From Intestinimonas sp. (GTDB taxonomy: Bacteria > Bacillota > Clostridia > Oscillospirales > Oscillospiraceae): a DNA stretch of 64,000 nucleotides. The stretch spans positions 41,626 to 105,625 of the forward strand of contig JALCSB010000011.1 of assembly GCA_022653075.1 (NCBI GenBank), given 5' to 3'. Within the stretch, counting starts at the first letter, position 1. Each line of letters opens with the position of its first letter. The translations under genes were made by a program, and so were the position numbers. A model generated the notes under the pieces. The model was given only the letters and a program-made list of their open reading frames with translations. It ran no database searches and had not been told where the DNA came from. Positions 1-64,000 of the stretch are shown piece after piece.

Positions 1-738
1 GTTGCCGATACCGTGGGGCGTATGTTCCTCCAGCAGAACATGACCCAGACACATAAGCTTCACTCCGCCCTCCGCATCGGAGTAGTTGGTGAGCACCCGC
101 ATATAGCTGTCATCCCCGGGGATAAACTCCTGGATAATCATGCTGTCGGGATAGCCAGCGGCGTAAACCTTGTCCAGCGTGGCCTCCAGGACACGGCGGT
201 CGCTCAGCTTAAAGACTTTCTTGTTGCCCTCAAAGGGGTGCTCCCAATAGGCCACGCCATTTGCCGGCTTGCAAATGTACGGTGCCTCGAAGGGAAGCTT
301 GAAGTGATGCCCCATCTCCGGACGGTAGACAAAAGTGGCGGGGTAGTCGATGCCATATTCGTCGCACAGAGTATAGAAGTGCTCTTTGTTGATGAGCTGG
401 TCCATCTGCTCCCCGCTGATATAAGGGGCCACCACGTTGCCTGGATACTGTCCCAGGTACTCGGCGGCCAGACGCACATAGCTGTCTCCGCAGCCCAGAA
501 GGAGAACCGGACTTTCGCTGTGTTCGGCGGCAAAGTCACAGACATTTTTGAAAAACGTGGGCCCGTCCTCATTTTTGGCACAGACCCGATAGTCAAGGAT
601 GGCGCTTCCATAGCAGGGGCCTGTGGCAAACTTGCCATAGGCCGTGCTTTTGATGCCGTAGGCCTCGTGAAACGCACGTGCTACGCTGTATACATTGATA
701 TCCCCGCCAAACAGCAGGGGAAAAATTTTCGTTTCCAT
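1..738 (-). CDS. ATP-grasp domain protein (carboxylate-amine ligase-like), truncated at the left window edge
   Basis: Minus-strand frame open from ATG at 738 to base 1: METKIFPLLFGGDINVYSVARAFHEAYGIKS...YICKPANGVAYWEHPFEGNKKVFKLSD...IIQEFIPGDDSYMRVL; K/E/D pattern of an ATP-grasp fold. Absent from the ORF track because no stop lies in the window. Confidence 0.8.
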   Translation of the reverse strand, partial: METKIFPLLFGGDINVYSVARAFHEAYGIKSTAYGKFATGPCYGSAILDYRVCAKNEDGPTFFKNVCDFAAEHSESPVLLLGCGDSYVRLAAEYLGQYPGNVVAPYISGEQMDQLINKEHFYTLCDEYGIDYPATFVYRPEMGHHFKLPFEAPYICKPANGVAYWEHPFEGNKKVFKLSDRRVLEATLDKVYAAGYPDSMIIQEFIPGDDSYMRVLTNYSDAEGGVKLMCLGHVLLEEHTPHGIGN

Positions 739-793
739 AGATGCTCGCCTCCGCAGCAAATCTGTTTCTTTCGCCGATTTTCTCTTTCCTGAC

Positions 794-3025
794 TTATCTT
801 CTGGCCCGTTTGACCTGATAAACACCCTGGATCTGGCCCAGTTTATTGATCACCGTGTTCAGTTCCTCCCGGTCCCCGACTTCTAGGACCAGGGAAATGA
901 TGGCATACCCGTCAGGCATGGACCGGGCGGAGAGGGAATTGACCTTCACCTTGGCCGAGGACAGGGCCATGGCCACATCCAGCGTCAGGTTGTCCCGGTC
1001 TTTGGCGGAGATATCCAGCGAGGTCTGATAACCTTCCAAGTCGCCCTCTACCCAGGAGACGTTCACCCAGCGTCCGGCTTCCTCCGGCTTGCGTTTCTTC
1101 GGGTCGGCATTGGGGCAGTCGCACCGGTGAACCGATACGCCGAAGCCCCGGGTAATAAAGCCCACCACCGGGTCCCCGGGGACCGGCGCACAACACTTGG
1201 CGAACTTCACCAGACAGTTGCCCAGTCCTTCCACCACAATACCGGACTCCGTGTGCCGGGGCGCGGCGGGTTTTTGGGCCGTGGCCGTGTTCTGTGGTGC
1301 GGGAACAATAAGGCTGTTCTGGAGTGTCTTTTCCACATTGGCCCGCTCGTTCCGCTCCCGGCTCAAACGGACCATCTCATCCCGCACCCGGCCCACCGCC
1401 TTCTGCGCGGTCATGCCGCCGTAGCCGATGGCGGCGTACAGCTCGTCCAGCGTGCCGAAGCGCACCTTTTTGAGAATATGGGGTAATGTGTCCTCTGTGG
1501 TGATGGCGGCCAGAGAGTAGCCCACATGCTTCATCTCTGACTCAAACGCGGCGCGGCCGGTGGCGATGTTCTCCTCACGGCGTTCTTTTTTAAACCACTG
1601 GCGGATTTTATTCTTGGCCTCGTTACTTCTGGCAATCTTCAGCCAGTCCCGGCTGGGTCCGTGGGGGGCCTTCGTGGTGATTACCTCTACAATATCGCCG
1701 CTTTGAAGGGGATAGTCGAAGGTGACGATGCGTCCGTTCACCTTGGCCCCGGTCATGGCGTTGCCCACGGCGGAATGGATGTTATAGGCGAAGTCGATGG
1801 GGGTAGCCCCGGCGGGCAGGTTCACCACGTCGCCCCGCGGGGTGAACACGAACACCTCGTCGGCAAACATGTCCACCTTTAGGGTGCGGACGAACTCCTC
1901 CGCGTCGGTGTTCTGCTGGTTTTCCAGCAACTTCCGAATCCACTCAAAATTGGCCTCCGTACCCAGCTTGGTGTTGGCCAGACCCGTCTTGTATTTCCAG
2001 TGGGCCGCAATGCCGTACTCCGCCGTGTGGTGCATCTCCCAGGTGCGGATCTGGACCTCAAAGGGGATACCCTCCCGGCCGATGACCGTAGTGTGCAGAG
2101 ACTGATACATATTGGGCTTGGGTGTACCGATATAGTCTTTAAACCTGCCCAGTACGGGTTTAAACAGGTCGTGGATGCAGCCAAGCACATTATAGCAGCC
2201 CGGGATATCATCCACAATCACCCGGAAGGCGTAGAGATCAAATATTTCGTCCATGGTTTTGTTTTGGGTATACATTTTGCGGTAAATGGAATAAATGTGC
2301 TTCACCCGACCATACACCGTGGCCTTGATGCCATCGGTGGCCAGCCGGTCCTGAATTCTTTTTTGGATGGCGGCCATAAACTCTTCGTGGGCGGTGGAGC
2401 GGCGGTTCAGTTCCTCGGCAATCTCCCGGTAACCCACCGGGTCCAGGTACTTGAGGGACAAGTCCTCCAGTTCCCACTTCACCCGCTGCATGCCCAGCCG
2501 GTGGGCGATGGGCGCATAAATCTCCATGGTCTCCAGCGCCTTCTCCCGCTGCTTGCGGGCGGACTGGTAATTCATGGTGCGCATATTGTGCAGGCGGTCG
2601 CAGATCTTGATGAGAATAACCCGGATGTCCCGTGCCATGGCCATGAGCATTTTCCGCAGGTTCTCCATCTGCTCTTCTTCCTTGGAGGTATAGGTGACCC
2701 GGGTCAGCTTGGTGACACCTTCCACCATGTCGGCCACCGATGGGCCAAACAGCCTGGCGATCTCCTCATGGGTGGCGGAGGTATCCTCGATGCAGTCGTG
2801 CAGCAGGGCGGCAATGATCGAATCGGTGTCTAGTTCCAGATCGGCCACAATGTCCGCCACCGCCAGCGGGTGGGTGATGAACGGGGACCCGTCCTTCCGG
2901 CGCTGCCCGCTGTGGGCGCTGTCCGCATACTGGAAAGCGGAATAAAGCCGCTTCGTATCCAGATGCGGGTTGTATTTCTCTATTTTCCCTTCGAGCGCCT
3001 GGTAACTTTCCAGAACAGGGTCCAA
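794..3025 (-). CDS. rel: Bifunctional (p)ppGpp synthetase/hydrolase, RelA/SpoT family
   Basis: 743 aa; N-terminal HD hydrolase (HPLAVADIVADLELDTDSIIAALLHDCIEDT), synthetase (YKTGLA, YQSLHTTV), TGS (VFVFTPRGDVVNLPAGATPIDFAYNIH) and C-terminal ACT segment. Confidence 0.95.
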   Translation of the reverse strand: MDPVLESYQALEGKIEKYNPHLDTKRLYSAFQYADSAHSGQRRKDGSPFITHPLAVADIVADLELDTDSIIAALLHDCIEDTSATHEEIARLFGPSVADMVEGVTKLTRVTYTSKEEEQMENLRKMLMAMARDIRVILIKICDRLHNMRTMNYQSARKQREKALETMEIYAPIAHRLGMQRVKWELEDLSLKYLDPVGYREIAEELNRRSTAHEEFMAAIQKRIQDRLATDGIKATVYGRVKHIYSIYRKMYTQNKTMDEIFDLYAFRVIVDDIPGCYNVLGCIHDLFKPVLGRFKDYIGTPKPNMYQSLHTTVIGREGIPFEVQIRTWEMHHTAEYGIAAHWKYKTGLANTKLGTEANFEWIRKLLENQQNTDAEEFVRTLKVDMFADEVFVFTPRGDVVNLPAGATPIDFAYNIHSAVGNAMTGAKVNGRIVTFDYPLQSGDIVEVITTKAPHGPSRDWLKIARSNEAKNKIRQWFKKERREENIATGRAAFESEMKHVGYSLAAITTEDTLPHILKKVRFGTLDELYAAIGYGGMTAQKAVGRVRDEMVRLSRERNERANVEKTLQNSLIVPAPQNTATAQKPAAPRHTESGIVVEGLGNCLVKFAKCCAPVPGDPVVGFITRGFGVSVHRCDCPNADPKKRKPEEAGRWVNVSWVEGDLEGYQTSLDISAKDRDNLTLDVAMALSSAKVKVNSLSARSMPDGYAIISLVLEVGDREELNTVINKLGQIQGVYQVKRARR

Positions 3026-3053
3026 GTTCCGTCACCTCTCTTTTTATACTTTT

Positions 3054-5126
3054 TCATTCTCCCGCCAGCTTTCTCAGCCGGCGCATAATGGTGGCCGCCT
3101 CCAGATCTACTTTTCCCTCCGGCCGGCTCAGGTCGATGCATAGATGGTCCGTGCTCTGCTCCATACGAATCAGCCCATGCTCATGAAATACGGTAAGGCA
3201 GACCATGGTGCGGGCAATCGTCTCCCGCATACCATATGTACGGGCTATGTTCCGGGCCAGACGCCGGGCGGTATCCTCCACCCGGCCCAGCCGGGCCTGG
3301 CCGTTAAGGTACCGCCAAACCGCAGTGAATTCCGCCCGGCTTGGGATCATCTCGGTGGCCTCCTGGGGGGAGATGGCCTCGCCCTGGCACAGCCGATCAT
3401 ACATGGCGCGCTCCAGCTCCGCCCGACTCACTGCGGGGCGGAGGTCGCATAAGAGCAGCTGCACTGAGCGCGTACCGCGGAATTCGTTGATCTGGGGCGT
3501 AAAGGCCACATCCACCCGCTCCCCCACGGCTACGTTCAGCGCGGCGGCGTTCATGGAAAAGAAAATGGCGTCCAGCCTCCGGCCGCAGCGGGACAGACGC
3601 AGTTTCAGGTGACGGCCGCAGCCCACCTCACTCAGAGCTGCCACCGTGCAGCCAGCCAAGCTGAACACCGGCTTGGGATTTCCCGCGCCGAATGGCTCCA
3701 GCAGGCTCAATTTTTCCACGTTCTCCGTGATCAGCAGGTCTGGCCCGTCCAGCTCACCGTCCAAATGGAGGACGGCAGTCAGGGGCTCCCCCCCCGACCA
3801 TGCATCCACATATTCCTCCATTCTGGCACGGAACGCATCGATGTTCTCCGCCAAGATGGTGAAGCCGGCGGCCAGCTTGTGCCCGCCAAACCCCTCCAGC
3901 AGATCAGCGCATGCCTCCAGCGCACGGAACAGATCAAAGTCTCCGAAGGAACGGCAGGATGCCTTGCCCCGGCCGTCCTGCAGGCAGATCATAATGGTGG
4001 GACAGGAAAACCGCTCGGCCAGCCGGGATGCCACGATACCCACCACGCCCTGATGCCAGTGGGTGTCGGCCAGCACGATGACACGCCGGCTGTGCGTAGG
4101 CTCCCGTTCCAGCCGGCGCAGGCAGTCTTCAAAGATCTCACTTTCCAGACTCTGCCGTTCCCGGTTCAGTGAGCAGAGATAGCGGGCCAGCACCTCGCCC
4201 CGGGCGGGGTCGCTGGTAAGCAGCAGCTCAACCGCCACGTCCGCCTTGCCCATGCGGCCAGCGGCGTTGATGCGGGGAGCCAGCGCAAAGCCCACCATGG
4301 TTGAGCAGGCCGCCCGCTCTCCACACGCCTCCCGCATCAGGGCGGTCAGACCTGGGCGGTGAGACATCCCACTGTTCAGGGCGGCCAGGCCCCGGATAAC
4401 GATGGTACGGTTCTCTGCGGCCAGCGGCACCACATCCGCCACCGTCCCAATGGCGGCAAGGTCGGCGTATTCCCTAAACGTCTGTTCACGCATTGGCTCC
4501 GGTGTCAGGGCCAGTACCAACTTAAGGGCCACCCCTACACCAGCCAGGAAGGGCGTGGGGCTGTGATCACCGGGGCAGCACGGGTCCACCACGGCGGCGG
4601 CGGCGGGCAGCACCCCTTTGTACTCATGGTGATCGGTCACCACTACATCCATGCCAAGGGCAACCGCATCGGCCACCTCTTCCATGGCGGTAATCCCACA
4701 GTCCACGGTGACCACTAGCGTGACGCCCTGCGCCCGTAAGGTATGCAGTGCCGCTTGGTTCAGGCCATAGCCTTCCTCCAGCCTGTTGGGGATGTAGGGA
4801 ACGACACACCCTCCACGAGAGCGCAAAAAGCGCGTAAGCAGGCAGGTGGCGGTAATCCCGTCCACATCATAGTCGCCGTAGACCGCAATTGTCTCTCCGC
4901 TCTGCAACGCGGCAGTGAGACGCCGGGCCGCCTGGTCCATATTCTTAATTAAATACGGGTCGCAGAGCGGCGCGCCTCCTTCCGACAAAAAAGCGCCGGC
5001 CTTTTCCGGCGTATCCAGTCCCCGGGCGCACAGCACTCTGGCCACCAGTGGGGAATACCCTGCGGCGATCAGCCCGGTTACAGCCGAACAATCCGCATGG
5101 GTTTGCTCCCATTCTTTGTACCTCAT
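3054..5126 (-). CDS. recJ: Single-stranded-DNA-specific exonuclease RecJ
   Basis: DHH motifs (VYGDYDVDGITATCLL, VTDHHE), DHHA1 GGHKLAAGF; start chosen at MRYKEWEQTHADC rather than the upstream track start. Confidence 0.93.
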   Translation of the reverse strand: MRYKEWEQTHADCSAVTGLIAAGYSPLVARVLCARGLDTPEKAGAFLSEGGAPLCDPYLIKNMDQAARRLTAALQSGETIAVYGDYDVDGITATCLLTRFLRSRGGCVVPYIPNRLEEGYGLNQAALHTLRAQGVTLVVTVDCGITAMEEVADAVALGMDVVVTDHHEYKGVLPAAAAVVDPCCPGDHSPTPFLAGVGVALKLVLALTPEPMREQTFREYADLAAIGTVADVVPLAAENRTIVIRGLAALNSGMSHRPGLTALMREACGERAACSTMVGFALAPRINAAGRMGKADVAVELLLTSDPARGEVLARYLCSLNRERQSLESEIFEDCLRRLEREPTHSRRVIVLADTHWHQGVVGIVASRLAERFSCPTIMICLQDGRGKASCRSFGDFDLFRALEACADLLEGFGGHKLAAGFTILAENIDAFRARMEEYVDAWSGGEPLTAVLHLDGELDGPDLLITENVEKLSLLEPFGAGNPKPVFSLAGCTVAALSEVGCGRHLKLRLSRCGRRLDAIFFSMNAAALNVAVGERVDVAFTPQINEFRGTRSVQLLLCDLRPAVSRAELERAMYDRLCQGEAISPQEATEMIPSRAEFTAVWRYLNGQARLGRVEDTARRLARNIARTYGMRETIARTMVCLTVFHEHGLIRMEQSTDHLCIDLSRPEGKVDLEAATIMRRLRKLAGE

Positions 5127-5245
5127 GCATGTAACCTCAAAATCAGAAAAAATCATCTTATAGTATAACAAAAATAGAACATGGTTACAAGCTGAAAGAT
5201 GCGCCTGCTTATAATTTCAGCCCACGCCTGCCGCTGTTTCAGAAA

Positions 5246-5276
5246 GACGCGCCGCCCCTTCTGAGGGCGGCGCGTC
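5246..5276 (-). terminator. Rho-independent terminator downstream of the M42 peptidase gene
   Basis: Perfect 12-bp stem GACGCGCCGCCC-cttctga-GGGCGGCGCGTC, T-rich on the minus-strand 3' side. Confidence 0.75.
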
Positions 5277-5353
5277 CCGATACGCGGGAAAAAGCGTGGT
5301 ATGTTATGACGTAAGCAGGTCCAGCTTTCCGTATACACCCCTTTTTCCAAGCC

Positions 5354-6394
5354 CTATTGGCACTCCAGGTACAACTCCATCAGCTCCACCGTGTTCCGCA
5401 TGCCGTCGGCATGCGTCCGCTCCATGCCGTGGGAGGCGTGGACACCAGGGCCGATGAGGGCGGCCCGAACGTCGGAGCCGGCCTTCCAGGCCACCGTCGC
5501 GTCGGAGGTATAATGGGGGAATACATCCACGGCATAGTCCACACCGTGTTCTTTTGCCAGTGCCGCCAGCCGGGATACCAGCTCATAATCGTATGGGCCT
5601 CCGGAATCCTTGGCACAGATGGATACCTGGTACTCGGTCCCGGTGAGGTCCAGTCCCACGCAGCCCATGTCCACTACCAGAAGCTCGATTAAATCGGGAG
5701 CAAAGGCCGCGCCGCCGTGCCCTACCTCCTCGTAGACCGTGAAGTAGAGTTCCGTATCATACCGAGGCCTCTCACCTGTGTCGGCCATCCACTTGAGCAG
5801 CGTAATCAGGCAGGCGGCACTGCCTTTGTCATCAATAAAGCGGGACTTCAAAAAGCCCCGGTCCGTTACCACGGTCTTGGGATCGATGCAGATATAATCG
5901 CCCGCCTCGATACCCAGCGCGCGGACGTCGGCGGCGTTCTTCACCTTCTCGTCGATGCGCACATACATGTTCTGCTCGTCCCGAGTGCGGCTGTCCGCGT
6001 CATCAAAAACATGGGCGGCGGGAGACAGGGACAGCACCGTACCGGTATAAACCCGGTCATCCCGGGTGTAGATGCGGCAGTACTCTCCATCCAGTGTGGG
6101 AAGGATGGGACCGCCGATCTTCGTCAGGTTCAGTTCTCCCTTCTCCCCAATGGAACGAACCATCAGGCCCAGCGTGTCCAGGTGGGAACACAGCCCCACC
6201 CGTTTTCCGTGCTCCCGGCCGGGAACGTGGACAATCAGGCTGCCCTTATTGGAGTAAGACGTCTCATAGCCCAGGCCGCGGAGGATGGTCTCCGTCTTCT
6301 CCACCACGCGCCGGGTAAACCCACTGGGACTGTCGGTTGAGAGCAGCGTACGGGCCGTCTCCAGCATAAAGTCCTGATAGTTGCCGAAATCCAT
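5354..6394 (-). CDS. M42-family metallopeptidase (glutamyl aminopeptidase/endoglucanase-like)
   Basis: Translation MDFGNYQDFMLETARTLLSTDSPSGFTRRV... with LCSHLDTLG, SRFIDDKGSAACL, YFTVYEEVGHGG, SHGMERTH. Confidence 0.88.
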   Translation of the reverse strand: MDFGNYQDFMLETARTLLSTDSPSGFTRRVVEKTETILRGLGYETSYSNKGSLIVHVPGREHGKRVGLCSHLDTLGLMVRSIGEKGELNLTKIGGPILPTLDGEYCRIYTRDDRVYTGTVLSLSPAAHVFDDADSRTRDEQNMYVRIDEKVKNAADVRALGIEAGDYICIDPKTVVTDRGFLKSRFIDDKGSAACLITLLKWMADTGERPRYDTELYFTVYEEVGHGGAAFAPDLIELLVVDMGCVGLDLTGTEYQVSICAKDSGGPYDYELVSRLAALAKEHGVDYAVDVFPHYTSDATVAWKAGSDVRAALIGPGVHASHGMERTHADGMRNTVELMELYLECQ

Positions 6395-6558
6395 ATTTCT
6401 GCGCTTCCTTTCCTGTTTCTGCGGCACAACCACTTTTTTCTGCTTTTTCTATTTTACCCATCCGCTCCGCGTGCTAAATCATAACAGAACCGCCGGGGAT
6501 TTTGCGGGTCGACTTTATTTTTATTTATCCTTGTAAAACTAACCTCTATAACTTTTTA

Positions 6559-6591
6559 AAAGGCCCCGGAAACGGATGTTCCGGAGCCTTT
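6559..6591 (-). terminator. Terminator downstream of ftsH
   Basis: AAAGGCCCCGGAA-N7-TTCCGGAGCCTTT inverted repeat followed by TTTT on the minus strand. Confidence 0.7.
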
Positions 6592-6600
6592 GGAAATCAT

Positions 6601-8697
6601 TCAGGACTCAGAGGAGGGTTCCTCGCCACTCGAGGTCTCCTCGCCACTCTTTGAAGTTTCCGGCGCGGGCGCGTCGCCCCCGGAAAGAGGAATAGGAGCT
6701 GAAGGGTCCTCTATCTTCGGCGCGGCCGGCGGTTCGGACGCGGGGCCCGCTCCGAATTGATCCTCGGCCTGCTCCGGATCCTTGCCAGCCAAAATGGCCA
6801 TCATCTCGGCACCTGTGATGGTCTCCTTCTTCAGCAGGTACAACGCAATGGCATTCAGCATGTCCCGGTTCTCCTCCAACAGTTTTACCGAATCGGCATG
6901 GCACTTCTGGAGAAGGTCCTGGACTTCCCGGTCAATCACCGCGGCGGTCTCCTGGGCGCAGTTGAGGCCATAATTACCCTCCAAATACTGACTTTTTACC
7001 GTGGCCAAGCCCATCATGCCAAACTTGTCGCTCATGCCGTACATAGTGACCATCTTCCGGGCCAGATCGGTGGCGCGCTCAATGTCGTTGGAAGCACCGG
7101 AGGTCATGGTGCCGAACACCACTTCCTCGGCGGAGCGACCGGCCAACAGCGTGCGGATTTCGGTAAGCAGATCATCTTTGGTCATGAGGAACTTCTCCTC
7201 CTCGGGCAGCTGCATGGTATAGCCCAGTGCGCCCTGGGTGTGGGGCACAATTGTAATCTTGGAAACCGGCTGGGCGTTCTTCTGCCGGGCCGCCACCAGG
7301 GCGTGGCCCACCTCGTGATACGCAATCAGTTTCTTCTCCTTCTCGGTAATGACGGTACCCTTCTTCTCACTGCCGGCAATCACCAGCTCGAAGGAGGCCA
7401 GCAGATCCCGCTGGTTGACCGCCCGGCGGCCCAGACGCACGGCCCGAAGAGCGGCCTCGTTGACCAGATTGGCAAGGTCTGCACCCACACAGCCTGCGGT
7501 AGCCTGCGCAATTTTATTGAGGTCCACGTCCTCCGCCAGCCGGATATTACGGGTGTGAACCTGAAGCGTGGCCAGACGGCCCGCCAGATTGGGCCGGTCC
7601 ACAATGATGCGCCGGTCAAACCGGCCGGGCCGCAGCAGAGCCTTGTCCAGCACCTCCGGCCGGTTGGTAGCCGCCAGGACGATTACACCCTTGGTGGGAT
7701 CGAAGCCATCCAATTCCGCCAGCAGCTGGTTTAGGGTCTGCTCCCGCTCGTCGTTGCCGCCCATACGGTTGTCCCGGCTTTTGCCAATGGTATCGATCTC
7801 ATCGATGAAGATAATGCAGGGGGCCATTTTGGCGGCCTCCTTGAACAGGTCCCGGACCCGGCTGGCGCCCACGCCCACAAACATCTCCACGAAATCGGAG
7901 CCGGAAATGGAGAAGAAGGGTACGTTGGCCTCGCCGGCCACGGCCTTGGCCAGCAGCGTTTTGCCGGTACCGGGGGAGCCCACCAGCAGCGCGCCCTTGG
8001 GCAGCTTGGCCCCAATCTCGGTATATTTTTGTGGATTATGGAGAAAGTCGATGATCTCCTCCAGACTCTCCTTGGCCTCGTCCTGACCGGCCACATCCCG
8101 GAAGGTGACTCCGGTCTTTTTCTCCACATAGACCTTGGCGTTGGCTTTACCCACGCCGCCCAGGCCGCCGCCCATCCGGGTGGACATGCCGCGGAACAGC
8201 AGGGACATAAGGACCATCATAACGGCCATGGGCAGCACCCAGGATACCAAGAAAGAAATAATGGGGGACAGCTCCTCCACGTAGGGGGCACTGTAGGTCA
8301 CGTCATGCTCATCCAGAAGGGAGATCAAACGCTCCCTGTCCTCGTTGATGGGGGCGCAGTAATAGGTTGCGGCGGCGCCATCGGACAGATCTCCCAAGCT
8401 TTCCAGGCCAGGGACAACCGTCGTATCCTGCTGGTCGTCGTCTGCGGACGCGTCCTCTTTAGGGGTAATGGTAATTTTGTTGTTGCCGCTTTCAAAAACC
8501 ACCTCTTTTACCTTATCGTCCTTCACCATCTGGATCAGGTCGCTGTATTTAATCTCAGTGGTATGGGAGTTGGATAGGGAGGAGGTAAAGTAATTGACGG
8601 CAAGGGTAATAATAAGGGCCCAGAGAATGATAGAAATGATGCCCATCATGTTGCGGTTTGAGTTGTTGCCGGACCCGGTTCCCTTTTGGGGTTTCAA
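6601..8697 (-). CDS. ftsH: ATP-dependent zinc metalloprotease FtsH
   Basis: Walker [14 protein letters not shown], Walker [12 protein letters not shown] region, zinc motif HEVGHAL, two N-terminal TM segments. Confidence 0.97.
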
Positions 8698-8961
8698 GGG
8701 CGTAGCCTCCTTAAAAGTGAAAAGCAGTTTGATTTCCGTTTGATCTGCATTTCTTTTCTGATTGGTTTGAATATATCACAAATGCCACCGGAACACAAGG
8801 AATCCACTCGTAAACTTTCTATGACCGAAACAAAAGAAAAACTCCCGCTTTCTTCTTTATAATTGTACCTTTTTCTGCACCGGTTTTTGTGTTACAATGA
8901 TGAATACTGAATCAGCCCGAATACGGCGCATCCGCTTCGGGCACCGGAAAGGCGGAATACC

Positions 8962-9735
8962 ATGAAACAGCGAAAGACGGTTCGGGACTCCGAAGCCGGG
9001 GCTGACGGCATTATTGAAGGACGAAACGCGGTTATGGAGGCCCTTCGGGCCGGAAGCCCCATTGACAAAATCCTCATCGCCAGGGGCGAGACTGATGCCA
9101 CGCTTGGGCACATCGCCAGCACAGCGCGGGACAGGGGCATCGTGGTGGTGGAGGCGGACCGGAAAAAACTGGACTATATGAGCGCCACCCATGCCCATCA
9201 GGGCGTCATCGCGGTGGCCGCCGTACGGGAATACGCCTCCGTGGAGGATATTCTACAGGCAGCCCGGGATAAAAACGAGCCGCCCCTTATCGTGGTGTGC
9301 GATGAGCTGTCGGACCCCCACAATTTGGGAGCCGTCATCCGCACCGCCGAGTGTGCCGGCGCGCACGGGGTTATTATTCCCAAGCGGCGCAGCGCCGGTC
9401 TGACCGCCGTGGTGGCCAAAACCTCCGCCGGCGCGGTCTCCCATCTGCCCGTGGCACGGGTACCCAATCTGCCGTCTCTTCTCAAGGAGCTCAAACGCGA
9501 GGGGATCTGGGTGTTCGGCACCGCCGCCGACGGCGGTACGTTTTTGTACGACGCCGACCTGAAGGGGCCCGCCGCCATCGTGATCGGTTCAGAGGGCACC
9601 GGCATGGGCCGTCTGGTCTCCGAATGCTGTGATTTCCAAGTCAGTATCCCCATGCGGGGAAAACTCAATTCCTTAAATGCCTCCGCTGCCGCCGCCATTT
9701 TTCTATATGAGGCCGTACGTCAGCGGATAGGCTGA
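8962..9735 (+). CDS. rlmB: 23S rRNA (guanosine-2'-O-)-methyltransferase, RlmB/TrmH (SpoU) family
   Basis: SpoU motifs: LSDPHNLGAVIRTAECAGAHGVIIPKRRSAGLT, IVIGSEGTGMGRLV, IPMRGKLNSLNASAAAAIFLYE. Confidence 0.93.
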   Translation: MKQRKTVRDSEAGADGIIEGRNAVMEALRAGSPIDKILIARGETDATLGHIASTARDRGIVVVEADRKKLDYMSATHAHQGVIAVAAVREYASVEDILQAARDKNEPPLIVVCDELSDPHNLGAVIRTAECAGAHGVIIPKRRSAGLTAVVAKTSAGAVSHLPVARVPNLPSLLKELKREGIWVFGTAADGGTFLYDADLKGPAAIVIGSEGTGMGRLVSECCDFQVSIPMRGKLNSLNASAAAAIFLYEAVRQRIG

Positions 9736-9793
9736 CGGTTTTCAGCCCGTTGGCACGGCCCACTTTATCTTTATTAATCAGGTGATCTTTCGT

Positions 9794-12163
9794 ATGGCAA
9801 AGGACCGTGAACAAAAAGATCAAATTAAGACCGACGCCACCACCGCCGTGGACAAGCCGTCGGAATTTTCGCTGGAGGATATTCTGGCGGAATTCGGCAG
9901 CGGGCACGCGGAGACCGGGCGCTCCGGAGAACAGGGGGACAGCGGCAGGCCCGACCTCCCCTTGCCGGAGGCTGAACATCATCCGGTACCGGGAAATATT
10001 GTGCCGTTTCCACGCAGCGAAACGGACGAATTAAACGGTGCCGAGCCCTTGCCCAACAGCGATGAGCCGGACGATGACGGGCCTCCGCCGGACGGCGATG
10101 AGCCGGACGATGACGGGCCTCCGCCGGACGGCGATGAGCCGGACGACGACGGGCCTCCGCCGGACGGCGATGAGCCGGACGACGACGGGCCCCCGTCTGA
10201 CGGCGATGAGCCGGACGACGACGGGCCCCCGTCTGATGGCAATGAGCCGGGCGATGACGGGCCCCCGCCTGACGGCGATGAGCCGGACAGCGGCGACAAG
10301 ATATTGCCCTTCTCCGAATATACCCCGGAGCAGAGCCCGCTGCAGGACGCCCTGGACCGGCTTCGGAAAAAGGCGGATGATTACGCCGAACAGATGTTTA
10401 CAGAGGAGGGCAAAGAGCACAAACCCAGGACCATGAGACTGGAGCGCCTGATCCCCGGCGTGGATGAGGAGGAAAAAGCACCGCCCAAGCCTAAAAAGGT
10501 CCGGCGAAAAACGTCACCCCCGCCCGATCTGTCCCCATCGGAGCTGACGGCACGTTATGCCAAAGGATTAGGGCTTCTGCGTCTTCGCTCGGTTCTGGTG
10601 CTGTTGCTGGCCCTGCCGCTTTTATATCTAGCGGTGGCGGAGCTGTCCCCGCTGTTTTTGCCCGGCATTCTGGCAAATTCCTTTTCCACACAGGTTTTGT
10701 GTTCGGCGGTGCTGCTGGGCGCCGCCATGCTGCTGGGCGTGGACGTGCTGCTGCGGGGCGTGTGGGATTTGTTTCTGCTTCGTCCCGGTGTCCACACCCT
10801 GTGTTCATTTGCCTGTGCAGCCACGCTGGCCGACGCACTGACTCAGTTCCGGCTGACTCCGGAACGTCACGTATTGCCGCTCTGTTGTGTCTGCGTGCTG
10901 TCCATCTTCTTCGCCCTGCGGGGCGAGTACATCGGTCGCCAGGGCCTGCGTCTGTCCTGCCGGACGGCGGCGTCCGCGGCGGAGCCGTACCTGGTTACCC
11001 TGGATGAAAATTGTTGGAATGGAAGGGATACCTACGCAAAGTGGTCCGGTCTCATCCACGGCTTCGGCAGCCAGATTCAGGAGGATGATCTGTCCCGCAA
11101 AGTCTGGAAACGGGCGGCACCTCTGCTGTTGCTGGCATGTTTCCTGCTTTCTCTGGTGGCCTCGGTGGGCCACCGTACGCCGGAGCATATGTTGTGGTGC
11201 CTGTCCGCCATGCTGACCGCCTGCACCTCGTTTTCCGGATTTTTGACTTTCGCACTGCCTTTCCGTACGCTGACCCGGAGGCTGGCCGCCTCCGGTGCGT
11301 CCCTTCCCGGCTGGTCCGCCGCAGAAAAGGCGGGCGGGGCGCTGCTGGTCAACGACACCGATCTGTTTCCCCCCGGCTCCGTCTCTATGAACGGTATTAA
11401 AGTATTCGGCGACTTTCCCGTGGAAAAAGTCGTCGGCGTTACCGCCACTCTGATTCGGGACTCCGGCAGCGGCCTCGATCAGCTATTCCACGACCTGCTG
11501 CGGACGCAGGGGGCCGTTTACCGTCGGGCCGCCGATGTAACACGGCACGAAGGCGGCGGTCTGTCCGGCGTCATCCGCGGAGAACAGATTCTGGTCGGCT
11601 CGGCCGCTTTTCTCTCTCTAATGGCAGTTCCGCTGCCTCCGGGGCTTAAGGTACATAATGCGGTGTTCTGCGCAATTGACAACCAACTGGCCGGGGTGTT
11701 CGCCCTCAACTACACCATGAATCTCCCCATACCGCCGGCCCTCTCCGCCCTGATCTCCGCTTCGGTGTCACCGGTGCTGGCCACCCGGGACTTTAATCTT
11801 ATTCCCGCTATGCTGCGGCAGAAGTTCAAACTACCTGTGGATAAAATGGCCTTTCCCGCCACCGACCGAAGGGCGGAGCTGTCCGACCCCAACCGGCCCC
11901 ATAGCGGGCGTATCGTCGCCGTGCTCTGCCGGGAAGGCTTAGTCCCCTTCGCCGAGGCCATCATCGGCGCCCGGCGGTTACGCGGGGCGGTCCGGCTGTC
12001 CACCGGCCTGTCCGTACTGGGCGCGCTGGTGGGGCTGCTGCTGTCCTTCTATCTCAGCTTTATCTCTGCCTGGATCTCCCTTGCGGCCATTCATCTGGCC
12101 TTCTTTCAGCTGGCCTGGCTGGTACCGGTCTGGCTCATCAGTGGTTGGGTAAACCGATACTAA
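9794..12163 (+). CDS. Multi-pass membrane protein resembling a degenerate (catalytically inactive) P-type ATPase, with N-terminal acidic/Pro tandem repeat
   Basis: Layout of TM segments, then 'ALP...LTRRLAASGASL..AAEKAGGALLVNDTDLFPPG' in the place of 'ALP...DKTGTLTxG', then 'GVIRGEQILVGSAAFL' (P1B N-domain-like), then 'VFCAIDNQLAGVFAL...LATRDFN', then C-terminal TMs. Confidence 0.7.
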   Translation: MAKDREQKDQIKTDATTAVDKPSEFSLEDILAEFGSGHAETGRSGEQGDSGRPDLPLPEAEHHPVPGNIVPFPRSETDELNGAEPLPNSDEPDDDGPPPDGDEPDDDGPPPDGDEPDDDGPPPDGDEPDDDGPPSDGDEPDDDGPPSDGNEPGDDGPPPDGDEPDSGDKILPFSEYTPEQSPLQDALDRLRKKADDYAEQMFTEEGKEHKPRTMRLERLIPGVDEEEKAPPKPKKVRRKTSPPPDLSPSELTARYAKGLGLLRLRSVLVLLLALPLLYLAVAELSPLFLPGILANSFSTQVLCSAVLLGAAMLLGVDVLLRGVWDLFLLRPGVHTLCSFACAATLADALTQFRLTPERHVLPLCCVCVLSIFFALRGEYIGRQGLRLSCRTAASAAEPYLVTLDENCWNGRDTYAKWSGLIHGFGSQIQEDDLSRKVWKRAAPLLLLACFLLSLVASVGHRTPEHMLWCLSAMLTACTSFSGFLTFALPFRTLTRRLAASGASLPGWSAAEKAGGALLVNDTDLFPPGSVSMNGIKVFGDFPVEKVVGVTATLIRDSGSGLDQLFHDLLRTQGAVYRRAADVTRHEGGGLSGVIRGEQILVGSAAFLSLMAVPLPPGLKVHNAVFCAIDNQLAGVFALNYTMNLPIPPALSALISASVSPVLATRDFNLIPAMLRQKFKLPVDKMAFPATDRRAELSDPNRPHSGRIVAVLCREGLVPFAEAIIGARRLRGAVRLSTGLSVLGALVGLLLSFYLSFISAWISLAAIHLAFFQLAWLVPVWLISGWVNRY
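10061..10276 (+). repeat. 36-bp in-frame tandem repeat, 6 copies plus a partial 7th (protein unit DEPDDDGPP[P/S]DG)
   Basis: GATGAGCCGGACGAtGACGGGCCTCCGCCGGACGGC begins at 10061, 10097, 10133, 10169, 10205, 10241; partial at 10277. Confidence 0.95.
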
Positions 12164-12171
12164 TCTCCATA

Positions 12172-12213
12172 AAAATACCGGGGTACGGACCTAAATTCGT
12201 ACCCCGGTATTTT
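12172..12213 (+). terminator. Rho-independent terminator between convergent genes
   Basis: AAAATACCGGGGTACG-N10-CGTACCCCGGTATTTT. Confidence 0.85.
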
Positions 12214-12274
12214 CTATATTCACCCGGCAAGCCGCGGAATGTTTCCACACTGCGGGAAGTTCTTGGGGAAACTT

Positions 12275-13261
12275 TTACCGTTCCTCCCGAAAATAGGCCA
12301 GCCCCAGCGACTCAGGCGGCTGGTTTTCCCGCTTTTTACGCAAACTGACCGCAATTAAGACCATCACCGTGGCAATGTAGGGAAAGATATCATAAATCTG
12401 CGCGGGAATGCCCAGCGGTACATAAAACCGCATGATGGACAGTGCACCAAATACGAGGCTGCCCAGCAGCGCCCGGGCGGGGCTCCAGGTGGCGAAGATA
12501 ACCAGCGCCACTGCGATCCAGCCTTTCCCGTTCATACAGTTATAAACCCAGACGCCGCCCACACCGCTGGCGGAATTCATCACCACATACAGTCCCCCCA
12601 AGCCGCAGATGCCGCCGCCCAGGCAGGTGGACAGGTATTTATATCGGGTTACATTGATGCCCGCGGCATCCGCGGTGGCGGGGCTTTCGCCCACGGCGTG
12701 GAGGTTGAGGCCGGCGCGGGTGCGAGAAAAGAACCAGGCCATGACGCCCGCTACCGCCAGTGCCAGGTAGACCATAAAATTATAGGAAAAAAGCAACTGG
12801 CCCACCACAGGCAGGTCACGCAGCACAGGTATACCGCTGTTAAAAACAGCCTTGGTCACGTCACCCACCGCCATATAGTGGCTGGCGGTGGAGTTGCCGA
12901 TGGCCTCACCGAAAAAATTACCAAAGCCTGTGCCGAAAATGGTCAGCGCCAGGCCGGTTACATTCTGGTTGGCCCGCAGAGTGATGGTGAGCACGCTGTA
13001 GATAAACGCACCGAAGGCCGCACATAAAAATGCGCACCCCATGGCGAGAAGGGCGGAGACTACGGCGGAAGGGTCTGCGGCGGACTGCTCATAGTAGAAG
13101 GAACCGGCCAGGCCGGCCACACCGCCCATGAACATCATACCTTCCACACCAAGGTTCAGATTACCGGATTTCTCTGTCAGGATCTCGCCCAGCACGCCGA
13201 ACAGTAACGGCGCACCCGCCAGGACCGCCGCCATCAGCATACCCATGAAGTTAATGCTCAT
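12275..13261 (-). CDS. Nucleoside ABC transporter permease (NupQ-like, BPD_transp_2)
   Basis: Multi-TM permease MSINFMGMLMAAVLAGAPLLFGVLGEILTEKSGNLNLGVEGMMFMGG; adjacent to a BMP-type system. Confidence 0.88.
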   Translation of the reverse strand: MSINFMGMLMAAVLAGAPLLFGVLGEILTEKSGNLNLGVEGMMFMGGVAGLAGSFYYEQSAADPSAVVSALLAMGCAFLCAAFGAFIYSVLTITLRANQNVTGLALTIFGTGFGNFFGEAIGNSTASHYMAVGDVTKAVFNSGIPVLRDLPVVGQLLFSYNFMVYLALAVAGVMAWFFSRTRAGLNLHAVGESPATADAAGINVTRYKYLSTCLGGGICGLGGLYVVMNSASGVGGVWVYNCMNGKGWIAVALVIFATWSPARALLGSLVFGALSIMRFYVPLGIPAQIYDIFPYIATVMVLIAVSLRKKRENQPPESLGLAYFREER

Positions 13262-14345
13262 GTCCGGATTCCCCTTTCCCTCGGATAATCACACGATAGC
13301 GGATAAAGAATTCACAGCCCAGCATGAAAAACAGGATAATGCCGGTGAGTACTTCCGCCGCGGAGGCCGGAATTTTAAAGCTGGTCTGAATGGTGTTCGA
13401 ACCCTTTTCCAAAATGGCCAGAAAAAAGGCAATAAACAGCATAATAATGGGGTTGAGGCCCGCCAGCCACGCCACGGTAATAGCGGTAAAGCCCGTGCCG
13501 CCGGCGGTGTTGGCATTCAAAGTGTAGTCCGCGCCGGCGGCCACCAGGAAGCCAGTAATACCGGAGATAGCGCCAGAGAGGAACATGGTTCGCATAATGA
13601 TATGCGGGACATTCATGCCCGCGTAGCGCGCCGTGCGCTCGCTTTCCCCCACCACGGCGATCTCATAGCCCTGCTTGGAGTACCGCAGGTAGACGAACAT
13701 AGCTACCATGAACACCAGTACGATGATCCAGCCCACATGGACCCCCAGCACTTTGGGTAGCCGGGCATTTTTCGCGAACATGGCGATAATGGGAAAACCG
13801 GTGCCTTTGGGGTCCTTCCACGGCCCGTTCTGGAGGTACTGCTCCATACCCAGAGCGATGTAATTAAGCATTAAGGTAAACAGGGTTTCATTGGTACCCC
13901 ATTTGGCCTTAAACGCCGCCGGGATCAGGCCCCATACGCCGCCTGCCACAGCGGCGGCCAGAAACATGGCCACCAGCAGGGCGGTTTGTGGCAGGTGGAC
14001 CTGATACAGGCCAAAATAGGTGGCAGCGATGGCACCAACCAGAATCTGTCCCTCCGCGCCGATGTTCCAGAATTTCATTTTGAAAGCCGGAGCGATCGCC
14101 ACGGCCGCACCCAGCAGGGGAACCGTCAGTTTGACGGTCTCCCTCAGTCCGGTATGGGTACCCAGCGCGCCCCGCGCCATGTCGGCATACACCGCCATGG
14201 GATTATGGCCCAGCGCCATAACGATCAGCCCGCCGGTGCACAGGGCCAGCAGAATGGCGGCAGCCCGGATCATCAGCGCCCTGCCTTTGGAAATATCTCC
14301 CCGCTTGGCGATACGGAAAAGCGGCTGCTTATGCTCCATGTCCAT
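13251..14345 (-). CDS. Nucleoside ABC transporter permease (NupP-like)
   Basis: Multi-TM; FNIGAEGQILVGAIAA-type motif (FWNIGAEGQILVGAIAATY); overlaps neighbours. Confidence 0.88.
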   Translation of the reverse strand: MDMEHKQPLFRIAKRGDISKGRALMIRAAAILLALCTGGLIVMALGHNPMAVYADMARGALGTHTGLRETVKLTVPLLGAAVAIAPAFKMKFWNIGAEGQILVGAIAATYFGLYQVHLPQTALLVAMFLAAAVAGGVWGLIPAAFKAKWGTNETLFTLMLNYIALGMEQYLQNGPWKDPKGTGFPIIAMFAKNARLPKVLGVHVGWIIVLVFMVAMFVYLRYSKQGYEIAVVGESERTARYAGMNVPHIIMRTMFLSGAISGITGFLVAAGADYTLNANTAGGTGFTAITVAWLAGLNPIIMLFIAFFLAILEKGSNTIQTSFKIPASAAEVLTGIILFFMLGCEFFIRYRVIIRGKGESGHEH

Positions 14346-15888
14346 TCCTTCCTTCCGCGTCTGTACGGGTCATCATCAGTCCAATCTGCTCCTTGGTGGC
14401 GGTACGGCCGTCCGCCACGCCGCTGACCTTTCCGCCGCAGAGAACCAGGATGCGGTCGCACAGCTCCAACAGTACGTCCAGATCCTCGCCCACATAGAGG
14501 ACGGCCACACCCCGCTGCTTCTGCTTGTTCAGCAGGTGATAAATAATGTAGGATGAGTTAATGTCCAGTCCACGTACTGGATAGGCGGCCATGAGGACAG
14601 AAGGTCCGGAGGCAATCTCCCGGCCCACCAGCACCTTCTGCACGTTGCCGCCCGACAGACGGCGCACCGGTGTACTGACATCCGGAGTTACAACCTCCAG
14701 CTCTCTGATAATGGTCTCCGCCAGTTCGCGGGGCGGCTTTCGATCGGCGAGAAAAGGGTGGCCCCGGCGGTAACTCCTGAGCATCATGTTGTCGGTCATA
14801 CCCATACCGGCCACCAGACCCATGCCCAGCCGGTCTTCGGGGACGAAGGCCAGCGAAATACCCAGTTGGCGGATGGCCATGGGGTCCCTTCCCACAAGCT
14901 CTATCCCCTCCGCACTTGCCGCAGTCCCGTCCTCTGACGGAAAGTAGCGGATATGACCGGTAACCGGCTGGAGACCGGCAACCGCCTCGCAGAGCTCCTT
15001 CTGACCGCTGCCGGCGATACCGGCCACGCCCAGAATTTCACCGCCCCGGGCGGTAAAGGACACGTGGTCCAATACGGTAACACCTTCGTCATTTACGCAT
15101 GTCAGGTCTTCTACCCGCAGACGGTCCACAGGTTCCTTCGGCTCCGGCCGATCGATGTTCAGGCTGACTGAACGGCCCACCATCATCTCGGTGAGCTTCA
15201 GAGGATCGGTCTGGTCGGTGTCCACCGTACCGATGTAGGCTCCTTTGCGCAGCACAGCCACCCGATCGGACACCTCCATGACCTCATGCAGCTTATGGGT
15301 GATGATGATAATGGCCTTACCGTCCGCCTTCATATTGCGCAGAACGGAAAAGAGTTTTTCCGTTTCCTGGGGCGTCAGTACGGCCGTAGGCTCGTCCAAA
15401 ATGAGAATATCGGCGCCCCGGTATAGGACCTTTACGATTTCCACCGTCTGCTTCTCTGATACGGCCATCTCGTAAATTTTCCGGTTTGGATCGATCTCAA
15501 AGCCGTATTTCCGGCTGATCCGGCTAATCTCGGTGGCGATGGCCTTCCGGTCCAGCGGGCCTTTTCCCGGCAGTCCCAGAATGATATTCTCTGCCGCAGT
15601 CAGCACATCCACCAGCTTAAAATGCTGGTGGATCATTCCGATCCCCAACTCGTAGGCGTCCCGGGGGGAGCGGATCGTTACCTCCTTCCCACCCACGAAA
15701 ATCTGGCCGCTGTCCGGAAAGTAAATGCCCGAGAGCATATTCATAAGCGTCGTTTTACCGCTTCCGTTCTCGCCCAGCAGGGATAAAATCTCCCCCCGAC
15801 GCACCGTGAGGCTAATCTTATCGTTGGCCACCACTTCACCAAACGTCTTGGTAATGTCCTTTAGTTCAATCGCATTGCTTGGTTCCAT
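14329..15888 (-). CDS. Nucleoside ABC transporter ATP-binding protein (tandem ABC domains, NupO-like)
   Basis: MEPSNAIELKDITKTFGEVVANDKISLTVRRGEILSLLGENGSGKTTLMNMLSG; second half LSGGNVQKVLVGREIA. Start set at MEPSNAI. Confidence 0.92.
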   Translation of the reverse strand: MEPSNAIELKDITKTFGEVVANDKISLTVRRGEILSLLGENGSGKTTLMNMLSGIYFPDSGQIFVGGKEVTIRSPRDAYELGIGMIHQHFKLVDVLTAAENIILGLPGKGPLDRKAIATEISRISRKYGFEIDPNRKIYEMAVSEKQTVEIVKVLYRGADILILDEPTAVLTPQETEKLFSVLRNMKADGKAIIIITHKLHEVMEVSDRVAVLRKGAYIGTVDTDQTDPLKLTEMMVGRSVSLNIDRPEPKEPVDRLRVEDLTCVNDEGVTVLDHVSFTARGGEILGVAGIAGSGQKELCEAVAGLQPVTGHIRYFPSEDGTAASAEGIELVGRDPMAIRQLGISLAFVPEDRLGMGLVAGMGMTDNMMLRSYRRGHPFLADRKPPRELAETIIRELEVVTPDVSTPVRRLSGGNVQKVLVGREIASGPSVLMAAYPVRGLDINSSYIIYHLLNKQKQRGVAVLYVGEDLDVLLELCDRILVLCGGKVSGVADGRTATKEQIGLMMTRTDAEGRNGHGA

Positions 15889-15979
15889 GCAATCACCTCT
15901 CTCAGCCGTCGGCCGGCATATCGGTGCGTCCCGCAGCGCGGGGCGGACGGATACGGCGGCCGGCTCTGAAAATAAAATT

Positions 15980-16006
15980 GGCGGGGCCGCAGGGCGCGGC
16001 CCCGCC
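15980..16006 (-). other. GC-rich intercistronic hairpin between BMP-lipoprotein and ATPase genes
   Basis: Perfect GGCGGGGCCGC-agggc-GCGGCCCCGCC, followed on the minus strand by AATTTTATTTTC. Confidence 0.75.
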
Positions 16007-16040
16007 ATGGGGACTTTTAGAATGAGTTCCGGGTGGGGGT

Positions 16041-17228
16041 TTACTGCACCACCGTAATCCCTGGAATAATATAGTCGAAGGAAGGTGCGGAAGCCTCTTC
16101 GCTCTCGTGGTAGTACTCGCCCTGCTTCAGGTCCAGAGCCTCGCCGTCGGCGTTGGTACCGGTAAGCGGACCGTCGAAGACGTGAATCTCACCGGAAATG
16201 ATCTTCGCCTTGGCGTCCTCGATGGCGTCAGCGGTACCGGGAGCCGCAATATCAGTGTTCAGGGGGGACAGGTAAACAGCGCCCTCCTTCAGGCCCTGGC
16301 ACCAGTCCTGAGCAATGGCGGCACCCTTGATCATGCAGCCCACAGCGTACTTATAATACACACCCCAGTCTACACGGGCCGACACCAAAGAGGCGTGGGG
16401 CGCGGCAGAGATCATGTCGGCGTTATAACCCACCTGGAATGCGCCGTTGGACTCGGCGGTGGTGGCGGGAGCCGTGGTGTCGGAGTGCTGGGAAATAACG
16501 CCGCAGCCGTCGTCAATCAGGGCCTGAGCCACCTGGGCCTCCAGCGTAGCGTCGCTCCACTCGTTGGTATACATGACCTCCATCGTCGCATCGGGATAGA
16601 CGCTCTTGGCGCCCAGATAAAAAGCGGTGTAGCCGGAGATGACCTCAGCAAAGGGTTTAGCGGCCACATAGCCCAGCTTGGTGTTGCCAATTTCCTTGGC
16701 TTTCAGGCCTGCTGCAATACCGGTCAGGTAGCGGGCCTGGAAGATGGAGGTGAAGTAGTTATGGGTGTTATCCTTGTCGTCAGAGGCGGAGATATAGCCG
16801 GTGGCGTGGCAGAACTGGACATTGGGATAATCGGCGGCCACCTCCACCATATAGGGTTCATGGCCAAAGCTGTTGCAGAAAATAATCTGGCAGCCGGCTT
16901 CCACCAGCTCACGCAGAGCGGTATCGCAGCCGGCGTCCTCATGGACGTTGGTCTTGTAGATGATCTGGTCATCCTTCAGGCCGTATTCCTCCTGCATCTC
17001 CTTGATACCGACCACATGGTTGTAGTTATAACCGTTGTCGTTTTCCTCGCCCACAAGAACGACTCCCACTTTGAGGTCGTCCTTGGAGACGCCGGCCGGG
17101 GATTCGCTGGCGGCGGGGGTGCTGGTGCTGGGGGAAGGGGTTGCAGAACCGGAGCCGCTGCCGCCGCAGGCGGCCAGACTCAGCATCATGGTGCCGGCCA
17201 GGAGCATGCCAAAAATACGCTTCTTCAT
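16041..17228 (-). CDS. BMP-family (PnrA/Med-type) substrate-binding lipoprotein
   Basis: Lipobox MLSLAACGGSG; KVGVVLVGEENDNGYNYNHVVGIKEMQEEY typical of the basic membrane protein family. Confidence 0.92.
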   Translation of the reverse strand: MKKRIFGMLLAGTMMLSLAACGGSGSGSATPSPSTSTPAASESPAGVSKDDLKVGVVLVGEENDNGYNYNHVVGIKEMQEEYGLKDDQIIYKTNVHEDAGCDTALRELVEAGCQIIFCNSFGHEPYMVEVAADYPNVQFCHATGYISASDDKDNTHNYFTSIFQARYLTGIAAGLKAKEIGNTKLGYVAAKPFAEVISGYTAFYLGAKSVYPDATMEVMYTNEWSDATLEAQVAQALIDDGCGVISQHSDTTAPATTAESNGAFQVGYNADMISAAPHASLVSARVDWGVYYKYAVGCMIKGAAIAQDWCQGLKEGAVYLSPLNTDIAAPGTADAIEDAKAKIISGEIHVFDGPLTGTNADGEALDLKQGEYYHESEEASAPSFDYIIPGITVVQ

Positions 17229-17304
17229 GATGATTTTTCCTCCTTCATTTTTGCAAGAATGACAGTTATGGTATCGGCCTCAGTCAGCCGCAGAACCAAC
17301 TGAA

Positions 17305-17877
17305 TCAACAGAATTCCACGCCGCGCTCCTCACTCATGCTCTTAATGCGGGCCAGGGACTCCACCCGGATGCCGCGGGAGCGGATCAGGTCTCCGCCGGG
17401 CTGAAATGCTTTTTCAATGGCAATGCCGGCTCCCACCACGGTGGCACCGGCATCCTCCACCAGTTTAATTAGACCCATAAGCGCGCTGCCGTTGGCCAGA
17501 AAGTCGTCGATAAGCAGCACCCGGTCCTCCCGGCGCAGGAATTCCTTGGAGACGATGATATCATAGACCTTGCCGTGCGTAAAAGATTCTACTTTAGATG
17601 TGTAGACCTCCCCGGCAATATTTTTAGTCTGGCTTTTTTTCGCAAAAATAACGGGAACATCAAAAAATTGCGCCGTAACACACGCAATTCCGATTCCCGA
17701 TGCCTCGATGGTCAAAATTTTCGTCACGCCGCAACCGCCGTATATTCTTTTGAACTCTTTCCCCATCTCTGCAAAAAGACGGACATCCATCTGGTGATTC
17801 AGAAAGCTGTCCACCTTGAGGACATCGTCGCCCCGGACCTTGCCGTCCCGGCGAATTCGCGCCTCCAGAAGCTCCAT
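17305..17877 (-). CDS. xpt: Xanthine phosphoribosyltransferase
   Basis: MELLEARIRRDGKVRGDDVLKVDSFLNHQMDVRLF; PRPP motif VLLIDDFLANGSAL. Confidence 0.95.
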   Translation of the reverse strand: MELLEARIRRDGKVRGDDVLKVDSFLNHQMDVRLFAEMGKEFKRIYGGCGVTKILTIEASGIGIACVTAQFFDVPVIFAKKSQTKNIAGEVYTSKVESFTHGKVYDIIVSKEFLRREDRVLLIDDFLANGSALMGLIKLVEDAGATVVGAGIAIEKAFQPGGDLIRSRGIRVESLARIKSMSEERGVEFC

Positions 17878-17913
17878 ATTCTCTCTCCCATTCTCCCTAA
17901 TCGAATACTATTC

Positions 17914-17942
17914 ATTCTACAGGAAAACACGGGCGCTTTCAA
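17914..17942 (-). promoter_or_regulatory. Sigma-A-type promoter for the xpt operon
   Basis: Minus strand TTGAAA-17 nt-TAGAAT, about 40 bp upstream of the xpt start. Confidence 0.7.
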
Positions 17943-18141
17943 TTAATCATATTTAACAAAAAGAGTGCGCGGTTTCTGTCTTTTTTAGCAATATAAACGG
18001 ACCGTTTTTCTGTTTTCCGGCGTATCCCTGTTTTTTTTACATTTTTTCTTCCAAGATATCTCGAAATTCGAATTTATTATTTTTCAATTGTTTCTTGTGG
18101 TCTGGTCTGGTACAATAGAGGATGAAAGTGAGGTTCTGTCC

Positions 18142-19803
18142 GTGTTATTTCGTAGGTTTTCCGCTCTTTTTCTGTGCGGCGTACTCCTTTTGTCCATCCC
18201 CGCTTCCGCCGCCGGGATCTCTTACCCCGACGTGGCAAAAGAGTACTGGGCCTGGTCCGACATCCAGTCTGCCACCGAGTACGGTTTGATGCAGGGTTAT
18301 GAGAACGGTACCTTCGGCCCGGAGGACACGCTTAACCGCGCCAGCTTCGTCACGGTGCTCCAGCGGATGTTCGGTTGGAAGGCGGTCGTCCCCGCCTCTC
18401 CTTCGTTTACCGACTGTTCCCCTGGGGCCTGGTACTACTCCGCCGTGGAAACCGCTGCAGCCCACGGCATTACAGAAGGTGGAGTTCCGTTTCGCCCCTC
18501 CGACTCCATCACCCGTGAGGAAATGGCCGTCATGCTGGTCCGCGCGCTGGGTTATGGTACGCTGGCCAGCCAGATCACCGAATGCCCCTTCCCTGATGTG
18601 ACCTCCAACCCCGGCGCCATTGCCTTGGCCTACGCCATCGGTATGACCACCGGCATTGTGGAAAACGAACGGCTGCTGTTCAAGCCCGACAGCACCGCCG
18701 TCCGCGCACAGGCGGCGGCCATGCTGGTGCGGGTCTACCAGCGGTATACTTCCCGTATCGACTGGCTCCACGGCTTTTACGCCTTCGCCTCTTACCCCCA
18801 GATCGGTTTTACCGACCAGATGGACGGTGTGAGCGTGGGCTGGGCACGGATGTGCTTCGACCCTTCATCCGGACCCTGGCTCAATGATACCTCATCCGGC
18901 GGCAATGACTGGGTAAAGCCCTCCGGCGCCGACAGCGTCACCCGCTACTTTGCCGCGAACGGGACCCCCTGCAACCTAAACGTGTATGCAACCACCGCCC
19001 AGAATGTGACCCTGTCCGACGGCACCACAACCAGCGTGGTGGCCTCCGTGACCGCGCCTGCGCAGCGGGCCGCCGCCATCTCCGCTTTGGTATCGGCCGC
19101 CGGGGATTATGCCGGCCTCACCATTGACTTTGAAGGTATGAAGTCGGATTTGAAGGACCAGTTCACCGCCTTTATGCAGGAGCTTCGGGACGCGCTCCCC
19201 GCATCCAAGACCCTGTACGTATGCGTCCCCCCCGACAAGTGGTATACCGGTTTTGACTACCGCGCGTTGGGTGAAGTTTGCGACAAAGTCATCCTGATGG
19301 CCCATGACTACCAGTGGACTTCTATCCCCGCATCTTATGTGGGCACCGACAAAACCAATTCGCCCGTAACCCCTTTTTCCCAGATCTACACCGCACTTTG
19401 TCATATTACCGACGCGGATACGGGTGTACAGGACCGTAGCAAACTTGCGCTGGCCATATCCTTCGGCACGGCAGGTTTCCATGTGGACGAAAATGGAATC
19501 CTGCTGGACACCACCATCTATCACCCCTCGCAAACCGTTATTGCCACCCGTCTGGCTCAGCCGGACACCACGGTAACCTATAGCGATCTCTACCGCAATC
19601 CCTGCATGACCTATACCACCGAGGACGGCAGCCGGTATCTGCTCTGGTATGAAAACGCGCAGAGCGTATCGGACAAGCTGACCCTGGCCCGAATGTTTGG
19701 CATAACCGGTATATCCGTATGGCGACTGGGCAATATTCCAAATGTAACGGAGAATCCGGCCCTCAATTACGATGTGTGGGGTGCCATTCAGGCTCAGAGA
19801 TAG
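18142..19803 (+). CDS. SLH-domain protein with C-terminal glycosyl hydrolase family 18 domain (YaaH/SleL-like)
   Basis: Signal peptide then SLH motifs (FPDVAKEYWAWSDIQSATEYGLMQGYENGTFGP, ITREEMAVMLVRALGY), GH18 'AGLTIDFEGM'. GTG start at 18142 with upstream GTGAGG. Confidence 0.8.
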   Translation: MLFRRFSALFLCGVLLLSIPASAAGISYPDVAKEYWAWSDIQSATEYGLMQGYENGTFGPEDTLNRASFVTVLQRMFGWKAVVPASPSFTDCSPGAWYYSAVETAAAHGITEGGVPFRPSDSITREEMAVMLVRALGYGTLASQITECPFPDVTSNPGAIALAYAIGMTTGIVENERLLFKPDSTAVRAQAAAMLVRVYQRYTSRIDWLHGFYAFASYPQIGFTDQMDGVSVGWARMCFDPSSGPWLNDTSSGGNDWVKPSGADSVTRYFAANGTPCNLNVYATTAQNVTLSDGTTTSVVASVTAPAQRAAAISALVSAAGDYAGLTIDFEGMKSDLKDQFTAFMQELRDALPASKTLYVCVPPDKWYTGFDYRALGEVCDKVILMAHDYQWTSIPASYVGTDKTNSPVTPFSQIYTALCHITDADTGVQDRSKLALAISFGTAGFHVDENGILLDTTIYHPSQTVIATRLAQPDTTVTYSDLYRNPCMTYTTEDGSRYLLWYENAQSVSDKLTLARMFGITGISVWRLGNIPNVTENPALNYDVWGAIQAQR

Positions 19804-19833
19804 GCGACATGTTCCATGCCGGGGGAGGGAATC

Positions 19834-20685
19834 ATGAAACAAAAGCTGCAAGCGTTCTTTTTCCTGACCATAGGAACCCTGCTGGTGGCCTTGGGTGTCC
19901 ACTTCTTTAAATTTCCCAACAACTTCTCGCTGGGCGGCGTGACGGGCTTAGCCATCATTCTCAGTCGGGCTGTTCCCGCACCCGCCCTCTCACCCGGTAC
20001 ATACGTAATGATCCTCAATGTTTTGTTTCTTGCTGTCGGCTTTCTGGTCCTGAACCGCGGCTTTGGCCTGCGCACTGTGTATTGCTCCCTGCTTTTTTCG
20101 GGGCTGTGCAAAGTCTTTGAGTGGATTTTTCCCCTATCCAGGCCCCTCACCGACCAGAAACTGCTGGAGCTGTTCTTTGCCGTTATTCTGCCCGCGTTAG
20201 GTTCCGCCATTCTGTTTAATCTGGAGGCTTCCACCGGCGGAACGGATATCGCCGCCATGATTTTGAAAAAATTCTCCAGTCTGGACATCGGCAAGGCACT
20301 GCTCTGCTCCGATATCGTTATCGCCTCGTCCACCTTTTTTCTCTTTGATGTGGAAACCGGCCTGTTTTCCGTATTGGGTCTGGTTCTCAAATCCGTGCTG
20401 GTGGATACGGTGATCGAATCGCTGAACCGTCACAAATTTTTTCTGATCATCACGTCCAACCCAGAACCTGTCTGCGGCTATATTATTAGCAGCTTGCACC
20501 GAGACGCTACCTTTTGGAGTGCTCAGGGTGCCTATACCCGTCAGAACCATGCGGTGGTACTCACGGTACTTTCCCGCGGGCAGGCTGTGATACTGCGCCG
20601 CTATCTGCGCGTGCAGGACCCAAATGCATTTATGCTGGTTGCTAATTCCAGCGAGATTTTCGGTAAGGGTTTTCTGCGAGCCTGA
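19834..20685 (+). CDS. YitT-family (DUF161/DUF2179) membrane protein
   Basis: [30 protein letters not shown]... and C-terminal DUF2179-like segment; RBS GGGGGAGGG before ATG 19834. Confidence 0.88.
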
Positions 20686-20761
20686 ACGATTTACCTATGT
20701 TTTCCCCGTTGGGTCAACGAATAAACGATATACAGAATTCTTAACAGGAGATGAACTACCA

Positions 20762-22108
20762 ATGGATTACACGGCAGAATATCAGAAAAAACTGACCACC
20801 GCCGAAGAGGCCGTCAAGGTGGTCAAGTCCGGTGACTGGGTGGACTACGGCTTCTGTGCCACGCATCCCGTCGCTTTGGATAAAGCCTTGGCCAAATGGA
20901 TTGAAGAAAATGATCTGCACGACGTGAATTTTCGCGGCGGTGTAGCCATGTTTCAGCCTGAGGTGACCAAGCTTCCCGATGCCATCAACCGGATTACCTG
21001 GAATTCCTGGCATGCTTCCGGAATTGAGCGTAAATTGATACCCCAGGGTTTTGGGTTTTATATTCCCATGCGTTTTTCGGAATTGCCCCACTATTATCGT
21101 AAAGACATTCGTCACCTGAACGTGGCCATGCTCCAGGTAGCCCCCATGGACAAGCACGGTTTCTTTAATTTTGGCTTGTCCGCCACCTACGTTACCGCGG
21201 TCTGCGAGTGCGCCGATATTATCATTGTAGAGGTCAACCAGAATATGCCGGTCTGCTTCGGCGGTAACTCCGCCAGCGTTCACCTAGACAAGGTGGACAT
21301 GGTGGTAGAGAGCGACAACACGCCGATGCCCGAGTTGGGCACCTCCAAGTCCTCCGACATTGACGAGGCCGTGGCCAAACTCATCGTACCCGTTATTCCC
21401 AACGGTGCCTGCCTGCAGCTTGGTATCGGCGGCATGCCTAACGCCGTGGGCGCCATGATTGCCAGATCCGATCTGAAGGATCTTGGCGTACACACGGAGA
21501 TGTACGTGGACTCTTTCGTGGATATGAGCCTGGCCGGCAAGATCAACGGCCGCTTTAAGAATATCGATAAGGGCCTTCAGGTCTTTGGCTTCGGCGCCGG
21601 CTCCCAGAAGCTTTATGATTTTGTGGACCGGAATCCCTCCGTCCGCGCGGCTTCCGTAGGCTATGTAAACAACATCGGCACCGTTTCTTCCATTGATAAT
21701 TTCACCTCCATCAATAATGCCATTGAGCTGGACCTGTTCGGCCAGGTGGTTTCCGAGACTGTCGGTGTGCGTCATATCAGCGGCTCCGGCGGACAGCAGG
21801 ATTTCGTAATGGGCGCTTACCTATCCCATGGCGGCAAGAGTATTATCTGCTGCTCCTCCACCGTGAAAGCCAAGGACGGCACCGTCTCCAGCCGAATTCG
21901 TCCCACAATTACCCCGGGCGGCGTTGTCACCGTTACCCGTACCAATATCCACTATCTGTGTACGGAGTACGGCATTGTTAACTTGAAGGGCTCCTCCACC
22001 TGGCAGCGCGCCGAGGCGATCATCTCTGTGGCCCACCCCGACTTCCGCGACGAATTGATTCGTAACGCCGAGAAAATGCACATCTGGCGCAGATCCAACC
22101 GCCGTTAA
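20762..22108 (+). CDS. Acetyl-CoA hydrolase/transferase family CoA-transferase (butyryl-CoA:acetate / 4-hydroxybutyrate CoA-transferase type)
   Basis: [30 protein letters not shown]...; [60 protein letters not shown]. Confidence 0.88.
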
Positions 22109-22133
22109 TCGGCTTTTCGTTCTCTCACTTAAA

Positions 22134-22169
22134 AAACAGCCGCCGGCTTTCATAAGCCGGCGGCTGTTT
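22134..22169. terminator. Bidirectional terminator between convergent CoA-transferase and degV genes
   Basis: AAACAGCCGCCGGCTT-tcat-AAGCCGGCGGCTGTTT. Confidence 0.85.
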
Positions 22170-22180
22170 CCATTCTCTGT

Positions 22181-23023
22181 TTAGTTCTCTTTGAGAAAAT
22201 AGGCTATACCTGCCGCGCCAGGGCCCATATGGGTACCCACCACACTGCCTACCTCGTTCGTGGTATAACGGGCGCCGGGCAGATTGGGCAGCAGCGTATC
22301 CATACACTCCTGCAGGGCCTCCGGGCAGTCTGTATGCCCAAAAGACACGGGGAAGGACAGGTCCGCCGGTTCCTTCTGCATGCGCTCTGCGATCCAGCGG
22401 AAGCCAGCCCTGCGGCCCCGGGCCTTGCCGACGGCACTTACCGTACCCTGTTTTACGGCGATAATGGGGCAAATCCCCAGCACACCGCCCACCATGGCGG
22501 TGGCGGCGGAAATACGTCCTCCCATTTTCAGATATTTCAGTGTATCGCCCACTGCCAGCAGGCGCAGCCGTGGGGCCAACTCCGTCAGCCGCGCGGTGAT
22601 CCCAGCCGCGCTCATCCCCTCGTCCCGTAAGGACGCGGCCACCTGCACCAACAGGCCAAGAGAAAATGTAACCACACGGGAATCTACCACAAAAACAGAG
22701 CCCTCGTCCACCATACTTCGTGCGATCGCGGCTGACTGGCAGGTGCCGGAGATATCGGACGCTAGAAAAATCCCCACAGTCTGGTCACCCCTGTCAGCAT
22801 AAGTCTGAAACCGGCGCGCAAATTCCTCCGGATTCACCTGTGAGGTGGTAGGCAGCGTCTGTGACTGGCGGAGCCGGGTGTAAAACTCCCGGTTGGTTAA
22901 ATCTACTCCGTCCCGGAAGACCTCATCGCCAAACTGTACGGAGAGGGGAACGCACTCCACCTTCAGTTCCGCCAGACGGGCAGCAGACAGGTCGCAGGTG
23001 CTGTCAGTCATGATATGTACCAT
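22181..23023 (-). CDS. DegV-family fatty-acid-binding protein
   Basis: MVHIMTDSTCDLSAARLAELKVECVPLSVQFGDEVFRDGVDL...LPTTSQVNPEEF. Confidence 0.93.
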   Translation of the reverse strand: MVHIMTDSTCDLSAARLAELKVECVPLSVQFGDEVFRDGVDLTNREFYTRLRQSQTLPTTSQVNPEEFARRFQTYADRGDQTVGIFLASDISGTCQSAAIARSMVDEGSVFVVDSRVVTFSLGLLVQVAASLRDEGMSAAGITARLTELAPRLRLLAVGDTLKYLKMGGRISAATAMVGGVLGICPIIAVKQGTVSAVGKARGRRAGFRWIAERMQKEPADLSFPVSFGHTDCPEALQECMDTLLPNLPGARYTTNEVGSVVGTHMGPGAAGIAYFLKEN

Positions 23024-23200
23024 AGTTCTGCTTCCTTTCTCACAGTGATTGGTTTGCTGTTTGCGGCCCCAGTTTGGTTCTTTTTACCTGCATCATACGG
23101 CAAGTGGGTCTGTTTGTCAAGCCAAGGGACCGACGGGAAAACAGTAAAAAACCGCCTGCTGTGCAGGCGGTTTTCCTCATGTGTTTCCGGTTTGCTGTGT

Positions 23201-23464
23201 TCAGGCCAGCTTGTTAAGCTTGATGGTCATGGAACTCTTATGGTTAGCCACATAGTTACTGTGGACCAGCCCTTTGGCGGCGGCCTTGTCGAGCGCCTTA
23301 ACCGTGGCCTTATACGCGCTATCGGCCTCGCTGCGGTTGCCTTCGGCCACCACAACGTCAAATTTCTTCATCTGAGTCCTGAGCGCGGACCTGACCGCCT
23401 TGTTCTGGGCTGCCTTCGCCCCATTGACCAGTACGCGCTTTTTGGCAGACTTAATATTCGGCAA
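23201..23464 (-). CDS. rpsT: 30S ribosomal protein S20 (TTG start)
   Basis: (M)PNIKSAKKRVLVNGAKAAQNKAVRSALRTQMKKF...; TTG at 23464 preceded by GGAGGAGGTG. Confidence 0.93.
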   Translation of the reverse strand: MPNIKSAKKRVLVNGAKAAQNKAVRSALRTQMKKFDVVVAEGNRSEADSAYKATVKALDKAAAKGLVHSNYVANHKSSMTIKLNKLA

Positions 23465-23693
23465 ACCAAACACCTCCTCCGATGGCATGATACTGGGCGT
23501 ACAATACGCCCGTGCAGATTCTTATTTTAACAGGCGGGACAAAAAATTGCAACTGTTTTTTTCTTTTTTTCATTCCTTTTTTGCATAGGAGGCGGCACAG
23601 AGCAAAAAATAGAAGCATCATTGCCATAAAAATACCAGATATCGTGGATACCGGAGGTCAATGCAGGCCTCCGGGGAAGGAGCTGACACGGAT

Positions 23694-24599
23694 ATGCTGA
23701 AACGTCGCACCGATCTGGCCATGGAGGCCCATGCGTTATGGAAGGAGTCGGCGGCGGATACAAGCCGCCTGGAGGGTGTATCCGCCCGGGACGAAAAGCA
23801 GGAGGGCTTCCCGGTGAATCGGGTGGAAATTCTCAATAAAAAGGGCGCGCAGGCCCTAGGTAAGCCGGTGGGCCACTATGTTACCCTGACGCTGGATGGG
23901 CTGGCCCGACGGGAGGAAGACGCGTTTGGACGAGCGGCCCGTGCGCTGGCGGCGGAGCTGTCCGCCATGCTAACCCTGAAGCCGGGAGATCTGGCGCTGG
24001 TAGTAGGCCTGGGCAATCGGGCCATCACCCCCGACGCGGTGGGCCCCGGGGTGGCCGACCACACCATGGTCACTCGTCATTTGGTTGAGCGTATGCCCGA
24101 GCAGTTCGGTGCTTTCCGTCCGGTGGCGGCGCTGGCGGCGGGAGTACTGGGTACCACCGGCGTGGAAAGTGGGGAAGTGGTGCGGGCAGTGGTGGAAAAG
24201 ATTCGGCCTGCCTGCGTGTTGGCGGTGGATGCGCTGGCATCCCGCAGTCTCAGCCGAGTTTGCTCCACCATCCAGCTTGCCGATACCGGTATCGTTCCCG
24301 GCTCCGGTGTGGGAAACCACCGGGCAGCGCTGAACCAGGAGACGCTCGGTATACCGGTGGTGGCCCTCGGCGTCCCCACTGTGGTAGATGCGGCCACACT
24401 GGCGGCCGATGTATTGGCGGAGGCTGGAAAGGGAGATTTAGATCCTGCGGCTTTACATGGCTCAGGAGAGAGTCTAATGGTGACGCCCCGGGATATCGAC
24501 CAGCGTGTGGCCGACATGGCCAAGGTTTTAGGCTACGGCATCAACCTGGCGCTTCAGCCCCATATCACCGTAGCGGATATTGACATGTTTTTGAGCTGA
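23694..24599 (+). CDS. gpr: GPR endopeptidase (germination protease)
   Basis: RRTDLAMEAHALW..., VGLGNRAITPDAVGPGVADHTMVTRHL, IQLADTGIVPGSGVGNHR; alternative start at 23661. Confidence 0.93.
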   Translation: MLKRRTDLAMEAHALWKESAADTSRLEGVSARDEKQEGFPVNRVEILNKKGAQALGKPVGHYVTLTLDGLARREEDAFGRAARALAAELSAMLTLKPGDLALVVGLGNRAITPDAVGPGVADHTMVTRHLVERMPEQFGAFRPVAALAAGVLGTTGVESGEVVRAVVEKIRPACVLAVDALASRSLSRVCSTIQLADTGIVPGSGVGNHRAALNQETLGIPVVALGVPTVVDAATLAADVLAEAGKGDLDPAALHGSGESLMVTPRDIDQRVADMAKVLGYGINLALQPHITVADIDMFLS

Positions 24600-24611
24600 A
24601 TCAGACGCACC

Positions 24612-24657
24612 GAAACGCCCCGGAATCGCATGGAAACATGTGGTTCCGGGGCGTTTC
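24612..24657 (+). terminator. Rho-independent terminator downstream of gpr
   Basis: GAAACGCCCCGGAA-N18-TTCCGGGGCGTTTC. Confidence 0.8.
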
Positions 24658-24973
24658 CTTGTTCCGGCAGCGCATTTTTGGCATTCCTTACAAACTAAAA
24701 AATCAGAGGGCGCCGCAATCGTCCGGATTCACTCTGGTAAAGTACCGTATTGATATGGTATAATAGCTGCAAATTCCTTTCGCACAATTGGCTCTTTTTA
24801 CTCTTCAAAAGTATTGCAACCATGGATTTTTCCTGCGCGTGAGATAAAGTTTTCCACATTTGAAGTCATAATGTGGAACTTTTACGTGTTTTACCGCAAG
24901 ACATGTCGAAAATCCGAATATGGCATATTGCCCACGGGCGATAGTCTGTTTCAAAGGGGGAACTTGTTTTACC

Positions 24974-25834
24974 ATGGCAAGACTGGCAACGATCGTGCGC
25001 AGAGAAGCGCTTAATTCTACCGTGACTCTTATGGAGGTGGACGCACCTCTGATTGCAAAAAAAGCCCTGCCGGGTCAGTTTATCATCCTGCGTGTGGATG
25101 AGCAGGGGGAACGCATCCCGCTGACTATCTCGGATTATGATCGGAAAAAGGGTACCGTCACCATTATTTTTCAAAAAGTGGGCCTAACCACCAACCTGCT
25201 GGATGGTCTGGGAAGGGGAGACCACATTTTAGATTTCGTCGGTCCTCTGGGTACCCCCACGGAAATTCCTGAAGGAACCGGAAAAGTGGCCGTTATCGGC
25301 GGCGGCGTGGGCTGCGCCATTGCCTTTCCCCAGGCCAAGGCTTTGCATAACGCGGGGATTCCCGTGGATGTGATTGCGGGTTTCCGCTCCAAGGATATCG
25401 TCATTCTGGAGGATGAATTCCGCAAAAACTGTGATCATCTCTATCTCACCACCGATGACGGCTCCTATGGTGAAAAGGGCCTGGTGACCAACAAGCTCAA
25501 GGCTCTCATCGACGGTGGAAACGAGTATGACCTGGTTATTGCCATCGGGCCGATTATCATGATGAAGTTCGTCTGCAAAACCACCGAACCTTATGGTATT
25601 AAAACCATTGTCTCCCTGAACCCCATCATGATTGACGGCACCGGTATGTGCGGCGGCTGCCGGGTATCGGTAGGCGGTCACGTAAAATTCGCCTGTGTGG
25701 ACGGGCCGGACTTTGATGGCCATCAGGTGGACTTTGACGAACTCATAAGGCGCAATGCCGCCTATAAAGGGCGGGAAAAAGAGGTCTTTAAAGATCATAT
25801 CTGCCGCCTACAGCAATTAAAGGATAGGATGTGA
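24974..25834 (+). CDS. nfnA: NfnA-like ferredoxin-NADP+ reductase subunit alpha (electron-bifurcating transhydrogenase small subunit)
   Basis: FAD/NAD oxidoreductase fold, C-terminal Cys motif MCGGCRVSVGGHVKFACVDGPDFDGH; adjacent to a GltA-like subunit. Confidence 0.88.
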   Translation: MARLATIVRREALNSTVTLMEVDAPLIAKKALPGQFIILRVDEQGERIPLTISDYDRKKGTVTIIFQKVGLTTNLLDGLGRGDHILDFVGPLGTPTEIPEGTGKVAVIGGGVGCAIAFPQAKALHNAGIPVDVIAGFRSKDIVILEDEFRKNCDHLYLTTDDGSYGEKGLVTNKLKALIDGGNEYDLVIAIGPIIMMKFVCKTTEPYGIKTIVSLNPIMIDGTGMCGGCRVSVGGHVKFACVDGPDFDGHQVDFDELIRRNAAYKGREKEVFKDHICRLQQLKDRM

Positions 25835-27234
25835 GGAGCATGATAAATCAGAATCCGAAAAAGCTCCCCATGCCGGAGCAGGACCCTCAGATCCGCAGTC
25901 ATAATTTTAACGAAGTGGCCCTGGGGTACACAGACAAGATGGCGGTGGAGGAAGCCAGCCGCTGTCTGGGCTGCAAAAAGCCCGCCTGTGTGGACGGTTG
26001 TCCCGTCAATATTCATATTCCCGCCTTTATTGCAAAAGTGGCCGCTGGGGATTTTAAAGCCGCTTATGAAATCATCGCACAGACTAATTCCCTGCCTGCT
26101 GTCAGCGGCCGGGTCTGTCCCCAGGAGAGCCAGTGTGAAAGCCGGTGTATCCGAGGAATCAAGGGCGAACCGGTAGCCATTGGCCGACTGGAGCGCTTTG
26201 TGGCCGATTGGTATCGGGTCCATATAGAGAGAAGACCACCGCGTCCCGTCTCCAACGGCATTAAAGTGGCAGTGGTGGGTTCCGGCCCCGCGGGTCTGTC
26301 CTGTGGCGGCGACCTGTCCAAGCTGGGTTATGACGTCTCTATTTTTGAGGCGTTCCACACTCCGGGCGGCGTACTGGTCTACGGGATTCCCCAGTTCCGC
26401 CTGCCCAAGGAGATTGTCCGGCACGAAGTGGACGGTATTCTGGCTCTGGGTGCCGAACTGGACACCGACACTGTCGTGGGCAAGACCATCACCATTGACG
26501 AGCTGTTTGAGCAGGGTTTTCGGGCCGTGTTCGTGGGCAGCGGCGCGGGCCTTCCCATGTTTATGCATATTCCGGGAGAAACTCTATGCGGCGTATACTC
26601 CGCCAACGAATATCTGACCCGTGTAAACCTGATGAAAGCCTATCGGGAGGAGTACGACACTCCCATCCAACACAGCCGCTCTGTAGCCGTGGTGGGCGGC
26701 GGCAATGTGGCCATGGATGCGGCCCGCTGTGCAAAACGCCTGGGGGCTGAACATGTCTATATCGTTTACCGCCGGAGCGAGGCGGAAATGCCCGCCCGGC
26801 AGGAGGAGATTCATCACGCCCGAGAAGAGGGCATTGAGTTCCATCTTCTCAACAACCCTACCCGCATTCTCGATAACGGGGAGGGCAGTGTGGGTGGTAT
26901 GGAGTGCCTTTGTATGGAATTGGGCGCCCCGGACGCGTCGGGCCGGCGCCGTCCTGTGGAGGTGCCCGGCAGCGAATTTATATTGGACGTAGACACGGTT
27001 ATTATGAGTTTAGGCACCACACCCAATCCGCTTATTCGCTCCACCACCCCCGGCTTGGATACCGACCGGAAGGGCTGTCTTATTGTCCACGAGGACACTA
27101 TGGAAACCACCCGTTCTGGTGTTTACGCCGGCGGAGACGCGGTGACCGGCGCAGCTACCGTGATTCTGGCCATGGGCGCGGGCAAAAAAGCGGCCGCCGC
27201 TATTCACAGGACATTGAGCGGTTCTGAACTCTGA
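25831..27234 (+). CDS. nfnB: NfnB/GltA-like NADPH-dependent glutamate synthase-type subunit
   Basis: RCLGCKKPACVDGCPVNIHIPAFIAKVAAGDF, GSGPAGLSCGGDLSKLGYDVSIFEA; overlaps nfnA by 4 bp. Confidence 0.88.
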   Translation: MRSMINQNPKKLPMPEQDPQIRSHNFNEVALGYTDKMAVEEASRCLGCKKPACVDGCPVNIHIPAFIAKVAAGDFKAAYEIIAQTNSLPAVSGRVCPQESQCESRCIRGIKGEPVAIGRLERFVADWYRVHIERRPPRPVSNGIKVAVVGSGPAGLSCGGDLSKLGYDVSIFEAFHTPGGVLVYGIPQFRLPKEIVRHEVDGILALGAELDTDTVVGKTITIDELFEQGFRAVFVGSGAGLPMFMHIPGETLCGVYSANEYLTRVNLMKAYREEYDTPIQHSRSVAVVGGGNVAMDAARCAKRLGAEHVYIVYRRSEAEMPARQEEIHHAREEGIEFHLLNNPTRILDNGEGSVGGMECLCMELGAPDASGRRRPVEVPGSEFILDVDTVIMSLGTTPNPLIRSTTPGLDTDRKGCLIVHEDTMETTRSGVYAGGDAVTGAATVILAMGAGKKAAAAIHRTLSGSEL

Positions 27235-27417
27235 GTTTAGCTTAAATTTCATGGAATTCCCCATTCTATACAGGAAAAGGCTTGATTTTCCGCACAAAGC
27301 GAATATACTTAACCATACATGCGATACGGTTCCCTCCTTGTGGGACCCAATTGCTTTCGCTTTTGTCTGTTCCGGCCGGTCCGGCCGTTTATTCTGTTTC
27401 AAAAGGAGGAGCATTCC

Positions 27418-28203
27418 ATGGATTTCTATGTGAATCCAACGAAAAAGCTCATTATCGAGGCAGACGGAAAAACTTACGCCCGCCACGCTATCCAGATTCC
27501 GTTTGTCAACGTGGGAGATAATTACGACGCATTGGTGAAAAAATATGTGTTACCGATATTTCAACCTGGTGACATTCTCTCCGTCAGCGAAAAGATTGTG
27601 GCTTTATGCCAGAAGCGGGTGGTCTACACCCAGGACGTGCAGCCCGGTTTGCTGGCGAATCTTTTGTGCCGCTGCGTGGCCCAGACCAGCGCCGGCCCCG
27701 GCGCTGGTGTTCCTTACAAAATGCAGTTTGCCATCAATCAGTGCGGGACTCCAAAAATTCTGTGGGCCGCATTTCGCGCGGCCGTGGATAAACTCCGTGG
27801 CGTCCACGGCACTTTTTATAAAATTGCCGGAAACGAAGTCTACGGTTTGGATGGTTTTTATGGGCACGACATTGAGGAATACGCCAAAATGGGTATCCGA
27901 ATTCCAGCCGATCCGGATGGTGTATGTAATCATATCCAGAAAACCTTCGGTGTGGATTCCATGATTGTGGACGCCAATGCACTGGCCCAGGAAATACTGG
28001 GAAAGGCGGACACCGTGGCCGCCCGGATGGATGACAAGCATCTGGCCTCCCTTATTCGGGACAATCCAGCCGGACAGGTCCGGCAACTGACTCCTTTTAT
28101 TCTTATCCGTCAGGTACCCAAGGAGCAGGCCGCCGAACTGGAGGCAAAAGCCCAGGCCGACAGCGTCGCCTTACAGACCGCTGAACAGAATATAAAAAAC
28201 TAA
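27418..28203 (+). CDS. Coenzyme F420:L-glutamate ligase (CofE)-like protein
   Basis: PIFQPGDILSVSEKIVALCQKRVVY..., GTFYKIAGNEVYGLDGFYGHDIEEYAKMGIRIP; RBS AAAAGGAGG before ATG 27418. Confidence 0.65.
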   Translation: MDFYVNPTKKLIIEADGKTYARHAIQIPFVNVGDNYDALVKKYVLPIFQPGDILSVSEKIVALCQKRVVYTQDVQPGLLANLLCRCVAQTSAGPGAGVPYKMQFAINQCGTPKILWAAFRAAVDKLRGVHGTFYKIAGNEVYGLDGFYGHDIEEYAKMGIRIPADPDGVCNHIQKTFGVDSMIVDANALAQEILGKADTVAARMDDKHLASLIRDNPAGQVRQLTPFILIRQVPKEQAAELEAKAQADSVALQTAEQNIKN

Positions 28204-28242
28204 AAAGATGCCCCGGAAATTGTCTTTCCGGGGCGTCTTTTT
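28203..28242 (+). terminator. Rho-independent terminator
   Basis: AAAAGATGCCCCGGAAA-N5-TTTCCGGGGCGTCTTTTT. Confidence 0.85.
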
Positions 28243-28389
28243 CTGAGCCGGTCAAGCTAATTTTTTCTTCTCTATCGTGCTTCAATTCCCCCGTACACGT
28301 CCGTTCTCGGCGCTTTCTCGTTGACTTTCCCCCGATTCCGTATATAATGATACTATTATTGGAATTTTATATACCGGAGGGGTTTATTG

Positions 28390-29799
28390 ATGCATAATGA
28401 GGAAAAAACAATGGATCAGATCGTGGCGCTTTGCAAGGGCCGCGGTTATGTTTACCCGGGCAGCGAGATCTACGGCGGTCTGGCCAACGCCTGGGATTAC
28501 GGTCCCCTTGGCGTGGAGTTTAAAAACAATGTGAAGCGCGCCTGGTGGAAAAAGTTTGTCCAGGAATCCCCTTATAATGTCGGTCTGGACTCCGCTATTT
28601 TGATGAATCCGGAAACCTGGGTGGCCACCGGCCATGTGGGTGGTTTTTCTGATCCGCTGATGGACTGTAAGAGCTGTAAAACCCGTCACCGCGCCGATAA
28701 GCTCATCGAAAATTTTACCGGCGAGAGCGCCGACGGCTGGAGCAACGAAAAGATGATGGACTTTATTCGGGAAAATCATATCAAGTGCCCCAACTGCGGT
28801 GGAGAGGACTTTACCGATATCCGTCAGTTTAACCTGATGTATAAGACCTTTCAGGGCGTCACCGAGGACGCCAAAAATCAGATTTATCTCCGTCCGGAAA
28901 CCGCCCAGGGCATCTTTGTGAACTTCTCCAATATTCAGCGTACCACACGGAAAAAGCTCCCCTTCGGCGTATGTCAGGTAGGAAAATCCTTCCGCAATGA
29001 GATTACACCGGGCAACTTTATTTTCCGTATCCGGGAATTTGAGCAGATGGAGTGTGAGTTCTTCTGCGTGCCAGATACCGATCTGGAGTGGTTCGCCTAC
29101 TGGAAGGACTACTGTGCCAACTGGCTGTACACACTGGGTCTGAAAAAGGAGAATGTCCGTCTGCGCGACCACCAGCCGGAGGAGCTTTCCTTCTATTCCA
29201 AGGCCACTACCGACATCGAATATCGGTTCCCATTCGGCTGGGGTGAACTGTGGGGGATCGCCGACCGGACCAACTACGACCTTACCCGCCACCAGGAACA
29301 CAGCGGTAAAGATCTGAGCTACTTTGACCAAGAGAAGAACGAGCACTATATTCCTTTTGTCATTGAGCCCTCTCTGGGCGCCGACCGCATGGCACTTGCC
29401 TTCCTGTGCGACGCTTACGATGAAGAGACCGTGGGGCAGGACAAGAGCGGAAAGGAAGATGTACGTACCGTATTGCGTCTGCATCCCGCCCTGGCCCCAT
29501 TCAAGTGTGCCGTGCTGCCCCTGTCTAAAAAGCTGGCTGAACCAGCCCAACGGCTTTACACGGATCTGGCCAAGCATTTTATGGTGGACTATGATGACGC
29601 CGGTTCCATTGGCAAACGTTACCGCCGTCAGGATGAGATCGGTACGCCTTTCTGTGTCACGGTGGATTTCCAGACCATAGGTGATGAAAAAACGCCCGCC
29701 GACCATTGTGTCACGGTTCGGGACCGTGACTCCATGGATCAGGTTCGTATTCCTATGGACCAGATTCAGTCCTATCTGGAAGACCGCATCGCATTTTAA
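28390..29799 (+). CDS. glyS: Glycyl-tRNA synthetase (dimeric type)
   Basis: [66 protein letters not shown]. Confidence 0.95.
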
Positions 29800-29898
29800 C
29801 CCTGTTTTTTTTCCATGCGGCAGGGCCGCCGTCCGGTGGCGGCGGTCTTTTTCTTTTAACCCAATTACCTCACATACTTACGTAGAAAGAGATGAAAA

Positions 29899-31743
29899 AT
29901 GAAGCGTTTTTTCCTGTTTCAGCTGGAAATGGACCCAGCTTGGCCCTTTCATAAAAAAATGGTGTTCTGGCTGTGGAATTTTTCCATATTGTTAATTGCC
30001 TCCCTATGTGTTGGAATCTTATCTTTGGCTTTTTCTCCCGTGGCCAATCGAATGGCCATGCTCTGTAGCTATCTGAAAAACCCCTGGCTGGCCTTTCTCA
30101 ATCTGGCGCCGGTGGTGGTGCTGGCCTTCCTCCTGTACTTTGTGGTCCGCCGTCCCGGCCTGGCTTATGGCCTCACTTGCGGAATTGTGGCATCTCTCAC
30201 TGCAGCCAACTGGTTCAAACTTCAATTTCGTGATGATCCACTGATGTTTGAGGACTTAAAGCTGATTCGAGAAACGAAAAATATGATGGGCCGTTATCAC
30301 ATTTATTGGACCCGCTCCCTGGCCGTGGGACTGGCCTTGCTGCTGTTGGGCGGATTATTCACCCACTTTTTTGTGCGGGGCCGGATGCGGCGCTGCACGC
30401 CTGGACGGCTGATTGGGTTCTCGGTTTTGTTTGTCATGGCTCTTTTTATAAGGGATTTTTGCTACAATGCTGAAATTTATGATTATAAAACTGCTAACAA
30501 TGACCTGATTAATCAGTGGTCCGCCACGGAAGTATATTCTTCCAAGGGTTTTGTCTATCCCTTCCTGCACAGCATTCAAACGGGAGTGGATAAGCCGCCG
30601 GACGGTTATGATGAAAAACAGGCTCAGATGATTTTATCCGCCTACCCTTCCGCGGATATTCCAGAAAATAAAAAAGTATCCCTCATTACGGTTATGCTGG
30701 AGTCCTACAGCGATTTTTCCAATTTTAACATACCAGGTCTTTCCGATAAGGTCTATGCCGACTACCATGCCTTGGAGGCGGAGAGTTATACCGGAAATCT
30801 GATCTCCAATGTCTTTGCTGGCGGTACGGTAAATACGGAGCGCTGTTATCTCACCGGCTATTCCAACCTGGGCTCATTTCGCGCAAAGACAAATTCTTAT
30901 CCATGGTATTTCCGCAGTCAGGGCTATACGGTAGAGGGTGCGCACCCCTGCTATGAGTGGTTTTATAACCGTTCCAACATTAATGTCAACCTTGGCTTTG
31001 AAAACTACTATTTTGTAGAAAACTATTTTAGTCCCTTAACGGGCGGGGACGTGGGGTATGATGATTTGTTCTTTCCTGAGCTGATTAAACTTTGGGAGAA
31101 AAACAAGCAAACCGGGAAACCCTATTTTTCCTATGACCTCACTTATCAGGGTCATGGCCCCTATAATACCGACTGTACCTGGTGGGGTGATGACTATGTA
31201 ACAGGGGGGAATTACTCCACCGCATCCCGGAACATTCTCAATAATTATTTTGGTTCCATCTACAATACAAATCAGAATTTAACGGACTTTTTCGATTATT
31301 ATCGAAAGGAGACCGATCCGGTTATCATTGTTTTGTTTGGAGATCATAAACCATGGCTGGGTGACGGAAACTCAGTATACAAGGAACTAGGTATCAATCT
31401 GGATTTGTCCACGCAGGACGGCTTTTTCAATTACTACACGACCCGATACCTTATTTGGGCCAATGATGCGGCAAAAGAAGTCCTGGGTAATGATTTCATT
31501 GGAGAAGGCCCGGACATGGGATCCTATTTTCTTATGAATCAGGTTTTTCGCCTGGCCGGTTGGGTCGGTCCCTCCTACATGCAGGCCACCCAGCAGGTGA
31601 TGGATGCCGTACCAATTATCCACACAACCGGCGTTTTTGTGGAAAACGGCGTGGTTACCACAAAACTTACTCCGGAGGCACAGGCACTGCTACAGGACTA
31701 CAATACCGTACAATATTACGATCGGAAACACTGTATTTATTGA
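29899..31743 (+). CDS. LTA synthase-like membrane sulfatase/phosphoglycerol transferase family protein
   Basis: N-terminal TM segments, then LITVMLESYSDFSNF, FAGGTVNTERCYLTGY, YDLTYQGHGPYN, VLFGDHKPWLGD. Confidence 0.85.
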   Translation: MKRFFLFQLEMDPAWPFHKKMVFWLWNFSILLIASLCVGILSLAFSPVANRMAMLCSYLKNPWLAFLNLAPVVVLAFLLYFVVRRPGLAYGLTCGIVASLTAANWFKLQFRDDPLMFEDLKLIRETKNMMGRYHIYWTRSLAVGLALLLLGGLFTHFFVRGRMRRCTPGRLIGFSVLFVMALFIRDFCYNAEIYDYKTANNDLINQWSATEVYSSKGFVYPFLHSIQTGVDKPPDGYDEKQAQMILSAYPSADIPENKKVSLITVMLESYSDFSNFNIPGLSDKVYADYHALEAESYTGNLISNVFAGGTVNTERCYLTGYSNLGSFRAKTNSYPWYFRSQGYTVEGAHPCYEWFYNRSNINVNLGFENYYFVENYFSPLTGGDVGYDDLFFPELIKLWEKNKQTGKPYFSYDLTYQGHGPYNTDCTWWGDDYVTGGNYSTASRNILNNYFGSIYNTNQNLTDFFDYYRKETDPVIIVLFGDHKPWLGDGNSVYKELGINLDLSTQDGFFNYYTTRYLIWANDAAKEVLGNDFIGEGPDMGSYFLMNQVFRLAGWVGPSYMQATQQVMDAVPIIHTTGVFVENGVVTTKLTPEAQALLQDYNTVQYYDRKHCIY

Positions 31744-31754
31744 TTCTAATCTGC

Positions 31755-31801
31755 AAAAATCCCGTTTGAGAATACAATTTGTATTCTCAAACGGGATTTT
31801 T
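31755..31801. terminator. Bidirectional terminator between convergent genes
   Basis: 21-bp perfect stem AAAAATCCCGTTTGAGAATAC-aattt-GTATTCTCAAACGGGATTTTT. Confidence 0.9.
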
Positions 31802-31804
31802 TTC

Positions 31805-32239
31805 TTAAAATTTCCGGCTTTCCGCCACCGCCAGCTCATCACAGCGGTTATTGAACTCATTCTCCGCATGGCCTTTCACCCAGTGGAGATTGACTGCGTG
31901 ATACGCGCATAGGTCCAGAAGTTTTCCCCAAAGATCCGGATTTTGTGCGGGTTTCTTGTCGCTCTTTATCCAGCCCCGGGCACGCCAGCCTTTAGCCCAG
32001 CCTTTTCCCAAACCGTCAATAACATACTTTGAATCTGAATACAGTTCCACGGTGCATGGTTCCTTCAGCGCGGAGAGCGCGGTGATAACCCCCGTTAATT
32101 CCATACGGTTGTTTGTGGTCCGCGCTTCGCCGCCGGACAATTCTTTCTTATATTTTCCATAAAGAAGGATAGCTCCCCAGCCACCGGGACCCGGATTTCC
32201 GGAACAGGCACCATCGGTATAGATGGTCACATTTTTCAT
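31805..32239 (-). CDS. rnhA: Ribonuclease HI
   Basis: [65 protein letters not shown]. Confidence 0.96.
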
Positions 32240-32272
32240 GATTGATCCCTCCGTCTGGTCCCCTTCAGCCTA

Positions 32273-34801
<2,529 letters not shown>

Positions 34802-34819
34802 TTTGATGTGCCTCCTCTC

Positions 34820-36790
<1,971 letters not shown>

Positions 36791-37060
36791 TTAGATTTCC
36801 ATGAACACGCCGCTCTCCGCCCGACCACGCAAGGTGGTGGAGGAGAGCTGTGACAGATATATTTTCGGTTTTCGGTCCCCGGACCGGCATATGACGAAGG
36901 ACTTGGGAAGTTCATCCGAAACGTTTTCCACCTGCCCTTTTTTCTCCGCCCCGCGGAGAAAGTTCCGGGTAATGGGGGAGGACGTGGTATTATCCAGATC
37001 AAAGATGCCGATAACATCCCTGAACGGCACGGTTACCGACTGCCCCAAATGAAGGTACAC
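36791..37060 (-). CDS. RemB/DUF370-like extracellular matrix regulatory protein (GTG start)
   Basis: (M)YLHLGQSVTVPFRDVIGIFDLDNTTSSPITRNFLRGAEKKGQVENVS...; position between recF and gyrB as for yaaB/remB of Bacillus. Confidence 0.82.
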   Translation of the reverse strand: MYLHLGQSVTVPFRDVIGIFDLDNTTSSPITRNFLRGAEKKGQVENVSDELPKSFVICRSGDRKPKIYLSQLSSTTLRGRAESGVFMEI

Positions 37061-37076
37061 TTGAATCTTCCTTCTT

Positions 37077-38186
37077 TCATGTGGAACGGATGGAGCCGTG
37101 CTCCACCCGGAAGGCGGCACCGGCATCCAGCGCCTCCAGTTTCTCTTCTTCGCAGCAAGTGATAAACACCTGCCCACCCTTAATACGATTTAACACAAAG
37201 GACTGCCGCTTTCGGTCCAACTCGGAAAGCACATCGTCCAGCAGAAGAACAGGGTATTCCCCCGTATCCTCCCGGTGCAGCTCCCGGTCGGCCAGCTTTA
37301 GGGACAGGGCGGCGGTACGCGCCTGTCCCTGAGAGGCAAACTGTCGGGCGCTGCGCCCGCCCAGCTCTACCTCGATATCGTCTTTATGTGGACCGGAAAG
37401 GCAGCAGCGGCTCTCCAACTCTGCCTGACGGTGGTTTTGCATATGCTCCCACAGCAGAGGGTAGAGGGCACTGGCCGGCTGAAGCGGATTGGAAAGGGAG
37501 GAAACGGTTTGATATCGCAGCTTCAGGATCTCCCTTCCTCCGGAAAAGTCTTGATGAATCAGCGCCGCCTGCCCGGACAGTTCCCGGCAATATCGCGCCC
37601 GGTAGTGAATCAGAATGGCCCCAATCCGGGCCATTCGCTGAGAAAAATCATCCAGCGTATCCAGCAGGGATGGTTTTTCCTCCTGGTCCCGCAGGATGCG
37701 CGTCTTATGTTCATAAAGCCGCCGGTATTCCGCCAAGGCGGCGGCGTAACGGGGCCGTAGTTGACAAAGGGAAAGGTCCATAAATTTTCGCCGCGCCGAT
37801 GCCCCTTCCCGAATCAGCATCAGATCTTCCGGACAAAACAGGACGGTGTGCATCACACCCGACAGCTCCGCTGCCGCCCTAAGCTTCACGCCATTTACGG
37901 TCAGCGTACGGCGGGCGCCGCGTCGGAGAATCGCTTCCACCGTGAAATCCCGTTCCCGGGAAAAAATATGGGCGGATAGAGAAGCCGTGTCACGATCAAA
38001 ACCAATCAGCTCCCGGTCGGCCCGGGCGCGGTGGGACCGAGCGCCTGAGAGATAGAACACCGCCTCCAGCAGATTGGTCTTACCCTGCGCATTCTCTCCA
38101 CAAATCACGTTCACGCCGGGGCAGAAGGAAACGCTGGCCCGATCATAGTTTCGAAAACCGTCCAGTGCCAGATTCTGAACAATCAT
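37077..38186 (-). CDS. recF: DNA replication/repair protein RecF
   Basis: MIVQNLALDGFRNYDRASVSFCPGVNVICGENAQGKTNLLEAVFYLSGARSHR; VLLLDDVLSELD. Confidence 0.96.
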   Translation of the reverse strand: MIVQNLALDGFRNYDRASVSFCPGVNVICGENAQGKTNLLEAVFYLSGARSHRARADRELIGFDRDTASLSAHIFSRERDFTVEAILRRGARRTLTVNGVKLRAAAELSGVMHTVLFCPEDLMLIREGASARRKFMDLSLCQLRPRYAAALAEYRRLYEHKTRILRDQEEKPSLLDTLDDFSQRMARIGAILIHYRARYCRELSGQAALIHQDFSGGREILKLRYQTVSSLSNPLQPASALYPLLWEHMQNHRQAELESRCCLSGPHKDDIEVELGGRSARQFASQGQARTAALSLKLADRELHREDTGEYPVLLLDDVLSELDRKRQSFVLNRIKGGQVFITCCEEEKLEALDAGAAFRVEHGSIRST

Positions 38187-38395
38187 TGGATGGTCAGAAA
38201 AACGCCGTCCAGCGCAGCCGTATCTCCCGGACGAAGTTTTTTCCCCCTTTGGGTACAAATCTGGCCGTTCACCAAAACCTGTCCGCTTTGGATGGTCTCC
38301 TTCGCCTCTCCGCCGGTCGCGATGACACCGGAAAACTTCAGCAAAGCGTCTAGACGGATAAATTCTGTGGTGATAGTTACTGTTTCCTTCCGCAT
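38183..38395 (-). CDS. S4-domain RNA-binding protein (YaaA/RlbA-like)
   Basis: MRKETVTITTEFIRLDALLKFSGVIATGGEAKETIQSGQVLVNGQICTQRGKKLRPGD, between dnaN and recF. Confidence 0.9.
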   Translation of the reverse strand: MRKETVTITTEFIRLDALLKFSGVIATGGEAKETIQSGQVLVNGQICTQRGKKLRPGDTAALDGVFLTIQ

Positions 38396-38456
38396 ACTGA
38401 CTCCATTTCCAACAAACTGAACGTAAAATTCTACTTTTTGGCCTGCAACGCGCTTC

Positions 38457-39569
38457 TCACTGTCCCGCCCGCAGGCGGACGGGTAAAACCATATAAAGAA
38501 AGTTTTCCTCACCTTCCGCGGGGAAAATAACGCAGGGCGCCACACCGGATGACAATTCCAGCCGGACTCGGTCAGCAGGCGCAGCCTTTAGTGCATCCAT
38601 CAAATAACGGTTATTGAATCCAATCTCCAATCCACCGCCATCGCCATCAATGGGACATTGATCATACGCATCCCCAATACCAGTTTTTGTGGTAATGGAA
38701 AGCTGGTCCTTTCCAAACACACACCGCAGAGGAGATTTAAGCTTATCACTGATGATAAGAGAGACACGATCGATAGAGGACAACAGGGTACGGGTAGTTC
38801 CCTCCACTTTAATGGGATTATTTCGGGGGATAGCCTGACGATAGGCTAAAAACTCTCCCTCCAGACGGCGGGCCACCAGCATGGTGTCTCCCATTTGGAA
38901 CATTATGTGCCGCTCACCCATCGTAACCGTGACCACGTTTTCCGCTTCACCACAGATTTTTTCCACCTCGGATAAGGCGGCGCCGGGCACCACAAAAGAG
39001 AAGTCTGTATTGGCGTGTTTTTCTTCGATGGGTTCATGGCGCAGAGCCAGCCGGTAACCGTCCACAGAAACCACGGTCAAGCCGTCGGTATCGATCTCAA
39101 ATAAGGACCCGGTATGGATGGGCCGGCTCTCATTGTCGCTGACGGCGAAAATGGTTTGGCGGATCATGCTGCCCAGATCCTTTTGCTTTATCGTAAAAGA
39201 GTTCAGGCCGTCCACAGAGGGAAGTTCTGGAAAATCTTCCGCATCGGTACCCAAGATGTTAAATTTACTCAAGCCGCAGGTAATGGTCACAGTATACTCC
39301 TCAGAACTGAATGTTACAACATCGTCCGGCAGTTTGCGGATAATGTCGCCAAAAAGCCGGGCGGAGAGAACCAGCATGCCGGCTTCTTTTATTTCCGCGG
39401 GAATTGTTGTACGAATACCGGTTTCCAAATTATACCCAGTTAGGCATAATCCCTGACCCGCCTCCAGCAGGATACCCTCCAGGGCGGGGATGGAACTTTT
39501 AGCGGCTACTGCTCTGGATGTAGTGGCGATGGCGGTTTGAAGCAGCGCTTTTTCGCAGGAAAACTTCAT
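38457..39569 (-). CDS. dnaN: DNA polymerase III beta clamp
   Basis: MKFSCEKALLQTAIATTSRAVAAKSSIPALEGILLEAG...; C-terminal MVLPVRL. Confidence 0.96.
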   Translation of the reverse strand: MKFSCEKALLQTAIATTSRAVAAKSSIPALEGILLEAGQGLCLTGYNLETGIRTTIPAEIKEAGMLVLSARLFGDIIRKLPDDVVTFSSEEYTVTITCGLSKFNILGTDAEDFPELPSVDGLNSFTIKQKDLGSMIRQTIFAVSDNESRPIHTGSLFEIDTDGLTVVSVDGYRLALRHEPIEEKHANTDFSFVVPGAALSEVEKICGEAENVVTVTMGERHIMFQMGDTMLVARRLEGEFLAYRQAIPRNNPIKVEGTTRTLLSSIDRVSLIISDKLKSPLRCVFGKDQLSITTKTGIGDAYDQCPIDGDGGGLEIGFNNRYLMDALKAAPADRVRLELSSGVAPCVIFPAEGEENFLYMVLPVRLRAGQ

Positions 39570-39633
39570 GAAGGCGTCCCTTCCTTTCGTATTGTGTTTC
39601 TCCTCTGTAGAAAGGAGAGGAGAGGAATTAAGT

Positions 39634-39838
39634 TAGTAACGGTGGTAGTAGGGGAAAAAAATGTGGAAAAACGACGGAATCGCTTGAGCGACAGGGAAAA
39701 CAGCGTCCACAGGGTATGTGGATGAAAAATTTTGTTTTCCACAGGTAACAAAGACAAAACAAGATTATCCACACAAGATATTCCACATTTCCACAAAAAA
39801 TGTGGAAAACAGTGTGCAAAAAGTGGATAACTTGTGTT
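39634..39838. other. oriC: Chromosomal origin (oriC) candidate: DnaA-box cluster plus DnaA-trio-like tract
   Basis: TTATCCACA 39765-39773; TTTTCCACA 39735-39743; TATTCCACA 39779-39787; ATTTCCACA 39787-39795; TGTGGAAAA 39662-39670 and 39801-39809; TGTGGATGA 39717-39725; AGTGGATAA 39822-39830; lies between dnaA and dnaN. Confidence 0.88.
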
Positions 39839-41158
39839 TTATTCGTACCGAGCGTTCACGTTGGAGCGAATGTCTTTGATAACTTCTGCGGTTTCCGGAC
39901 TGTTCTTTTTCATTTTTTCAATTCGGTCGATGGAGTGGAGCACTGTGGTGTGATCGCGGCCTTCAAATTCCTTTCCAATTTCCTTAAGGGACAAGTTGGT
40001 CATTTCCCGAATCAGATACATCGCCATCTGGCGGGCCAGCGCGGTGTCGCGGGTGCGTCCCTGTCCGCGCAGAGCCGCGTTTTCAATATTGTAGAACTTA
40101 CAGACCTCCTCGATAATTACATCGGCCGTGGGCATGATATCAGAGGGGTCCTTGAACATATCGCGTACGGCTCGGGTTACGGTAGAGGAATCCACATTAC
40201 TGCCCTCTAAATCGCGCAGAGCCATAATTTTATTAACGGTACCTTCAATTTGCCGCACATTGGCGGTAATATTTTCGGCGACGTACTGCAAAACCGCAGG
40301 AGGCAGTTCAACACCCATAAGAATAGCCTTATTTTTGATGATGGCCACACGGGTTTCGTAGTCCGGTGGCTGTATATCCGCTAAAAGACCCCATTCAAAC
40401 CGGGTTTTTAGCCGGTCTTCCAGGCGGAGCATCTCTTTCGGCGGACGGTCGGCGGTGAAAACAATTTGCTTTCTAGCCTCATACAACGTATTAAATGTGT
40501 GAAACATCTCTTCCTGAGTGGAGTCCCGTCCGGCGATAAACTGAACGTCGTCCATCAGAAACAGGTCCGCGGAGCGGTACTTCTCCCGGAATTCCTGATT
40601 GCGTCCCTCCCGAATTGCCTGAATGAGTTCATTGGTAAAGGTATCGCCTTTAATATAGACGATACGGAACATGGGATGAGTTTTGTGCAGAGCGTGGGCA
40701 ATGGCATAGAGCAGATGGGTTTTTCCCAAGCCGGATTCACCGTAGATAAACAGTGGATTGTAATTTTGCGCCGGGTGGTCGGCCACCGCGCGGGCCGCCG
40801 CGTGGGCAAATTTATTGGAATTGCCCACAACGAACCGCTCAAATGTATACTCCTCCGTACCGGGGAGGAAGCCGTCCGATTCCGTTTTGCCGCCCGTGCG
40901 CTGGTCCATCTCGTCGTCACCCAGCACCTCTACCTGAAAATTTGCAGAGAAAAGTTCATGCAGGGCTTTTTGAATATTGGCGGTATATCGGGAACGGATA
41001 ATATCCCGCTTGAATTCAGAGGGAGTGTGCAGGACGAAGGTATCTTCATCCAGTGAAACGGCCTCTATGTCATCAAACCAGGTGTGGATCGTGGTGGCAG
41101 TCATGTCCGACTCCATGAGGGAGAGCACCTTGGTCCAGATATCTGCGGGGGAATTCAT
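39839..41158 (-). CDS. dnaA: Chromosomal replication initiator protein DnaA
   Basis: YTFERFVVGNSNKFAHAAARAVADHPAQNYNPLFIYGESGLGKTHLLYAI; GRDHTTVLHSIDRI. Confidence 0.98.
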   Translation of the reverse strand: MNSPADIWTKVLSLMESDMTATTIHTWFDDIEAVSLDEDTFVLHTPSEFKRDIIRSRYTANIQKALHELFSANFQVEVLGDDEMDQRTGGKTESDGFLPGTEEYTFERFVVGNSNKFAHAAARAVADHPAQNYNPLFIYGESGLGKTHLLYAIAHALHKTHPMFRIVYIKGDTFTNELIQAIREGRNQEFREKYRSADLFLMDDVQFIAGRDSTQEEMFHTFNTLYEARKQIVFTADRPPKEMLRLEDRLKTRFEWGLLADIQPPDYETRVAIIKNKAILMGVELPPAVLQYVAENITANVRQIEGTVNKIMALRDLEGSNVDSSTVTRAVRDMFKDPSDIMPTADVIIEEVCKFYNIENAALRGQGRTRDTALARQMAMYLIREMTNLSLKEIGKEFEGRDHTTVLHSIDRIEKMKKNSPETAEVIKDIRSNVNARYE

Positions 41159-41337
41159 TATGCGGCCTCCCTTGTAAAAAAATAAAGGAAATAAACATTA
41201 AAATATTATAACAAAGAATCAACATCATGGCAAGGACACCTTATATAAATATAAACATTTGTTTTACGTTACAAACCAAAACTTTCACAGGATACGGGAT
41301 AAAAAAATTTTTACGCGTATCTGTATAAAAAATGTGG

Positions 41338-41367
41338 TTGACAGAGCATAAAAACATAGGTTATAAT
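41338..41367 (+). promoter_or_regulatory. Sigma-A promoter for rpmH operon
   Basis: TTGACA-18 nt-TATAAT. Confidence 0.8.
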
Positions 41368-41481
41368 AATTTCTGCGTCCTGCATTGGGACGTCTCTTTT
41401 GACGACCGCGGCCACACAGACAGGCCGTTGTGGCGGACGGAGGAAATATCTCCGTCTATTGTAGTACAGGAGGTGTACCAC

Positions 41482-41616
41482 ATGGTTCGTACCTATCAGC
41501 CCAAAAAGCTGCGGCGCTCCAAGGAATTTGGATTCCGTAAGCGCATGGCCACCCGGAATGGCAGAAAGGTCCTGGCCCGCCGCCGCGCGAAGGGCCGCGC
41601 CCGCCTGACCTACTAA
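41482..41616 (+). CDS. rpmH: 50S ribosomal protein L34
   Basis: [53 protein letters not shown]. Confidence 0.97.
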
Positions 41617-41720
41617 AGATGACGAGGAATCTGAAATAGGGCTCATGAAGGGGCGGGGGAGGTTTATCCCACCGCCCCTACAGTGCATATGCCCGTTGTT
41701 CAGAGGGGAGCTGCGCAATT

Positions 41721-42077
41721 GTGAAATTCACTACAACGCTGAAACAGAATTACGAGTTTCGGCGCCTTTACGCCAGAGGAAAAAATGCGGCCGCTTCCTG
41801 TCTCGTCCTTTATTACAGAAAAAACCGTGCTAACCGCAGCCGACTTGGTTTTACCGTGAGTAAAAAGGTGGGCTGTGCCGTGGTCCGAAATCGAGTCCGC
41901 CGCCGTCTGAGGGAAATTTACCGATTCCATGAGGCGGAGCTTTATCCGGGATATGATCTTGTGGTTGTGGCACGGGTTAAGGCCGCTTTTTCCAGCTACC
42001 ATGAACTGGAGAAAGAATTTCTGTATTTGGCCGCCCGGCTGGGACTTTTGAAAAAAGAGGAGGAAAAGGGACCGTGA
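41721..42077 (+). CDS. rnpA: Ribonuclease P protein component
   Basis: Follows rpmH; RNRVRRRLREIYR RNR motif. Confidence 0.94.
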   Translation: MKFTTTLKQNYEFRRLYARGKNAAASCLVLYYRKNRANRSRLGFTVSKKVGCAVVRNRVRRRLREIYRFHEAELYPGYDLVVVARVKAAFSSYHELEKEFLYLAARLGLLKKEEEKGP

Positions 42078-42292
42078 AGCACCTGCTTACTACCCTGCTC
42101 CGCTTTTACCGCAAGAATATTTCTCCCCTGCGACCGCCCTGTTGCCGTTTTATTCCCACCTGCTCCGCCTATGCGCTGGAGGCTATTGAAAAATACGGCG
42201 CATGGAAGGGAGGCTGGCTGGCCCTTCACCGTCTTCTCAAATGTCAGCCGTTTCACCGACAGAAATCCATTGAATACGACCCGGTACCCTGA
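42074..42292 (+). CDS. yidD: Membrane protein insertion efficiency factor YidD
   Basis: LLRFYRKNISPLRPPCCRFIPTCSAYALEAIEKYGAWKGGWLALHRLLKCQPF. Confidence 0.95.
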   Translation: MKHLLTTLLRFYRKNISPLRPPCCRFIPTCSAYALEAIEKYGAWKGGWLALHRLLKCQPFHRQKSIEYDPVP

Positions 42293-42339
42293 ACGACTAC
42301 CGGGCCCACCTCCGCAAACAATCTTTTGGAGGCGCCACT

Positions 42340-43800
42340 ATGTCAGCTATTCAAATTTTACTTACCCCGTTTTCCTGGCTGCTGAAGGTACTGTATTTTA
42401 CCTTTAGCAATTACGGCGTGGCCATTATTCTATTTGGCCTTGTCACCAAAATCATTTTATTCCCTCTTTCCCTGAAGGGCAAGAAGAGTATGATCCGCAT
42501 GAACGCCCTGTCCGCCAAACAGCAGGACATTCAGAAAAAGTTTGGTAAGGACCGAGAGCGGATGAACCAAGAGATTCAGAAGCTCTATGAAAAGGAGAAT
42601 GTCAACCCCATGGGCGGCTGCCTGTGGTCCATGCTTCCTTTCCCTATTCTTATCGGTCTGTACGCCGTCATCCGCCGTCCCTTCTTCTATATGATGGGCC
42701 TTAATGACACGGTTATCGGTGCCATTGGCTCCGCCATCATGGGCAGTGCCTGGACTGGATCCTCCGGCTATAACGAGATGTATCTGGCCGAGGCCATGAA
42801 TAAATCCGGGATGTTGGAGGCCGCAAAAAATGTCGCCGGTGATCTGGCGGACAAGCTATTTAACATCGATTTTTCGTTTTTAGGTCTGAATTTGGCTCAG
42901 GTTCCCCAATTTAACATATTCAAATATGAGACTTATAACTGGTCCACCATCGGACTATTTCTTATTCCTATCGTCTCCGCCATTCTTGGTTTTGTCTCCA
43001 TGAAGGTGACCAATAAGACCAGCGCGTCCGCCACAGGCGGCAAGAGCAATGTCAACAGTTCCGTCAATAAGAGCATGATGATTACCATGCCGCTTATGTC
43101 TTTGTGGATCGGCTTTTCCATGCCTGCCGGCTTAGGCATTTACTGGATCGCCAACAATGTGTTTACCATGCTTCAGGAATTTATTGCCGGTAAGATGCTG
43201 AGGAAAGACTACGAGGCACTGGCCGCCGAGCGCGCCGCCCAGGAACAGCAGGAAAAAGATGAGGAGAAAGAACGCCGCCGTTTGGCCGCTGAGAAAAAAG
43301 CGGCCGCTTTGGCAGGAAGCAAAGGGAAAAAGAACAAAAAACTTCAACCTGCCCCGAAGAAAAAAAATACCGCGGCGCCTGCCGCTAGCCGAAGCGGGAT
43401 GCGCACCTATGCCCGCGGCCGGGATTATGATCCTTTGCGTTTCTCTCCCGACGGACCCACCGAGTACCACGAGGCTGTGACATCGATTGATGAGAAGACA
43501 CAGCAGGCCGAACAAGATAAAGAAAGTCCGGAGAATAAAACGCCTGAACCGGAGACGGAGGGTTCCGCCGACGAAACAACGGAGATCCTCTCCACTCCGG
43601 CGGAAGAAACAGAATCTTCCGTGACCCCGGTAGTGGAGGACGCCGGTGTTTCCGAGGCCGTGCCGCCGGAGCTTGATACCTCCGTTCCTCAGAAATCGGT
43701 GCAGGAACGTTCCGAGCAGACACCTGTAGCCAATGCCGGTGAAGAGGACGAGCTATATGAGGCTCCTTATGCCGAGCCTGAGGACGAGCCGAAGGAGTGA
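42340..43800 (+). CDS. yidC: YidC/Oxa1 family membrane protein insertase with long charged C-terminal tail
   Basis: NYGVAIILFGLVTKIILFPLSLKGKKSMIRMNALSAKQQDIQKKF; about 190-residue K/E/P-rich tail. Confidence 0.93.
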   Translation: MSAIQILLTPFSWLLKVLYFTFSNYGVAIILFGLVTKIILFPLSLKGKKSMIRMNALSAKQQDIQKKFGKDRERMNQEIQKLYEKENVNPMGGCLWSMLPFPILIGLYAVIRRPFFYMMGLNDTVIGAIGSAIMGSAWTGSSGYNEMYLAEAMNKSGMLEAAKNVAGDLADKLFNIDFSFLGLNLAQVPQFNIFKYETYNWSTIGLFLIPIVSAILGFVSMKVTNKTSASATGGKSNVNSSVNKSMMITMPLMSLWIGFSMPAGLGIYWIANNVFTMLQEFIAGKMLRKDYEALAAERAAQEQQEKDEEKERRRLAAEKKAAALAGSKGKKNKKLQPAPKKKNTAAPAASRSGMRTYARGRDYDPLRFSPDGPTEYHEAVTSIDEKTQQAEQDKESPENKTPEPETEGSADETTEILSTPAEETESSVTPVVEDAGVSEAVPPELDTSVPQKSVQERSEQTPVANAGEEDELYEAPYAEPEDEPKE

Positions 43801-43805
43801 GTGGA

Positions 43806-44600
43806 ATGCTGAACTATACAGAATATACAGGAAAAAATGAAGAAGAAGCCATTGCCGCCGCTTTGAAACAATTGGGCCTGGACCGCGATGATGTATCCGT
43901 GGAGGTTTTAGAGCGGGCCAAATCCGGCTTTCTGGGCATTGGAAGCTGCCCTGCTAAAGTCAGAGTAACCTATGAAGTTCCGGACGAGCCAATTGCCCCT
44001 TCCGCGCCCGTAGAGGCGGAAAAGACTGCGCCTATACCAGATCATGCCCCAGTGGCTGTTAAGCCTCAGAAGGCGCCTTCTATGACCCCAGAAGCGGAAA
44101 GCCACATTGAACCGAAAACGGAGGAGCCTCAGGAAGACGACAGAACCCAGCAGATCATTACTTTCCTTACCGGGCTTCTGGAGCGGATGGAAATTTCCGC
44201 CGCGCCCAAGATTTCAATCGGGGAAGACGGGAGTTATGAGGTTGTGCTGGACGGGCAGGATCTGGGAGCCCTCATCGGCCGGCGTGGCGAGACCCTGGAT
44301 GCCGTCCAACAGCTCACTAGTTACTGCGTAAACCGGGGGCATTCGAAACGGGTACGCATCCATGTGGATGCGGAGAATTACCGGGCCAAACGGGAAGAAT
44401 CTCTTCAAAGGCTGGCCCGAAAAGTAGCTGGAAAAGTAGTTAAGTATCACCGAAATGTAACGTTGGAGCCAATGAACGCTTATGAGCGCCATGTGATCCA
44501 CGCCGCACTGCAGGAGTATCCGGATGTAACGACCTACTCAACAGGGACGGAGCCAAACCGCCGTACCGTGGTGGCCTATTCCAGAGGCGAACATAGATAG
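43806..44600 (+). CDS. jag: Jag/KhpB RNA-binding protein (Jag-N, KH, R3H)
   Basis: YTGKNEEEAIAAALKQLGLDRDDVSVEVLERAKSGFLGIGS; LIGRRGETLDAVQQL; R3H-like terminal domain. Confidence 0.93.
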   Translation: MLNYTEYTGKNEEEAIAAALKQLGLDRDDVSVEVLERAKSGFLGIGSCPAKVRVTYEVPDEPIAPSAPVEAEKTAPIPDHAPVAVKPQKAPSMTPEAESHIEPKTEEPQEDDRTQQIITFLTGLLERMEISAAPKISIGEDGSYEVVLDGQDLGALIGRRGETLDAVQQLTSYCVNRGHSKRVRIHVDAENYRAKREESLQRLARKVAGKVVKYHRNVTLEPMNAYERHVIHAALQEYPDVTTYSTGTEPNRRTVVAYSRGEHR

Positions 44601-44608
44601 AAAGCCAG

Positions 44609-44644
44609 ACACGGCGGAAGATTTCTTCCGCCGTGTTTTTTTTA
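44609..44644 (+). terminator. Rho-independent terminator after jag
   Basis: ACACGGCGGAAG-attt-CTTCCGCCGTGTTTTTTTT. Confidence 0.85.
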
Positions 44645-44663
44645 AAAAGGAAGTGCGTCTATT

Positions 44664-46001
44664 ATGAGAAACACACCGCTCTACTCCTCCCTACGGGCTT
44701 TTGCTGATACGCAGCCCCTGCGCATGCACATGCCCGGGCACCATGGGAAACCCCTGCACATGCCGGAACTGGAGCGGTTTTCTGAGCTGGATTTTACCGA
44801 ATTGCCCCCTACGGGCAACCTTTTTTCTCCGGGAGGCGCTATCGAGGCGGCAGAGGATCTGTGGGCTCGAGCGTTTGGCATGTCTGCTTGTCTGTTTTTG
44901 ACTGGTGGCTCCACCCAAGGTATCCACGCCGCCTTAACTCTGGCCTGCCGCCCCGGGGACAGACTGCTGATGGATCGAGGCTGCCATCGGTCTGTTTATC
45001 ACGCGATGGCTCTGCTGGACCTGAAACCGATTTACCTCTCTCGCCCTTGGCGGAGGGAAGACGGTGTATCCGGCCCAATTTCTCCACAGTCTGTGGAGAA
45101 ATTGCTGAAAAGCCACCCAAAATGTAAAACGGTTTGTATTACATCACCAACTTATTACGGAGTGTTGTCTGATATCCCCGCTATTTCTCACATTGTGCAC
45201 CAATATGGGGGAATTCTGGTGGTGGATGGCGCCCATGGCGCTCACCTGCCTTTTTTGGGGCTGGATGCATTCCGCGGCGCAGATTTGACCGTGGTTTCAG
45301 CACACAAGACCCTTCCCGTGCCGGGCCAAACCGCTTTGCTGTTTTCCGGCGGTCTGTTCCACGGGGATGATCTACGCCGTGCCGGGGCAATCTACGGCAG
45401 TTCCAGTCCGTCTTATCCCATGATGGCTGCCATGGATGTGGCCCGGGCCTGGCTGGAGGAGAAAGGAGCGGATGACTACCGGACTACCGCCGCTTTTGTT
45501 TCTGACCTGCGTCGTACCTTTTCCGCCTTAAGGGAGACTCCTGAGCTGAGATTAGACCCCGCCCGTTTTGTTCTGAATACGCCGGATGGATATGTCCGCA
45601 AGGCGGCGTTGGAAACGTTGGGTGTTTACCCGGAGATGGCGGACTGCGGCCATATTGTATGCATTTTGACCTGTGCCGACCGGAGAGCGGAGTTTGCACG
45701 TCTAATCGAAGCTTTGAACCGGACGGCTCCGCCGGCGGGTACCGCCGCCCGACAGATACCGCCTCCACCGGAGTTACCGGAGCGGGTTCTGTCTCCTCGT
45801 CAGGCTATGTTTGCACCCGTGGACGTTCTATCCCTCCAAAAAGCGGAAGGACAGATTTCTGTCGATCAGGTGGCGCCTTATCCACCCGGTGTACCCATCA
45901 TTGCTCCCGGCGAACGTATAGGCAAAAAACACCTTTCCTATTTATCAGAGATAGGTTATAATATGACTGAGAAGGTTCGGACGCTTTCCCACCGGGTCTG
46001 A
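44664..46001 (+). CDS. Aminotransferase class I/II-fold Orn/Lys/Arg decarboxylase family protein (YaaO-like)
   Basis: MHMPGHHGKPLHMPELERFSELDFTELP; LTGGSTQGIHAAL; VVDGAHGAHLPFL; SAHKTLPVPGQTALL (PLP Lys). Confidence 0.9.
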   Translation: MRNTPLYSSLRAFADTQPLRMHMPGHHGKPLHMPELERFSELDFTELPPTGNLFSPGGAIEAAEDLWARAFGMSACLFLTGGSTQGIHAALTLACRPGDRLLMDRGCHRSVYHAMALLDLKPIYLSRPWRREDGVSGPISPQSVEKLLKSHPKCKTVCITSPTYYGVLSDIPAISHIVHQYGGILVVDGAHGAHLPFLGLDAFRGADLTVVSAHKTLPVPGQTALLFSGGLFHGDDLRRAGAIYGSSSPSYPMMAAMDVARAWLEEKGADDYRTTAAFVSDLRRTFSALRETPELRLDPARFVLNTPDGYVRKAALETLGVYPEMADCGHIVCILTCADRRAEFARLIEALNRTAPPAGTAARQIPPPPELPERVLSPRQAMFAPVDVLSLQKAEGQISVDQVAPYPPGVPIIAPGERIGKKHLSYLSEIGYNMTEKVRTLSHRV

Positions 46002-46080
46002 GAGCCCGCTTACCGGGTGCAGGGGAAAGTCGGGCGGAAAACGGGTGCCGAAACGGGCGCTGCGCAGAGGAGGGAATTCC

Positions 46081-46404
46081 ATGAAACTGATCCTTGCAAT
46101 CGTAAATTATGACGACGTAAGCGCGGTAACCCGCGCCTTGACCAAGGGTGGCTTTTCATCCACGCGGCTGTCCACCACCGGCGGGTTTATGATGGCCGGG
46201 AACGTGACCGTCCTGATCGGCGTGGACGAGGAGAAGGTGCAGGCGGTCATTGACATTGTCAAAGAACATTCCCACAGCCGCAAACAGATGATTCCCGCTA
46301 CCACCGAGTTAAACTACGGATATTATCCCAGTATGCCTGTGGAAGTTACAGTAGGCGGTGCGACCATCTTTGTGGTGGATATTGAACGGTTCGAGCGCGC
46401 CTGA
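46081..46404 (+). CDS. Cyclic-di-AMP receptor, DarA/PstA (YaaQ) family
   Basis: MKLILAIVNYDDVSAVTRALTKGGFSSTRLSTTGGFMMAGNVTVLIGVDEEKV. Confidence 0.93.
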   Translation: MKLILAIVNYDDVSAVTRALTKGGFSSTRLSTTGGFMMAGNVTVLIGVDEEKVQAVIDIVKEHSHSRKQMIPATTELNYGYYPSMPVEVTVGGATIFVVDIERFERA

Positions 46405-47207
46405 TGAAGAGAGACGTGGCATTGGAAATTGCCGGACGGGGTCTATCCCACGCCTATATTATCAGCGGACCGCCGGGACCGGACCGGGATAATCTGGTGC
46501 GTCGGCTATGTGCCGCTTATGTCTGTACCGGGCGGGAGAAGCCCTGCTTTGTCTGCTCCGGCTGCCGGAAGGCGGCAGAGGGTATCCATCCGGATATTGT
46601 TACGGTAGGACTTTCGGACCGGGACATCGGTGTGGACGACGTGCGCGCGCTGCGCGCCAGTGCCTATATCCGCCCGAATGAGGCGGCGAGAAAGGTCTAT
46701 GTTCTGCTCCGCGCACAGTTTATGAAGGCGCCGGCGCAAAACGCCATGCTGAAGCTGCTGGAAGACGGACCTTCCTATGCGGCATTTCTGTTGGTGGTGG
46801 AAAATGAAGGCATGCTGCTGTCCACCATCCGCTCCCGGTGCGAGCTGATTCGAATGGATGCTGACGCGGACTGCACGCCGCCGGACCCGGATATTGTGGA
46901 GGCAGCCGGCGAATTAGCTGGGCGGATGCTGGGAGACAGTGAGCTTGCCTTGATGCGTTTCTGCGCCGGGGCGGGAAAGTGGGAACGGAACCGGCTGGCC
47001 GCCGTACTGGATGCGGCTGTCTCCGCCCTTCGGGATGGAATGGACCAGGGCGCTGACGTCAAGAAGACCCTGGATAGTTTGGAACAAGTCAAGTGCGTAC
47101 GTGGCGCATTGGATTACAACATGAGTGCGGGCCAGGCTGCGGGCTGGCTGTGCGCAAAAGTTTGGGCGGGAAAACGCCGCCCTTTCATAAAAGAGGTTGC
47201 TACATGA
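46404..47207 (+). CDS. holB: DNA polymerase III delta' subunit-like protein
   Basis: LSHAYIISGPPGPDRDNLVRRLCAAYVC...CFVCSGCRKAAEGIHPDIVTV; KLLEDGPSYAAFLLVVEN; precedes yaaT. Confidence 0.85.
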   Translation: MKRDVALEIAGRGLSHAYIISGPPGPDRDNLVRRLCAAYVCTGREKPCFVCSGCRKAAEGIHPDIVTVGLSDRDIGVDDVRALRASAYIRPNEAARKVYVLLRAQFMKAPAQNAMLKLLEDGPSYAAFLLVVENEGMLLSTIRSRCELIRMDADADCTPPDPDIVEAAGELAGRMLGDSELALMRFCAGAGKWERNRLAAVLDAAVSALRDGMDQGADVKKTLDSLEQVKCVRGALDYNMSAGQAAGWLCAKVWAGKRRPFIKEVAT

Positions 47208-48472
47208 TTGAGATTATTGGCGTTCGCTTCCGAAGCGGCGGAAAACAATATTATTTTGATCCCTGCGGAATTACTGTGGAGTCCGGGCAGGGCGTGATTA
47301 TCGAAACGGCCCGCGGCATTGAGTACGGTGAATGTGTCCAGGGAAATACCATGGTGGAGGACGAGAAGGTCGTCCAGCCCCTGAGGCCGCTCATCCGTGT
47401 GGCCACGGAGGAAGACATCAAAAATTTGACCCGCAACCAGGAAAAGGAGCGGCGCGCCTTTCAGATCTGCCAGCAGAAGATCCTGAATCACAAGCTGGAG
47501 ATGAAGCTGGTGGATGTGGAATACAATTTCGAGGGGAGCAAAATTCTCTTTTTCTTTACCGCTGAGGGGCGGGTGGATTTTCGTGCTCTGGTCAAAGATC
47601 TGGCGAGCGTGTTCCATACCCGCATCGAACTGCGGCAAATCGGCGTTCGGGACGAGGCCAAAATGATGGGTGGTTTGGGCATCTGCGGAAGACCATTTTG
47701 CTGTGCTTCTTTTATGGATGACTTTCAGCCTGTCTCTATCAAAATGGCTAAAACACAAAACCTGTCCCTGAACCCCACCAAAATCTCCGGAACTTGCGGT
47801 CGTCTGATGTGCTGCCTCAAGTATGAACAAGGGGCATACGAAGATGCGGTGCGCCGCTGTCCCAAGCAGGAGTCCTTCGTGGAGACTCCGGACGGCGTGG
47901 GTACCGTGTCTGCTGTGGATTTGCTGCGAGAGCAGGTGAAGGTCCGACTGGAAGACAGTAATGACGCGCCCAAAAGTTATCACAACTGTGAGATCTGTGT
48001 GGTGCGCAGTGGAAAGGGCAAGCGGCCGGAGGGCTATGAGCCGCCTCCGGCGGAGGAATTGGAAAAGCGGCGCTGGGTGGAATTAAAATCAGAACCGGAA
48101 TGGGAAGATGAGAAATCCGCTTCACCTTCCGCCCTATCCGCCGCGCTGGAAGCGGTTCTGACTCATAAGGACGAAAAAGCGCCTCAACCCAGGCGAGAAC
48201 GCCGCACCGGTGAGAGCCGGCCCCATCCCCGCCGGAAAAAACCGACTGGGGAGGAGAAACCGGAAAAGTCCGTCCGCCCGGAGGGAACAGCGGCAACCGG
48301 AAAAAAGAAACCGCGTCCGCCCAGAGCCAAACCTGCGGCTCAGCAGCAGGCAGCCCCGCCCAAGAAGGAGGGCGGGAATGGGCAGCAGCAGGCCTCCCAC
48401 CGGTTCCCGTATCACCGCCGACGGCGCAGAAACGGCGGGACCAAACCGCCACAGGAGCCGCCAAAAGAATAG
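47204..48472 (+). CDS. PSP1 domain protein (YaaT/RicT-like) with basic disordered tail
   Basis: MIEIIGVRFRSGGKQYYFDPCG...; ARALVKDLASVFHTRIELRQIGVRDEAKMMGGLGICGRPFCCASFMDDFQPVSIKMAKTQNLSLNPTKISGTCGRLMCCLKYE. Confidence 0.93.
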   Translation: MIEIIGVRFRSGGKQYYFDPCGITVESGQGVIIETARGIEYGECVQGNTMVEDEKVVQPLRPLIRVATEEDIKNLTRNQEKERRAFQICQQKILNHKLEMKLVDVEYNFEGSKILFFFTAEGRVDFRALVKDLASVFHTRIELRQIGVRDEAKMMGGLGICGRPFCCASFMDDFQPVSIKMAKTQNLSLNPTKISGTCGRLMCCLKYEQGAYEDAVRRCPKQESFVETPDGVGTVSAVDLLREQVKVRLEDSNDAPKSYHNCEICVVRSGKGKRPEGYEPPPAEELEKRRWVELKSEPEWEDEKSASPSALSAALEAVLTHKDEKAPQPRRERRTGESRPHPRRKKPTGEEKPEKSVRPEGTAATGKKKPRPPRAKPAAQQQAAPPKKEGGNGQQQASHRFPYHRRRRRNGGTKPPQEPPKE

Positions 48473-48483
48473 TACAAATAAAG

Positions 48484-48526
48484 AGGACTGTATTGGAAAC
48501 ACACATGTTTCCAATACAGTCCTTTT
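48484..48526. terminator. Terminator between convergent yaaT and the lipoprotein gene
   Basis: AGGACTGTATTGGAAAC-acacat-GTTTCCAATACAGTCCTTTT. Confidence 0.85.
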
Positions 48527-48560
48527 AAAGAATAAAGGAAGAAAACCTGAAGAAATCAAT

Positions 48561-50357
48561 TTAGGCGGTGAGCGTGGTACCGTCGGCCAGATAAATGGTG
48601 TGGCCGTTAAAGTGAATGGTACCGCTGTTATCCAGCGAAGTGAGATAACAGTCTCCGGTGAGCGTCCAAGTACTGGAGGAGTCAAGGGAAACATGGACGG
48701 TTCCACCCTGACCGGTCGTGTTAATGGCACCCTCAAAACTGCTCTCGTTTTTAAGACTCAGATCCAAAGAGGAAATCTGATCGCAGGTAATAAGCCCGGT
48801 AAGGGTCTGTGCGTCTGTACTAAGAGTAACCTGACCGCCGTTTTTTCCCTCCGTTCCCCAGCCACGGCTGCTGGAGTTGCCGGCAATGGTCAGCAGGTTT
48901 TCATTAGCCAGCGCCAGCTTTACATTGGCCAACACAATAGAACAGCTGGTGTTGGTCACATAAAATAGGTCGCCCGCTTTCGCGGTCAGGGAGCCGCCGC
49001 TCATGGAGAAGGAAGCCTGGCCTACATCCGCGTCACCAGACATACTCTGATAAATCATGACATTATGAATGTTTTCTGAGCTATCTTGATAGGTACCAGT
49101 CATATCGCCCGTCACATCGCAGTTTACCAGATTTACGGAGTTTTTACCCTCCACCACCACCGCTTCGGAATGGTTGGCGTTCAGCGTGGCGTTGGAAACC
49201 GTGATATCAGCGGTAGAATAGATAGTAGGAGAGCCGTTGCCGTTTGTTACATAGGAACCGCCATCTACCGTCACGGTACCTCCGCCCCGATCGGAGCGGA
49301 TGGCTGCGGAGGAATTGCCCTGTGTTTCTATATCCAGGTCAGTGGCGTTGGTGGTGCCGCCGCCTGCCGTCTGAATACCACCCGAGTTGTCCCCGGAGGT
49401 ATGGATGGCGGTATTGGAAATATTCATGACAGTTCCCTCGCCGTAGCTAAAAACGCCGTTACCGTTCTGCGCGCCTGTGGTAACAGTAGCTCCATTTAAG
49501 GTAACATTGGCCCCGTTTAATGCCAAAAGGCCGGCATTCTGCCCATAAAAATCACCGTTTTCCGTACTGGAACTTTCGCCAGAAGGTTTTTCCACCGTAA
49601 TCTGGTTTAATGTTACGTCTGCACCGTCTATCCGTAAGGCATTTTCGTCGTCAGCTGTCGAGGTATAGGCGGCGCTGTTTACCGTGGTATTGTCGGTAAT
49701 GGTATTAGCAGAGGTACCATTGCTGACCGTGTCGGAGTTACCGCCGCCACTCATAACCCGCTTGACCGTGACGGAGGTGACGGTGTTCTTTTCCCCTACT
49801 GCGATTTCCAGCACTGCCCCCGTGGTGATGTCATCCATGGTACCTTCGCTGGTTTGGTCACCCGTACCTTCTATGGTAATAACGGCATCCTGGCTAATGG
49901 TGATGGTGGCGGTTTCATTGCCGGCAGTAAAAGAGGTCATACCGCCGCCCGGTCCGCCCGGTCCGCCCGGCCCTTCACCCTGGTCTGAGGGCTGTTTGCC
50001 GTCGGAGGGCGCTTGACCGGAAGGCTGCTCTGGCGGCTGCTGGCTGCCGGTAGGGGAGGGATCGTTTTGATCTATGTTTGGAGAATCGCTGGACTGTCCG
50101 CCGGCGGAAGCGCCGCTGGGCGGCGTCTGACTTTTATCAGAGGGTTTACCAGAAGGCCCTTGACCGTCGGAAGCGGGGGGCTGTTGCTGGCTCAGTTCAC
50201 CCAGCTGAAGGGTGACGGTCTGGCCATTTATGGACTGAACCTGACCCACCAGTGTGGTATTGCTGTAATCAGCGGCGTTGGAACTGGATGTACCGCACCC
50301 CGCCAGCGAGGTTATCATCAGTGCGGAGGCGCACAGAAGGGACAGTTCTTTTTTCAT
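48561..50357 (-). CDS. Secreted lipoprotein with Pro/Ser/Gln-rich linker and repetitive beta-helix-like (carbohydrate-binding Cthe_2159-type) C-terminal domain
   Basis: MKKELSLLCASALMITSLAGCGTSS lipobox; QQPPASDGQGPSGKPSDKS... linker, GGPGGPGGG; repeating DADVTL/NGANVTLNGATV/TVDGGSY strands. Confidence 0.65.
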   Translation of the reverse strand: MKKELSLLCASALMITSLAGCGTSSSNAADYSNTTLVGQVQSINGQTVTLQLGELSQQQPPASDGQGPSGKPSDKSQTPPSGASAGGQSSDSPNIDQNDPSPTGSQQPPEQPSGQAPSDGKQPSDQGEGPGGPGGPGGGMTSFTAGNETATITISQDAVITIEGTGDQTSEGTMDDITTGAVLEIAVGEKNTVTSVTVKRVMSGGGNSDTVSNGTSANTITDNTTVNSAAYTSTADDENALRIDGADVTLNQITVEKPSGESSSTENGDFYGQNAGLLALNGANVTLNGATVTTGAQNGNGVFSYGEGTVMNISNTAIHTSGDNSGGIQTAGGGTTNATDLDIETQGNSSAAIRSDRGGGTVTVDGGSYVTNGNGSPTIYSTADITVSNATLNANHSEAVVVEGKNSVNLVNCDVTGDMTGTYQDSSENIHNVMIYQSMSGDADVGQASFSMSGGSLTAKAGDLFYVTNTSCSIVLANVKLALANENLLTIAGNSSSRGWGTEGKNGGQVTLSTDAQTLTGLITCDQISSLDLSLKNESSFEGAINTTGQGGTVHVSLDSSSTWTLTGDCYLTSLDNSGTIHFNGHTIYLADGTTLTA

Positions 50358-50478
50358 GTGACAGACTCCTTTCAGAATTTCCAATGTTTGGACTGCTTTT
50401 GAGTATAGCGTTTCTGCCTGAAAATTATCTGAAAGAACTATGAACTTTTTTTAAATCCTTTTGGTACGGGGGACAGAA

Positions 50479-50509
50479 AAAACGGAGAGACCGTCGGTCT
50501 CTCCGTTTT
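50479..50509 (-). terminator. Terminator between aspS and the downstream lipoprotein gene
   Basis: AAAACGGAGAGACC-gtc-GGTCTCTCCGTTTT. Confidence 0.8.
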
Positions 50510-50553
50510 CCTGTTATCAATCAAGAATAGAACTGTTCCGGCTGGCGGGACGT

Positions 50554-52350
50554 TTATTCGTCCACCGCTTCTTCCTTTTTTGTGCAGACAATATTCAGAT
50601 CGTCCAATTGCTTCTGCTCCACGAAGCCGGGTGCGCCCATCATCAAATCCTGAGCGTTCTTGTTCATGGGGAAAGGGATAATTTCTCGGATGGAGTCCTC
50701 ACCGGCCAACAGCATGACCATACGGTCCACACCTGGAGCGATGCCCGCGTGTGGGGGTGCGCCATAGGTAAAGGCATTGTACATGGCGGGGAACCTGGCT
50801 TTTACGTCCTCTTCACCTAATCGAACCAGCTGGAACGCTTCCACCATGATGTCGGGATCGTGGTTACGCACCGCACCAGAGGACAATTCCACCCCGTTGC
50901 ACACCAGATCATACTGATAGGCGGTGATGGTCAGCGGGTTCACCTGACCTGCAGATGCTTTCTGTAGAATTTCCAAGCCACCGTTAGGCATGGAAAAGGG
51001 GTTATGACAAAATTCCAGCAGGCCGGATTCCTCGCCGATTTCATACATGGGGAAGTCCACAATCCAGCAGAACTCGTAGCGCTCCCGGTCAAAATGCGCG
51101 GGGCAAAGTGGGGCCAGCATCTTGATGAGTACGCCGGCGGTTTTCTGTGCGGCAAGCTTCTTCCCGGCGGTGAGGCCCACAAAGGTATTAGGCTTCAAGT
51201 CCAGCGCCTCGATCACCTGCTCTTTGCGCGCCTGAATGAACTTGGAAATTCCACCAACCAGCTCACCTTTTTCGTCCAAACGAAACCAGTACACCTTATT
51301 ACCGGCCTGAACTTCCACGTCAGCGCACAGCTTATCAATCTGCTTTCGGGTGGCTGTGAAACCGGTGACAGGCACCGCCTTTACCGTAGCTCCCTCGAAA
51401 GGGCCGAAACCACAGTCCGCCAGCAGGGTGGTGACTTCGTTGGCGGTGAGGTCGATGCGCAGGTCCGGTTTATCGGTACCGTAGGTTTCCATAGCGTCAA
51501 AATAGGAGATACGGCGGAAAGGCGCGGAGGAGGCTGTGTGATAGGTGCCATATTTGGCAAAGACGGGGGGCAGCACGTCCTCTAAAACGGCGAACACATC
51601 CTCTTGACTGGCGAAGGCCATCTCCATGTCCAACTGATAGAACTCACCCGGAGAGCGGTCGCCCCGGGCATCTTCATCCCGGAAGCAGGGGGCGATCTGA
51701 AAGTACTTATCAAAACCGGAAGCCATCAGCAGCTGCTTGAACTGCTGGGGTGCCTGCGGTAGCGCATAGAACTTACCGGGGTGCTTGCGGCTGGGTACCA
51801 GGTAGTCCCGGGCACCTTCGGGGGAGGAGGCGGTGAGGATGGGCGTGGTGATCTCCAGAAAACCGTGATCCGTCATGGCCTGCCGCAGTGCAGAGACTAC
51901 GTTGGAGCGCAGAACAATGTTTTTCTTTACTTCGGGGTTGCGCAGGTCCAGATAGCGGTACTTGAGGCGGGTGCTCTCATCGGCCTCCCGGCTTCGATGA
52001 ACAGGGAAGGGCAGTTCATTATAACGGCAGCGGCCCAGCACGCGGATGGAGGTGGGTACTACCTCAATATCACCGGTGGGCAGTTTGGAGTTTTTGCTGT
52101 CCCGCTCCCGGACCATCCCCTCCACGGCCAGAGTGGACTCCTTGTTGAGGCCCTTCACCGCCGCCATCATATCTTCGGTCTCGATGACAATCTGGGTGAT
52201 GCCATAGAAATCCCGCAGCACCAAAAAAGCCAGATTGCTGCCCACTTCGCGGATATTGTCCAGAAAACCGGCCAGACGCACCGTCGCACCTACCTGGGCC
52301 ATGCGCAGTTCACCGCAGGTATGAGTGCGGTTGGAATTGCTGTAATCCAT
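50554..52350 (-). CDS. aspS: Aspartyl-tRNA synthetase
   Basis: RTHTCGELRMAQVGATVRLAGFLDNIREVG; FYALPQAPQQFKQLLMASGFDKYFQIAPCFRDEDARGDRSPGEFYQLDMEM; GIAPGVDRMVMLLAG. Confidence 0.97.
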   Translation of the reverse strand: MDYSNSNRTHTCGELRMAQVGATVRLAGFLDNIREVGSNLAFLVLRDFYGITQIVIETEDMMAAVKGLNKESTLAVEGMVRERDSKNSKLPTGDIEVVPTSIRVLGRCRYNELPFPVHRSREADESTRLKYRYLDLRNPEVKKNIVLRSNVVSALRQAMTDHGFLEITTPILTASSPEGARDYLVPSRKHPGKFYALPQAPQQFKQLLMASGFDKYFQIAPCFRDEDARGDRSPGEFYQLDMEMAFASQEDVFAVLEDVLPPVFAKYGTYHTASSAPFRRISYFDAMETYGTDKPDLRIDLTANEVTTLLADCGFGPFEGATVKAVPVTGFTATRKQIDKLCADVEVQAGNKVYWFRLDEKGELVGGISKFIQARKEQVIEALDLKPNTFVGLTAGKKLAAQKTAGVLIKMLAPLCPAHFDRERYEFCWIVDFPMYEIGEESGLLEFCHNPFSMPNGGLEILQKASAGQVNPLTITAYQYDLVCNGVELSSGAVRNHDPDIMVEAFQLVRLGEEDVKARFPAMYNAFTYGAPPHAGIAPGVDRMVMLLAGEDSIREIIPFPMNKNAQDLMMGAPGFVEQKQLDDLNIVCTKKEEAVDE

Positions 52351-52555
52351 ATAAAAATCAACTCCAATTTGTAATATTCATACTGTTAATAACAAAAGGT
52401 ATCGAATTTCAGGAGACTCCTGGATAGATTTTTACAGTAGCGAGAGAATGTCTCCGGCCAGAGCCGCGTCTGGTTTTTCGCTGTGCAGCGGTATTCGCAA
52501 TACTTACCGTTATGAGAGCTCAGATAGAGCGTACCCTGCCCCCAGACGCCCGGTT

Positions 52556-53899
52556 TCATTCCCGGATGGGCGTGCCGCCGGCCCGCATGGCCAGCGTATT
52601 TGCTATGTGGAGAATGGCCTCCTCGGTGGAGCAGGTAACCTGCTGGCCGGTGGTTAGGTCCTTCAGCGTGACCTGATTAGCCGTCACCTCATCCTCACCC
52701 AGGAACACGGCAAAGGGAATCTTCATCTTGTCGGCATAGGACAGCTTCTGTTTAAACTTCTTCTTTTCACAGTGGAGCTGAGTGCGAATTCCATAATCCC
52801 GCATGGCGGTAGCCAGTGTAATTGCGTGGGACAGGTCCTCCGTCATGGGGAGAATAAGCACGTCTGCCGGAGCGGTGAGCAGGTCGTCGTTTAAAAGCCC
52901 CTGGTCCTCCAGTACAAAGAACAGGCGGGTGAGGCCAATGGAGATACCCACGCCGGGTAATTTCCGATCGGTGTAGTATTCCGCCAGATTATCATACCGC
53001 CCGCCAGAACAGATGGAGCCTACTTCAGGATGATCGGTCATGACGGTTTCATAGACGGTTCCGGTATAGTAATCCAACCCCCGGGCAATGGTCAGGTCCA
53101 CCATAAAATGATCTTTTGGCACACCGAAGGCAGTCAGATACTTTACGACGGTAGAAAGTTCACCCACACCCTGGTCGAACAAAACACTCTGCCCTGTGAA
53201 CGCCTCCAGTGCGGCCATAGGGTCGTCGGTTGTCAGCAGGTTCAGCAGGCGATGGGCGGTATCGGCAGAGACGGCAAAGTCATCGGTCAGAATTTCGGTC
53301 ACCTTGGCCGGACCGATCTTTTCTAATTTGTCGAGGGTACGCAGAACATCGCTGGTATGTTCTGAAAGACCCAGCAGCTCGAACAGACCGCCCAGTACCT
53401 TGCGGTTATTGATGCGGATCTTAAAATGCTTCAGGCCCAAGGCCGTAAAGGTTTTATAGATGATGGAGGGGATCTCCGCTTCGTTTACAATATCCAGCGC
53501 GCCGTCGCCGATAACGTCGATGTCCGCCTGATAAAATTCCCGGAAGCGGCCGCGCTGTGCACGCTCACCCCGGTAGACCTTGCCGATTTGGAAGCGGCGA
53601 AAAGGGAAGGTGAGTTGGTCGTAATGGAGCGCCACATATTTGGCCAGTGGTACGGTCAGATCGAAGCGGAGAGAAAGATCGGTATCACCTTTCGTAAACC
53701 GGTAAATCTGTTTTTCCGTTTCACCGCCGCCCTTGGCCAACAGGACTTCCGAGGCCTCGATCAGCGGGGTATCCAGCGGCGTAAAGCCATACAGGGAGTA
53801 GGAGCGGCGCAGCAGCTCAACCATTCGGTCAAACTGTACCTGCCGGGCGGGCAGCAGCTCCATGAAGCCGGAGAGGGTACGGGGTTTCATTTTGCTCAT
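52556..53899 (-). CDS. hisS: Histidyl-tRNA synthetase
   Basis: SGFMELLPARQVQFDRMVELL; RFDLTVPLAKYVALH; EFYQADIDVIG; ARGLDYYTGTVYE. Confidence 0.95.
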   Translation of the reverse strand: MSKMKPRTLSGFMELLPARQVQFDRMVELLRRSYSLYGFTPLDTPLIEASEVLLAKGGGETEKQIYRFTKGDTDLSLRFDLTVPLAKYVALHYDQLTFPFRRFQIGKVYRGERAQRGRFREFYQADIDVIGDGALDIVNEAEIPSIIYKTFTALGLKHFKIRINNRKVLGGLFELLGLSEHTSDVLRTLDKLEKIGPAKVTEILTDDFAVSADTAHRLLNLLTTDDPMAALEAFTGQSVLFDQGVGELSTVVKYLTAFGVPKDHFMVDLTIARGLDYYTGTVYETVMTDHPEVGSICSGGRYDNLAEYYTDRKLPGVGISIGLTRLFFVLEDQGLLNDDLLTAPADVLILPMTEDLSHAITLATAMRDYGIRTQLHCEKKKFKQKLSYADKMKIPFAVFLGEDEVTANQVTLKDLTTGQQVTCSTEEAILHIANTLAMRAGGTPIRE

Positions 53900-53982
53900 A
53901 ATAATGCTCCTTTGTAGAAGAATGAAGACTGCTTTGAGTAGGGATCATCAGAGTCCCGGCAAATCAGCGATTCTCCGGGGCA

Positions 53983-54230
53983 GGCAAAAAAAGCGCTTTC
54001 ATCCCCTGTTGGGACGAAAGCGCCTGCCTTCGTGGTACCACCCAAGTTCAGCGGCGCAAAGCGCACCGCCCTCGAAGCCCCTGTTGCGGAGAGCTGGCCG
54101 CGGACGTCTCCGTCCCCGCTGCTGAAACTGTCTTCCCGCACTCCTTGCCGTAAAGCGCTTCCAGCCATGGCGCCTTTCTCTGTCCAGCGGTGCTGTCCGG
54201 TACTTATGTCCCGTCTTTGCGGTTCTGTCC
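53983..54230 (-). promoter_or_regulatory. T-box leader (riboswitch) upstream of hisS-aspS
   Basis: Minus strand: T-box AACTTGGGTGGTACCACG, then terminator AGGCGCTTTCgtcccaacaggggatGAAAGCGCTTTTTTT; upstream AGTACC, AGAGA, distal GCTG; candidate specifier GAA-GAC-A at 54130-54132. Confidence 0.88.
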
Positions 54231-54234
54231 AAAA

Positions 54235-54263
54235 AATATACGCTGTTTTTTAAAAAAAGTCAA
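54235..54263 (-). promoter_or_regulatory. Promoter for the T-box-hisS-aspS transcript
   Basis: Minus strand TTGACT-17 nt-TATATT just upstream of the T-box leader. Confidence 0.8.
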
Positions 54264-54307
54264 GAAGAAGCGCTCAGTGCCAACAGCAGGCCGGCGGAGA
54301 AGCGTAC

Positions 54308-54724
54308 TCAGACTGTAAACGGTGTGGTCTTGGGACTTACAATCTCGCGCCAGTCCAGATCGCCCCGCTCCAATCCATGGATGAGCATTTCTGCTGTGCC
54401 TACGTTGGTGGCATAGGGGATATTATACTGGTCGCACAGGCGCGTGATATAGTTCAGGTCGGCATCCAGGTCTGTAGACTGGGGATCTGAGAAAAACAGT
54501 ACCATGTCGATCTCGTTATACGCGATGCGCGCACCGATCTGCTGACTGCCGCCATGGGCATGGGATAGAAATAAATTGACCGGAAGACCTGTGGCTTCAG
54601 CTACCAGCTTGCCCGTAGTGCTGGTGGCACAGATGGTATGCTTGGAGAGAATTCCACAGTAGGCAATACAGAATTGAACCATCAGTTCCTTTTTCCTGTC
54701 ATGACTCATCAGTGCAATATTCAT
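54308..54724 (-). CDS. mgsA: Methylglyoxal synthase
   Basis: MNIALMSHDRKKELMVQFC; ICATSTTGKLVAEATGLPVNLFLSHAHGGSQQIGARIAYNEIDMVLFFSDP. Confidence 0.95.
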   Translation of the reverse strand: MNIALMSHDRKKELMVQFCIAYCGILSKHTICATSTTGKLVAEATGLPVNLFLSHAHGGSQQIGARIAYNEIDMVLFFSDPQSTDLDADLNYITRLCDQYNIPYATNVGTAEMLIHGLERGDLDWREIVSPKTTPFTV

Positions 54725-54741
54725 GGCTTACGTCTCCTTTC

Positions 54742-55482
54742 TCAGTGAATTTTCATCAGGGGAACTCGTTCCCCCATCAGACGTTTGGCGATATTCAGGT
54801 AGGCATGCACCGCCCCTTTCCGGGCGTACAGAACCAGCGGCTGATTGACATTGGCTGCCAGCATAACCTGGCTGTCCTCCGGGACTACGCCCAATAACGG
54901 CAGACCTGCGGCGTCCATGGCATCGTCAATTGTGGTGCGCAGACGGCGCATCAGTTTGGGCTGAATACGGTTCATCACCAGATGAATCGTGTTCATATAC
55001 CGGTAAAGCTCCATCACGGTCCGCTGTGCATCCCGCAGGGCGGAGGAGTCGTTGGTGGAGACCACTACCGCCCGGTCCGCGCCGCACACCGCCAGATGAA
55101 ATCCGCTGCCCAAACCGGCGGGACAGTCCACAACGATATACTCGTACATCTCCCGCGCGTGGTGCAGCATGGCCAACAGCGCACGTTGAGAGAAACCGCT
55201 TGGCGGTACGGTAAGGGGTGCGGTGAGCAAGTACAGATTATGAATGACCGGATGGCACACGGCTGCCCGCTCCAACGGACACCGACCTGCCAGCACATCG
55301 GTAAAGTCCATAAGCGCCCGGTCGGACATACCCAAAGACAGGTCCAGATTTCTCAGCCCGATGTCCATGTCGATGCACAGGGTCCGGTGGCCCAGCGCGG
55401 CCAGGCAGGAAGCCACGCCGCCGGTGAGAGAGGTCTTACCCGTCCCGCCCTTTCCAGACGTGACTACGATGACTTTTCCCAC
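54742..55482 (-). CDS. minD: MinD-family septum-site-determining ATPase
   Basis: MGKVIVVTSGKGGTGKTSLTGGVASCLAALGHRTLCIDMDIGLRNLDLSLG (deviant Walker A); paired with mgsA. Confidence 0.88.
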   Translation of the reverse strand: MGKVIVVTSGKGGTGKTSLTGGVASCLAALGHRTLCIDMDIGLRNLDLSLGMSDRALMDFTDVLAGRCPLERAAVCHPVIHNLYLLTAPLTVPPSGFSQRALLAMLHHAREMYEYIVVDCPAGLGSGFHLAVCGADRAVVVSTNDSSALRDAQRTVMELYRYMNTIHLVMNRIQPKLMRRLRTTIDDAMDAAGLPLLGVVPEDSQVMLAANVNQPLVLYARKGAVHAYLNIAKRLMGERVPLMKIH

Positions 55483-55589
55483 GTTTCAACCTCCATTCCC
55501 GATACAACTTCAGAATAACACAAAATGAAAAAACCTTCAATGGATTCCTAAAAATTCTCCGGCCGGATGTGAAGTATACAGCATTCAGT

Positions 55590-56297
55590 CTATAGAGGTG
55601 CTTTCCGGAGTTTTGCCCAGCGCCTGGGATATCCGTTCGGGGTGGGGGAGACTTTTTCCACCACGATAATCCTCCGGCGGATATCTGTACCCGGAATCAT
55701 GTAGTCCTCCGACGGTAGTGCTCTCCCGCCTAATTGGTGGATGGCTGGCAGAGCGGCGGTGCATTCGCCATCACAGTCGGCCGCCTTCATTGCCAGAAAT
55801 CGTCCACCTACCTTCACATAGGGCAGGCAGAGTTCACACAGCACCCGTAAGTCGGCCACGGCCCGCGCCACGGCGAAATCAAAGCTGTCCCGGAAACCGG
55901 GTTTTTGCGCCTGTTCCTCTGCTCGGGCGTGGACGCGGGCCACATCGGTGAGACTCAGTGTGGCACATACCTGGCCCAGCCAGTCCAGCCGCTTTTCCAA
56001 GCTGTCCAAAAGGGTGAGAGAAACAGATGGCTGCAGCAGTTTTAGCACCATACCGGGAAAACCCGCGCCGGTCCCTACATCAATAAGAGTACTAAATTCC
56101 ATATTATGGAATCTCAATAAAGCGGCCGAGTCCAAAAAATGCAAGGCAGCTACTTGGGTCGGATCTGTAATAGCGGTGAGATTCATGACTCGATTTTGCT
56201 CTAAAAGCATCTGAGCATAGGTTTCCAGCTTCTTTGCGGTATCTTCGGGGGGAGCCAAACCAAGTGCGGCAAACCCGTGAGACAATTGCCGCTTCAT
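55590..56297 (-). CDS. rsmG: 16S rRNA (guanine-N7) methyltransferase RsmG/GidB
   Basis: MNLTAITDPTQVAALHFLDSAALL; TLIDVGTGAGFPGMVLKLLQPSVSLTLLDSLEKRLDWL. Start at MKRQLSHGFAALG. Confidence 0.95.
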   Translation of the reverse strand: MKRQLSHGFAALGLAPPEDTAKKLETYAQMLLEQNRVMNLTAITDPTQVAALHFLDSAALLRFHNMEFSTLIDVGTGAGFPGMVLKLLQPSVSLTLLDSLEKRLDWLGQVCATLSLTDVARVHARAEEQAQKPGFRDSFDFAVARAVADLRVLCELCLPYVKVGGRFLAMKAADCDGECTAALPAIHQLGGRALPSEDYMIPGTDIRRRIIVVEKVSPTPNGYPRRWAKLRKAPL

Positions 56298-56653
56298 CGT
56301 TGACTTCCTCCCAGTTGGCTTAGCAGCGCGGGCAGGCCGTTCAGCAGGCCCAGTACAATCAGCACCGCACAGGCGGCGGCAATGAGAATGCCCAGTCCCA
56401 TCCAACCGCGGCCCGTTTCCGACCTTGACCGGATCACTGCGCTGATCCCCAGCCCGACGAGAGCCGGGCAGACCATAATGCCGCCGATACCCCGCAGGTA
56501 GGATGCGGTGGCGAGGGACCAGGTCACCAGCAGGGTGGCCAAAACCACGTACACCACACCCACCCAGGCCCATACCCGCTTGATTGGGGAGGCAGGGGTC
56601 CAGGATGGCGGATTCGGCGTCTGATAATCAGGGTGTTGCTGTGCATCATTCAT
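56294..56653 (-). CDS. Small membrane protein of unknown function
   Basis: 119 aa with three hydrophobic stretches; overlaps rsmG start by 4 bp. Confidence 0.6.
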   Translation of the reverse strand: MNDAQQHPDYQTPNPPSWTPASPIKRVWAWVGVVYVVLATLLVTWSLATASYLRGIGGIMVCPALVGLGISAVIRSRSETGRGWMGLGILIAAACAVLIVLGLLNGLPALLSQLGGSQR

Positions 56654-56773
56654 GACTGGTTTCCCTTTCCTAAAAAACGATAGATTTTCTTCAGTAAAAT
56701 TTCTTGGGCAGAGGGGACAGGAAATGTGCAGCTTCTGGCCGTAAGTAAAATTCTTTCTATCAGAATAAACCCA

Positions 56774-58558
56774 TTAAAATTGTATGCTGTATATCGTTCC
56801 ATCCTTTCCGGCGAAAGCGGACCCGTTCGGGCCAACCGGACCGGTCCAGTCGAAAATGCGGGGCGTGGCGGGTGCAAAGCGATCTGTTAGATAACAGTGT
56901 CCGCAGGGGAAGAAACCGTTGGTACAGGTTATGTCGCTCATTAGCCAGCCGTTTTGAAGCATAGTACCGTCGGGGCGCAGCCAAAAGCTGTCGCCGGTGG
57001 TGCGGTCGGTGTGCCGAAACCAGCCTCCGCCCTGATAGTGGAGGTCATCGTAAGGGGAGGTGAGCAGGACCTTGCCGGTTTGATCAATGATCTGACTGCC
57101 GGTTTGGGAAGAGACGATAGCATAGCCGTCCTGGAAACCGTTGGCCCAAATCCACTGTGGTGGAATGGTCCAAGCTCCAATGGCATTGGTATAGCCGTAA
57201 AGACCGGTTTGACTATCCTGACAGGGGGCAAGACCTTCGCAAAAACGATACCATTGTGGCCCATCGTCTGACAAAACGGCCAACTGATTCCCTTTTCTGT
57301 CCCAGAGGATGCTCTCCGAGCAGGAATACCGACGGGTGATAAAATACCCGTCAGATGTGATATCACAGATTTCATAGGGGCCGAAAGGCAATATCATTTC
57401 GCCGGTGTTTCCATCCATGATTCCTAAAGAATGAAACGCTTGGTTCGAATCTTGTTTTTCCAGAATAATAAAAGGAACAGAGGGATTCCAACCACTGAAA
57501 GCGGTACCCTCGGGTAGTGGTAACAGAGTTCCATCAATGTGCAGCAGCGCGGAGCCGTCGCTGTTTTGAAGCATGAGCAGATTTTGACTCACCCAGGAGC
57601 TGTCTGCAGTCCAGCCGTCGATAGGGAGCTCGGTAAGAGTATACGGCACATAGGTGGGGTTCTCGGGGGTAAAGGTCAGGCGGATGTCCGGACGGAGCAC
57701 CCGGGCTGCCATAGCAGCGGCTTCCGCCCGGGTCAAAGGCAGTACGCCGGCGAAAGTCCCGTAAGCATCAGTCCCGGTGAGAATACCGGCATTATAGAGG
57801 GTGAGTATATCCTTGTCATCTGTGTCCGGTAGCGCAGTAATCGTGTTAATGGGAGTTAAATCGGTGGAAGCCACAGTGAGCGAAGCCGCAAATTCCTGTC
57901 GGGTAGCGGCACCTCCCGTACCAAATATGGACGCAAACTTCTCTGCAAGCCCGTGTTCCACTGCATACCAGCAGGCATTGCGATACCACTGTCCCTGATT
58001 GGGGGCGGGACAGTAATAACTCTGACGAATAAAATCGAACAGGTCTGTGTAGTAAGCAGGCTCAAAGTAAAAGAAATTACCCGAAAGGACTACCGTACCA
58101 GTACTGGTTTTATCCTCAAGTTGAAATGTGGCGGGTTGTCCAGTTTGACATTCCGCCCAGATTTTTTCTGCTTCGGAGGTTATAGTGCGGCACACATGGC
58201 CGTTGTCTACCTTGCTCAGGTGGATAAGACTCCAGATGCCGTCCCCCAAATATCCGGTTTGTGTGGTACCATCGGATGTAGTCAGGGTAAAGCGTCCCCA
58301 ATTTGCCGGAGCACTGGATAGGGCACCGTTCCCGCCCCGGACCACGTTGTGAATCCGCGCGGCCAGAGTAAGGCACTCCGCCTCGGTCAGCCGTATCTCC
58401 GGACTGAACACCCCACGATCGGTACCGTTCATGAGATTTGCATCGGTGCAGATGGCGACCGGTTCTGCAAACCAACTACTAGTGGGTACGTCGGAAAAAA
58501 CAGTGTGATGTGCAGCCAGCGTGGGGAGAGAGAGGGTCAAAGCCAGTGTGAGTGCCAA
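56774..58558 (-). CDS. Secreted SLH-like and WG-repeat-like protein
   Basis: Signal peptide; SLH-like HHTVFSDVPTSSWFAEPVAICTDANLMNG; WG-like FCEGLAPCQDSQTGLYGYTNAIGAWTIPPQWIWANGFQDGYAIV. Confidence 0.65.
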   Translation of the reverse strand: MALTLALTLSLPTLAAHHTVFSDVPTSSWFAEPVAICTDANLMNGTDRGVFSPEIRLTEAECLTLAARIHNVVRGGNGALSSAPANWGRFTLTTSDGTTQTGYLGDGIWSLIHLSKVDNGHVCRTITSEAEKIWAECQTGQPATFQLEDKTSTGTVVLSGNFFYFEPAYYTDLFDFIRQSYYCPAPNQGQWYRNACWYAVEHGLAEKFASIFGTGGAATRQEFAASLTVASTDLTPINTITALPDTDDKDILTLYNAGILTGTDAYGTFAGVLPLTRAEAAAMAARVLRPDIRLTFTPENPTYVPYTLTELPIDGWTADSSWVSQNLLMLQNSDGSALLHIDGTLLPLPEGTAFSGWNPSVPFIILEKQDSNQAFHSLGIMDGNTGEMILPFGPYEICDITSDGYFITRRYSCSESILWDRKGNQLAVLSDDGPQWYRFCEGLAPCQDSQTGLYGYTNAIGAWTIPPQWIWANGFQDGYAIVSSQTGSQIIDQTGKVLLTSPYDDLHYQGGGWFRHTDRTTGDSFWLRPDGTMLQNGWLMSDITCTNGFFPCGHCYLTDRFAPATPRIFDWTGPVGPNGSAFAGKDGTIYSIQF

Positions 58559-58632
58559 GGGGCAATCCGTTTACGCATGGGGAGCCTCTTTTCTCTCTGC
58601 ATAGTATTCTGATTCAATGTCTCCCGGGCAAG

Positions 58633-59937
58633 TTATTTCCCGGGAACAAGCACCTCTTTGCCACCCATATACGGCTGAAGTACCTTGGGGATCAGCACAG
58701 AGCCGTCAGTCTGGAGATTATTTTCCAGCAGAGCAATGAGCATACGCGGAGGCGCTACGCAAGTATTATTCAAAGTATGAGCCAAGTAGGTTTTGCCATC
58801 CTCACCTTTAAAGCGAATTTTCAGGCGGCGGGCCTGGGCGTCACCCAGGTTGGAGCAGGAACAGACTTCAAAATACTTTTTCTGACGGGGACTCCAGGCT
58901 TCGATATCGCAGGACTTGACTTTCAGGTCGGCCAAATCGCCGGAGCAGCACTCTAATTCACGGACAGGAATGTCAAAGTTGCGAAACAGTTCTACGGAAT
59001 AGCGCCACAGCTTTTCATACCAGGCCATACTTTCATCCGGTTTGCAGACCACAATCATTTCCTGCTTTTCAAATTGATGGATGCGGTAAATACCACGTTC
59101 CTCGATACCGTGGGCACCCTTTTCCTTGCGGAAGCAGGGAGAATAGGAGGTGAGCGTAAGAGGTAATTTAGCCTCCGGGACGATCTGATCAATAAAACGG
59201 CCGATCATGGAGTGCTCGGAAGTTCCAATCAGGTACAGGTCTTCGCCTTCAATCTTATACATCATGGATTCCATATCGGCAAAGGACATGACACCTTCCA
59301 CCACGTTACCATGGATCATAAATGGCGGAATACAGTAGGTAAAACCTTTATTAATCATGAAGTCACGACCATAGGCCAGAACGGCCTCATGGAGCCGGGC
59401 GATATCCCCTAATAAATAATAGAAACCGTTCCCGGAAACCCGCCCGGCAGCATCCATGTCGATTCCATCAAAAGACTCCATAATCTGTGTGTGATAGGGA
59501 ATATCAAAATTGGGCACCTTTGGCTCACCGAAACGCTGAACTTCTACGTTGTGGCTGTCGTCGGGACCGATAGGGACGGAAGAATCAATCATCTGAGGAA
59601 TGATCATCATAATCTTGTGAATTTCCTCCGCCAGTTTGGCCTCTTCCTTTTCCAAAGCCGACAGGCGCTGAGCCTGTGCGGAGACTTTATCTTTCAGGAC
59701 CTGCGCCTCATTCAGTTTGGAGGGGTCCTTTTTGGACTGTCCCATCAGCGCACCTATTTGTTTGGACAGTGTATTGCGCTCACTGCGCAGCGCCTGGGCC
59801 TCCTGCATTACTTGGCGATTACGGGCGTCCAACTCTATAACCTGGTCTACCAGAGGGAGCTTGGTATCTTGAAATTTCTTTTTGATATTTTCGCGGACCG
59901 CATCGGGGTTTTCCCGGAGAAATTTGATGTCGATCAT
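58633..59937 (-). CDS. serS: Seryl-tRNA synthetase
   Basis: MIDIKFLRENPDAVRENIKKKF; class II motifs GTSEHSMIGRFIDQIV, CFRKEKGAHG, GDAQARRLKIRF. Confidence 0.96.
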   Translation of the reverse strand: MIDIKFLRENPDAVRENIKKKFQDTKLPLVDQVIELDARNRQVMQEAQALRSERNTLSKQIGALMGQSKKDPSKLNEAQVLKDKVSAQAQRLSALEKEEAKLAEEIHKIMMIIPQMIDSSVPIGPDDSHNVEVQRFGEPKVPNFDIPYHTQIMESFDGIDMDAAGRVSGNGFYYLLGDIARLHEAVLAYGRDFMINKGFTYCIPPFMIHGNVVEGVMSFADMESMMYKIEGEDLYLIGTSEHSMIGRFIDQIVPEAKLPLTLTSYSPCFRKEKGAHGIEERGIYRIHQFEKQEMIVVCKPDESMAWYEKLWRYSVELFRNFDIPVRELECCSGDLADLKVKSCDIEAWSPRQKKYFEVCSCSNLGDAQARRLKIRFKGEDGKTYLAHTLNNTCVAPPRMLIALLENNLQTDGSVLIPKVLQPYMGGKEVLVPGK

Positions 59938-59965
59938 CGTTCTTCACCTCAAAATGTATTTTTAC

Positions 59966-59981
59966 GTTTCACGTGAAACAA
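59966..59981. promoter_or_regulatory. parS: Near-consensus parS site upstream of serS
   Basis: CGTTTCACGTGAAACA, 15/16 to TGTTTCACGTGAAACA. Confidence 0.85.
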
Positions 59982-60566
59982 TCAGGAGAGCTTGTTTGAT
60001 ACAGACTGGTAGGCCGACAAAGGAGAGTAGGAGGTTAACCCTCCCAGGTTCGGGTCGGCTTTCATAACAGCATCCAGCGCTGTAAGCATAGATTCCAGCG
60101 TCTGGTCATGGGAGCTGTTGTAGATTTCCAGCAGACTGCGCGCATCGCTATAGTGCTTATTCTTTACCAGTGTTTCCAATTCATTCAGAACCAGAAGCGA
60201 GTCCCGCTGCTGCTGACCCAGCGCACTGGATGCTTGTGCCTGCTGTGCCTGTGTTTGAGCCTCGGTGAGCTGCTGATTCAGCGTATCGTTCTGCGCTTCC
60301 AGATCCGCTACCTTTTGTTCCAAATCCTTTTTATCGTCCTGCCAGCTTTGAGCTGACTGCATAGCAGTCACGGAGTTCTTTAGCCCATTGATGGTTTCCT
60401 GATTGGCACGTAGCTGCATAAAGTAGGACAGCAGCAGAAGCAGGAAAGCGGCGGCGAACAATAAAGTCAGATACCCAGTTACCGGCATTCGGTGTCCACG
60501 GGGCTTTTCATGTTCCGCCTGATGTTGCAGAGATGACTCATCCTGCTTTCCAGGTTCTTCGTTCAA
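59982..60566 (-). CDS. Single-TM coiled-coil protein of unknown function
   Basis: GYLTLLFAAAFLLLLLSYF TM followed by heptad-like LEQKVADLEAQNDTLNQQLTEAQTQAQQAQ; overlaps parB. Confidence 0.65.
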   Translation of the reverse strand: MNEEPGKQDESSLQHQAEHEKPRGHRMPVTGYLTLLFAAAFLLLLLSYFMQLRANQETINGLKNSVTAMQSAQSWQDDKKDLEQKVADLEAQNDTLNQQLTEAQTQAQQAQASSALGQQQRDSLLVLNELETLVKNKHYSDARSLLEIYNSSHDQTLESMLTALDAVMKADPNLGGLTSYSPLSAYQSVSNKLS

Positions 60567-61462
60567 AGAGGTGTACCTCCTTTTTCGGCTCGGGCTGTAT
60601 TCAGCGCGTCCAATAAGACCTGTAAATCTTCATTATTATAGTATTCCAGCTCAATTTTCCCTTTCTTTTTTCCGGGTACGATGCGGACTCGGCGCCCAAA
60701 TCGATTGGACAGGCCCTTCGCCGCTTCTCCCAGGTAGAGCGTCAACGTCTCATTTTCGACGGAAGGTGTTGCTTTTTCCTCTTGCCGGTTTAAACCGGCA
60801 GCAAGCTGTTTGGCCAGCGCCTCCGTCTGCCGGACGGACAGACCGTTGGCCACCACTTGCTGCGCCAGCTTCTTTTGCAGATCGCCGTTAGGTATTGCTA
60901 AGATGGCTCGCGCATGTCCTGCGGAGAGCTTACCGTCTTCTAAAAGCTGATGGATGGCATCCGGGAGAGCAAGCAGGCGTAACGCATTGGCAATGGAAGG
61001 CCGGGATTTGCCAACTTGATGAGCCACTTCTTCCTGCGTAAGATTATATTCGTCCATCAGGGTACGATAGCCCTGAGCCTCCTCCATAGGATTCAGGTCC
61101 TCACGCTGGAGATTCTCGATTAGGCCAAGTTCCATTACCGTGCGGTCGTCTGCCTCGATAATGACAGCCGGCAGTTCTGATAGACCCGCCAACTTGGCGG
61201 CCCGCCAACGGCGTTCTCCCGCGATGATCTGATAATAACCGGAGGACAGCCGGCGGACAGTCAGGGGCTGAATCACGCCATGAGTCCGAATAGAATCGGC
61301 AAGATCGGAGAGGGAGTCCTCATCAAACCGTTTTCGGGGCTGTTTTAATCCGGGCTGAATTTGTGCGATAGGGAGGGAGACCGAGCCACCCTCCTGCGTC
61401 TGAAGTGCAGCATCGCCCAGCAGTGCACCGAGCCCTCTGCCCAGACCGCGTTCTGAGGCCAT
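60563..61462 (-). CDS. parB: ParB/Spo0J chromosome-partitioning protein
   Basis: MASERGLGRGLGALLGD; IQPGLKQPRKRFDEDSLSDLADSIRTHGVIQPLTVRR; IAGERRWRAAKLAGL; HTH. Confidence 0.96.
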   Translation of the reverse strand: MASERGLGRGLGALLGDAALQTQEGGSVSLPIAQIQPGLKQPRKRFDEDSLSDLADSIRTHGVIQPLTVRRLSSGYYQIIAGERRWRAAKLAGLSELPAVIIEADDRTVMELGLIENLQREDLNPMEEAQGYRTLMDEYNLTQEEVAHQVGKSRPSIANALRLLALPDAIHQLLEDGKLSAGHARAILAIPNGDLQKKLAQQVVANGLSVRQTEALAKQLAAGLNRQEEKATPSVENETLTLYLGEAAKGLSNRFGRRVRIVPGKKKGKIELEYYNNEDLQVLLDALNTARAEKGGTPL

Positions 61463-61497
61463 AGAATCAGTCCTTTCTGTGCTGCCTGCCCGTGGTC

Positions 61498-62274
61498 TCA
61501 AACGCGGATGGCAGCGTACCGGTTATGTTCCAGCAATTCTTCCGCCAGCCCTTGATAGGCCTCTGCGCCACGGGAGAGCGGATCGTATGCACAAACCGGC
61601 TTTCCATGGCTGGGCGCTTCTGATAACCGCACGTTCCGGGGAATAACGGTGGCAAAGACTCCACCTGGAAAATGGCGCTTGACTTCTTCAGCCACCTGCA
61701 TGGAGAGATTGGTTCGCCCATCATACATGGTAAGCACCAGACCCTCTAGCTCTAGAGGTGGATTTAGAGACCGTTTTACAATACGCACTGTGGACAAAAG
61801 ATCGGACAAACCCTCCAGTGCGTAGTATTCACACTGGACCGGCACCAAGACAGTATCCGCCGCACACAGTGCATTCAGCGTCAGAAGTTCCAGAGAAGGG
61901 GGACAGTCAATAAAGATATAGTCATAATTCCCACTTAGGCTGGCTAATGCATCCTTTAATAAGTATTCCCGCCGGGGCAGGCCAATCATCTCTACCGTGG
62001 CACCGGCCAGCGATTTATTGGCCGGAATCACATCTGCCCACTTGGTCTGACGAATGGCCTTACGGCTTTCCGCACCATTAATGAGTACATCATAAATGGA
62101 TGGGGCGGCTCCAGCTTTATCCACGCCTAGGCCGGACGTGGTGTTGGCCTGTGGGTCAAAATCGCAGACCAGTATTCGGATGCCCAGACTGTTGAGCGCA
62201 GCGGCCAGATTGACGCACGTGGTGGTTTTACCGACGCCACCTTTCTGGTTGACAATTGCAATTGTTTTTGCCAT
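61498..62274 (-). CDS. parA: ParA/Soj ATPase
   Basis: MAKTIAIVNQKGGVGKTTTCVNLAAALNSLGIRILVCDFDPQANTTSGLG. Start corrected to 62274 because the promoter overlaps the track's N-terminal extension. Confidence 0.96.
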   Translation of the reverse strand: MAKTIAIVNQKGGVGKTTTCVNLAAALNSLGIRILVCDFDPQANTTSGLGVDKAGAAPSIYDVLINGAESRKAIRQTKWADVIPANKSLAGATVEMIGLPRREYLLKDALASLSGNYDYIFIDCPPSLELLTLNALCAADTVLVPVQCEYYALEGLSDLLSTVRIVKRSLNPPLELEGLVLTMYDGRTNLSMQVAEEVKRHFPGGVFATVIPRNVRLSEAPSHGKPVCAYDPLSRGAEAYQGLAEELLEHNRYAAIRV

Positions 62275-62322
62275 ATGGCACCCGCTTTCTATCAATCCGA
62301 CAAATAGATAATTATTAAATCT

Positions 62323-62351
62323 ATTATAATGCGTACCCTTTACCAATTCAA
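62323..62351 (-). promoter_or_regulatory. Promoter for parA-parB operon
   Basis: Minus strand TTGAAT-17 nt-TATAAT, about 50 bp upstream of the parA ATG. Confidence 0.8.
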
Positions 62352-62452
62352 CCGCTTTTCAACAAAACAGGGAAAAAGAAATAAATAGCATAATGTGTTG
62401 TGACCGTTAAAAATATATAAAAAGGATAAAAACTAAAATCCGTACAGTACAT

Positions 62453-62485
62453 AAAAAAATCGGATGTTTCACGTGAAACATCCGA
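62453..62485. promoter_or_regulatory. parS: Perfect parS within an extended 26-bp palindrome that also looks like a noc terminator
   Basis: TCGGA-TGTTTCACGTGAAACA-TCCGA at 62460-62485; A7 at 62453-62459 is T7 on the minus strand. Confidence 0.93.
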
Positions 62486-62512
62486 GAAAGGAAGAAGAAA
62501 TAAATAAAAGGA

Positions 62513-63322
62513 TTAGGACTGTGCATTACGTGGGATACGAATAGTTAGTAAAATGGCATCCTTTGTATCAGTGCGGCCACATTCAGCCGCAACTCCGGCC
62601 TGCTTCATTAAAGTAAGGCCACGGTTTACCGTATTCAGAAATAACCGTACATCACGAATGACATATGTAGGTACACGCTTTCGAGGTACCGCAGGAGACA
62701 GAAGACCATCAATATAGCTTTCAAGAGCAGCTACAGTCAAATGGTGAGCTACCGCATAGCGCAGCGTGTCCATGAGCAGCGCAGGGTCCTCGATACGCAA
62801 CAAAGCGCGTGCATGGCGCTCCGTCATTCCATGCTCTCGGAGAAGAACCAATGCCTCAGGAGGTAGCTTTAACAGCCGAAGCTTATTGGCTACGGCGGAC
62901 TGAGACTTCCCAATACGGCGCGCGGCTTCCTCCTGGGAGAGATGACAGGTAGTGATGAGACGTTCCAGGGCCAGCGCCTCTTCCCAAAAATCCAGATCAC
63001 GGCGCTGCAGATTTTCCACCAAAGCCAACAGCGAGGAATTCACTTCATCTACATCTACTACGATACAAGGTACTTCAGTCAAACCGGCCAATCCAGCGGC
63101 CCGTAAACGACGTTCCCCGGAAATCAGCTCGAAACCGCTGGATGCTCTCCGTACAGAGAGTGGCTGTAAAATACCGTGTTCCCGAATACTAGCGGCCAGC
63201 TCCGCCAACTCGTCCTCAAGAAACTGTTTCCGCGGCTGGGACGGGTTCGGGTGCAGGGAGCAAATGGGAAGAAAAAGCACACGGCCTGTCTCAAAAAATC
63301 CCTTTTTACGCAGCAACGGCAT
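62513..63322 (-). CDS. noc: Nucleoid occlusion protein Noc (ParB paralogue)
   Basis: ICSLHPNPSQPRKQFLEDELAELAASIREHGILQPLSVRR; ISGERRLRAAGLAGL; start MPLLRKKGFF preceded by GGAAGGAG; next to parA-parB. Confidence 0.9.
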   Translation of the reverse strand: MPLLRKKGFFETGRVLFLPICSLHPNPSQPRKQFLEDELAELAASIREHGILQPLSVRRASSGFELISGERRLRAAGLAGLTEVPCIVVDVDEVNSSLLALVENLQRRDLDFWEEALALERLITTCHLSQEEAARRIGKSQSAVANKLRLLKLPPEALVLLREHGMTERHARALLRIEDPALLMDTLRYAVAHHLTVAALESYIDGLLSPAVPRKRVPTYVIRDVRLFLNTVNRGLTLMKQAGVAAECGRTDTKDAILLTIRIPRNAQS

Positions 63323-63890
63323 AGTTATACAACTCCTTCCCACACCAGTTAACCATATTTTACCATATTAAAATGAAAAAGAAAAAGAAGCTTGTCGACG
63401 GAAAATATTTAACATATCATTCTATATAGTTATTTCCCGGGACGCGAAGAAAAAGAGAACTTCCCATAAAAAATATCCATATTTCCCATAATATAAGTAT
63501 AGCTTTACCCTGCCGGGACAGACTATACGCCGAAGGGAACGTATTTGGATTTCCTTCAAATTAAAATTGTTGAAAACCACTGCCAATTAGTGATTAATTA
63601 GAACCACTAATCGCGGTACTATACCATATAAATAAAGGAAGAAGCGGTTGGCCAGTGGTTCAATACAAAGAGTCTACGGTAGAGGAACAAAGAAAATATG
63701 GCGAAGTCGACAGCCCTGTCTGGTCTGACCGTAAAGCGAAGGGAGGGATATGCGGCTAAAGGTTGCTCGCCTTAAACCAAACAGAGAAAAACATAAGGTC
63801 TATATATAGTAGAAGGAAAAAGAAAAAAGTCAAATATATAGCCGAAAGAGCGACTTATAAAATTATATGCCGGAAAATCGGAAAAAAGAG

Positions 63891-63919
63891 TTGACAAGTG
63901 GGCGGGAGTTTGGTATATT
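63891..63919 (+). promoter_or_regulatory. Strong sigma-A promoter, probably the first of tandem rRNA-operon promoters
   Basis: TTGACA-17 nt-TATATT; a second TTGA begins at 63997 at the window edge. Confidence 0.7.
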
Positions 63920-64000
63920 AGTCAAGCGCTCAACGAGCGGGGCACCTCGGAGGGGAGAGGCCGGTGAGAAACCGGATGACCGGAAGAAAAAAGTGCTTGA

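Follow-up and report, generated by a model that had tools for sequence, protein, structure and literature searches.

What does the gene that follows rlmB code for in the window, meaning the whole stretch of 64,000 nucleotides that was analysed: a metal pump, the decayed remains of one, or a protein made from a pump for some other use? The initial annotation read here a membrane protein resembling the P-type ATPases but dead for phosphorylation, and its open reading frame, coordinates and quoted peptides all proved exact. Its placement of the gene after rlmB and with ftsH divergent also holds, rlmB lying 58 bp upstream and ftsH on the opposite strand. Translation might instead begin at an in-frame GTG, at 9782, though this is less likely. 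The 58-bp gap, the shared strand and a terminator downstream are the grounds for inferring joint expression, and rlmB and the gene probably share a transcript. The features of the locus are:

6601 to 8697, − strand: ftsH, divergent from rlmB, a neighbour only
8962 to 9735, + strand: rlmB, a SpoU-family 23S rRNA methyltransferase, upstream of the pseudo-ATPase gene
9794 to 12163, + strand: gene of the presumed pseudo-P1B-ATPase, 789 aa, from the reading frame, profile homology and family conservation
12172 to 12213, + strand: likely terminator of rlmB and the pseudo-ATPase gene, an 18-bp hairpin with a T-rich 3' side (z = -6.1)

Within the gene the following parts can be told apart:

9794 to 10555, + strand: N-terminal tail of 254 aa, acidic (74 D+E, 26 K+R), Pro-rich, probably disordered, cytosolic
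9866 to 9895, + strand: FSLEDILAEF, close to the N-terminus, a short motif that recurs in homologues and may be a docking helix
10059 to 10288, + strand: tandem repeat in the tail, 36-bp unit, 6.4 copies, 93% matches, coding (GDEPDDDGPPPD)n
10559 to 12157, + strand: eight helices in the P1B order MA, MB, M1, M2 // M3, M4 // M5, M6
10976 to 11089, + strand: short M2-M3 loop, without TGE, in place of the actuator domain
11225 to 11233, + strand: T-S-F where the CPC metal site sits in M4
11351 to 11377, + strand: N-DTDLFPPG in place of DKTGTLTxG (family motif D-x-D-[LI]-F-P-x-G)
11462 to 11476, + strand: SGSGL in place of the ATP-binding SEHPL motif
11549 to 11602, + strand: EGGGLSGVIRGEQILVGS, the N-domain glycine motif, retained (G589 in 57/58 members, G602 in 58/58)
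11786 to 11797, + strand: RDFN where TGDN stands (D666 in 56/58, N668 in 54/58)
11897 to 11902, + strand: junction of the GDGxND deletion, about 32 residues gone

The helices fall at residues 256-284, 297-327, 333-353 and 360-394 (MA to M2) and at 433-457, 463-499, 717-756 and 764-788 (M3 to M6), as placed from AF2 helices (confident only to M2), hydropathy and the alignment to LpCopA.

At the phosphorylation site, profile alignments set NDTDLFPPG on DKTGTLTxG without gaps, and so N520 (AAC, 11351-11353) takes the place of the catalytic Asp, D521 that of the Lys and D523 that of the Gly, just as the initial annotation had proposed. The replacement is shared by the relatives: D-x-D-[LI]-F-P-x-G is family-wide and DKTG[T/I] occurs in 0 of 117 distinct members, against 30 of 30 control P1B pumps retrieved with the same profile from genomes of the same order and class, these controls having been recognised by that very motif and each also passing the TIGR01525 cut-off. 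Across the 117 members the catalytic-Asp column holds T in 44, D in 21 (divergent members), R in 10, S in 10, K in 8, N in 7 and E in 4, with others making up the rest; the Lys column has gone to Asp in 92, the Gly column to Asp or Glu, and TLT to [LIV]-F-P. The annotation's further points, that no TGES-type actuator motif is visible, that GVIRGEQILVGSAAFL is the P1B N-domain motif and that RDFN replaces TGDN, are borne out, the TGE being a gap in 89 of 89 members with most of the A domain gone. The losses reach further than it had recognised: the GDGxND Mg-binding hinge motif is deleted here and absent from 116 of 117 members; SEHPL (SGSGL here) has had its E, H and mostly its P replaced across the family, and the ATP-site Glu is gone; the M4 metal site has none of CPC, CPx or SPC and reads A/S-P/S-F/L in the family, TSF in the window protein. 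Bit score alone does not separate pumps from members, since the control pumps reach up to 164 bits against the family profile and most members score far higher but the most divergent only 137, an overlap at the extremes; the motifs do separate them. Judged at the level of motifs, the phosphorylation cycle of a pump and canonical metal transport would be impossible or nearly so.

The ancestry of such a protein has to be read through the family, since the window protein itself has no Pfam or NCBIfam match and its sequence matches best, among those of the PDB, HMA4, a copper ATPase of plants (E = 6e-4). The protein was present in 56 of 60 related genomes searched and in 39 of 39 near-complete ones. 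Against the PDB, a family profile from the alignment of 56 members finds LpCopA (3rfu) at E = 7.8e-30, HMA4 at 1e-20 and CopA (AfCopA) at 5e-20, and the LpCopA match is full length in two blocks, one over the M-helices and the other over P, N and M5-M6. TIGR01525 is found individually by 29 of the 56, and hhalign of the family alignment against a separate alignment of true P1B pumps gives 99.95% at E = 1e-38 over 554 columns; the homology with P1B-type ATPases over M-P-N-M is thus seen by profile searches and hhalign alike. An AF2 core model built with five sequences has a pLDDT of 50.7, with the soluble part below 50 (34.3 for the P/N part modelled alone). A Foldseek search with this low-confidence model nonetheless gives P1B ATPases or domains of them as all ten best matches, with E near 1e-3 for no more than the first two or three. 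For the P/N fold it is the profile that recognises the domain, and the best Foldseek matches, which are P1B, come from a model of that low pLDDT. Rooting the tree on the pumps groups the family in a single clade, with support of 0.93 and a long stem. Descent of the family from P1B (heavy-metal) copper-type pumps is supported by these sequence comparisons.

What the family has put in place of the lost motifs is itself strongly conserved. In D521-x-D523-[LI]-F525-P526-x-G528, D521 is kept in 53 of 58 members, F525 in 52 and P526 in 53; Y640 is kept in 57 of 58; R665-D666-[FP]-N668 and the N-domain EGGG...VGS with its G589 and G602 are conserved, as are R265, D317, G322, P290, P443 and P489 in or near helices. 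The initial annotation had stressed the retained Thr and distal Gly of DKTGTLTxG; its reading of these letters stands but not its emphasis, as strong conservation is found at new residues (D521, D523, F525, P526) or at shared ones elsewhere (G589, G602, Y640, D666, N668). In the pump-rooted tree, members on either side of the family root have the D521-x-[DE] pattern, which is therefore probably ancestral to the family. Most members with Asp in the catalytic column belong to a few lineages, where it therefore looks derived.

At a threshold of E ≤ 1e-40, 290 of the order's 297 genomes, in 143 of its 145 genera, carry exactly one copy of the gene; in two genomes there is a pair of matches, as split copies would give. 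Among 291 sampled genomes of the class, 13 of 13 matches at E ≤ 1e-40 fall within the order, a search that relatives too divergent for the threshold and away from rlmB could escape; the 1.5-kb flanks of 30 rlmB genes outside the order hold no family relative, and the viral contigs searched hold none. The order is most likely Oscillospirales, because the named relatives are Oscillospiraceae, Candidatus Galloscillospira included. Between congeners dN/dS is 0.10-0.42, and the family is under purifying selection. P-type homology, loss of the catalytic motifs and purifying selection, the three marks of the pseudo-P-type class, thus all occur together, which makes this a pseudo-ATPase family and not a decayed gene; we regard the pseudo-P-type identity of the family as very highly probable. 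The phosphorylation-dead P-type relative that the initial annotation proposed agrees with the profiles, the family-wide replacement motif and the selection. Intact P1B pumps are found in 16 of 16 genomes checked, that of the window included, and so the cell does not depend on the pseudo-ATPase for metal export. Near-universality in the order predicts a core function.

The explanation that we favour, with reasonable confidence, is that a dead P1B pump has become a membrane-anchored regulatory scaffold or sensor; the scaffold or sensor role, taken by itself, is held more tentatively, as an attractive possibility. In an ancestor of the order the actuator domain of a P1B pump would have gone, together with the motifs for phosphorylation and ATP binding, the metal site and the Mg site GDGxND; the eight-helix membrane body and a P/N-like cytosolic module would have stayed, and the protein would have acquired the DxDLFPxG / RD(F/P)N surface and an N-tail that is long and acidic. 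A ligand or protein may then bind the remodelled P/N cleft and the acidic tail may recruit a cytosolic partner, with the pseudo-ATPase presumably expressed together with rlmB. A regulator is suggested because catalysis is lost, retention is strong and an N-terminal motif recurs. The tails of homologues are 113-512 aa long and acidic in 108 of 115, and the FSLEDILAEF-like motif, which looks like a docking helix for a partner, is found in 66 of 115 by a looser pattern. Against the explanation count the strict form of that motif, present in only 45 of 115 tails, the low confidence of the models of the soluble domains, the likeness of D521 and D523 to motif I (DxD) of HAD phosphatases, which makes some residual chemistry conceivable, and the housekeeping neighbours (metK, rlmB, an EF-G paralogue), which point to no single pathway. 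That FSLEDILAEF might be a docking motif used genome-wide was rejected, as a whole-genome look found no second protein of the window's genome that matches it.

The retention of all eight P1B-like helices, with conserved residues in or near them, would also suit a passive or gated channel or carrier, in which an ion or small solute would still pass through the membrane body, and ligand binding to the cytosolic module, with no phosphorylation involved, would gate its passage. The helices, however, have few conserved charged residues, and the lost CPC site has no conserved Cys, His or Met in its stead, and conduction seems unlikely.

The neighbourhood gives rise to another reading. Of the 70 loci where this could be judged, 67 have rlmB directly upstream and co-oriented; among the other three, one lies at a contig edge and another has the family gene split, with rlmB just upstream. 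Often metK and a rhomboid protease, named by eye from sequence, are upstream, and an EF-G paralogue stands directly 3' in 25 of 82 loci (for example L056:4094-6160, − strand). The recurrent cluster, (metK)-rlmB-pseudoATPase-EFG, is a housekeeping one and not metal-related. In one family of the order, f18, the gene directly upstream of rlmB codes for another degenerate P-type ATPase, unrelated to the first (L045:8554-10764, − strand; also L151, L152, L153, L156 and L161). Its ancestry is P2/P3 (TIGR01524 at 7e-18, PF00122 at 2e-16), and its five members, from two genera, have no TGE, DKTGT, TGD or GDGxND, TGE having become FGA, FSS or HEN and DKTGT having become DASEL, DAGEL or KHSAF; rlmB is alongside four of the five, and the short flank of the fifth locus holds none. 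Two unrelated dead pumps flanking rlmB are suggestive, though no proof, of a functional link. With rlmB on one side and, in some genomes, the EF-G paralogue on the other, the family might be an order-defining pseudo-pump: the order's ancestor would have taken over a dead copper ATPase as a membrane hub, constitutive and linked to ribosome maturation, and f18 would independently have brought another dead P-type ATPase, from a different class, to the same locus. This more specific proposal we consider doubtful.

Less probable still is residual enzymology. In such a reading D-x-D-[LI]-F is the motif I of a HAD-type phosphatase or phosphotransferase shifted by one residue, and D521 the nucleophile acting on a small phosphorylated substrate. 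The hhhhDxD string does resemble motif I, few residues are conserved better than D521 and D523, Asp stands in the pump's catalytic column in those 21 members, and a register shift of one residue would put the conserved D521 at the nucleophile position. In the ungapped alignments, though, D521 falls on the pump's Lys, nine of the 117 members have Asp at neither candidate position, and the acidic motif IV (GDGxND) is deleted in all members but one, so that motif I at the nucleophile site and motif IV are not found together. A sporulation-specific membrane protein appears similarly improbable: spoIVA, in 282 of 297 genomes of the order, has nearly equal breadth, but the neighbours are not spore genes, and a purely sporulation role is weakened by the 14 of 15 genomes without detectable spoIVA that keep the gene. 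That the gene is a decayed pump, or is kept solely through a transcript shared with rlmB, might be argued from the loss of every pump motif and the constancy of rlmB, but it is already contradicted by open frames in nearly all members, single copies in 98% of genomes, dN/dS of 0.1-0.4 and conserved new motifs and is extremely improbable. Neither of the two objections that the initial annotation had foreseen holds at the level of sequence: one-off decay is contradicted by homologues that equally have no DKTGT, and a P/N domain is recognised by profile.

Compared with the P1B ATPases (CopA, TIGR01525, TIGR01511; LpCopA 3rfu, HMA4 8q75), the membrane body and the P and N regions are homologous, and the eight-helix order, the N-domain GxG..VG motif and the D of TGD are shared; unlike them, the family has no actuator TGE, DKTGT, SEHPL, GDGxND or CPC, has the new DxDLFPxG and RD(F/P)N, and carries a long acidic N-tail in place of the metal-binding domain. 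With HAD phosphatases it shares the hhhhDxD likeness but not motif IV, and the alignment register favours the pump mapping. In function the closest parallels are two eukaryotic proteins. Human TMEM94 likewise has a P-type-like architecture without TGES, and no ATPase activity was detected in it (PMC12134183), inactivity in our family being read from motifs; the status of TMEM94 is disputed, a further paper reporting it as an ER Mg2+ ATPase (PMC13322241). Unlike the family, TMEM94 is eukaryotic, of another P-type class, and keeps an A-like domain and the Asp (D417). The P4-ATPase-like domain of Plasmodium GC-beta, a signalling protein, also has P-type homology with most signature residues degenerate (PMC6592433), but is eukaryotic, of the P4 class and fused to a guanylate cyclase. 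Literature searches returned no description of such a bacterial family; subscription papers and older P-type surveys lay outside them, and an earlier notice is possible.

Dead P-type ATPases are barely known, the few examples found being eukaryotic and one of them disputed, and here a bacterial family has one copy in nearly every genome of a gut-abundant order. As no Pfam model covers it, its members probably go under the name of hypothetical proteins or are mislabelled as metal pumps. Because it fails the defining tests of the P1B class, the label of metal pump should be withheld from it, and annotation of P-type ATPases by homology that is blind to motifs is unsafe. The conserved new motifs point to the residues that are likely to matter.

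Some smaller observations concern single lineages. The GDEPDDDGPPPD-coding repeat of the tail was seen in none of the other members read, and the tract likely varies in length. At L046:3626-6058 the family gene is in two adjacent ORFs, by frameshift or assembly error, and an in-frame TGA in one genus proved only apparent, its position being outside the aligned region. In genus g251 (family f2) neither of the two sampled genomes, G372 and G425, gives a match to the gene at E ≤ 1e-40; this may be a natural loss, and as such could show the need that the protein serves.
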